From IMG/VR virus record IMGVR_UViG_3300001472_000062, positions 1 through 35,377 of that record: 35,377 nucleotides of DNA. One strand, 5' to 3'. Positions 1-35,377 of this stretch are shown one piece after another. How positions within the stretch are numbered: position 1 is the first letter of the stretch; each line of letters opens with the position of its first letter. A program made the translations under genes and the position numbers. The notes beneath the pieces are model-generated. The model did no database searches and was not told the DNA's origin. It saw only the letters and a program-made list of their open reading frames with translations. The stretch is from a virus.

Positions 1-1
1 A

Positions 2-1660
2 GAAATTGAGTTCATAGAAGGCCAAAGGCTTTCTACTGGGTTTACAAAGTGGGCTGTATCCTCATCTTCATTAGACGGAATTTCTCTACCGGGAGGGTTG
101 TATGCAAACCCTTTCGGTGAAATATCATTTGCCGATTATGGAGCTGATAGATCAGGCGCAACTTCAGTCAATGCGCAGCTAGCCGAAGCTGATCTCAACT
201 CAGACTTTAGATTTCCTGCTGGCAAATATCTTGTTGATGATGACTTTACAATAAAAAATAATATTTACTTTGATGACGGCGCAGAAATTTTAATATCTGA
301 AAACAAGACTCTTACTATTGAAGGGCTCGTTTATGGGTGGTCTGACAGAAATCCATTTTCAGGAATCGGAAAAGCACTTTGCCAGCTTGTGATAATTGAT
401 GTTTCTAACGGTGAAAACATTCAAGAGGTTTACAATTCAGTACCAAAAATGCTTTATCAAAAGGTTCATTTAAGACTTGAAACGGAGGCGGTTTTTGATC
501 ACTTAGTCATTGAAAATTGTCATTCAGCTAGAGCGCAGAGGCCGGGCGGTCTTGGGACGGAATCTGCCCGACTTCAAATTTACACAAATGGACAGGGTGC
601 TGAGAGTACATTTGCTCATGTAAAATCGCTATATTTCTCTGATTGCTCAGGAAATGGCAACCCTAACGTTACTCACATCGGCGTTGACTCGGTAAATGAG
701 ATTGACAACGAAAACGCAGGCGTTGCAAGTTATAATTGTACTGCCTTGGTGCAAAATATTGATTTTAGTCAGTCAACCGGAATACAAAAAGCGTTACTTG
801 CGTATGGGGGTGGTGAGCTTCGGACGGGTTATTCAAACTTCGGTAATGGCGTTGTAGAAAAGGCGCTTGTTACAAAGGTTATGTCTAATATCTATGATGA
901 TGGTGGTAACAGCGGCACAGTTACAGATCATGTTATAGAGCAACAATCCGGACAAGTGATAGGCACAAGAATACTTGACGAGGTTTACAGCGATAACAAT
1001 CATGCTGATTCATTTTATCGTACTGGTTCCATCGGTTTCTTGGGTATGGTACAGGATGTGGATACTAGGTCACTGCTTGGTCCTCAAATATTCCAAAGAC
1101 AATCCGCCACAATGTTCGGATCAATGTTTGAATCAATTGACGGGTTTTTGACTGAGGTTGGCGGTGCTGGTGGTAACGTACAGCTTAATCCATCAAGAGG
1201 TCTTCAGTTAAACACTCAGACCGTGGCTGGTGGATCTGCAAGGGCATATTTGAAACGAAATTTCTCATTAGGCAATCCAAACTGGGAAGACTCCTATATG
1301 TCGTTAGCAGTTGCAATTGAAAACTCAGGGGGCGGCACTGGAACTGTTACAGATCTTGTCATCGGTGATACTGATAACTCTCACGTTGGCGTAAGAATAA
1401 AATCCACTGGCATTTTTGGTGTTGTCGATGGTGTTGAGTTTTTGACAAGTGGTATTGGTGGTGATGGGGCAAGAAGATTAGAAGTTATATTTTGCAAAAA
1501 TTTTGTTGAGATTTGGCTAAATGAAAACTTCATCGGAAAGTCAAAAGCGAACATGCCAACTGGCGCAAAGGAAAACGTAAAGGTAGACTTCAAGATCTCA
1601 AACTCTGGCGCCGAGAACTCGATAGCCTACCTGTCAGAGTTTAGATTCTGCGCTTCATAA
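2..1660 (+). CDS. Tailspike / receptor-binding protein, 5'-truncated by the window edge
   Basis: The frame is open from base 2 to a TAA at 1658-1660 and has no convincing start: the first possible initiator in frame is a TTG at 98 without a good ribosome-binding site, and the residues before it (ending SLPGG just before LYANPFGEIS) read as ordinary protein. At least 552 residues are present. The stretch FADYGADRSGATSVNAQLAEA resembles the entry into a right-handed parallel beta-helix (pectate-lyase-3 type) as in many phage tailspikes, and the rest is rich in G, N, S, T and D with short beta repeats. By analogy it would form a trimer on the short tail and bind or degrade surface polysaccharide; no catalytic residues can be assigned by eye. 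The C-terminal 170 residues look like a separate beta-sandwich. Position after the ejection genes in a circular map agrees with P22 gene 9. Confidence 0.72.
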   Translation, partial: EIEFIEGQRLSTGFTKWAVSSSSLDGISLPGGLYANPFGEISFADYGADRSGATSVNAQLAEADLNSDFRFPAGKYLVDDDFTIKNNIYFDDGAEILISENKTLTIEGLVYGWSDRNPFSGIGKALCQLVIIDVSNGENIQEVYNSVPKMLYQKVHLRLETEAVFDHLVIENCHSARAQRPGGLGTESARLQIYTNGQGAESTFAHVKSLYFSDCSGNGNPNVTHIGVDSVNEIDNENAGVASYNCTALVQNIDFSQSTGIQKALLAYGGGELRTGYSNFGNGVVEKALVTKVMSNIYDDGGNSGTVTDHVIEQQSGQVIGTRILDEVYSDNNHADSFYRTGSIGFLGMVQDVDTRSLLGPQIFQRQSATMFGSMFESIDGFLTEVGGAGGNVQLNPSRGLQLNTQTVAGGSARAYLKRNFSLGNPNWEDSYMSLAVAIENSGGGTGTVTDLVIGDTDNSHVGVRIKSTGIFGVVDGVEFLTSGIGGDGARRLEVIFCKNFVEIWLNENFIGKSKANMPTGAKENVKVDFKISNSGAENSIAYLSEFRFCAS

Positions 1661-1671
1661 CGCTAATGCAT

Positions 1672-1708
1672 TAAAAGAAAGGCCGATCTTCATCGGTCTT
1701 TTTCTTTT
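1672..1708. terminator. Bidirectional intrinsic terminator between tailspike and minus-strand operon
   Basis: AAAGGCCGAT (1678-1687) pairs with ATCGGTCTTT (1692-1701) through one G-T wobble around a CTTC loop. The stem is flanked by A-rich sequence on the left and T-rich sequence on the right, so a U-run follows the hairpin on either strand. It lies between the convergent tailspike and NinG genes and probably ends both transcripts. Confidence 0.85.
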
Positions 1709-1714
1709 CTCTGA

Positions 1715-2383
1715 TTAGTCGGTTGTAGTAAGCAATATTTCCAATTCCCGAATGCGCTTATTGAAAGATGAGCGCATTTTTTCTAATTGTTCCCAGGTCC
1801 ATTTAACTGGATCGGAATGAGTTTCGCAGTATTCTATTATGGACTGACCTTCTTCCTCTCCAAACCTATCAATCAAACCTTGCTTGTATCCCCTTGTTGT
1901 TTTGGTGCCGGATATGTCACCTGATAAGTTCATATTGCATCGGTGGTTGTGCTGAAGGAATGTATTCTTTCTGTCATAGCGTAAACCAGACTGAGCGCCG
2001 CGAGTTTTAAAGTGACCACAACACCACTGATCACCACCAATAGGGCGGCCGCAGCTAATACATTCAGGCTCTAAACCTCTTTCTTTGAACCAAAATTTTT
2101 CCTCAAGAACGCGCATTTTGTTGAATGCCTTCTGAGTTAAACCGTGTTGCCACTTCAGATCGCGCCTTTTTGATTCCTTGCTGGCTGCTCGTGAGGCTTT
2201 ATCCTCTTTCGCTTGCACTTGCTTGGCTTTGTTGATTTGCTTCGTCCTGGTGCGTTCCTGAAGCTTTCGTGAATGAGCTATTGCATGGTCGATACAGCAA
2301 AACCAGCCTGCCGGGGTTTTAATTCCTTGCACAGTTGGATAGCGGTCTTTGCAGTGCGTACACTTCCGTTTTGAATTTGCCAT
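1715..2383 (-). CDS. ninG: NinG (Rap-like) recombination protein
   Basis: A 222-residue protein of the lambda NinG/Rap family, which acts on Holliday junctions and other branched DNA during phage recombination. Visible hallmarks are an N-terminal zinc-binding CTHC segment with CCIDH following, a long lysine/arginine-rich helix (residues about 40-80), then the HNH-like core with CISCGRP, QWCCGHFKTRGAQSGLRYD and HNHRCN. It is the last gene of the minus-strand operon; its ATG overlaps the stop of the upstream DUF1367 gene by one base (TAATG), which indicates translational coupling. The terminator begins just past its stop codon. The family assignment is firm; the exact substrate in this phage is inferred. 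Confidence 0.92.
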   Translation of the reverse strand: MANSKRKCTHCKDRYPTVQGIKTPAGWFCCIDHAIAHSRKLQERTRTKQINKAKQVQAKEDKASRAASKESKRRDLKWQHGLTQKAFNKMRVLEEKFWFKERGLEPECISCGRPIGGDQWCCGHFKTRGAQSGLRYDRKNTFLQHNHRCNMNLSGDISGTKTTRGYKQGLIDRFGEEEGQSIIEYCETHSDPVKWTWEQLEKMRSSFNKRIRELEILLTTTD

Positions 2384-2820
2384 TAGAAAAAGCTCATTAG
2401 TTGGTTATAGGTATTATCATCGGCAGTTTTGAAAACATGCTTCATTGCTGATCTGATAAGCGCGTTATAACACTCTTCAAATTCTTCCTGGCTCATTGAA
2501 GAAAACGAAAGTGATTTAGCTTCAACTCTAACGTCACCATGAATACTAACGTGCTGATCATAGAACCCGGCCAACACAGTTAAGTGATTGCGGAAAACAT
2601 CAAACTGCTTAGTCTCGCTTTGAAATTCGTTATCGCCTTTCCAGTAGTTAAAACAAAAATTGAAGAATGCGAAAACTTTACGGTGAAACTTTGGGTTTCT
2701 GGTTAACTTGATCTCAATGGTGTACTGCTCGCCCGTTTTGAATTTATTAAGCTTTTCAAGTTCCATATCTGAAGCCGGGCAAAGAACGCCGCCCGGTTGC
2801 TTTATCATTTCAACTTTCAT
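2383..2820 (-). CDS. DUF1367 family phage protein
   Basis: A 145-residue protein starting MKVEMIKQPGGVLCPAS. The N-terminal pattern (hydrophobic strand, K-x-PGG-x-L-x-P, then KLKTG-like KFKTGEQY, then RNPKFHRKVFAFFNF) and the late SLSFSSMSQEEFEECYNAL match the DUF1367 family, which is often found beside NinB/NinG and replication genes in lambdoid and related phages. The family has no proven activity; a role in recombination or replication is inferred from neighbours. The ATG at 2820 is chosen because AGGTG sits 6 bases upstream; in-frame starts at 2826 (ATG) and 2829 (GTG) would place that motif too close. It overlaps the preceding gene by 11 bases. Confidence 0.82.
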   Translation of the reverse strand: MKVEMIKQPGGVLCPASDMELEKLNKFKTGEQYTIEIKLTRNPKFHRKVFAFFNFCFNYWKGDNEFQSETKQFDVFRNHLTVLAGFYDQHVSIHGDVRVEAKSLSFSSMSQEEFEECYNALIRSAMKHVFKTADDNTYNQLMSFF

Positions 2821-3052
2821 CTTCATCACCTAGCTGTTCAATTAGGCTGTCACCGATATTCTCAATCATCCAAGAACAATCATTATCTTCAGCCACTAAC
2901 TTAATGAGCTCGTACTCTTCCGGCTCGCATGGATAGCAATCTTCTGGTGGTCCACTATAGAAACCTGGTGAAAATGGTGTATGATTAAACGTAAGTTCAG
3001 CTTCTACTTCTGAGCCGTTTATATCCAGTGTCACCGTTTTTGTATATTGCAT
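2810..3052 (-). CDS. Small acidic hypothetical protein
   Basis: An 80-residue acidic protein. The first 20 residues form an alternating beta pattern (TVTLDINGSEVEAELTF), followed by a proline/glycine-rich turn with PPEDCYPCEPEEYEL that contains two cysteines and many glutamates, then a helix. Small phage proteins with a similar Y-P-x-E-P-x-E-x-E-L core are common in early regions, but none has a function I can name. A usable Shine-Dalgarno AAGGA lies 9 bases before the ATG. It is translated between the Dam gene and the DUF1367 gene, with a hairpin in the spacer upstream. Confidence 0.7.
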   Translation of the reverse strand: MQYTKTVTLDINGSEVEAELTFNHTPFSPGFYSGPPEDCYPCEPEEYELIKLVAEDNDCSWMIENIGDSLIEQLGDEDES

Positions 3053-3080
3053 GTTATTACTTCCTTTTCTACTTTGAACT

Positions 3081-3110
3081 GCCCTAGCCGTATTGGTTAG
3101 GGCTTTTTTT
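3081..3110 (+). terminator. Intrinsic terminator pointing against the minus-strand operon
   Basis: GCCCTAGCC (3081-3089) pairs with GGTTAGGGC (3095-3103) through one G-T wobble around GTATT, and is followed on the plus strand by seven T (3104-3110). On the minus strand no T-run follows the hairpin. It would therefore stop rightward antisense transcription rather than the operon mRNA. Confidence 0.6.
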
Positions 3111-3666
3111 ACTTCTCGTAAAATCCCGGCCTAAAGTCGTACTCGATCACTCTTGAAGGTGCTTTAAGTCCTATAGGCGTGATAATGCCAACCGCACAGC
3201 TAAACTTAGGCCCTTGCTCCTTGCCGTTTTTATCCAGGAACTTTGAACCGTCCGGCCTTAAAAATTTAAGTCTGAATGGCATTTCAATGAATGTGTCACA
3301 AACTTCTTTAAGCTTTCGTCGATAGGCCACTTCAGGGTTATTAGGAATGATCATGGCCGTTGTTGTTCCATGCTGCTCACATTGATCAACCGCCCTTTCA
3401 ATGAATGGCATTACATTTGAAAATGGTGGATTACACCATGCCAGTGTAGGGCCGTAAGCATTACTAACCCAGGGGGTAATGAAACAATCCCGATCTTCTT
3501 CAAGGGTAAAGTAGTTTTTAGCCTTAGCTGTTTTTTTAAGGCAACACACATCAAGGTCGAACTCGTTACCCACAAGAGACTCAATTGAACGAATCAACCA
3601 AAAAGGCGTTTGCCCCAGGTCTTTTTCATTTTCAGGAGTGTTTGAATTATTGTTATCTACTGCCAT
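3109..3666 (-). CDS. Phage DNA N6-adenine methyltransferase (Dam, PF05869 type)
   Basis: A 185-residue protein of the phage Dam family, which transfers a methyl group from S-adenosylmethionine to adenine N6 in DNA. FDLDVCCLKKTAKAKNYFT near residues 36-54 is the typical SAM-side segment, and NPPF (residues 79-82, in LAWCNPPFSN) is catalytic motif IV; MIIPNN follows as the next strand. The target recognition region is short, as is usual for this family. The ATG at 3666 is preferred to a GTG at 3675 because TTAGGTG lies at good spacing before it and the GTG would overlap the upstream gene. It probably protects phage DNA from host restriction or modulates packaging; a second adenine methyltransferase domain lies in the giant virion protein at 28200. 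Confidence 0.9.
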   Translation of the reverse strand: MAVDNNNSNTPENEKDLGQTPFWLIRSIESLVGNEFDLDVCCLKKTAKAKNYFTLEEDRDCFITPWVSNAYGPTLAWCNPPFSNVMPFIERAVDQCEQHGTTTAMIIPNNPEVAYRRKLKEVCDTFIEMPFRLKFLRPDGSKFLDKNGKEQGPKFSCAVGIITPIGLKAPSRVIEYDFRPGFYEK

Positions 3667-3667
3667 G

Positions 3668-3925
3668 TTACGCACCTAATTTTTTAAGAAGATTTTTAAC
3701 GCCACGGTGATAACCAACTTCACCGCGAATATTAAATTTGCCAGTTGAAGGCCAGAAGTCGGCGATCTTACCGTTGTGATTAACAACCAGGTGAACGCCG
3801 TGATTCTTTGATTCAAACTGAATAGCTTTATCAGCAAGAATTTGAGTAGAAGAAACAAGGTTCTTAGCCTTTTTCTTTTTACCTTCTTCCTTGATGATTT
3901 TGAAAACTTCGCCTATCTCGCTCAT
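3668..3925 (-). CDS. Small basic hypothetical phage protein
   Basis: An 85-residue basic protein. Residues 1-35 form a lysine-rich helix (GEVFKIIKEEGKKKKAKN), and residues 35-85 form a compact alpha-beta unit with GVHLVVNHNGKIADFWPSTGKFNIRG and a final RGVKNLLKKLG helix. The latter half resembles a small domain often annotated hypothetical in phage early operons; I know no activity. Start overlaps the stop of the upstream gene as ATGA, and its own stop is one base before the Dam start region, so it is tightly coupled inside the operon. DNA or RNA binding is only a guess from charge. Confidence 0.75.
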   Translation of the reverse strand: MSEIGEVFKIIKEEGKKKKAKNLVSSTQILADKAIQFESKNHGVHLVVNHNGKIADFWPSTGKFNIRGEVGYHRGVKNLLKKLGA

Positions 3926-4515
3926 TTTTTCTCAATCCCTTTTCTGTTTCGGTATTCGTTCAAACCATCCATCAAAGACTTAACGCCTTGCTTAGATTCG
4001 GCCTTGTGTTCTGATAGCTCAATTAAACCAGGTAACTTACTTGGCAAAGCTTCCAAAGGTGTGCGCTCGTAGCAATCGTAAGAGCTAACGAACTCTTTCT
4101 TCTTCCAAACAAGTTGATCATAGGTACACATGCAAAGCGCTCGCCATCCACCGATAGCTTTAACAGCCGCAATAGCTTGCTTGTCTTCCAGCTCAAGAGT
4201 GCCATAGCTACCAATGCGGCTAATCTCTCTCTCAATGCAAGCCCAGGCCATTTCTGCGCGGTCTTCAACAAGTTGTTGGTTCTGCTTTGCGGTGCCAGTT
4301 ACATATTTCGCAATGTTGGCAATGTTAGGAAAGTATTTCCCATCGTCAGGATCAAACATATGCGCCTGAACCGCTTGCTCAAGTGCGTCAATTCCCCATT
4401 GCTTAAACATAAGCTTGAAGTTGGCAATGTCTGCCTCGCTCAAGTCTCTACGGTAGTTAACCGATAGCTGAGCAATCATATTCCCAAATCGTTGTTTAGA
4501 GTCCATATTAATCAT
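3922..4515 (-). CDS. DUF6475-like protein, possible replication (helicase-loading) partner
   Basis: A 197-residue mainly helical protein. The N-terminal half (RRDLSEADIANFKLMFKQW, then AHMFDPDDGKYFPNIANIAKYV) matches the pattern of DUF6475-like phage proteins and of the N-terminal region of replicative helicase loaders, in which a helix bundle is followed by a 'pathway to FP-x-x-x-I' segment. The second half carries conserved-looking aromatic residues (GGWRALC, YDQLVWKKKEFVSSYDCYER). It follows a DUF1376 replication gene, the same pairing seen in other phages where one protein binds the origin and the other recruits helicase; that role is inference. Two starts are possible: ATG 4515 (overlapping the previous stop, with GGAG 4 bases away) or ATG 4506. 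Confidence 0.68.
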   Translation of the reverse strand: MINMDSKQRFGNMIAQLSVNYRRDLSEADIANFKLMFKQWGIDALEQAVQAHMFDPDDGKYFPNIANIAKYVTGTAKQNQQLVEDRAEMAWACIEREISRIGSYGTLELEDKQAIAAVKAIGGWRALCMCTYDQLVWKKKEFVSSYDCYERTPLEALPSKLPGLIELSEHKAESKQGVKSLMDGLNEYRNRKGIEKK

Positions 4516-5407
4516 CCCACTCCATATTGTTTAATGCGTTAATCGTGTTTGATACGTGCTGACCAAACCGCTGCTGTTCAGGTTGAACATTATCGGCAAA
4601 GAAGCTTTCAAGCTTTTCCCCGGTGCGACAAATTAGCTCAATATCGTTAAATGGCTTCTGTCTGTCGTTTTGCCCCATTGAAAACGGATCATTACGACAA
4701 CCATCAATAGCCTGTTTAATCTGCTCAACCGTATAGCCTTCTTTCAACCTGGCCTTGATAGCTTTGTCGCGTTTAGCGGTTAGCTTGCTGGTAGAAAGAT
4801 TTTTACCCATAACGTCACACCAGTATTTGAACAAGTCGAAAGCCGGGTTAGCTTTAGCTGGCATAGGTTTTTCTAATTGGTTACTGGTTAATGGTTCTTG
4901 GTTATTGGTTATTGGTTTATGGTTAGCTTTCGATTCGCTTTTTTTAGCTTTGCCTTCGGTTTCGTCTGGGTTAGCTAAATTAACCGACTGGGTTTTTTTA
5001 GCTTTGCCTTCGGTTTCGTCTGGGTTAGCTAAATTAACCGACTGGGTTTTTTTAGCTTTGCCTTCGGTTTCGTCTGGGTTAACTTTGGCTTTTCTTGGTC
5101 GCCCTCCCTTTTTGCCGTTAGCCCTTGCTGCGTCTGCCTTTGCGTGATAATTCGCAATTTCTGAATCAATGCGACTTTGCTGATAACCTTCTTCCGTTTC
5201 TGTAAAGAAATCCTCAAGGACGGTTTTAATTTCCTCGTGGTTTTCTCTCATGTTGATAAGCCTGGACAGCTTAGAAACGTCTTTTATAAGAGGTTGCTCT
5301 TTGTCGTAGTACAGATCGATAAGCCGTCTATAAGCTAAATCTTCGGTATTACTCAAATGACGAGTAGCCTTAGCATAGTCACCAATGTTGAATTGGTAAT
5401 AGTGCAT
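4508..5407 (-). CDS. DUF1376 (YdaU-type) replication initiation protein with internal tandem repeat
   Basis: A 299-residue protein. Residues 1-105 are a DUF1376 domain (MHYYQFNIGDYAKAT, then HLSNTEDLAYRRLIDLYYDKEQPL), a winged-helix-like unit found in phage replication proteins. It ends in GKKGGRPRK, and residues about 108-160 are a low-complexity linker built of 18-residue repeats (NPDETEGKAKK plus TQSVNLA). Residues 190-299 form a helical C-terminal domain (FDLFKYWCDVMGKNLSTSKL, then FNDIELICRTGEKLESF) similar to the C-terminal regions of lambda-O-like proteins. By analogy it binds the phage origin; the repeats may themselves be, or overlie, origin iterons, as in lambda O. GGGGAG 6 bases before the ATG is a strong ribosome-binding site. 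Confidence 0.84.
   Translation of the reverse strand: MHYYQFNIGDYAKATRHLSNTEDLAYRRLIDLYYDKEQPLIKDVSKLSRLINMRENHEEIKTVLEDFFTETEEGYQQSRIDSEIANYHAKADAARANGKKGGRPRKAKVNPDETEGKAKKTQSVNLANPDETEGKAKKTQSVNLANPDETEGKAKKSESKANHKPITNNQEPLTSNQLEKPMPAKANPAFDLFKYWCDVMGKNLSTSKLTAKRDKAIKARLKEGYTVEQIKQAIDGCRNDPFSMGQNDRQKPFNDIELICRTGEKLESFFADNVQPEQQRFGQHVSNTINALNNMEWDD
4940..5082. repeat. 54-bp direct repeat, about 2.6 copies, inside the replication gene
   Basis: The motif beginning TTAGCTTTGCCTTCGG occurs at 4944, 4998 and 5052, exactly 54 bases apart, and the copies are nearly identical over their whole length; the third diverges at about 5082. The unit encodes 18 residues. Being a multiple of three it keeps the frame. 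Location in the linker of a replication initiator parallels the iterons in lambda O, so it could be the origin, or simply a recent linker duplication. Confidence 0.9.
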
Positions 5408-5409
5408 GG

Positions 5410-5874
5410 TTACTCCCCTGCGCTTTTAATTCGATCAGACAACTCATTGACCAACCACTTGGCGCGCTCTGCCTTTAAATACAAATGACCAGGCTTGTTT
5501 GATGCCTCTGCCATTCGAGAATAAACAATGCCAAGGCTTTCTTGGTTGTTCATAACCTCTTCACAAAGCATGATCTTCAATGCGGCAACGGTGACGTATT
5601 TATCAGTCGTTGGAAGGTTTTTGTTTAAAGTTGGTTGAGCCTTAACGATTTGATCAGCCTCTTCGTTATTGGCTTCTGAGTTGTCGCACTCAAAAAATTC
5701 AATATCACAAAAATCTTTACCGTCAGCTAGGTGCTGATAAATCCTTTGCTGAAGGTTTTGAGTTTGACCAACGTAAATACATTCTTCCTGATTAAGAAGA
5801 GTGTAAATAAACGTGACTCCTTCAATTGGTGCCGGAAGCTCATCAATAGAGCTTTTGATTTTCAAATTACTCAT
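5410..5874 (-). CDS. GIY-YIG nuclease-domain protein
   Basis: A 154-residue protein. Residues 20-90 carry a GIY-YIG fold: FIYTL (22-26), IYVGQT (33-38), R44 and H48 in QQRIYQH, then a glutamate in NNEEADQIVKAQPTLNKN (about 70-86), which matches the catalytic Glu and the closing P-x-L-N motif. The family cuts one DNA strand using Tyr, Arg and Glu. The C-terminal 60 residues form a helical extension of unknown role. It is the second gene of the minus operon and its start overlaps the stop of the small upstream gene (ATGA). It lacks the DNA-binding tail of homing endonucleases of the I-TevI type, so a role in DNA processing or host DNA attack is more likely than homing, but that is inference. 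Confidence 0.85.
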   Translation of the reverse strand: MSNLKIKSSIDELPAPIEGVTFIYTLLNQEECIYVGQTQNLQQRIYQHLADGKDFCDIEFFECDNSEANNEEADQIVKAQPTLNKNLPTTDKYVTVAALKIMLCEEVMNNQESLGIVYSRMAEASNKPGHLYLKAERAKWLVNELSDRIKSAGE

Positions 5875-6035
5875 AAGCTCACCTTGTTTTGTTGAACCTC
5901 TTTCTTGTGAAGGGCAATGATAAGCTCGGCAACAATGCCTTGCTTAGTGCTGTTAACATGACCGATGTTCTTACGAGACTTTGAAAGCTCAGTAAGAAGT
6001 TCGTCAATAGATGGGTTTAGTTTTACCTGTTTCAT
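5871..6035 (-). CDS. Ribbon-helix-helix-like small regulator (54 aa)
   Basis: A short gene preceded by GAGGA 9 bases before its ATG and overlapping the GIY-YIG start by four bases. The 54-residue product begins MKQVKLNPSIDELLTELSKS and continues with a second helix (TKQGIVAELIIALHKK). One N-terminal beta strand with alternating basic and hydrophobic residues followed by two helices is the size and layout of Arc/CopG-type ribbon-helix-helix repressors. It is the first gene of the leftward operon, directly next to the divergent promoter region, a typical place for an autoregulator. No known family member is recognised, so the DNA-binding role is inference; the gene itself is well supported by its signals and overlap. 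Confidence 0.72.
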   Translation of the reverse strand: MKQVKLNPSIDELLTELSKSRKNIGHVNSTKQGIVAELIIALHKKEVQQNKVSL

Positions 6036-6063
6036 TTACATATTCCTCTTAGGTTGTGGTGTA

Positions 6064-6092
6064 AGAATATATGCAAAAAAAGTAAAAGTAAA
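6064..6092 (-). promoter_or_regulatory. Leftward sigma70-like promoter for the minus operon
   Basis: Read on the minus strand: TTTACT (6092-6087) as -35, a 17-base spacer, and TATTCT (6069-6064) as -10, each 4 of 6 matches to consensus. It lies about 30 bases before the first minus-strand start. The sequence contains two AGTAAA units in tandem (plus strand 6081-6092), possible operator half-sites. Confidence 0.45.
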
Positions 6093-6093
6093 G

Positions 6094-6122
6094 TTGACTT
6101 TGCTATTTTCTATTGCTAAAGT
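6094..6122 (+). promoter_or_regulatory. Rightward sigma70-like promoter for the recombination operon
   Basis: TTGACT (6094-6099), a 17-base spacer and TAAAGT (6117-6122). The -35 matches 5 of 6 and the -10 matches 4 of 6. It lies 25 bases before the first plus-strand start at 6148 and its -35 is one base away from the -35 of the leftward promoter, so one bound regulator could block both. Confidence 0.6.
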
Positions 6123-6147
6123 TCAATCATCAATACGGAGACACAAC

Positions 6148-6339
6148 ATGAAGAAGGCAAGTATGAAGGTTTTAGCAGTAATATCAGCGGTGGCGCTTTT
6201 CGGTCTTGTAGGTCAAATGGACTATGAAGACGCAGTAAACCAGGAAGCACACTATTGCGATATGGTTGAAGCCGGACACTGGCCAGCATTCAATAAGAAT
6301 GTTTCCTGTGATAATTCGTTCAAAGTAGAAGGTGAATAA
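6148..6339 (+). CDS. Small exported or membrane-anchored phage protein
   Basis: A 63-residue protein that begins MKKASMKVLAVISAVALFGL, a positively charged N-terminus followed by a single hydrophobic helix, i.e. a signal peptide or membrane anchor. The remainder is hydrophilic, acidic and contains YEDAV, AHYCDMVEAGHWPAF and a second cysteine. A Y-C-x-M-V segment followed by W-P recurs in small early proteins of several phages, but its function is unknown to me. ACGGAG lies 8 bases before the ATG at 6148; upstream in-frame codons run through the promoter and are not credible as coding. First gene of the rightward operon. Confidence 0.75.
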   Translation: MKKASMKVLAVISAVALFGLVGQMDYEDAVNQEAHYCDMVEAGHWPAFNKNVSCDNSFKVEGE

Positions 6340-6340
6340 A

Positions 6341-6823
6341 ATGACAACAGAATTAAAAAAGGTATTTGTATACGTCCGTGACTGTGACGGTAAAACTTCA
6401 GTAGAGGTTTCAACTTCACAGTTTGATTCAACTTACTGTTCTGATATTACTCGTACAGTTAGTGCACCACTTTGCGAAATGGAAGTTGAAGTTCCAGCAA
6501 TCTCAAGTGAAGAAGCTCAAAAGGTTTTATCTGGCGCACTACTTGAAAGCTTAATTGAAGAGCGTGAGAAGGTGAGAGCAGAAACTCACCGCCGATTAAT
6601 GCAGCTAGACCAGCGTATTGCTGATCTTCAGTGCCTTGAGTTTAAAGGTCCTGAAGAGTCAGAACATGATTTTGATAAGTTGTTCGTTGGATGGAAGCAA
6701 GAAGTTCTTTATCAAGAAAGAACGGCTCAAGAAATAATTCAAAATGCTGAAGATAACGGCATGTTTATTCCTGAAGAGTTTCGTCAAAAACTTACTGAGC
6801 TAAATGGTGGCAACAATGAGTAA
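6341..6823 (+). CDS. Hypothetical coiled-coil early protein
   Basis: A 160-residue acidic protein. The N-terminal 60 residues are beta-like (KKVFVYVRDCDGKTSVEVST), the middle (residues about 65-105) is a strong heptad helix (LIEEREKVRAETHRRLMQLDQRIADLQCL) and the end is helical and acidic. No family recognised. AAGGTG sits before the ATG at 6341, one base after the stop of the upstream gene; the GTG nine bases earlier is less likely. It overlaps the start of the ERF gene by eight bases, so it is probably co-translated with the recombination proteins and may be an accessory to them; that is inference. Confidence 0.75.
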   Translation: MTTELKKVFVYVRDCDGKTSVEVSTSQFDSTYCSDITRTVSAPLCEMEVEVPAISSEEAQKVLSGALLESLIEEREKVRAETHRRLMQLDQRIADLQCLEFKGPEESEHDFDKLFVGWKQEVLYQERTAQEIIQNAEDNGMFIPEEFRQKLTELNGGNNE

Positions 6824-7586
6824 CGGCGAATTAGTTACAAGTGATCAGCAATCATCACTTCCGGTTATAGCACAGCCGCACATGCGCCTAATTGAAATTG
6901 CAGTTGAAAAAGGTGCTGACATTGTTCAGTTAGAAAAGCTTATGGACTTGCAGGACCGCTTTGAAGCTAAGCAAGCGCGTAAAGCTTTTTTTGATGCCTT
7001 ATCTGGCTTTCAGTCTAAGTTACCAAAAATTGAAAAGACCGGGAAAGTTGGGTACGAAAATAAAGACGGTTCTTTTACTGGCTATAAGCATTCAACACTT
7101 GCTGACATTGGCCGGGCTACTGCTCCTATACTTGCTGAGTTCGGTTTATCTTATCGCTTTCAGCAATTGCCAAGAACAGACCCTAAAGATCAATCAATCA
7201 CTTTGGTTTGCATATTAACTCATAAAGAGGGCCATGAAGAGCGCACTCAAATGACCGGATTTGCTGATACTAGCGGAAAGAAAAACGCTATCCAGGCAAT
7301 CGCATCAACAAGAACTTACATGCAGCGTTACACGTTAACTGATGCTTTAGGCTTAACGTTTGTTGAAGAAGACGATGATGGTCAAGGTGGCGCATTAACA
7401 TCAATAGAGCAGCCGTCTTCACAACCAAAACTTTATGATGATGAAACATTCAATAAAAACTTTAGCACCTGGGAAAACGCCATTAAGTCAGGAAAGAAAA
7501 CACCTGAAGCGGTAGTTGGTGTGTTAAACAAAAACGGTTTCACATTAACTGAAGTTCAATTAAGCAAAATTTACGGAGTTAAATAG
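6816..7586 (+). CDS. ERF-family single-strand annealing protein (recombinase)
   Basis: A 256-residue protein of the P22 Erf family, which binds single-stranded DNA as rings and anneals complementary strands in phage recombination. The region from about residue 35 to 165 has the family pattern: FEAKQARKAFFDALSGFQ, then GYKHSTLADIGRATAPILAEFGL, then GFADTSGKKNAIQAIASTRTYMQRY followed by LTDALGLTFVEEDDDG. The C-terminal 80 residues are a variable tail ending in a small helical unit. Start is ATG 6816, which overlaps the upstream gene by 8 bases; an in-frame ATG at 6804 is also possible. It lies next to a YqaJ exonuclease, so the two form a lambda-Red-like annealing protein and exonuclease pair. 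Confidence 0.92.
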   Translation: MSNGELVTSDQQSSLPVIAQPHMRLIEIAVEKGADIVQLEKLMDLQDRFEAKQARKAFFDALSGFQSKLPKIEKTGKVGYENKDGSFTGYKHSTLADIGRATAPILAEFGLSYRFQQLPRTDPKDQSITLVCILTHKEGHEERTQMTGFADTSGKKNAIQAIASTRTYMQRYTLTDALGLTFVEEDDDGQGGALTSIEQPSSQPKLYDDETFNKNFSTWENAIKSGKKTPEAVVGVLNKNGFTLTEVQLSKIYGVK

Positions 7587-7587
7587 C

Positions 7588-9441
7588 ATGAAATTATTAC
7601 AATTAGAGCAAGGTTCTGATCTTTGGAAAGCGGAGCGCCTTAAACACTTCACCGCTTCAAATGCTCCGGCGTTAATGGGTGCAAGCAAATACCAGACTAG
7701 AAAGCAGTTGCTTGATGAAAAGAAAGGCGCGGCCACTGAAGTTATCACGCCAGCAAAACAGGCGTTGTTTGATAAAGGCCATAAAGCAGAAGATGACCAG
7801 CGTTCTGTTCTTGAGCTAGAAACGATGGATAGTTATTTGCCTTGTGTTGGTGTCGCAATGTATTACCCAAGCGATGATCCAGCTTGTGACCCGCTTCCTT
7901 TAATGGCTTCTTTCGATGGTCGCTCTGATATGGGTGATCATGACTTTGAGCACAAGCTATGGAATGAAACGCTTGCTGAAAACGTTCGTAACAATGCGCT
8001 TGAACCTTCACATTATTGGCAGTTAGAGCACCAGCTATTAGTTTCTGAAAGTGAGTATTGTTTATTTGTTGTTTCAGATGGGACGGCAGAAAAACGCGAA
8101 ATGATGAAGTATTACCCAGTACCAGGCCGCAAAGAAGAATTAATTGAAGCTTGGGTATTGTTCCAAGCTGATCTTGAAAACCATCAAATTGAAGCAAAGC
8201 AAGAAGCTGTTGTTGCTGAAAAGTGCAGCCTTCCGATTATTCAGTGCAGCGTTACGGGCTCTCAAATTACAACCAATATATCTAATTGCCTGGTTGAAGT
8301 TAAAGCCCTGGCTAAGTCTGAAATGGCGAGAACATTTGAAACAGATCAAGACTTCGCCGACAAGGACCAATTAAACAAAGACGTTAAAAAGGTTCGTGCT
8401 GAACTTAAAGAACGTGTTGCCAGGGTAAAAGGTGAGTTTGTTAGTTATTCAGAGTTTGAAGCTGTTGCTTCAGAAATGGATAAAGTTCTTCAGCAAATGC
8501 AAAGTCATGGTGAAAAGCAAGTTAAACAGGCTAAGGACGCTAAGAAGCTTGCAATAAAACAGGCAGGTGAAAAAGAACTTGCCGACCTAGCTCATAAGTG
8601 TGATTTAGAATTAGCGCCAATGACACTGATGGGTGTTGCTAGCTTAATGATGCCTGATTTTGTTGCGGCCATGAAAGGCAAGCGAACAATTGATTCTCTT
8701 GAAGATGCTGTTTCAACGTGCGTTAACAAAGCTAAAATTGAAATTAAACAGATAATGGACCGTGTTGTTCCTAACCTTCAATACCTTCGTGACCATGCAG
8801 CGGATTACAAGTTTTTATTCTCTGATGCTCAGCAGCTAGTTAACCAGGACGCTGAACCATTTCAGGCAATAATTAAGTCACGCATTGCTGATCACAAACA
8901 AGCTGAAGAAGAACGCCTTGAATCTGAACGCAAGCGCATTCAGGAAGAGGAAGAGCGCAAGGCCAAAGAAAAGGCAGAGCGTGAAGCTGAGGCCAAAGCA
9001 GAAGCAGAGCGCGAACGTATCCGCAAGGAAGAACGCGCCAAAGCTCAAGCTGAAGAACAGGCTAAGCGTGAGAAGGAAGAAGCTGACCGCTTACAGCGTG
9101 AAGCTGAAGAGAAGGCTAAGCAGCCAGAGCCGAATCTAATCAGTGAAGAAGATGAAGCTATCTTTAATGATTGCGTTGCTGATGCTAAGGCGGTTGAGGT
9201 TGATACCACGCCTAAGCAAGTGGAATCACTATCCCAAGGTCGTTCTCAAACAATGCGTAACGCTGAAGTCGAACAGGCTAAGCCGCTAAATCACATTATG
9301 TCTAACCTTGTTTACGCTCTAACCAAAGAGGCGGCGAGAACTGACTTCATGGAGTTCCTTGAAAGTTGGGGTATTACTTACGATGAGTATCTTCAGGTAA
9401 AAGAATACTGGTTGTCGCAAGGCGTTAAAACTTACCTTTAA
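7588..9441 (+). CDS. YqaJ-type phage exonuclease with long coiled-coil C-terminal extension
   Basis: A 617-residue protein, far longer than the usual 200-330 residues. Residues 1-220 are a YqaJ/lambda-exonuclease PD-(D/E)XK nuclease: FTASNAPALMG (21-31), H65 and E68 in GHKAEDD, D110 in MASFDG, and E121-x-K123 in FEHKLW, then HYWQLEHQLLVS. It should degrade one strand of double-stranded ends so the ERF protein upstream can anneal them. Residues 225-430 are helical and unassigned. Residues about 430-520 are an almost pure E/K/R/A single helix or coiled coil. The last 80 residues form a small folded tail (HIMSNLVYALTKEAARTDFMEFLESWGITYDEYLQV). GGAG lies before the ATG, two bases after the ERF stop. 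Confidence 0.88.
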   Translation: MKLLQLEQGSDLWKAERLKHFTASNAPALMGASKYQTRKQLLDEKKGAATEVITPAKQALFDKGHKAEDDQRSVLELETMDSYLPCVGVAMYYPSDDPACDPLPLMASFDGRSDMGDHDFEHKLWNETLAENVRNNALEPSHYWQLEHQLLVSESEYCLFVVSDGTAEKREMMKYYPVPGRKEELIEAWVLFQADLENHQIEAKQEAVVAEKCSLPIIQCSVTGSQITTNISNCLVEVKALAKSEMARTFETDQDFADKDQLNKDVKKVRAELKERVARVKGEFVSYSEFEAVASEMDKVLQQMQSHGEKQVKQAKDAKKLAIKQAGEKELADLAHKCDLELAPMTLMGVASLMMPDFVAAMKGKRTIDSLEDAVSTCVNKAKIEIKQIMDRVVPNLQYLRDHAADYKFLFSDAQQLVNQDAEPFQAIIKSRIADHKQAEEERLESERKRIQEEEERKAKEKAEREAEAKAEAERERIRKEERAKAQAEEQAKREKEEADRLQREAEEKAKQPEPNLISEEDEAIFNDCVADAKAVEVDTTPKQVESLSQGRSQTMRNAEVEQAKPLNHIMSNLVYALTKEAARTDFMEFLESWGITYDEYLQVKEYWLSQGVKTYL

Positions 9442-9450
9442 TAATTAACC

Positions 9451-9470
9451 TGGCGGTGTAACAGCCGCCA
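9451..9470 (+). other. Intergenic RNA hairpin after the exonuclease gene
   Basis: TGGCGG (9451-9456) pairs with CCGCCA (9465-9470) around an 8-base loop. There is no T-run after it, so it is not a standard terminator; it may mark an mRNA processing or stabilising site between the two nuclease genes. Confidence 0.55.
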
Positions 9471-9497
9471 CCACTTAAACCAAAGTAGAGATATAAC

Positions 9498-10055
9498 ATG
9501 AAAACGATTTTTACATACGACACTGAAACAACCGGAATCCCTAACTGGAAAGTGCCAAGCGATTCAGAAGAGCAACCTCACTTAGTTCAATTGGCTGGTG
9601 TTCTTTCTAACGCTGAAACTGGTGAAGAAATTCAATCAATGAACGTGATCATTAAGCCGGACGGTTGGGAAATCCCTGAAGAAGTAACAGCGGTTCACGG
9701 TATCACGACTGAATACGCGCTTGAACATGGTATCCCTGAAGGAATGGCCGTGGCAATGCTTCACATGATCCGTGGTGACGCTGAACGAGTGGCGTATAAC
9801 AAGACTTTTGACCAGCGCATTATTCGTATTGCAATGAAGCGCTATATGTCTGAAGAGTGTATTGAAAAGTGGGCGGTGAAAGACGATCACCACTGTGCAA
9901 TGCGAATGGCTCAAAAAGAGCTCGGCGGTAAAAATCCAAAGCTTGTTGATGCTTACAAGGCTATTTGTGGCAAAGACTTGGTAAATGCTCATAGCGCAAT
10001 GGCTGATACACTGGCAGCGCAAGAAATCTTTTTCAAACTTAACTCAGGAGAGTAA
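9498..10055 (+). CDS. DEDDh 3'-5' exonuclease (DnaQ/epsilon-like)
   Basis: A 185-residue protein with the RNase-T/epsilon exonuclease motifs: D8 and E10 in YDTETTG (Exo I), the VHGIT segment at 66-70, D105 in YNKTFDQRII (Exo II), and H165 with D170 in AHSAMADTLAA (Exo III). All four acidic residues and the catalytic histidine are present, so it should be active and trim DNA or RNA from 3' ends with two metal ions. As a free-standing exonuclease in a recombination operon it may process recombination ends, proofread, or degrade nucleic acid for nucleotide supply. It starts 56 bases after the YqaJ stop, past the hairpin, with an AGAG ribosome-binding site. Confidence 0.92.
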   Translation: MKTIFTYDTETTGIPNWKVPSDSEEQPHLVQLAGVLSNAETGEEIQSMNVIIKPDGWEIPEEVTAVHGITTEYALEHGIPEGMAVAMLHMIRGDAERVAYNKTFDQRIIRIAMKRYMSEECIEKWAVKDDHHCAMRMAQKELGGKNPKLVDAYKAICGKDLVNAHSAMADTLAAQEIFFKLNSGE

Positions 10056-10057
10056 TC

Positions 10058-10465
10058 ATGGCAGATCGCAAAACAAACGTAGCTGACTTTATCGGCGAAT
10101 GTAACGCTGGAATTATGATTGAAAAGCTTGCACTAGCTTTAAGTGATGCGGCGCTAGCTCAAATCACTCACGGTATCGGCAGCAAGAAAGCGAAGGTATC
10201 ACTTGAATTTACCTTTCAACAAATGGGTGACAACGATCAGGTTATCGTTTCTCACAAGCTTTCAGCCAGCAACCCAACCAAGCGCGGTAAGAAGTTTGAA
10301 GAAGATATTACCGATACAGCTTTCTTTGTTGGCAAAGGCGGCAAGCTAACCATCAACGCGCCGGAAGAAGACGACAGCGGCCAGTTCAACCTAACGCATG
10401 AAAATGTTGATAAAGAAACTGGTGAAGTACAGCAACACTCAAACGTTCGCCGCCTGGCTAACTAA
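10058..10465 (+). CDS. Conserved-looking phage protein of unknown function
   Basis: A 135-residue protein. Residues 1-50 are helical (ADFIGECNAGIMIEKLALALSD), residues 50-75 form a strand pair (KVSLEFTFQQMG and QVIVSHKL), then a basic loop NPTKRGKKFEEDIT and a strand pair AFFVGKGGKLTIN, ending in an acidic tail. A protein of this layout often lies next to DUF2303 and exonuclease genes in phages of Gram-negative bacteria, but I cannot name a function. AGGAGA 7 bases before the ATG is a strong ribosome-binding site, and the gene follows the exonuclease by two bases. Confidence 0.75.
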   Translation: MADRKTNVADFIGECNAGIMIEKLALALSDAALAQITHGIGSKKAKVSLEFTFQQMGDNDQVIVSHKLSASNPTKRGKKFEEDITDTAFFVGKGGKLTINAPEEDDSGQFNLTHENVDKETGEVQQHSNVRRLAN

Positions 10466-10473
10466 TTCAAACC

Positions 10474-10491
10474 GCCGGGTTAACGCCCGGC
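10474..10491 (+). other. Intergenic RNA hairpin before the DUF2303 gene
   Basis: GCCGGG (10474-10479) pairs with CCCGGC (10486-10491), extended by a T-G wobble to leave a TAAC loop. The following bases are AAACC, not a T-run, so termination is unlikely; it matches the hairpins in the two neighbouring long gaps. Confidence 0.6.
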
Positions 10492-10524
10492 AAACCTTAA
10501 ATTTTTATTAGAGAGTAAATAACT

Positions 10525-11346
10525 ATGTCAATGACTAAAGAAGCAATCCAGCACCTTGAGAAAACTGTTCTACTTGCAGGAGTAAACGCTTCACTTGCTG
10601 AAGTAAAAGCTCAATCACCACTTATTGCACTGCCTGAAGGCGTAAAGCTTTCTGACCTTGAAGGTCACATGGAGCACCGTACTTCTTACCGCTTCAACTT
10701 CCAAACCAAATCAATCAAAGACTTTGGTGAATACTGCAAAGAGTTCGACAAAGAAGGCGCTAAGTGTTTTGTAAACTCTGATCGCATGTATGCAGAAACC
10801 ATCTTTGACCTTGGTACAGAAGATAAACCGCTTCACCAGCGTCACAATTCAAAGCTTCAGCTTGATAAGACGGCAGCGTTTAAAGCTATCCTTTGCGTAA
10901 ATGGTGATCACATGAGCCAGAAAGCAGCGGCTAACTTTGTTGAAGACTGGGCCGACAATATCAATATTGTGAACAGTGACGGCGAGCCAATGACCAACAG
11001 CCAGGCAGCTAAGCAATTGCGTGAAATCACTATCGAGCAAGTTAGTAACCGTGATAGCAAAGTCAGCGACTTCGGCGAGTCTATGAGCGAGTTTGAGAAA
11101 ATTGAAGCCAAGAACCAGGATAAGATCCCGGCAACGATTGAATTTACTTGCCAGCCTTATCACGGTTTAGCTAATCGAGCGTTTACCGTTCGCGTATCAA
11201 TCCTAACTGGCGGCCAGAAGCCTGAAATCTGCTTCCGTATCATCAAGCTTGAAGCACAAGAAGAAGATATGGCTGAAGAGTTTAAAGAGATTCTGGTTGA
11301 AATGTTCAAAGACTCTGAACTAAAAACCTTCATCGGCGAAAGCTAA
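10525..11346 (+). CDS. DUF2303 (YfdQ) family protein
   Basis: A 273-residue protein of the YfdQ/DUF2303 family, common in prophages and phages near recombination genes but of unknown biochemical role. Matching features are the N-terminal helix followed by PLIALPEGVKLSDLEGHMEHR, the FNFQTKSIKDFGEYCKEF strand-helix, FVNSDRMYAETIFDLG, and the later FVEDWADNINIV and EFTCQPYHGLANRAFTVRVS. It is the usual length for the family and seems intact. AGAG lies 9-11 bases before the start. Its context between exonuclease and small Q-tailed protein suggests a part in single-strand DNA handling, but this is inference. Confidence 0.9.
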   Translation: MSMTKEAIQHLEKTVLLAGVNASLAEVKAQSPLIALPEGVKLSDLEGHMEHRTSYRFNFQTKSIKDFGEYCKEFDKEGAKCFVNSDRMYAETIFDLGTEDKPLHQRHNSKLQLDKTAAFKAILCVNGDHMSQKAAANFVEDWADNINIVNSDGEPMTNSQAAKQLREITIEQVSNRDSKVSDFGESMSEFEKIEAKNQDKIPATIEFTCQPYHGLANRAFTVRVSILTGGQKPEICFRIIKLEAQEEDMAEEFKEILVEMFKDSELKTFIGES

Positions 11347-11362
11347 AATTAATTAACCAAGT

Positions 11363-11391
11363 TGAACTGTCTGGAATTTCCGGATAGTTCA
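11363..11391 (+). other. Long intergenic RNA hairpin before the Q/G-tailed protein gene
   Basis: A 12-bp stem: bases 11363-11374 (TGAACTGTCTGG) pair with 11380-11391 (CCGGATAGTTCA) with two G-T wobbles around AATTT. The two wobbles preserve pairing, which hints at selection for the RNA structure. It ends 18 bases before the ATG at 11410, just upstream of the AAGGAA ribosome-binding site. Confidence 0.65.
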
Positions 11392-11409
11392 CTTTAACAA
11401 GGAAATACC

Positions 11410-11745
11410 ATGCAAAATAATGCACCACTTGATAAAGGCCGTGTTGCCGTAGTAGTTGAGAAGTATCCAACCAATCAGCTTGATCAGAACAACCAGCCTC
11501 AAATGAAAAACCGCTATGCCACTGTAGGCCGCGCAACTCTTTGGCCTAACAAGCAGGGCTCTAACATGCCTAACATTGAAGTTGAGCTTGATACTATGCC
11601 CGTCGGTCAAGCTGGCCCGGTTAAAATGTATATCTTCTGGAACTCTGAAGATAACCAGAACCAAGCTCCTCAACAAACTGGTGGCTATCAACAACAGGCA
11701 GCACCACAGCAACAAGGTGGTTACGGCCAACAGCGAGGCCGATAA
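11410..11745 (+). CDS. Small beta-rich protein with Q/G-rich tail (SSB-like in layout)
   Basis: A 111-residue protein. Residues 1-78 are beta-rich (RVAVVVEKYPTNQLDQN, RYATVGRATLWPN, IEVELDTMPVGQAGPVKMYIFW), and residues 80-111 are a flexible tail of Q, G, Y and A (QQTGGYQQQAAPQQQGGYGQ). A small beta domain followed by a Q/G-rich tail is the layout of single-strand-binding proteins, and it sits in a recombination operon, but the acidic tip typical of SSB (DDDIPF) is missing: the gene ends in GQQRGR. I therefore leave it unnamed. AAGGAA lies 6 bases before the ATG and the stop overlaps the next start (TAATG). Confidence 0.75.
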   Translation: MQNNAPLDKGRVAVVVEKYPTNQLDQNNQPQMKNRYATVGRATLWPNKQGSNMPNIEVELDTMPVGQAGPVKMYIFWNSEDNQNQAPQQTGGYQQQAAPQQQGGYGQQRGR

Positions 11746-11984
11746 TGGGAAAAGTTTTAGACTTACTCAGTAAAGGCGCAAGCGCTCCGGCTGGTTACGT
11801 TACTCACGTTAACGAAGCCAAAACAGCAGAAGAAGCGCTTGCTGTACTTTCAAAAGAAGCAAGAAAGGCATTGCGTGAAACGGGACTTTGGAACCAAGAG
11901 TTTCACGGTAATGAAATTGTAGCGGTGATCGCCTGCTTTATTGCGGCGAAAGCTGAATTAGATAAGCAATCTGAAGGTAAATAA
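11745..11984 (+). CDS. Small helical hypothetical protein
   Basis: A 79-residue, mostly helical protein: KVLDLLSKGASAPAGYVTHV, then AKTAEEALAVLSKEARKAL, then NEIVAVIACFIAAKAELDK, where the last helix is hydrophobic enough to pack in a bundle but too short and charged at its ends to be a sure membrane segment. No family recognised. Its ATG shares one base with the previous stop (TAATG), and the next gene starts two bases after its stop, so it is part of the same translationally coupled set. Confidence 0.7.
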   Translation: MGKVLDLLSKGASAPAGYVTHVNEAKTAEEALAVLSKEARKALRETGLWNQEFHGNEIVAVIACFIAAKAELDKQSEGK

Positions 11985-11985
11985 A

Positions 11986-12588
11986 ATGACAAAGCAACAT
12001 GACGAACAAATGGAAAAAGAAATTGTTGAACTTGGTTTAACTGCGCCTCGCGTAACACTTGATTCAATCAAAGCGCTAATGGCGAAAGTAGAATACAAGG
12101 TTCACGTTGTTGAAGGAACCACCACAACTCACGCCGTTGCGCTTCTTGATGGTTTTAGCCTGGCTATTGGCATGAGCTCTTGTGTTGACCCGGCTAACTT
12201 CAATGAAGAATTAGGCCGCAAGTATTCAATTATTGACGCTGAAGAGAAGGCTCAGAAAAAATTATGGGAACTTGAAGGTTATCGCCTGAAGTTCTCACCA
12301 CTTGGCCACACAATTCAAAGCATAGGTTCATTTGGTTGGGCGGTTGAGCGAATGAAGTCAGGCGCTAAAGTTGCTCGCTGTGGTTGGAATGGTAGTGGAA
12401 TGTTTGCTTATTACGTTCCTGCTAATTCGTATCCGGCTGAACGTGGCGCAAATGTTCACGGTATTTTCAAAGATGATCTGGTTCCATATCGCCATTATCT
12501 TGCATTGAAAACGGCGCAAGATGATGTTGCTACCTGGTCCCCTTCAACAAGTGACGCACTAGCTACTGACTGGGAAGAAGTTGAATAG
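11986..12588 (+). CDS. Gp49-like / DUF2829 (Tad2-like) fusion protein, candidate Thoeris antagonist
   Basis: A 200-residue two-domain protein. Residues about 20-103 match the phage Gp49 family (APRVTLDSIKALM, then CVDPANFNEELGRKYS, then KLWELEGYRLKF). Residues about 114-200 match DUF2829: SFGWAVERMKSGAKVARCGW, then NG, a Y-Y-V strand, a long loop, HYLALKTAQ, and the diagnostic end WSPSTSDALATDWEEVE. DUF2829 includes Tad2, a phage protein known to bind and sequester the cyclic-ADP-ribose signal of the Thoeris defence system. The G-W-N-G and W-x-x-S-x-x-D-x-x-A-x-D-W residues of that domain are present. Gp49 proteins have no known activity. Counter-defence is therefore likely for the second half and unknown for the first. 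It sits at the end of the early operon, where accessory genes cluster. Confidence 0.85.
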   Translation: MTKQHDEQMEKEIVELGLTAPRVTLDSIKALMAKVEYKVHVVEGTTTTHAVALLDGFSLAIGMSSCVDPANFNEELGRKYSIIDAEEKAQKKLWELEGYRLKFSPLGHTIQSIGSFGWAVERMKSGAKVARCGWNGSGMFAYYVPANSYPAERGANVHGIFKDDLVPYRHYLALKTAQDDVATWSPSTSDALATDWEEVE

Positions 12589-12607
12589 CGTTATCAAGGT
12601 TGTATTT

Positions 12608-12763
12608 ATGCCTAAGCTGTTAAAGGCTCAAAGGCATGAATACTTAATTAACACCGACAACTACAAAACCGCTGAAGAGATAGCAAGTAAGCGGTTGTTA
12701 TTTGATGGTCACAGCAAGAAAGACTTCAAAGAAGTTGTTATAGCTCAAGTATTTGATAAATAA
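12608..12763 (+). CDS. Small hypothetical protein (51 aa)
   Basis: A 51-residue basic protein beginning MPKLLKAQRHEYLINTDN, then YKTAEEIASKRLLFDGHSKKDFKEVVIAQVFDK. It is a strand-helix-helix size unit without a recognised family. ATG 12608 is chosen over an upstream TTG at 12581 because AAGGTTG lies at suitable spacing and the TTG lies within the preceding gene. It ends 7 bases before the endolysin start, so it belongs either to the end of the early operon or to the lysis transcript. Confidence 0.55.
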   Translation: MPKLLKAQRHEYLINTDNYKTAEEIASKRLLFDGHSKKDFKEVVIAQVFDK

Positions 12764-12770
12764 GGTATTT

Positions 12771-13124
12771 ATGAAAATTAGCAATCATTTTACACGTAAA
12801 GAGTTCGCATGTAATTGCGGTTGTGGCTTTGCTACCGTGGATGTAAAGCTTGTTGAGTTGCTGGAAGTGGTTCGCAATCACTTTGGCAGTCCAGTAATTA
12901 TCAACTCAGGCTGCCGCTGCCCTGATTACAACAAGAAGGTAGGCGGAGCTTCAAAGAGCAAGCACATGGAAGGAATAGCCGCTGATATTGTGGTTAAGGG
13001 TGTTGAACCTGCCGAAGTTCATAAGTTCATTACTGGTCATGTTGGCGAGAATTGGTCTGGAATCGGTAAGTACAATACATTCACTCACATTGACTCTCGC
13101 CCAAGTCCGGCGCGTTGGGGGTAA
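12771..13124 (+). CDS. Endolysin: M15-family zinc peptidase (L-Ala-D-Glu or D-Ala carboxypeptidase type)
   Basis: A 117-residue single-domain peptidase of the M15_3 (VanY/endolysin) group, which cleaves peptide bonds in cell-wall peptidoglycan. NHFTRKEFACNCGCGF at the start is typical of the family; INSGCRCPDYNKKVGGASKS leads to H-x6-D in KHMEGIAADI (first two zinc ligands) and FTHID near the end supplies the third histidine. The metal and catalytic set appear complete. No signal sequence, so release needs a holin, consistent with the next gene. TAAGG before the ATG is the ribosome-binding site; the in-frame ATG 18 bases upstream overlaps the preceding gene and is less likely. Confidence 0.93.
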   Translation: MKISNHFTRKEFACNCGCGFATVDVKLVELLEVVRNHFGSPVIINSGCRCPDYNKKVGGASKSKHMEGIAADIVVKGVEPAEVHKFITGHVGENWSGIGKYNTFTHIDSRPSPARWG

Positions 13125-13126
13125 GC

Positions 13127-13522
13127 ATGAGCATAGGATCATGGATAGGCTCAGCGATAAGCGGAATTGTGTCTCCAATTACTGGAATGATACAGAAGCG
13201 TGACGACAACAAAACAAAGGTAAAGCTAAGCCAAGTAGAGCGAATTAAAAACGCTGAAGACTCGGCAGCAGAACTTGATAAGGTGTTTGCTGAAAATGCA
13301 GGAAATGGAAGCTGGAAGGATGAGTATGTAACTCTGATAATCTCACTACCTATTCCAGTCTTGTTTTTGTCAGTTCTTTACTCTGCATTTACAGGTGAGC
13401 CAGCAGCAGCAGAAGCAGCAAAGGCAGGAGTCGAGGCACTTAAAGACTTGCTTCCTGATTATAACGATCTGCTTATGATGGTTTGTCTTGCGGCAATTGG
13501 AATAAGGGCAATAAAGCGATAA
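13127..13522 (+). CDS. Holin-like membrane protein (GTA-holin / 3TM type)
   Basis: A 131-residue protein. It starts with an amphipathic segment (IGSWIGSAISGIVSPITGMI), followed by a charged helix, then WKDEY and a hydrophobic span LIISLPIPVLFLSVLYSAF (residues about 73-92), a polar alanine-rich loop, and a second span in LLMMVCLAAIGIRAIK near the end. WKDE before the first span and G-I-R after the last are features of the holin family used by gene transfer agents. It probably permeabilises the inner membrane for the endolysin gene just upstream. GGGGG 6 bases before the ATG is a strong ribosome-binding site. A second holin-like gene follows after the HNH gene. Confidence 0.7.
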   Translation: MSIGSWIGSAISGIVSPITGMIQKRDDNKTKVKLSQVERIKNAEDSAAELDKVFAENAGNGSWKDEYVTLIISLPIPVLFLSVLYSAFTGEPAAAEAAKAGVEALKDLLPDYNDLLMMVCLAAIGIRAIKR

Positions 13523-13530
13523 AATATAAA

Positions 13531-13582
13531 TTGAGGATAGGGTAGCTCCCGAAAGAACGACACGCTGATCGTTTTTCCTCAA
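13531..13582 (+). other. Structured RNA element (multi-hairpin) between holin and HNH genes
   Basis: TTGAGGA (13531-13537) pairs perfectly with TCCTCAA (13576-13582) and encloses two smaller hairpins: GGG-TAGCT-CCC (13540-13550) and AACGA-N8-TCGTT (13556-13573). The result is a closed three-way junction of 52 bases. An alternative fold, AAGAACGA with TCGTTTTT, gives a weak terminator after the holin gene. I do not recognise a known RNA class. Confidence 0.5.
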
Positions 13583-13595
13583 TCTTCTTTCAGCG

Positions 13596-13610
13596 AACCT
13601 TAGCGAGGTT
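13596..13610 (+). promoter_or_regulatory. Hairpin covering the ribosome-binding site of the HNH gene
   Basis: AACCT (13596-13600) pairs with AGGTT (13606-13610) around TAGCG. The GAGG Shine-Dalgarno (13605-13608), 7 bases before the ATG at 13616, lies in the 3' arm and would be hidden. Several T4 homing endonuclease genes are silenced on readthrough transcripts in the same manner. Confidence 0.5.
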
Positions 13611-13615
13611 ATTAT

Positions 13616-14218
13616 ATGTTTGTAAGAAAACCATCTAGCAAAGCTTCTCTTGCCATGAGAAAGCCGATCCTTGGAATTGCCATCAATGACGCATGGTACA
13701 TAACACAGTCGAAAGAAAATGGTTACTGCCCTATCTACAGAAAGTGGAAGGATATGATCACCAGGGCCTATTCGGAAAGAATGCACAAGAAAAACCCGAC
13801 ATACATTGCCGTTACTGTTTGTGACGAATGGTTAACCTTTAGTAATTTTTTGAAGTGGTACGAAGAAAATTACATTGATGGGTTTGATTTAGATAAAGAC
13901 CTGAAGGTTAAAGGGAATAAAGTTTATTCACCTGAAACGTGCCTGTTTGTACCTCCAGCGGTAAATAGATTGTTTGCGAATAGGACTAACTTAAATAAGT
14001 CTCTGCCTACTGGTGTCAGCTTCCATGAGCCAACAGGGAAGTATAGAGCAAGAGTAAATAGAAAATACCTTGGGCTTTTTGACAGAAAGGAAGAGGCATC
14101 AAAGGTTTACGCTGAAGCTAAAAATAAAGAAATAAAAATATTCATGTGTCAATACCCTGAGCTTAAAATAGTGCTAAGCCATTACCTTAGTGATACAATT
14201 AAGTCAACGGAATTTTAA
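13616..14218 (+). CDS. HNH homing endonuclease with AP2-like DNA-binding domain
   Basis: A 200-residue protein of the phage HNH/AP2 type. Residues 35-120 are the nuclease: YRKWKDMITRAYS, VCDEWLTFSNFLKWYEENY, then DLDKDLKVKGNKVYSPETCLFV and PAVNRL. The N-x-x-x-C and terminal N of the motif are seen; the first position reads D-L-D-K-D rather than the classical D-H, as in T7-type members. Residues 130-175 (TGVSFHEPTGKYRARVNRKY, LGLFDRKEEASKVY) are an AP2 DNA-binding domain. The gene splits a lysis cassette, has its own 93-base leader, and is richer in AGA, AAA and AT than its neighbours, all signs of insertion by homing. I find no intron splice structure, so it looks free-standing. Confidence 0.87.
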   Translation: MFVRKPSSKASLAMRKPILGIAINDAWYITQSKENGYCPIYRKWKDMITRAYSERMHKKNPTYIAVTVCDEWLTFSNFLKWYEENYIDGFDLDKDLKVKGNKVYSPETCLFVPPAVNRLFANRTNLNKSLPTGVSFHEPTGKYRARVNRKYLGLFDRKEEASKVYAEAKNKEIKIFMCQYPELKIVLSHYLSDTIKSTEF

Positions 14219-14222
14219 CAAA

Positions 14223-14636
14223 ATGAGAAAAGTGATGCCAAGTGATACCTTATCGTTCTTACAGCGCCTTCAGGAGTACGGGATACTCGGTTATGCGTGG
14301 ATACTACTCGTAAGCTTTTGGGCTGGAACTGCAAAGTATCTAACCTCACTCAATGGACAGAAGCCGACCATCTTCGGTTGGCTATCTGAAACTTGTGTAA
14401 GTGGCTTTGTCGGTATCATTTCAGCAATGACTTGCCAATATTACCAATTAGACTTTCTACTCACTTCAGCAATAACAGGGATCTGTGCTCATAACGGCAC
14501 CAGGTCCCTTTATCTTATTGGTGAAATCTTAAAAAAAAACACGACAAGCCTTAACCGTATTGCTTCAGAACCAACGGCTGATGCTACTTTGATGGCAAAG
14601 AGAAAGGAACAAGACGATGAAAAACACGATAAGTAA
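14223..14636 (+). CDS. Holin of the LydA / holin superfamily III type
   Basis: A 137-residue membrane protein. Three hydrophobic spans are visible: YGILGYAWILLVSFWAGTA, then ETCVSGFVGIISAMTC, then LLTSAITGICAHNG. The last leads into HNGTRSLYLIGEIL, which matches the conserved G-x-x-x-x-G-T-R-A/S pattern of LydA-like holins. A hydrophilic lysine/glutamate-rich tail follows. It would form lesions in the inner membrane. ATG 14223 is the likely start (GGAA upstream), with ATG 14235 possible; the HNH gene inserted just upstream may have replaced the original leader. The last 20 bases overlap the next gene. Confidence 0.8.
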   Translation: MRKVMPSDTLSFLQRLQEYGILGYAWILLVSFWAGTAKYLTSLNGQKPTIFGWLSETCVSGFVGIISAMTCQYYQLDFLLTSAITGICAHNGTRSLYLIGEILKKNTTSLNRIASEPTADATLMAKRKEQDDEKHDK

Positions 14637-15441
14637 CATCATTCTCCCGGCTGATACCTGGGTTAACATCTATCTAGCCCCTGCAATTGTCGCCGCTGGT
14701 ATCTCAATCGGTGATCGCCTAGCCTTCACAAACATAGAAGGCACTATCAATTTAAACTTCTCAGCTAACAAACCTGGTCAAGGTGCCGGGTTCACTCCGT
14801 TAGAGAAAGGCTTTGAAATATCAAACAGCTTAGGTTCATTGGGTGCATGGGCGATTAGTCGCGGCGCTGATGGTCTGATTAACGTAGGTGAGAACGTAAC
14901 CGCTGAAATGCCTGATGGTTTATTTAGTGGTACACGAGCAATCACACAGCAGACGTATACTGAAGCCAATTCAAAGGCTGGCGTTCAACATGAAGGCTCA
15001 GTGTTATTAACTGGCGTCGCTGGTGGCGCGGTAAACAACACAATCTTTCTTACTGGCTCGCTGCCTGTTTCGCTAAAAGCCAGGATTATTAGCTACAGTG
15101 GTGAAGGCGTTCAAGGGGAAATCTTTGAATCCCCAACTTATACGGGCGGTGTAGATACTCCTTACCAGAACGCAAGCGCAATAAATCCGGTCGCTGGCTT
15201 AGCTAAAATACTCGTAACGCCAGCAGTAACCGATCCCGGCACACTTGTTTTTGCACCATCGTATTCAATTGGCAATAAATCAAACCAAGGCCAGGGTTCA
15301 ACATCTTCAGCATTAGGCGGTGAGCGTTTATTAAAACCAAACACGGCTTACTTACTCCGATTAACATCCCTTGATTCAGCAGCCCAAGACATTAGTTCAT
15401 TCTTGAGTTGGTATGAGGGTGAACTTGACTTACCGCTATGA
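14617..15441 (+). CDS. Probable virion-associated protein of unknown role
   Basis: A 274-residue protein with few charges and many G, S, T, A and V, in keeping with beta-sandwich structural proteins. The N-terminal part (NIILPADTWVNIYLA, AGISIGDRLAFTNIE) looks like a small beta-barrel; the C-terminal part (NPVAGLAKILVTPAVTDPGT, then LKPNTAYLLRLTSLDSAAQD, ending ISSFLSWYEGELDLPL) is a pattern I have seen in proteins encoded just before the small terminase in other phages, where the function is not known. No catalytic motif. AAGGAA lies before the ATG, which is inside the holin gene; the stop overlaps the terminase start (ATGA). Confidence 0.65.
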   Translation: MKNTISNIILPADTWVNIYLAPAIVAAGISIGDRLAFTNIEGTINLNFSANKPGQGAGFTPLEKGFEISNSLGSLGAWAISRGADGLINVGENVTAEMPDGLFSGTRAITQQTYTEANSKAGVQHEGSVLLTGVAGGAVNNTIFLTGSLPVSLKARIISYSGEGVQGEIFESPTYTGGVDTPYQNASAINPVAGLAKILVTPAVTDPGTLVFAPSYSIGNKSNQGQGSTSSALGGERLLKPNTAYLLRLTSLDSAAQDISSFLSWYEGELDLPL

Positions 15442-16073
15442 GTAAAACAAAGCAAATTAAATTAACCGCTGAACAGTTGGAGTTAGCAAGTAAGCTTACT
15501 CCGCTTCAGCGTAAGTTTGTTTTAGAACTAATCAAGCCAGGAACATCACAAAGACAGGCCTACTTAACAGCAGGGGGAAAAGCTAAGAACGAATCAGCTC
15601 AAGACTCTTCTGCAACAACCATGTTCAGTAATGTGAAGGTTAAAGCATTCTACAACTCATTACTTAGCTGTATCGCTTCAGATTCGATTATGACCAAGCA
15701 GGAAGCTCTTGAGAGGCTTTCTAAGTCGGCAAGGGCAACAATACACGACATTTGCACATTCGAGCTTAAACAGGTCGGTGAGGACGAAGACGGCAACCCG
15801 GTAATGCAAACAGTTTGGACCATGAAGCACTCTGAAGACATTGACCCGGTTATCGCCGCTTCAATTAAGTCAGTTACCTTCACCAAGACTGGGCCAAAGA
15901 TTGAAATGTATGACAGTAACGGTTCAATCAAGATACTTTCTGATCTTCAAGGTTGGAATGCTCCACGAAAGCAAGAGATCACGGGTAAAGACGGTCAGTC
16001 ATTAGCAATTAAAGCTGATGTTAGTGCGCCAGAAATAGCGGCGGCTTTATCTGGTTTGATGGGTAAACTGTAA
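15438..16073 (+). CDS. terS: Terminase small subunit (Terminase_2 type)
   Basis: A 211-residue protein that recognises phage DNA and recruits the large subunit to start packaging. The N-terminal helix-turn-helix unit is typical: LTPLQRKFVLELIKPGTSQRQAYLTAG with NESAQDSSATTMFSNVKVKAF, followed by the central oligomerisation helices (MTKQEALERLSKSARATIHD) and a beta segment. The C-terminal tail SAPEIAAALSGLMGKL is the sort that contacts the large terminase or portal. Start ATG overlaps the previous stop by four bases. Next large gene is the large terminase, as expected. Confidence 0.9.
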   Translation: MSKTKQIKLTAEQLELASKLTPLQRKFVLELIKPGTSQRQAYLTAGGKAKNESAQDSSATTMFSNVKVKAFYNSLLSCIASDSIMTKQEALERLSKSARATIHDICTFELKQVGEDEDGNPVMQTVWTMKHSEDIDPVIAASIKSVTFTKTGPKIEMYDSNGSIKILSDLQGWNAPRKQEITGKDGQSLAIKADVSAPEIAAALSGLMGKL

Positions 16074-16134
16074 AGCCTTTAAAATCAATATGTTAGTTAA
16101 CTTCTCTCAGTACGGACATAACAAGGATATACGC

Positions 16135-16224
16135 ATGAAACGAAAACCTTTCTTATTTGCTGTGTTAGCTGGCTTGTTTATGTGGATTATTATCATATCT
16201 GCTTTCTTATGGAGCCTTATGTGA
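16135..16224 (+). CDS. 29-residue single-span membrane peptide coupled to the large terminase
   Basis: A short gene with AAGGAT 8 bases before the ATG. The peptide starts MKRKPFLFAVLAGLF and continues as a hydrophobic span ending in W-S-L-M: a positive N-terminus followed by about 22 hydrophobic residues, i.e. a type II single membrane helix. Its TGA overlaps the GTG of the large terminase gene (GTGA), so translating it may deliver ribosomes to the terminase. It could also act itself, for example as a small lysis or membrane-modifying peptide. The signals are good; its reality is less certain than that of its neighbours because it is so short. Confidence 0.5.
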   Translation: MKRKPFLFAVLAGLFMWIIIISAFLWSLM

Positions 16225-17867
16225 GTGAGATAATGCAGTGGGAAACAATGACGGATGCTGAGAAGATAGCCGTCAAAGTAGCAAGTGAAGCCTCTTTTGA
16301 GGCTTTTATGCGTATATTCTTCCAGTTATTGCAAGGCCAGAAGTTTAAAAAGAACTGGCACCACACTTATGAGTGTCAACTTGCTGAAGATGTTTTCTAC
16401 GGAAAGATTAAGCGGGGCATCATCAACGTTGCGCCTGGCTCAACTAAAACAGAAATATGGTCTATTCACTGGCCAGTGTGGTGCATTATCAAGTGTATCA
16501 CTGACGGCAATCCAAGAAGTTCACGCTGGCTACCACTTTCTTACTCTGATGACCTGGTTGTTGAGAACGCCACGAGGGTTAAAGAGATCATTGACTCTGA
16601 AGAGTTTCAACAGCTTTGGCCTATGACTCAGGCTAAAACCACCAAGGCAAAGCACAACTGGATGTACTACGACGAGAACAACAACCGTCACCGTCTTTAC
16701 GGGACCAGTATCAACGGACAGGTAACAGGCCGCCGAGCTGGTTACATGATTGAAGATTGCTTTACTGGTGCGCTTATCCTGGATGATCCACTTCCACCGA
16801 AAGATTCAGACAGCGGCAAGCTAATGGACAAGGCCAACAAGAAGTTAAACCGTGTTGTTCGTTCCCGTCTTGCGCATGACAACGTGCCTATCATCATGGT
16901 TCAACAGCGAATAGCTAACGGTGATAGTACCGACTTCCTTATGAGTGATAAAACGCCGGATACCTACGAAATATTTAAGGTCCCGGCTATTGTTGATCGT
17001 GAATACCTGGAAACATTGCCGCAAGAAATGAAAGAGGCTTGCATTCGTGACACTGGATTTACTTCAGGACGTGTTAGCTACTGGACAGACAAAGAGCCAA
17101 CAGAAACATTACTGGCAATGGAAAAGGCAGATAACTTTATGTTTAGCGCTCAATATCAACAATCGCCTGATGACGCACTTCAAGAAGGTGTTGTTTACAA
17201 GAAAGAGCTTGAGCTACTTATTGAAGAAGGCCGCTTGTGTAATATACCTATCGAAAAGGCATTGCCCGTTTATACCTACTGGGATCTTGGTATCAATGAC
17301 GATATGGTTTTATGGCTCATGCAGCCACACCGCAAAGAGTTACGAATGATTGCGTGTTACGCCAATCGTGATGAAGGAATGGAGCATTACATTAACTGGC
17401 TTCACGACTTCGCTGATAAGCACGGGATTCGATACAAAGAGCACCTGGCGCCGCATGATATTTCTGTTCGGGATCTAATGACCAGGGAAAGCCGACTTGA
17501 TACCGCTAAGCGAATGGGTATTAAGTTTAAGTTGGTTGAACGATGTAAGAGCAAGCGCGAATCAATCAACTCACTCAAGAAGCTATTCCCTCGCCTATGG
17601 ATTGATATTAAACGATGCGATACAGACTCAACCGGGGCAACTGGTGATCAGGCTAAGAAAACAGGCTGGAAAGGCATCAAGGCATTGCGCCGAGAGTGGG
17701 ATCATGACAATGAAGTGTTTAAAGACACTACTGGGCCTAAGTGGGCTACTAACTTCACTGATGCTATTCAGCAAATGGGGCTTCACTACAAAGAAGAGGT
17801 TGAACGCCAGAAGCCACAAAGACGCAGGCCAGGCCGAGCAACTTCCGGCAGTTGGTTGGGTTCTTAA
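16221..17867 (+). CDS. terL: Terminase large subunit (ATPase and headful nuclease)
   Basis: A 548-residue packaging motor protein. The ATPase has a Walker A-like APGSTKTE at residues 71-78 with T in place of the usual G before K, and a Walker B ALILDDP at 184-190. LSYSD and GRRAGYMIEDC surround them as in related terminases. The C-terminal RNase-H-fold nuclease starts at VYTYWDLGINDDMVLW. GTG 16221 is chosen as start because GGAG lies 6 bases before it and it overlaps the upstream peptide gene; in-frame alternatives are ATG 16209 and 16233. The end overlaps the next start (TAATG). The portal is two small genes downstream. Confidence 0.94.
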   Translation: MSEIMQWETMTDAEKIAVKVASEASFEAFMRIFFQLLQGQKFKKNWHHTYECQLAEDVFYGKIKRGIINVAPGSTKTEIWSIHWPVWCIIKCITDGNPRSSRWLPLSYSDDLVVENATRVKEIIDSEEFQQLWPMTQAKTTKAKHNWMYYDENNNRHRLYGTSINGQVTGRRAGYMIEDCFTGALILDDPLPPKDSDSGKLMDKANKKLNRVVRSRLAHDNVPIIMVQQRIANGDSTDFLMSDKTPDTYEIFKVPAIVDREYLETLPQEMKEACIRDTGFTSGRVSYWTDKEPTETLLAMEKADNFMFSAQYQQSPDDALQEGVVYKKELELLIEEGRLCNIPIEKALPVYTYWDLGINDDMVLWLMQPHRKELRMIACYANRDEGMEHYINWLHDFADKHGIRYKEHLAPHDISVRDLMTRESRLDTAKRMGIKFKLVERCKSKRESINSLKKLFPRLWIDIKRCDTDSTGATGDQAKKTGWKGIKALRREWDHDNEVFKDTTGPKWATNFTDAIQQMGLHYKEEVERQKPQRRRPGRATSGSWLGS

Positions 17868-18052
17868 TGCGTAGTTATGGCGAAATAGCTGAAGTGTGCT
17901 TTCAGCGTAAAGGCTGGAACATTTACAATCTGGCTACTGAGTATAAGATTTGGGATGGATACCGTAATAAATCGGTGTTCGTTAATACCATGCTAGAACT
18001 GAAGCAAGAGATTAATAAGTTTATCGGGGAAGGAAGTTATGAAGAAAGTTAA
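17867..18052 (+). CDS. Small hypothetical protein between terminase and portal
   Basis: A 61-residue protein beginning MRSYGEIAEVCFQRKGW and continuing NIYNLATEYKIWDGYRNKSVF, then a helix LELKQEINKFIGEG. Aromatic-rich strand and two helices; no family recognised. Its ATG shares one base with the terminase stop, and its end overlaps the next small gene by 14 bases, so it is translated with the packaging genes. Confidence 0.65.
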   Translation: MRSYGEIAEVCFQRKGWNIYNLATEYKIWDGYRNKSVFVNTMLELKQEINKFIGEGSYEES

Positions 18053-18173
18053 GTTTAAGTGTGAGCACTGCAAAGTTCCAGTTAAGCGCAATTCAAAACT
18101 AATCGTTCAGGAGAGCAAGCGCAAATACTGTTCTGAGCAATGCCTAATGAAGTGGAGACTCGCAAATGGCTAA
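18039..18173 (+). CDS. 44-residue zinc-ribbon protein before the portal
   Basis: A short gene with AAGGA 6 bases before its ATG, overlapping both neighbours (14 bases upstream, 8 bases into the portal gene). The peptide is basic and carries CEHC at residues 8-11 and C-S-E-Q-C at 31-35, a four-cysteine zinc site of treble-clef or ribbon style; LMKWRLANG ends it. Small zinc proteins in packaging modules may assist DNA binding or, as coupled leaders, control portal translation. No named family. Confidence 0.68.
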   Translation: MKKVKFKCEHCKVPVKRNSKLIVQESKRKYCSEQCLMKWRLANG

Positions 18174-20322
18174 GTCTAAATCAAAAATAGAACAGCTTTA
18201 CGCTAAACCCGTAAAGCAAAAGAAAGGTGATAAGTCTGATGACTCATTACTTTGTACGGCCAGAAAGCGAGCTCGTGACGGTGCAACCTACTGGAAAGAA
18301 AACTGGGAAGCGGCTGAAGATGATCTGAAGTTCCTTGCTGGTGAGCAATGGCCTTCACAAGTACGAACTGAGCGAGAGCTTGAGCAACGTCCTTGCCTGG
18401 TTAATAACGTATTGCCTACCTTTGTGGATCAGGTCCTTGGTGATCAGCGACAAAACCGCCCGGCTATCAAGGTAAGTGCAACTAACGTCACTCGTGTTAC
18501 CAATCCAGATACCGGAGAGCAAGAAGACCTTCAGATAGCAAACACTTCAGGCAAGAGCAATTATGATTTGGCCGAGGTCTTTACTGGCCTAATTAAGAAT
18601 ATTGAATACAACTGCGATGCTGAAACAAGCTATGACATTGCTTTTCAGTCGGCGGTTGAGTCTGGAATGGGTTACTTACGTGTTCGATCTGATTACCTGG
18701 CAGATGATAGCTTTGAACAAGACTTGATTATCGATCACATTGAAAACCAGTTTGCTGTAACTATGGACCCGAACGCCAAAGAGCGTGACCGTTCAGATAT
18801 GAACTGGTGCCTTATTGATGACACGATGGAGAAGGAGGCATTCAAAGATCTTTACCCTGATGCCAACGCCGACCCGGTTAACTCTGATTCAGTTGATGAT
18901 ATGGGGACCTGGTACTCTGACAACTCAGTTAAGATCAGCGAATACTTTACTCGTGAGCCTTGCATTAAAGAAGTTGCCCTTCTTAGTGATGGTCGTTCGG
19001 TGTATATGGATGAGCTAGAGCCTGTTGTTGATGAGCTACTTGCTAAAGGTGTAAGAATTGTCCGTACCCGTAAGGTGAAAACACACAAAGTATTTTGGAG
19101 AAAAATTACTGGTCTTGATGTTTTAGAAGGTCCTATTGAAATACCTTGCTCAACCATTCCGGTTGTTCCGGTTTGGGGTAAGGCATTGGTTATTAAGAAG
19201 AAAATCATTTTCCGCTCCATTATTCGCCATAGTAAAGACGCTCAACGAATGGCTAACTATTGGGATAGTGCCGCAACTGAAGCCGTTGCTCTTGCACCTA
19301 AAGCGCCGTTTATCGGCTCTGAAGGTCACACTGAAGGTTATGAACACCAATGGGAAACGGCAAACACTGTTAACCGCTCAGTATTAACCTATGTGCCTCA
19401 ATATCAAGGTGATCCAGGTCCACGCCGTGAGCAGCCAGCCGCTATCCCTGCCGCTGAGATTACTCTTGGCATGAACTCAAGCGAGAAGATCAAAGCCACT
19501 CTTGGTATGTATGACGCATCACTTGGCGCAATGGGTAATGAAACTTCAGGTCGGGCAATCGTAGCAAGGCAACGCCAGGGTGATCGCGGTTCGTTTGCCT
19601 TCATTGATAACCTAACTAAAGCTATTCGCCGTGTTGGTAAGATCATGGTTGAAATGATACCTAAGATTCACGATACAGAGCGTGTTGTTCGTTTGAAGTT
19701 TTCTGATGAAACTGAGGACTTTGTTAAGTTGAATGAACAGATTCTTGATGAACAAACAAACGAGTGGGTAACTATCAATGATCTGAACGTTGCCAAGTAT
19801 GATGTTGTTGTTACCACTGGCCCGGCTTACTCAACACAGCGACAAGAAGCAGCTGAGTCTATGGTTCAATTCGCTCAAGCTGTTCCGACTGCCGCTGGTG
19901 TTCTTGGTGATCTTATTGCTCAGAATATGGATTGGCCTGGTGCTGATGTGATAGCAGAACGACTCAAGAAGATTGTGCCGCCTAATATCCTTACACCTGA
20001 AGAGCGCGAGAAACTTCAGGAAGATATGCCAGAGCAGCAAGAACCAACGCCAGAGCAACAGATTCAAATGAAGGAGCTTGAAGTAAGAAGCCAGGAAGCT
20101 GAAGCTAAATCGGTAACGGCTCAAGCCAATAACGAGAAGTCTGCCGCCACCATTGCTAAGGCACAGGCCGATCTTGTCCAGGCTCAACTTGAAACCGCTG
20201 AAGCACAGCAACAACTTCTAGCTATTCAAAACGGACAAGGCGAAGCTTACCAGCAAGTACGTGAATTAGTTGCTGAGGCACTAGCTGAGTTAATGGCAAA
20301 CAATCAAAATGTCAAGGCTTAA
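18166..20322 (+). CDS. Portal protein, P22 gp1-like
   Basis: A 718-residue portal, close to the 725 residues of P22 gp1. It forms the ring at one head vertex through which DNA passes. The family start is visible (RARDGATYWKENWEAAEDDLKFLAGEQWP, split here as RARDGATYWKENW and DDLKFLAGEQWP), then LVNNVLPTFVDQVLGDQRQNRP, IDHIENQFAVTMDPNA, and the stem/crown part FIDNLTKAIRRVGKIMVEMIPKIHD (FIDNLTKAIRRVG). The last 100 residues are a Q/E/A-rich coiled coil, the barrel seen in P22-like portals. It is followed by scaffold and coat genes. Confidence 0.95.
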   Translation: MAKSKSKIEQLYAKPVKQKKGDKSDDSLLCTARKRARDGATYWKENWEAAEDDLKFLAGEQWPSQVRTERELEQRPCLVNNVLPTFVDQVLGDQRQNRPAIKVSATNVTRVTNPDTGEQEDLQIANTSGKSNYDLAEVFTGLIKNIEYNCDAETSYDIAFQSAVESGMGYLRVRSDYLADDSFEQDLIIDHIENQFAVTMDPNAKERDRSDMNWCLIDDTMEKEAFKDLYPDANADPVNSDSVDDMGTWYSDNSVKISEYFTREPCIKEVALLSDGRSVYMDELEPVVDELLAKGVRIVRTRKVKTHKVFWRKITGLDVLEGPIEIPCSTIPVVPVWGKALVIKKKIIFRSIIRHSKDAQRMANYWDSAATEAVALAPKAPFIGSEGHTEGYEHQWETANTVNRSVLTYVPQYQGDPGPRREQPAAIPAAEITLGMNSSEKIKATLGMYDASLGAMGNETSGRAIVARQRQGDRGSFAFIDNLTKAIRRVGKIMVEMIPKIHDTERVVRLKFSDETEDFVKLNEQILDEQTNEWVTINDLNVAKYDVVVTTGPAYSTQRQEAAESMVQFAQAVPTAAGVLGDLIAQNMDWPGADVIAERLKKIVPPNILTPEEREKLQEDMPEQQEPTPEQQIQMKELEVRSQEAEAKSVTAQANNEKSAATIAKAQADLVQAQLETAEAQQQLLAIQNGQGEAYQQVRELVAEALAELMANNQNVKA

Positions 20323-20367
20323 CGAGTGACTTTTTACTAAATTAAGCTTATCATTAGTTTATGGCTA

Positions 20368-20390
20368 CCAGTGGCCTTTCACTGGGCTTT
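20368..20390 (+). terminator. Weak terminator-like hairpin after the portal gene
   Basis: CCAGTG (20368-20373) pairs with CACTGG (20380-20385) around GCCTTT and is followed by GCTTTAAA. The T-run is short, so it would act as a partial terminator or processing site that changes the ratio of portal to scaffold/coat mRNA. Confidence 0.45.
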
Positions 20391-20415
20391 AAATTCGTAT
20401 AGGAACATATACGCC

Positions 20416-21330
20416 ATGAGTGACGAAAACAACCAAGACGAAACTTCAGGTTTTGTCGTTACATTAAGTGATGCGCCAGAAGCACCAAATGAACCACAGG
20501 AAGAGCCGAAGCAAGAAGAACAGGCCAGTTCTGAAGCTCCTGCCACTGAAGGTAAAGAGAAGCCAGAGCCTAAAAGTGAAGGCGAAGAGTCTGAAGGCAA
20601 AGCGCAAGATGATTCCGGTAACGATTCTGATACCGCCGCACCGGACGAAGGCAAGAAGCCTAACCGAGTGCAAAAGAGAATCGACAAGGTAGTAAGAGAA
20701 CGCGAAGACGAGCGCCGTAAAAACGAGGCACTTGAAAAGCGTATTGCAGAATTGGAAGGTAAAGGATCGGATAAGTCAGAAAAGGAACCTGTAGAGGATG
20801 ACTTTGAAACTTATGACCAGTATCTTGATGCCTTAGACGCTTATGACAATAAGCCGAAAAAGGACCAGGATAAACCTGAACCTAAACAGGAAGAGCAAGA
20901 AGCGGCACCTTCATTAACCGATAACCAAAAAACGGCAATGGCTGTTATTAAGGAAACGGTTGAGTCAGCAACTAAACCTGATGACTTTGAAGCTGTAGCG
21001 CTTAATCCTGAGGTTCCGATCACTGGTGATATGCTTGAAGCACTGGCTGAATGTGAAGACCCGGCAAAGGTTATGTATCACTTAGGCCAAAATAAAGATC
21101 TTGCTACTGATATTGCTTCTGGTTCGCCAGCTCAGCAAATGCGAGCAATCGCAAAACTTGATCTGACGGTGACGAGCAAACCGCCGAAACCGACAAAAAC
21201 AACTAATGCGCCCGATCCTATTAGCCCTGTTGGTGGTAGTGATGCACAAGAAAAAGCCCCGGCTGAAATGTCTTTTGCAGAATACGAAGCTCACATGAAT
21301 AAGAAAGAACGAACGCGCCAATCTTGGTAA
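20416..21330 (+). CDS. Scaffolding protein
   Basis: A 304-residue, very acidic protein in the scaffold position between portal and coat, nearly the length of P22 gp8 (303). Residues 1-85 are disordered and rich in E, P, S and D; residues 90-120 form a charged coiled coil (NRVQKRIDKVVREREDERRK, then NEALEKRIAELEG). A second disordered stretch (about 130-175) precedes a helical region (NQKTAMAVIKETVESA, DMLEALAECEDPAKVMYHLG), and the C-terminus MSFAEYEAHMNKKERTRQSW is a basic helix of the type that binds coat protein. ATG 20416 is preferred because the upstream in-frame codons run through the hairpin. Identification rests on position, composition and length. Confidence 0.85.
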   Translation: MSDENNQDETSGFVVTLSDAPEAPNEPQEEPKQEEQASSEAPATEGKEKPEPKSEGEESEGKAQDDSGNDSDTAAPDEGKKPNRVQKRIDKVVREREDERRKNEALEKRIAELEGKGSDKSEKEPVEDDFETYDQYLDALDAYDNKPKKDQDKPEPKQEEQEAAPSLTDNQKTAMAVIKETVESATKPDDFEAVALNPEVPITGDMLEALAECEDPAKVMYHLGQNKDLATDIASGSPAQQMRAIAKLDLTVTSKPPKPTKTTNAPDPISPVGGSDAQEKAPAEMSFAEYEAHMNKKERTRQSW

Positions 21331-21348
21331 TAATTTAGGAGGCACCTC

Positions 21349-22599
21349 ATGGCTGCTCAAAATAACAATCTACTAACTGATGATGTAATTGCTAAAGAAG
21401 CATTGCGTCTACTTAAAAACAACTTGGTTACTGCTAAGTTGGTTTATCGCAACTATGAAAAAACGTTTGGTAAAGTGGGTGATACCATTCGCTTAAAACT
21501 TCCTTACCGTGTTAAAGCCGCTGATGGTCGTACCTTGGTTAAGCAACCAATGGTTGATCAGACAATCCCGTTTAAGATTGACAAGCAACACCACGTTGGA
21601 CTTGAGTACACTGTTAAGGATAAGACCCTTGACATTATGGACTTCTCTGAACGTTACCTGAAGTCGGGCATGATTCAGATCGCTAACAAGATTGACCGCA
21701 ATATCTTGCTTACCCTGAAAAAAGCATTCCACACTTCCGGCACTCCCGGTGTTCGCCCTGGTAAGTTTATCGACTTTGCTAACGCTGGCGCTAAACAGAC
21801 CACTTACGCCGTTCCTCAAGATGGTATGCGTCATGCGGTACTTGACCCGTTCACTTGCGCTTCGCTATCTGATGAAGTAACCAAGCTATTTAAAGAAAGC
21901 ATGGTTGAGCAAGCGTATAAGATGGGCTATCGCGGTAAGGTGTCTGAGTACGACACTTACGAATCTCAGAACTTGCCTAAACATACTGTTGGTGATCACG
22001 GCGGCACTCCTTTGGCTGGTGCTGGCGCTAACGGTTCAGTTATCACTATGACTGGCGGTACGGCTTCAACAACTGGCTTTTTGAAGGTTGGTGATGTGTT
22101 TACCGTTGCTGGTGTTTTTGGTGTTAACCCACAGAACTATGAAACAACTGGCTTGCTTCAAGAGTTCGTTGTTACTGCTGACGTTGATACTGATGGTGCT
22201 GGCGCCGCTTCAATTAGTGTGTTCCCTGCATTGAATGACGGTACAGCAACAATCAATAACGCTGAAGGCGACCCAATCAGTACGAAAGCTTACCAAAACA
22301 TTACAGCCCTTCCTGTTGCTGGTGCGGCTATCACTATTGCTGGTGCGGCTAATGCAACATACGAACAAAACTACCTGTTCCACCGTGATGCTATCGCCCT
22401 TGCAATGATTGACCTTGAGCTACCACAATCAGCGGTTATCAAGTCTCGTGCTGCGGACCCTGAAACTGGTCTGTCACTTACTCTTACTGGTGCTTATGAT
22501 ATTAATGAGCAAACAGAGATTCACCGTATTGATGCTGTTTACGGCACCGATTTGATTTACGGTGAGCTTGCCCTTCGTATGTGGGGCGCTGCTCAGTAA
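21349..22599 (+). CDS. Major capsid protein, P22 coat-like
   Basis: A 416-residue coat protein of the P22 gp5 family (HK97 fold). Typical segments are LTDDVIAKEALRLLKNNLVTAKLVYRNY (LLKNNLVTAKLVYRNYEKTF), VGDTIRLKLPYRVKAADG, DIMDFSERYLKSGMIQIANKID, and LPKHTVGDHGG, followed by an inserted Ig-like or telokin-like domain rich in G, T and V (about residues 225-330), then NYLFHRDAIALAMIDLELP and the C-terminal DAVYGTDLIYGELALRMWG. A perfect AGGAGG ribosome-binding site lies before the ATG, fitting the most abundant virion protein. A strong terminator follows. Confidence 0.95.
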   Translation: MAAQNNNLLTDDVIAKEALRLLKNNLVTAKLVYRNYEKTFGKVGDTIRLKLPYRVKAADGRTLVKQPMVDQTIPFKIDKQHHVGLEYTVKDKTLDIMDFSERYLKSGMIQIANKIDRNILLTLKKAFHTSGTPGVRPGKFIDFANAGAKQTTYAVPQDGMRHAVLDPFTCASLSDEVTKLFKESMVEQAYKMGYRGKVSEYDTYESQNLPKHTVGDHGGTPLAGAGANGSVITMTGGTASTTGFLKVGDVFTVAGVFGVNPQNYETTGLLQEFVVTADVDTDGAGAASISVFPALNDGTATINNAEGDPISTKAYQNITALPVAGAAITIAGAANATYEQNYLFHRDAIALAMIDLELPQSAVIKSRAADPETGLSLTLTGAYDINEQTEIHRIDAVYGTDLIYGELALRMWGAAQ

Positions 22600-22611
22600 G
22601 CAACAACCGAT

Positions 22612-22636
22612 AAGGCCCAAGGACGGGCCTTTTATT
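22612..22636 (+). terminator. Intrinsic terminator after the coat gene
   Basis: AAGGCCC (22612-22618) pairs with GGGCCTT (22625-22631) around a 6-base loop and runs into TTTATT. It follows the coat stop by 12 bases and should lower expression of the tail genes relative to coat. Confidence 0.82.
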
Positions 22637-22660
22637 CATTAGATAGAGAGAGTAATTAAT

Positions 22661-23197
22661 ATGTCAAAGTTATGGATGTATCACGCTAACTGCCCTAAAG
22701 GTGAAATTGTTAACCTGTCTCAAGCTGAACAATTAGAGCAAGACGGTTGGGTTAAGTCTCCGGCGCTTCTTGATTTGCCTAAAGAAGATAACGCCGCCAA
22801 GATGGACGCTGATCAGATTGAACGTGCGCGACCTGAAGATCTTGTTGGCCTGGTTAAAACAATGGGCTTTAAGGTTTTATCTGAAGTTGAATTTGAAGCT
22901 GAAATGAATAAGGCAAAGTTTAGCGCTGTACCTGTCACCATTGAGTCATTCAGTGATGAAGAGTTAATTGCTGAAGCTGAGCGCCGTGGCCTTAAAGAGT
23001 CAAAACAAGCTGAAGGTCAAGAAGGCGAGCACGATCTTGATGTTCTATACGCGCAGTTTGAAGAAAACCCTGAATCACTAACCAAAGCTGAGCATGTTGT
23101 TCTTGGCAACACTCTTTATAGCTTAGGTCTTCGTGAGAACATGAAAGAAGACACTCTGATCGAGAAAATCAAAGCGGCAATGAACGGAGCTGAATAA
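22661..23197 (+). CDS. Hypothetical protein between coat and tail accessory genes
   Basis: A 178-residue acidic protein. The N-terminus (KLWMYHANCPKGEIVNLSQAEQLEQDGWVKSPALL, seen as KLWMYHANCPKGEIV then GWVKSPALLDLP) is a small unit common in phage proteins encoded after coat genes; a charged middle is followed by a four-helix C-terminal part with LDVLYAQFEENPESLTKAE and VVLGNTLYSLGLRENM. Function unknown; possibly a head completion or minor virion protein, from position alone. AGAGAG lies before the ATG. Confidence 0.75.
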   Translation: MSKLWMYHANCPKGEIVNLSQAEQLEQDGWVKSPALLDLPKEDNAAKMDADQIERARPEDLVGLVKTMGFKVLSEVEFEAEMNKAKFSAVPVTIESFSDEELIAEAERRGLKESKQAEGQEGEHDLDVLYAQFEENPESLTKAEHVVLGNTLYSLGLRENMKEDTLIEKIKAAMNGAE

Positions 23198-23198
23198 C

Positions 23199-23948
23199 AT
23201 GGCTACTACGGTAGGGGATATTATTCGCAGTTCAATGCGTAAAATTGGCGTTCTTGCTGCTGGCGAACCCCTGCCAGCCAATGAAGGTGATGACGCTTTA
23301 CAGGTGTTTGCTCAAATGGTCGATGCCTGGACCAATGAAACGCTACTTATCCCGGTGGTGAATGTCGTCACCTTTCAGCTTACTAACGATGTATCTGAAT
23401 ACACTATTGGTATTTATCCTGAACCAAAGCCGGACCCGTTACCAATCAACCATATTGAAACCGCAAGGCCAGAAAAGATACTGGCCGCTTTCATTCGTGA
23501 TCAATACGATACCGACTACATTCAAGAGGTCATTGACGTTAAGACCTTCTCACGAATTAGCCGTAAAACGAACGCTTCACGCCCATCTCGCTTCTATGTT
23601 CGTGAAGGCTGGCCGTTAAACACCATATTGTTTGAGTCTGTGCCGTACTCTTCAGAAACTCTTCACCTTGAGGTTGTCCAGCCATTAAGCGAGATACTTC
23701 CGGCGGCTTGCCTAACTGAAGTGATTAACTTGCCTCCTGGTTACGAGCGAGCGCTTATCTATAACCTTTGCCTTGATCTTGCCGATGAATGGGGCAAACA
23801 ACCAAGTGCGGCTATTGCTACCCATGCTGTTGAAGGTAAGAAGTGGCTGAAGCGTAATAACTACCGTGATCTTGTTCTTGGAATGGATCGCGCCGTTGCT
23901 ACTCAGCGCAAAGGTATTGGTACTTATATTATTGAGCAGGGGCCATAA
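23199..23948 (+). CDS. Tail accessory factor, P22 gp4-like
   Basis: A 249-residue protein that matches the P22 gp4 family: TTVGDIIRSSMRKIGVLAAGEP at the start, then a segment with ALQVFAQMVDAWTNETLLIP, FTFQL-like VTFQLTNDVSEYTIG, and late LPPGYERALIYNLCLDLADEW. In P22 gp4 binds the portal ring after packaging and provides the platform for gp10; some members also have muramidase activity, which I cannot judge here. It is longer than P22 gp4 (166 residues), as in many relatives. Start follows the previous stop by one base with CGGAG upstream. Confidence 0.9.
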   Translation: MATTVGDIIRSSMRKIGVLAAGEPLPANEGDDALQVFAQMVDAWTNETLLIPVVNVVTFQLTNDVSEYTIGIYPEPKPDPLPINHIETARPEKILAAFIRDQYDTDYIQEVIDVKTFSRISRKTNASRPSRFYVREGWPLNTILFESVPYSSETLHLEVVQPLSEILPAACLTEVINLPPGYERALIYNLCLDLADEWGKQPSAAIATHAVEGKKWLKRNNYRDLVLGMDRAVATQRKGIGTYIIEQGP

Positions 23949-23949
23949 C

Positions 23950-25323
23950 ATGCAAAGAGAGATACCGCTTGCGGCCAACACTTCAGAGCAGGACATATCA
24001 GGCAATGAGTTGCTTGTTAACGTGTATCCTCGCGCCTCAGCTGGTGGTAAATATCCATTCAACCTAATTAATACGCCAGGGCTCGCATTCTTTTGTGAGC
24101 TTCCTACGTTCCCAGTGCTTGGCCTTCATAACAATAAAGGTCGCGTGTTTGCCGTCACTCCTTCAAAAATGTACGAGATATTTAAGAACGGAACATTTAA
24201 AGAGTTAGGTGATGTTGATCTTAAAGGTCGTGTTGTTATGGAGGATAACGGTATTCAGGTTGTTGTAGTTGATGGTTTCAAGGGCTTCTACTATGACGCT
24301 AACACAGAAGAAGTAGATCAGATAACTCATGAAGCTTTCTATCCAGCTTCTACAGTTACTTATCAAGACGGTTACTTTCTGTTTGACCGCAAAGGGACGG
24401 GCCAGTTCTTTATTTCTGAACTGCTTAATGTTGACTTTGATCCGTTAGATTTTGCTACCGCTGAAGGTCAACCTGACAATCTTGTTGCCGTTCTTAGTGA
24501 TCACCGTGAAATATTCCTGTTTGGTGAAGATACGATTGAAGTTTGGTATAACTCCGGTGCCTCTGATTTTCCTTTCGAGCGAAATCAGGGCGCATTCATT
24601 GAAAAGGGTTGCGGTGCTCGTTACTCAGTAGCAAAACAGAATAATACCGTTTACTTCATAGGTTCTGACTTGATGGTTTATCAAATGACTGGTTACACGC
24701 CAGTAAGGATAAGCACTCATGCAGTTGAGAAGACACTTAAAGACGTTGATCTAAGTGATGCGTTTGCCTACACGTATCAGGATGAAGGGCATTTGTTTTA
24801 CGTGCTAACTATTCCAAGTAGAGATATTACCTGGTGTTACGACATTTCAACGGGTGCCTGGCATGTTAGGCAGTCTTACCAGTTTGGCCGCCACCAGTCT
24901 AACAATGCGATCTTCTTTGATTCAAAAACTTTGGTTGGTGATTTTCAGAATGGTCGAATCTATCAAATGGCTGGTAACTTCTACACTGATGACGGTGAGC
25001 CTGTAGTTCGTGAATTTGTTTTGCCTACCGTTAACAATGGTCGAGAGTTCTTAACCGTTGATAGCCTGGAGTTTGATATGGGTACTGGTGTGGGCCTTAT
25101 CAGTGGTCAAGGTAACGACCCTGAACTTCGAGTTTATTTCTCTAAGGATTCAGGGAAAACTTACAGCGAAAGTTTTAAACGTGGTCGCATTGGTAAGGTT
25201 GGCGAATATTTAACAAGGGCCAAGGTTAACCGCTTTGGTGCTGCTAGGCAGTTCACCTTTAAGGTTGAAATATCAGATCCGATACCGATTGACATTGGCG
25301 GTGCGTGGGTTGAGGTTCGATAA
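23950..25323 (+). CDS. Packaged DNA stabilisation protein / tail hub, P22 gp10-like
   Basis: A 457-residue protein, close to the 472 residues of P22 gp10, and directly after the gp4-like gene. Family features are LAANTSEQDISGNELLVNVYP at the start, TPGLAFFC, a repeated beta-propeller pattern (VVMEDNGIQVVVVDG, VTYQDGYFLFDRKGTGQFF, LVAVLSDHREIFLFGEDTIE, VYFIGSDLMVYQMTG), and a C-terminal beta domain with DPELRVYFSKDSGKTYSE. It caps the head with the gp4 ring and holds tail needle and spikes. ATG 23950 is chosen; an in-frame upstream ATG lies within the gp4-like gene. Confidence 0.94.
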   Translation: MQREIPLAANTSEQDISGNELLVNVYPRASAGGKYPFNLINTPGLAFFCELPTFPVLGLHNNKGRVFAVTPSKMYEIFKNGTFKELGDVDLKGRVVMEDNGIQVVVVDGFKGFYYDANTEEVDQITHEAFYPASTVTYQDGYFLFDRKGTGQFFISELLNVDFDPLDFATAEGQPDNLVAVLSDHREIFLFGEDTIEVWYNSGASDFPFERNQGAFIEKGCGARYSVAKQNNTVYFIGSDLMVYQMTGYTPVRISTHAVEKTLKDVDLSDAFAYTYQDEGHLFYVLTIPSRDITWCYDISTGAWHVRQSYQFGRHQSNNAIFFDSKTLVGDFQNGRIYQMAGNFYTDDGEPVVREFVLPTVNNGREFLTVDSLEFDMGTGVGLISGQGNDPELRVYFSKDSGKTYSESFKRGRIGKVGEYLTRAKVNRFGAARQFTFKVEISDPIPIDIGGAWVEVR

Positions 25324-26027
25324 TGGCAGATAATAACGCTGAAAACTTAGTATCAAAACCGCCGCTTCAGGTTAAACTTATTGATCAGAATGGTTTAATG
25401 AATCGCGCCTGGTCTGTTTGGTTTCGTGACTTATATCGCCGTGTTGCCTACAAAGGTGGTAACGCTATTGACGATAACATTGAAGACATTGACGATCTTA
25501 TCGCTGCTGTTGAAGCTAACATAATAGCAATAGCAGCCAATAAAGAAGCGATTGAAGAAAACGCATTATCTATTGCTCAGAACGCTGAGGACATTGCTAC
25601 TAACTCAGAGGCTATTGTTCAAAATGCTTTGGCAATTGCAGAGAACGTAATAAATATAGAGGCCAACGCACAAGCAATAGTATTACTTGCTAATAGCATT
25701 GATTCTCATATCAATGCTTTCCAAGCTCACGGATCCAATGGTGATATAGTTGGCTTTAATGATACAGCTACTGAATCAACTGTTGGGCTTGTTGCTAGAA
25801 TGGCCTCAATAGCTGACGCAGTAGAAACAACGGTTGATATTACTACTGCTGACATTGGCGCAGCTCCGGCAGCTTACGATCAGGCTTATACTCAATCGGT
25901 GACAGATTTAACAAACGAAAACAAAGCAGCAATAAATCAACTGGCTTCAGACCTTAACGATGCTATTGCGGTTCTTAACAACTTACTGGCAGAAAGCAAG
26001 TCTTCCGGCCAGATGACAACGCCATAG
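25323..26027 (+). CDS. Tail needle-like trimeric coiled-coil protein (P22 gp26 position)
   Basis: A 234-residue protein. The N-terminus (PPLQVKLIDQNGLMNRAWSVWFRDLYRRV) (PLQVKLIDQNG, then RAWSVWFRDLYRRV) resembles the portal-hub-binding end of short-tail needle and fibre proteins. Residues 45-125 are an almost unbroken heptad series with N and I/A at regular places (ANIIAIAANKEAIEENAL, then SIAQNAEDIATNSEAIVQN), the pattern of a trimeric coiled coil. A small domain follows and the end is again helical. In P22 gene 26 occupies the same place and plugs the DNA channel. Sequence similarity to gp26 itself is not evident, so the role rests on order and coiled coil. ATG overlaps the previous stop. 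Confidence 0.75.
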   Translation: MADNNAENLVSKPPLQVKLIDQNGLMNRAWSVWFRDLYRRVAYKGGNAIDDNIEDIDDLIAAVEANIIAIAANKEAIEENALSIAQNAEDIATNSEAIVQNALAIAENVINIEANAQAIVLLANSIDSHINAFQAHGSNGDIVGFNDTATESTVGLVARMASIADAVETTVDITTADIGAAPAAYDQAYTQSVTDLTNENKAAINQLASDLNDAIAVLNNLLAESKSSGQMTTP

Positions 26028-26034
26028 GGATAAC

Positions 26035-26595
26035 ATGAACGAGACAAACACAAAGCTGGAAGAATCACGCTCACTGGCAATTGTTGCGGCTGTATCTTCA
26101 ATTGATATTGCTGAACGCTGTGGAAAGATTAACACACTTGAACAGGCCATGCTTCAGGAAGAGCAAGTTCCAATTGATGTTAACCACCGCTTTAATGGTG
26201 GCATTTATGCGCGTGAAATTACAATTCCTAAAGGTACACTGTTAACTGGTCGAATCCATAAGTTTGATCACTTCGATATTATGCTTAGTGGTGATATTTC
26301 CGTTTCAACCGATACCGGAGAAGTTAAGCGTCTTACTGGTTTGAATATCATGGAAGGCAAAGCTGGCAAGAAGCGAGCAGGATACGCGCACGAAGATACA
26401 CACTGGATCACGTTCCACTGTGCAGAAGAGCGTAACCCTGAAGAAATGTATGAATTTCTAACTTGCGGCTCATTTGAAGAGCTGGAAGAATTTAACTATT
26501 TACTTGAACAGGCAATGAAGAAAATTGAGCATGATGAAGCTGTATTAACTGAATGCGCTAAGGCTATCGTTGATAAGGGGGATTTATGTCAGTAG
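26035..26595 (+). CDS. Cupin-fold virion-module protein
   Basis: A 186-residue protein. Helix 1-45 (LAIVAAVSSIDIAERCGKIN) leads to a double-stranded beta-helix: GGIYAREITIPKGTLLTGRI, then HKFDHFDIMLSGDISVSTDTG, then RAGYAHEDTHWITFHCAEERN. Histidines near HKFDHFD and AHEDTHW could bind a metal. A C-terminal helix pair ends it. Cupin proteins of this type are common between tail and ejection genes in podophages, but their task is not known; the place matches P22 gp14 (head assembly) without sequence likeness that I can see. No large gap to the next gene, which starts within it. Confidence 0.78.
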   Translation: MNETNTKLEESRSLAIVAAVSSIDIAERCGKINTLEQAMLQEEQVPIDVNHRFNGGIYAREITIPKGTLLTGRIHKFDHFDIMLSGDISVSTDTGEVKRLTGLNIMEGKAGKKRAGYAHEDTHWITFHCAEERNPEEMYEFLTCGSFEELEEFNYLLEQAMKKIEHDEAVLTECAKAIVDKGDLCQ

Positions 26596-27275
26596 TTGCG
26601 GCGGCGGTTGTCGGTTCTGCTGTTGTTGGTGGGGTTTCTGCTTACCAGTCCGGCAAGTCTCAAGAGAAAGCAGCGAAAAGCGCTGCGGCTTCACAAGAAG
26701 CTATTGCTGATGAAAACGTTGCCCTTCAACGAGAGCTAGCAAACCAGCAACGTGAAGACTTTGCTCCCTGGCGTGATATTGGTGAGCAAGCATTAAATCA
26801 AATGTGGGCTGGCGTTCAGTCTGGAGAGTTTGAAGTTGGTGATATTGATGTAACAAAGGACCCTGGATACCAGTTTAGAATGGATCAGGGTGTCGAGGCG
26901 CTTGATAAGTCGGCGGCGGCTCGCGGTCGATTGTTGAGTGGTGCACAGCAAAAAGGTGTTACTGATTATGCTCAAAACGTAGCAAGCCAGGAATACGCTA
27001 ACGCTTATGCTCGAGAAGCCAATGAGAAGGCGCGTAAATACAACATGCTTTCAGGGTTGTCTTCTGGTGGTCAAGCTTCTGCTGCTGGTCAAGCTCAAGC
27101 CACAAGCCAGCTAGGGCAGCAAACAAGCAATATTCTTTCTAACTTAGGGCAGTCGCAAGCGCAGTCACAATACGCACAAGGCCAGGCTCGCGCTGGTGCC
27201 TATCAGGGCATGGCTCAGGCAGGGAACCAGGCGGCACAAAACTGGTTAATGTATAAAACTTTGGGGGCATCATAA
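26586..27275 (+). CDS. DNA ejection protein, P22 gp7-like
   Basis: A 229-residue protein, the same length as P22 gp7. N-terminal hydrophobic helix (VVAAAVVGSAVVGGVSAY) is followed by a Q/A/E-rich coil, then the conserved central segment FAPWRDIGEQALNQM, DPGYQFRMDQGVEALDKSAA, ARGRLLSGAQQKGVTDYAQN, and a glycine/glutamine/alanine-rich tail. gp7 is stored in the virion and ejected into the cell envelope as part of the conduit for DNA. The start overlaps the cupin gene by 10 bases with GGGGA ahead, and its stop overlaps the gp20-like start. Confidence 0.9.
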   Translation: MSVVAAAVVGSAVVGGVSAYQSGKSQEKAAKSAAASQEAIADENVALQRELANQQREDFAPWRDIGEQALNQMWAGVQSGEFEVGDIDVTKDPGYQFRMDQGVEALDKSAAARGRLLSGAQQKGVTDYAQNVASQEYANAYAREANEKARKYNMLSGLSSGGQASAAGQAQATSQLGQQTSNILSNLGQSQAQSQYAQGQARAGAYQGMAQAGNQAAQNWLMYKTLGAS

Positions 27276-28156
27276 TGGCGGCTAATCAATATGGTATCGA
27301 CTTAGGCGAGATATACCGAACTAAAGCAGCGGTTGAAGGTGCTCGAACTCAAAATAAACTATCAGGCTTAAAGCTTGGTGAAATGGAGCGTGAAATAGCA
27401 GAGAGGCCAGCAAAAGAGGCGGCTGCTGCTGAGCGTAAGAATGTGCTTACTGGCCTACGTCAAAAAGCTGTTGGTGGTGATGTTAGCGCACAGCAACAAT
27501 TACTAGCACTTGATCCTGAAGGTGGCGCAACGTTCATTGATGCAGTTACCAAGATGGATGATCGCAAGCTTAAAGCTACTCAGCGTTCAGTTGATGAAAT
27601 GGGCCAGCTTGCCGGGTACGTTCTTCAAGGTAAAACACCTGAAGAACAGGCTCGCCGTTATCAGTTAATGTATCAAGGCGTTTCGCCTGAAGTGCAATCA
27701 AAACTACCTGAACAATACGATCCGCAATTCATGGAGTTGTCACTATCTAAAGCTATGGCAATGGATAAGCTTCTTGAAAACCCTAAAGCCATTCAGGTCG
27801 GCGGTGAAGACGTTGTTTATAAAGCTGGCCGTGAAGTTGAGCGTAAAACTCGCCCGGTTAAAGCTTCCGGTACTGGCTCTGATGGTGGCGGCGTTAAGTC
27901 GGCTGATGAAAGCTTGATGTATCGCCAGTCTGTTGAATTGCTTGGTGGCCTGTTTGATCAGGCTGGTAATATTACCAATCTTGATCCTACCGTTAGAAAC
28001 AAGGTCCAGGGCATTGCTACCGAAGCAACTAACATTTTCCGTGAAGGTGGTGTTACTCGATCACAAGCGGTTAAACAAGCGGCTCAGAAGTTTGGTCTTG
28101 AAGTTCCTGACGCTGGTAGTACAGTTGATGATAACGACCCTTTAGGTATTCGATGA
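27275..28156 (+). CDS. DNA ejection protein, P22 gp20-position
   Basis: A 293-residue, helix-rich, alanine/glutamine/lysine-rich protein starting with YGIDLGEIYRTKAAVEGART, a pattern typical of the second ejection protein in P22-like phages. The middle has LAGYVLQGKTPEEQARRYQL; a short flexible G/S segment at about residues 203-210 separates a C-terminal helical part with VKQAAQKFGLEVP. It is probably ejected with gp7-like and the giant protein to build the trans-envelope channel. Shorter than P22 gp20 (471). ATG overlaps the preceding stop. Confidence 0.8.
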   Translation: MAANQYGIDLGEIYRTKAAVEGARTQNKLSGLKLGEMEREIAERPAKEAAAAERKNVLTGLRQKAVGGDVSAQQQLLALDPEGGATFIDAVTKMDDRKLKATQRSVDEMGQLAGYVLQGKTPEEQARRYQLMYQGVSPEVQSKLPEQYDPQFMELSLSKAMAMDKLLENPKAIQVGGEDVVYKAGREVERKTRPVKASGTGSDGGGVKSADESLMYRQSVELLGGLFDQAGNITNLDPTVRNKVQGIATEATNIFREGGVTRSQAVKQAAQKFGLEVPDAGSTVDDNDPLGIR

Positions 28157-28162
28157 TAAACG

Positions 28163-28186
28163 AGCCCTTTAATTAGGGCTTTAATA
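28163..28186 (+). terminator. Terminator-like hairpin before the giant gene
   Basis: AGCCCT (28163-28168) pairs with AGGGCT (28175-28180) around TTAATT, then TTTAAT. Stem is short and the T-run weak, so partial termination or mRNA protection is more likely than a full stop. The giant gene starts 20 bases after the stem. Confidence 0.5.
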
Positions 28187-28199
28187 CAGGAGAGCCGCC

Positions 28200-31100
28200 G
28201 TGAGCGAGTTCATAAAAAGCTTCAGAGAACAAAACCCTCAATACAATGATATGGCTGATGATCAGCTAGTCACTGCGCTTCACAATAAATACTATTCAGA
28301 TATTCCAGTCGAACAGTTTAATCAAAAAATTGGCTTTCAAGTTGCACCGATTGACCCGGTTGTTAGTGATCCAGTAGCAGAACAAGAGCCTGGATTGATT
28401 GCACAGCCAAGGCCACAAGAATCAGTTGCGCCTATGACTGGTTACGGTGCTTCTTCAGATATTCCAATTCAACAACAAGAACCAATCCCACAGCAACAAC
28501 CTGTTGACGGCTTTACTGGTGCCGCAATAAAGGCGCCTGAAGAACAAAGCATGTTAGAGCTTGTTAGCGGCAAGCTTAAAAACTGGGCCGCTGGTGCTGG
28601 TGAGAGAGCTGGTGACGTTGGCGGCGCATTGCTTCAGACAATTGAAACGGTTGGAACTGGACTTGAACAGAAGTTTCCTATGGGCGGCCTTGTTTGGGAA
28701 GATGGTGACATTATCCCTTCTGTGCTTGATCCTGAAGAATGGGCTAAGCGAGAAGCTGAACCAATCTTAACTAAAGGTGCTGATGTTCTTAAAGATATTG
28801 ATCTTGGCTATCAAGAGAAAGTCGGATGGGAAGACGTTAAAAAATCATTCTCTGAAGGTGGCCCGTTATCCGGTAGCGCTTACGCTGATGTCCTTGAGTA
28901 TGGTATTGAGCAAGGCGTTAAATCGGTCCCTGACATGGTTGCGGCTATCTATGCCTTACCAACGTATATCTTTGCGCGTTCTGGCGAGATAGGAGAGCAG
29001 AGAGCGCAGAACAAGGGTAAAGAAAAGGCAGATCTTGAAGACGTACTTGAAGCGGCCCCTTTTGCCGTTGCATCTTCATTGCTTGAGCGTATCGGTGCTA
29101 AAGGCATTACCCAGGCTGGAAAAGAAGAGATCGGAAAAGAGATCTTGAAAGCTGGCATTAAAGAATCAACTAAGCGTGTTGCCGCTGCTGGCGGTAAAGC
29201 AATGACCAAAGAAGCGGCCACTGAAGCAATTCAGGAGGGCATGATTGAATATGTTGGTGAACGTTACGGCACTGACGTTGCAATGGATTGGAAAGAGGCA
29301 CTTGATCAGGCTGCGGCTGGCGCTGTTGCTGGTGGCGTGTTTGTTGGTACTGGCGGCGGTGTTATGGCTACCGCTAACGAGATCAACTATTCGCCTGAAA
29401 AGGTTATCGCTAAGCAGCTTGAAAAAGATATTGAAGCTACTGAGGTTGTAGGCACTGAGCAAGCGGCTATTGAAGCGTTATCACCTGAACAAGCTAAAAT
29501 CCAGCAAGAGCAAAAACCACAACAAAAACAAGAACTTAAAGAAAAAGAGGGAAAGGCTAAACCTGAGCCAGTAAAGCCAGTTGCAAAGCAAGAGTTTGAA
29601 ATTGATAAGGCTCAAACCACTGAGCAAGATCCTGTTGCGCTTGAACTTCCTGAAGAAAAGCCAGTTAAACAACAAATCGTTGGCAAGGAAGTTGTTGAGG
29701 CTCCGATTGAAGAAGTAACCATTAGTGAAGATGTGCCGCAATTCAAAGAGGGCGCTGACGTTAAAGGCGTTGTTGAACCATTAGGCGGCAAGTTTGAAAG
29801 AACTGGCGTTGCTCCTATTCAAATATGGATCCGTGAAGATGGTCGCAAAGAAGTGATCAGCGGTCGCCACCGTTTAGACTTAGCTGAACGCAGTGGAGAA
29901 AAAACAATCCCGGCTCAATATCATTATGAGTCTGAAGGTTTCGGAGCAGATCAGGCGGCTGTGCTTGATGCAATGCTTAACATTCGTGAAGGTCAAGGTA
30001 AGGTAAAAGATTATGTCGATTTCATCAAAGCAACAAAACCAAGAAAAGCGGAAGCAGACGCGCAAGGAATACTGGCAAGACAGACGGGCAAAAGGGCTTT
30101 CACAATCGCAACTGAAGGAAGTGATGCGCTCATTACCAGCCACCGAAACGATCAGCTAACTGATGAAGCTGCAACTCGCATAGCTGAAGCCGCACCACGC
30201 AATGAAAAACTTCAGGCTGTTGGTATCAAGGCCATTCAAGATGGTAAGTCTATTGCCGTTGCTGAGAACATGGTTAAAGCCGTTAAAACCATGACGGACG
30301 AAACCGCGCAGCAAAGCGGTGATCTGTTTGGGTTCGATGACTCGGCTATGGTTGAAGCTGAAAACCTGGCGAAAGCAGCAGTTAAGAAGCAAAGCGAAAT
30401 TCAAAAAACATTGTCGGCGGTACAAGGCGCAGCTAAGCGACCAGAGTTAGCCGCTAAAGAAGGCGTTGACGTTAAAAACCCTGAAGCTATTAAGGCCCGT
30501 ATTGCTGAATTGAAAGAGCAAAAGCGTGATTGGCAAAACTGGCACACTAACCCTAAGTTAACCCAAGAGCTTAAAGCTCAACCTGAAAAGGCGGTAACTG
30601 ATGAGAGGCCAGCGATCACGGAAGAAGCTAAAGCACCAACACCAGAGCCAGCGGCGCAGACTTTACCTAAAGAGAAAGATACCTTTACCAACTGGAACGC
30701 TAAAGATAGTGAAGGCGGTCCGGCTGAGCAGTCATTCAATCGCGGCGAGTATGCCAAAGCAGTGAAGAGCGACAAGGATAAAACTTTCTTTGATGGTGGT
30801 GAAATTGAAGGCATTTCTCAAGCTAAGCAGCAAGCCAAGATTAAAGGCGTATGGCATGACTTTGGTTCTATCGTTAAAGCTGATAAGCCTGAGCCAGTTA
30901 AAAAGCCAACTAAACCAATGTCTGAAGTTGTCGAGTCTGTTAGCAAGAAGAAAGGGAAAGGCTTAACTGATGCTGATAAAGTGCCAGCGCCTAAAGCTGA
31001 TTATGCCACTGAGCCAGCACAAGCTTATCGTTCTTTCATGGAATCGGTAGCCAATCAAACCGCTACTATTGCCGAAATTAAAGCCGATGCTGAAAGCCTG

Positions 31101-34100
31101 ATTAAAAACAAAGACGCTATCATTGCCAAGATGAGTGATCGCAAGTTCACCAAGGCAATGCTTCAGCAAATAACTCACTCGCCACGTTCTGATCTTAAAA
31201 AACCTCAAATGGTTAAAAGCGCGTATGAGTCGATGCTTGCGGCTCACGTTATGGGTGATGCTACGTTTACCATCTTCGGCGGTTCTAAAACCTACGAACA
31301 ACAAATGATGGAGAAAATTAACAAGCAGACTCAAGCCGATGTTGACGCAGCTTATGAGAAGCAGCGTGAATACCGCGCTCAAATGAAGCAGCGTAAAGAT
31401 GAGTTTGTTAAATCACTGTCTAACCCTGAAACCTTGCCAGAGTTTAAAGAGTTTATTCGTGTTCGCGGAAAAGACAAAATGAGCCCTGAACAACTGGCCG
31501 CTTATGATGAGCTTGTTGCTGAATCAATGGCAGAAGTTAAGCCTGAAGTTGTCAAAGCTGAAGCTGAAGCTGTAACCACTGAGCGAGCGCAAACCAAGCA
31601 CACTAAAACTGGTGCGGATCTGTTTGTGGTAAAAATGGTTGGCCGTGTACCTAAAGAACAATTCAGAGAGTTAAGCGGAAAGGCTAAGCAGTTAGGCGGC
31701 TATTACTCTTCTTACTCAAAAGGTGACGCGATACCAGGATTTCAATTTAAAACGGTTGAAGCGGCTGATCAGTTTGAGCAGTTGCTATCTGGCAAAGATG
31801 TGGATAAAAGCGACTTCGCAGAGGCTAAAGCTGAAGTTAAACAGTCAAAGAACGCTGACAAGCTTTTAAATATGGCTGAAAAGATTGAAGCCAAGGCCAC
31901 AGAAGAGATTAACCGACCAAGGCAGGCTAACACAGCAAAACGCGCTTCAATGGCCGCAGGCGCAACCGAGCGAGCTGAGAAACAACTTGCTTTGGCTAAG
32001 ACGGTTCGCAATATCGCCGTTAAGCTTCAGGAAGGAGAAGTTAAACACCTGGGACAAATGAGCCAGGTCACACAGCTTGAAGAGCTGATCACCATTCAGA
32101 AACGTGCAATACCTAATGAATTGTATGAGCAAGGTTCGTTTGATGGGTACTCAATTAGCCGACCACTGAAAGAAGGCGTAACGGTTGACGACTACATTAA
32201 CCTTGTCGGCTTCCCCGGTATCGAGCTTGATAGCGGAATCATAGAGAGCATTTCTAAATCACTTAAAGGTAAGCGAGGTTATTCCCGTTTATCTGCTGAG
32301 TTGCAAAAATTACCAAAAGGCAAGCGTGACTCACTTCGTAAGCTTACAAAAGAACAAGGCGATAAGATAATGGCCGCTAGTAAAGACGGTCACATTGAAG
32401 CTTATTCTCTTAGCTGGCTACCGGATCAGGTCGCAACATTAAACCGATTAGGCAAGTTGGGGATCTCTACTGGTGAGCAGTTACGCGCCGCTATTCGTGA
32501 GCTTGATTCTCTTCGAGTGGCGAAGCGACAAGAGGACCCAGTTAAAAAGCTTGAGCGTGATTTAGTTGGTAAGAAGATTGAAGGCTTCTTTCCTACTCCT
32601 ACGCCATTAGTTGATCAGATGATTGACTATGCAGACATTAAACCAGGGCATGAGGTTTTAGAACCTTCCGCTGGTAAAGGTAACATTGCAGATCAGATCA
32701 TGGTTTCCGCGCCGGATGCCTCGCTTGATGTTGTTGAATACAACACTTCGCTTGCTTCATTGCTTGAGGTTAAAGGTTATAACGTTGTTGGTAACGACTT
32801 CCTTGAATACTCCGGCAAGCAGTATGACCGCATTGTGATGAATCCACCGTTTGAAAACTTCCAGGACATTGACCATGTAAAACATGCTTATGACCTGTTA
32901 AAACCCGGTGGAAAACTTGTGGCTATCATGGGCGCCGGCGTGAAGAACTCGCGAAAGAAAGCGGTTGAGTTCCGTGAGTGGCTTGATGATGCTGGCAGTT
33001 ACATTGAAGACTTACCAGAAGGAAGCTTTAAAGGTTCAGAGCGTTCGACTGGCGTTAACACTGTAATGGTTACGATTGAGAAAAACGACACCAATACACT
33101 TAACTACAAAAAGGATGACAGCAAGGTTTCACCTACACCGAAAGATGGTGATCGTGTATTTCATGCGCCTGGTCACAACTTTATTGGCATGTTCCGTTCA
33201 ACCGGGATACCTGAGCGCCGTGACTTTGTAACCATTGAAGGCCGTAAGTTAAAGATCCCTGATGCGCCGCAACGTATCGAGCCGATCATGAGTAAGCTGA
33301 TTAAGATAACTGGGCGCCGTATTTACTTTGGGAAAATCAAAGGCAAGTCGACTGAAGGTTTCTATCGTCCTAACGTTGGCGAGATAAGAACGCGCCGCAA
33401 GAATGACGTTGAAGTGTTGGCGCATGAAATGGCTCACTACCTTGATATTTATTCAAACGTTACTTTGCCTAACTTCCAAAAGCTTTATAAAGATCCTAAG
33501 TACTCTGCTGAAGTGGCAGCGCTTAGCTATACCGATGCTGATCCGAAGATTGAAAAAATTGAAGGGTTTGCTGAGTTTGTGCGCCTATGGCTAACGAATG
33601 CCAATGAAGCGCAATTGAGAGCGCCTAAGTTCTATGATGCGTTTACCAATGAGTTAGCGCGTGATCGTAAGCTGCTTAATCCTATGCGTGATATGCAGGA
33701 CTTAATGCACAAGTTCTACTTCCAGGGACCAGATAAGCTAGGCCAAGCGTTAATTGGTCAAGATGTTTCATTCAAGCAGCGTTTTAACGAGTGGGCTTAT
33801 CGCCGTGACTCGCGTATTCGTCAGCAAGTTATTGACCGTTTTCATGCCGCTAGAAAGGTTGAGCAAGAGCTAACCCGTAAAATTGGGACCGTTGAAGAGT
33901 CAGCCTGGAAGCAATTTAGAATTGCCAATGGTGGTGCGGAAGGTATCTCTGATTACATTCTTAACTATGGCACCGTTCAATTTGACGAAAAAGGCGATCT
34001 GAAGCGTAGCGGTAAAAGCCTACATGAAGTCATGGAGCCAGTTAAAACAATCAAGCTAAAGCCTGAGCATGAAGGTGATCAGAAGATTGATTTACTAATG

Positions 34101-35377
34101 CGTTATTTTGCTGGCCGCCGAGCGTTAGAGCTTCACCGCCAGAAGCGTGAAAACCTGATCCCTAAAGAAACCGCTAAAGAATGGGCTCGCCTTGGTAAAG
34201 ACTACCCGGTGTTTGAGTCCATCCAAAAAGAGTATCAAGAGTTCAATGATCGCATGATGGACTTTTACGAAGAAGCCGGAATGGTTACGCCTGAAGGTCG
34301 TAAAACAATGCAGTCAATGAACAAGGACTATGTACCTTTCAACCGTATCCGTGATCAGCTTGCTGGTGGTAAAGGTGCGTCTAGTGCCGGATTCCAAAAG
34401 CTTAAAGGTGGCACCGCTAACCTGAATGATATTTTGGTGAACATTCAAGACGGCATAACGGCCAACGTCCGATCGGCATTAAACAACCGAGCTAAACAGC
34501 GACTTTATCAATACATTTCAGGCCATAAAGACGGGGCAATTTTTGCAACTAAGATAGCACCGGATTCTAAGCCTGTTCAGGTTTACGCTGATGAAATGCA
34601 AGCGAAGATCAGCAAGGTTCTTGAGGCTAACGGAATTGAGATAGAAGGTGATCTTGATTTAGCCAGCAAAGAGCTTCTTACTTTCTGGCAACATGGTGTT
34701 GCGCCTCGCGTCAATGAGTCTGGAAATATTGTTGATTCAGTGATCATTAACGGAAAGCCGAAGTATTACGAAGTTCAAGATCCACTTCTTCAAGAAATGC
34801 TTATGTCAATGAATCCTGAAAGCTACAGCTCATTTATGAATGTGATGTTCGGTGTTAAGAACTTCTTTACCCGTACCATTACGCTAGGGATTGAGTTCAC
34901 CGGGGCTAACCTGGTGCGCGATACGGTTGGCGCAACATTCCTAAGCAAGAATAACTTCAAGCCGTTTATAAGTTCGTTCCAGGGTATGTATTCGTTTTTA
35001 GCTAAAGACAAGCATTACCAGGACTTCATTCGCTCAGGTGGTGGTCACTCAAGCCGTCTTGAGGGTGCAACCCGTGACAGCCAGGCAAGACGAAGAGTTA
35101 AGCTTGATGAATTTGGCGTTATGACTGGGCCTGAAAGGTTACTAAGCAGCATTGATAACTTAGCGAGCGCCTTTGAATATGGCACTCGTATTGGTGAATA
35201 CAGACTTGCCAAGAAAAATATGAAGTCTGATATGGACGCTGGTTTTGATGCGAGAGAGATCTCCACTGACTTTAGTGTTCTTGGTGCTAACAGGTTCCTG
35301 ACTGGCTACATTCGCACAGTTCCGTTCCTAAACGCGATGGTTCAATCACAGGATCGTGTATTTAGAGAGGCGGCAGT
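28200..35377 (+). CDS. Giant polyvalent virion protein (ParB-like, adenine methyltransferase, metallopeptidase, LPD domains); 3' end outside window
   Basis: From GTG 28200 (AGGAG 7 bases upstream) the frame stays open for 2392 codons to the window edge. Residues 1-120 are helical and Q/P-rich. Segments around 240-260 and 365-385 are Ala/Gly-rich and hydrophobic, like ejection-protein membrane segments. Charged linkers follow at 420-515 and 780-940. Residues 520-600 resemble a ParB/sulfiredoxin-fold unit (ISGRHRLDLAE at 553-563). Residues 1135-1280 (LGGYYSSYSKGDAIPGFQF; NTAKRASMAAGATERAE) resemble polyvalent-protein linker domains. Residues 1462-1640 are an adenine methyltransferase: EPSAGKG 1488-1494, NPPF 1548-1551. 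Residues 1735-1800 are a zincin: HEMAH 1742-1746, with E1788 or E1792 as third ligand. Residues 2010-2392 resemble LPD38 (NKDYVPF; NLVRDTVG). The place is that of P22 gp16. Such DarB-like proteins are injected with DNA and protect it; that role is inferred. Confidence 0.9.
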   Translation, partial: MSEFIKSFREQNPQYNDMADDQLVTALHNKYYSDIPVEQFNQKIGFQVAPIDPVVSDPVAEQEPGLIAQPRPQESVAPMTGYGASSDIPIQQQEPIPQQQPVDGFTGAAIKAPEEQSMLELVSGKLKNWAAGAGERAGDVGGALLQTIETVGTGLEQKFPMGGLVWEDGDIIPSVLDPEEWAKREAEPILTKGADVLKDIDLGYQEKVGWEDVKKSFSEGGPLSGSAYADVLEYGIEQGVKSVPDMVAAIYALPTYIFARSGEIGEQRAQNKGKEKADLEDVLEAAPFAVASSLLERIGAKGITQAGKEEIGKEILKAGIKESTKRVAAAGGKAMTKEAATEAIQEGMIEYVGERYGTDVAMDWKEALDQAAAGAVAGGVFVGTGGGVMATANEINYSPEKVIAKQLEKDIEATEVVGTEQAAIEALSPEQAKIQQEQKPQQKQELKEKEGKAKPEPVKPVAKQEFEIDKAQTTEQDPVALELPEEKPVKQQIVGKEVVEAPIEEVTISEDVPQFKEGADVKGVVEPLGGKFERTGVAPIQIWIREDGRKEVISGRHRLDLAERSGEKTIPAQYHYESEGFGADQAAVLDAMLNIREGQGKVKDYVDFIKATKPRKAEADAQGILARQTGKRAFTIATEGSDALITSHRNDQLTDEAATRIAEAAPRNEKLQAVGIKAIQDGKSIAVAENMVKAVKTMTDETAQQSGDLFGFDDSAMVEAENLAKAAVKKQSEIQKTLSAVQGAAKRPELAAKEGVDVKNPEAIKARIAELKEQKRDWQNWHTNPKLTQELKAQPEKAVTDERPAITEEAKAPTPEPAAQTLPKEKDTFTNWNAKDSEGGPAEQSFNRGEYAKAVKSDKDKTFFDGGEIEGISQAKQQAKIKGVWHDFGSIVKADKPEPVKKPTKPMSEVVESVSKKKGKGLTDADKVPAPKADYATEPAQAYRSFMESVANQTATIAEIKADAESLIKNKDAIIAKMSDRKFTKAMLQQITHSPRSDLKKPQMVKSAYESMLAAHVMGDATFTIFGGSKTYEQQMMEKINKQTQADVDAAYEKQREYRAQMKQRKDEFVKSLSNPETLPEFKEFIRVRGKDKMSPEQLAAYDELVAESMAEVKPEVVKAEAEAVTTERAQTKHTKTGADLFVVKMVGRVPKEQFRELSGKAKQLGGYYSSYSKGDAIPGFQFKTVEAADQFEQLLSGKDVDKSDFAEAKAEVKQSKNADKLLNMAEKIEAKATEEINRPRQANTAKRASMAAGATERAEKQLALAKTVRNIAVKLQEGEVKHLGQMSQVTQLEELITIQKRAIPNELYEQGSFDGYSISRPLKEGVTVDDYINLVGFPGIELDSGIIESISKSLKGKRGYSRLSAELQKLPKGKRDSLRKLTKEQGDKIMAASKDGHIEAYSLSWLPDQVATLNRLGKLGISTGEQLRAAIRELDSLRVAKRQEDPVKKLERDLVGKKIEGFFPTPTPLVDQMIDYADIKPGHEVLEPSAGKGNIADQIMVSAPDASLDVVEYNTSLASLLEVKGYNVVGNDFLEYSGKQYDRIVMNPPFENFQDIDHVKHAYDLLKPGGKLVAIMGAGVKNSRKKAVEFREWLDDAGSYIEDLPEGSFKGSERSTGVNTVMVTIEKNDTNTLNYKKDDSKVSPTPKDGDRVFHAPGHNFIGMFRSTGIPERRDFVTIEGRKLKIPDAPQRIEPIMSKLIKITGRRIYFGKIKGKSTEGFYRPNVGEIRTRRKNDVEVLAHEMAHYLDIYSNVTLPNFQKLYKDPKYSAEVAALSYTDADPKIEKIEGFAEFVRLWLTNANEAQLRAPKFYDAFTNELARDRKLLNPMRDMQDLMHKFYFQGPDKLGQALIGQDVSFKQRFNEWAYRRDSRIRQQVIDRFHAARKVEQELTRKIGTVEESAWKQFRIANGGAEGISDYILNYGTVQFDEKGDLKRSGKSLHEVMEPVKTIKLKPEHEGDQKIDLLMRYFAGRRALELHRQKRENLIPKETAKEWARLGKDYPVFESIQKEYQEFNDRMMDFYEEAGMVTPEGRKTMQSMNKDYVPFNRIRDQLAGGKGASSAGFQKLKGGTANLNDILVNIQDGITANVRSALNNRAKQRLYQYISGHKDGAIFATKIAPDSKPVQVYADEMQAKISKVLEANGIEIEGDLDLASKELLTFWQHGVAPRVNESGNIVDSVIINGKPKYYEVQDPLLQEMLMSMNPESYSSFMNVMFGVKNFFTRTITLGIEFTGANLVRDTVGATFLSKNNFKPFISSFQGMYSFLAKDKHYQDFIRSGGGHSSRLEGATRDSQARRRVKLDEFGVMTGPERLLSSIDNLASAFEYGTRIGEYRLAKKNMKSDMDAGFDAREISTDFSVLGANRFLTGYIRTVPFLNAMVQSQDRVFREAA

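Follow-up and report, generated by a model that had tools for sequence, protein, structure and literature searches.

The window analyzed here, the whole 35,377-base virus record IMGVR_UViG_3300001472_000062, most closely resembles 37-kb phages of Vibrio crassostreae. One of its genes codes for a Gp49 domain and a DUF2829 domain on a single chain, and the question raised by this locus is what the two halves do together. A preliminary description made from the letters alone had read the DUF2829 part as a candidate Tad2-type sponge for the Thoeris signal gcADPR, and Gp49 as a phage protein without function that works with the same signaling pathway or positions the sponge.

Architecture of the fusion gene

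Pfam searches of the fusion open reading frame (ORF) identified Phage_gp49_66 (PF13876; E=1.9e-14, 54.3 bits, cut-off 27) and Tad2-like (PF11195; E=4.1e-21, 75.7 bits, cut-off 25), both well above their cut-offs. The Gp49-like and DUF2829 units of the preliminary description were thus borne out, as were its two signatures, GWNG and W-x-x-S-x-x-D-x-x-A-x-D-W, which are found in the Tad2 half (GWNG; WSPSTSDALATDW). PADLOC and NCBIfam gave no match. An AlphaFold2 (AF2) model was built from a 79-row alignment, in which Acb4-only rows all lie on residues 1–103 and Tad2-only rows all lie on residues 115–200, and has two confident domains joined by a floppy linker at about residues 104–113 (pTM 0.56). 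Helices of the Acb4 half span residues 3–16, 25–32, and 74–103, and its strands span residues 36–41, 47–54, and 57–65. The Acb4-Tad2 architecture of this ORF is real and not a product of chance. Coordinates are given in Table 1.

Table 1. Features of the fusion locus, in window positions
Feature	Positions	Strand	Basis and remarks
acb4-tad2 fusion gene	11986..12588	+	ATG start, 200 aa; ORF call, Pfam, AF2 model with mean pLDDT 92
Acb4 domain (PF13876, Gp49), aa 23–102	12052..12291	+	Pfam, profile match to 9e4w, Foldseek, VIA-align; predicted CBASS cyclic-dinucleotide sponge
Linker, aa 103–114 (FSPLGHTIQSIG)	12292..12327	+	Low pLDDT at 104–113; linker comparison
Tad2 domain (PF11195, DUF2829), aa 115–199	12328..12582	+	Pfam, PDB, Foldseek; predicted Thoeris-signal sponge, ModTad2-like
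Inserted Tad2 module and linker, 284 bp missing from closest relative	12298..12581	+	blastn of the locus against L007
Upstream gene, 79 aa	11745..11984	+	Phage 41E34.2 (L003) has a near relative at this position
Downstream small gene (MNSVIKVV...)	12581..12763	+	TTG start overlaps the tad2 end

The closest relative, a 36-kb contig (L007), has 94.7% identity to the locus up to window position 12297 and resumes at 12582, with 10 bp in place of the window's 284 bp. Its acb4 is a separate 106-aa gene, as in L006, and lone acb4 genes in sister phages are 98% identical to the acb4 half of the window. Comparison of this half with L007 gave a dS of 0.24, a dN of 0.008, and a dN/dS of about 0.03, indicating strong purifying selection. 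The Tad2 half is identical to that of another relative, L008, at 80 of 88 amino acids, and 31 of the 41 nucleotide differences between them are at third positions.

A chimeric contig is an unlikely source of the fusion because the Tad2 insert sits in frame precisely where acb4 ends, because the 3' junction (GTTGAATAGCGTTATCAAGG) is identical in phage 41E34.2, and because isolate phages and bacterial genomes contain fusions of the same architecture. The record is a contig of an uncultivated virus for which no second record with the same exact Acb4-Tad2 join was found, and in one relative (L031) acb4 is cut down to about 36 codons. It is nevertheless scarcely credible that the fusion is an artefact of assembly or a remnant in decay, given the clean junction, the two domains that are intact in the AF2 model, the isolates with the same architecture, and the pattern of few amino-acid changes and many third-position changes in both halves.

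Predicted ligands of the two halves

Gp49 is not a protein without function. SPO1 gp1.3 is the sponge Acb4, a member of PF13876 with a solved dsRBD-like structure, which assembles as a tetramer, sequesters 3'3'-cGAMP, and blocks CBASS; all eight PF13876 homologues tested bound this signal (PMC11722364). In phage N4, gp48 is both necessary and sufficient for triggering Panoptes (PMC12657230) and is thus a working Acb4. The Pfam name "N4 Gp49" is misleading, as RefSeq numbers the PF13876/Acb4 protein gp48 and the Tad2/DUF2829 protein gp49 (L005:2881-3734).

A profile of N-terminal halves matched the Acb4 crystal structure (PDB 9e4w) with an E value of 3.5e-8; the window half alone matched no PDB chain with phmmer, so that 9e4w was reached by the homologue profile only. 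The model of the window half matched 9e4w with a Foldseek probability of 1.00 and a VIA-align Z of 8.2 over 75 residues. Rv2632c and Rv1738, which share the dsRBD-like fold, score as high as Acb4 against this model in VIA-align, and structure comparison also found likeness to dsRBDs and to a domain of RF2. The modelled fold supports an Acb4 identity but does not single Acb4 out, since dsRBD-like folds score similarly.

Ten residues contact the ligand in SPO1 Acb4. Three (F48, F62, and N63) are kept in the window and I66 becomes L76, and the others are altered (K36 to T46, E49 to S58, Y57 to V67, T70 to Y80, K81 to E95, and V56 also). The majority of PF13876 and the active N4 gp48 depart from SPO1 Acb4 much as the window does, and the window equals N4 gp48 at nine of the ten positions, the tenth (SPO1 E49) being S/T. 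Because its pocket letters match those of this working Acb4, the N-terminal half likely binds cyclic dinucleotides, with an exact base preference that is not readable from the residues.

The altered contacts, together with the oligomerizing dsRBD-like fold of Acb4 (PMC11722364), could be taken to mean that the Tad2 half alone is an active sponge and that the Acb4 half is a scaffold setting oligomeric state, abundance, or place. We consider this improbable in view of the agreement with active N4 gp48, the binding of cGAMP by every homologue tested, and the 98%-identical acb4 that stands alone in sister phages under a dN/dS of about 0.03. The fusion does tie Gp49 to nucleotide-signal immunity, as the preliminary description had supposed. 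Because PF13876 is a family of CBASS sponges, the Acb4 half most likely acts on this second pathway and is not a mere positioner of a Thoeris sponge.

For the Tad2 half, the nearest solved relative is ModTad2 (9eib and 8v3e; E ~1e-24), with 46 of 86 residues identical (53%), compared to 35% for SPO1 Tad2 and 36% for HgmTad2. The ModTad2 complex with hisADPR (9eib) also ranked first in Foldseek (E=1.3e-9). MoTad2 is stated to inhibit type II Thoeris through His-ADPR binding (PMC13299392). His-ADPR is the more likely ligand of the window half because its nearest solved relative is this hisADPR complex, at 53% identity against 35% for SPO1 Tad2. Confidence in His-ADPR and type II Thoeris over gcADPR is moderate because the 65-row Tad2 tree, in which the window Tad2 and that of L008 form a supported clade near ModTad2, does not fix their order relative to ModTad2.

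The Thoeris sponge of the preliminary description therefore stands as a Tad2-family C-terminal half, and its ligand is more likely His-ADPR than gcADPR. Binding of gcADPR (2'cADPR/3'cADPR; type I Thoeris), with the Acb4 half still a CBASS sponge, is unlikely but deserves some weight. SPO1 Tad2, which binds gcADPR, and HgmTad2 belong to the same family and were solved with cADPR isomers, and all Tad2 structures fit the window half about equally (VIA Z 11–12.5), but the sequence is clearly closer to ModTad2, and 9eib was solved with hisADPR.

In the HgmTad2/SptTad2 subgroup, the region of the beta2-beta5 insertion holds a cyclic dinucleotide (PMC12043709). The insertion of HgmTad2, about 15 residues long, is missing from the window Tad2 as a gap in the alignment, which would place this half outside the cyclic-dinucleotide-binding subgroup. 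Acb4 would then supply what the window Tad2 lacks, namely a hold on CBASS signals.

HgmTad2 was deposited as AcrIIA7, a type II CRISPR inhibitor, and the N-terminal half resembles dsRBDs and an RF2 domain, so a Cas9 inhibitor (AcrIIA7-like) or an RNA or ribosome binder working through the dsRBD-like half was considered in place of a signal binder. This is very improbable: the same AcrIIA7 protein was crystallized with 1',2'-cADPR and cGG, the nearest relative of the C-terminal half is ModTad2 and not AcrIIA7, and Acb4, with its dsRBD-like fold, has itself been described as a signal sponge (PMC11722364).

Proposed module exchange at the locus and recurrence of the linkage

Close relatives differ in what this locus carries, which is acb4 alone, Acb4-Tad2 (the window), Acb4-RyR, or an N-terminal domain followed by Tad2. 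In Vibrio phage FGH, an Acb4 half with 82% identity to that of the window is joined to an RyR domain (PF02026, aa 164–209, E=1.4e-11), and L048 carries a like Acb4-RyR fusion. In L008 and 41E34.2, Tad2 stands behind a different N-terminal domain. The window linker KFSPLGHTIQSIGSF resembles the Acb4-RyR linker of FGH (KFSPLATTIEQIAKV), with a shared SPLxxTI stretch. The downstream gene starts with ATG directly after acb4 in L006 and L007; in the window it starts with TTG and overlaps the tad2 stop, which would be a by-product of module exchange. The fusion would have arisen by such exchange in a variable anti-defense locus, where RyR was perhaps replaced by Tad2.

Phage RyR proteins (the RyDEP family) hydrolyze or sequester the Thoeris signals 2'/3'cADPR, with catalytic or ligand residues H75, W78, H100, and D117 (PMC13232231). 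The RyR part of FGH keeps all four at the RyDEP spacing (H-x2-W, H+25, D+17). The strongest indirect argument comes from this swap: because the swapped-in family hydrolyzes or sequesters 2'/3'cADPR, the C-terminal slot would be an anti-Thoeris slot and the fusion functional rather than structural.

Acb4 loci were surveyed by scans with an Acb4-only query, unbiased as to partner, which yielded 80 viral and 60 genome loci. The query for the collection scan was a five-sequence Acb4 alignment, a nine-sequence version being too diverse. Among the 140 loci are three Acb4-Tad2 fusions (Neobacillus, Ruminococcus, and Bacillus) and one Acb4-RyR fusion. A Tad2 gene overlaps acb4 or lies less than 100 bp away in 10, an RyR gene does so in three, and Tad2 is somewhat further away in two. 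Acb4 is thus linked to Tad2 or RyR at 19 of 140 loci (~14%), a lower bound since many flanks are short. Other searches added Acb4-Tad2 fusions in Pasteurella phages Pm86 and Pmp13, their relatives, and Alcaligenes phage QDWS595, as well as Acb4-RyR fusions in Vibrio phage 1.151.O and Salmonella Kuttervirus SenALZ1. Two more Vibrio phages gave one-piece matches over most of the query. In phage N4, gp48 (Acb4) and gp49 (Tad2) overlap by one base. Both arrangements that the preliminary description had proposed to look for, the same two domains in one protein and separate Gp49 genes beside Tad2, therefore exist.

The Acb4 tree points to at least five separate fusion events. In this tree (139 rows), six changes are required to account for the seven distinct Acb4-Tad2 fusions, and well-supported branches force five or more of these; the Tad2 tree independently also requires six, of which four or more are forced. 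Both trees have fewer than 90 columns and come from a quick search. A second partner swap was identified in a close pair, L098 and L121, where Acb4 is adjoined by a Tad2 gene in one and an RyR gene in the other. Across 50 Acb4 contigs, five also carry Tad2, four of them with the two genes within 1 kb, which random placement equalled in 5 of 200,000 trials. RyR is present in six Acb4 contigs, at Acb4 in two and about 6 kb away in four related phages, so that by the contig-distance test alone the Acb4-RyR link is weaker than that of Acb4 with Tad2. The Acb4-Tad2 fusion itself is uncommon, but Acb4 recurs in linkage with Tad2 or RyR.

Several further arrangements were observed among these relatives. 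Acb4-RyR fusions were recorded at L002:3001-3669 (Vibrio phage vB_ValP_FGH), L048, L208, and L211, one of which is a Salmonella Kuttervirus protein. In Alcaligenes phage QDWS595 (L040:1940-3055), a degenerate Acb4-Tad2 fusion (gp05) is directly followed by a well-conserved Acb4 gene (gp06). Long Tad2 proteins (L003:3648-4157, L004:3177-3677, and L005:3252-3734) have a common N-terminal domain with no Pfam match in these three. At L130:2333-2950, with no Tad2 in the ORF, Acb4 is fused to an N-terminal accessory domain typical of long Tad2 proteins, with the pattern GTK..A.PM..RGW..GYLVEY..GYISWSP. At L187:2414-3139, Acb4 is followed by a likeness, noted by eye, to a MazG-type nucleotide pyrophosphohydrolase, for which Pfam gave no confirmation. 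PF21825 (crAss001_48) or close look-alikes form the C-terminal end of at least nine Acb4 proteins (L050, L070, L083, L084, L089, L113, L174, L040 gp06, and L041), where other Acb4 proteins carry Tad2 or RyR. To our knowledge, PF21825 has no known function, and it is a candidate anti-signaling or oligomerizing module.

Proposed action and relation to known systems

The window protein is probably an Acb4-Tad2 bifunctional sponge, anti-CBASS and anti-Thoeris, as judged from the binding activities of its relatives. The N-terminal Acb4 domain would sequester cyclic dinucleotides from CBASS cyclases, and the C-terminal Tad2 domain, held by some 10 residues of flexible linker, would sequester a Thoeris signal of the ADP-ribose type, for which His-ADPR is the likeliest candidate. 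During infection both activities together would keep CBASS and Thoeris effectors off. The two tetramer-forming domains may pack as one 88-kDa tetramer or as a network. We put forward more tentatively, as possible, that a modular anti-signaling cassette is built on Acb4 as its constant half, to which an exchangeable Tad2 or RyR is welded or overlapped so that one locus acts against two signaling systems. If so, C-terminal partners such as PF21825 would be candidates for uncharacterized anti-signaling modules, and fusion to Acb4 would offer a route to finding new anti-defense domains. The locus also enables a direct test of whether encounters with CBASS and Thoeris in combination are frequent enough for a linked countermeasure to be selected. 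A cost is predicted as well: Acb-type sponges trigger Panoptes (PMC12657230), and the fused protein could couple Thoeris evasion to Panoptes sensitivity.

The Acb4 and Tad2 families are already known, as are single proteins that counter both CBASS and Thoeris (Tad1 and some Tad2; PMC12043709). No description of Acb4-Tad2 or Acb4-RyR fusions was found in the main texts of the literature searched; PMC11722364, which lists 1,331 homologues, mentions in its main text only several Acb4 homologues with "additional extensions," which it does not name. Compared to Acb4 (SPO1 gp1.3 and N4 gp48), the window half is alike in family HMM, alpha-beta-beta-beta-alpha fold, and the F48/F62/N63 pocket core (with I66 to L), but it replaces the SPO1-specific K36, E49, V56, Y57, T70, and K81 and is fused to Tad2. 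Compared to Tad2, and ModTad2 especially, the other half is alike in family HMM, signature, fold, and 53% identity, but it is the C-terminal part of a two-sponge chain and is without the beta2-beta5 insertion of HgmTad2. The RyDEP/RyR proteins (PF02026), which are missing from the window, occupy the same C-terminal slot behind the 82%-identical Acb4 half of FGH and act on cADPR signals (PMC13232231), but they have an unrelated fold and are glycosidases or sponges; the second module swaps between a sponge (Tad2) and an RyR domain of a hydrolase-or-sponge family. Also among the closest known systems are Tad1, HgmTad2, and SptTad2, in which one protein counters CBASS and Thoeris signals (PMC12043709). 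Those sponges against two immune systems use pockets of a single fold, whereas in the window protein two unrelated sponge folds are fused, a joining that has occurred repeatedly.
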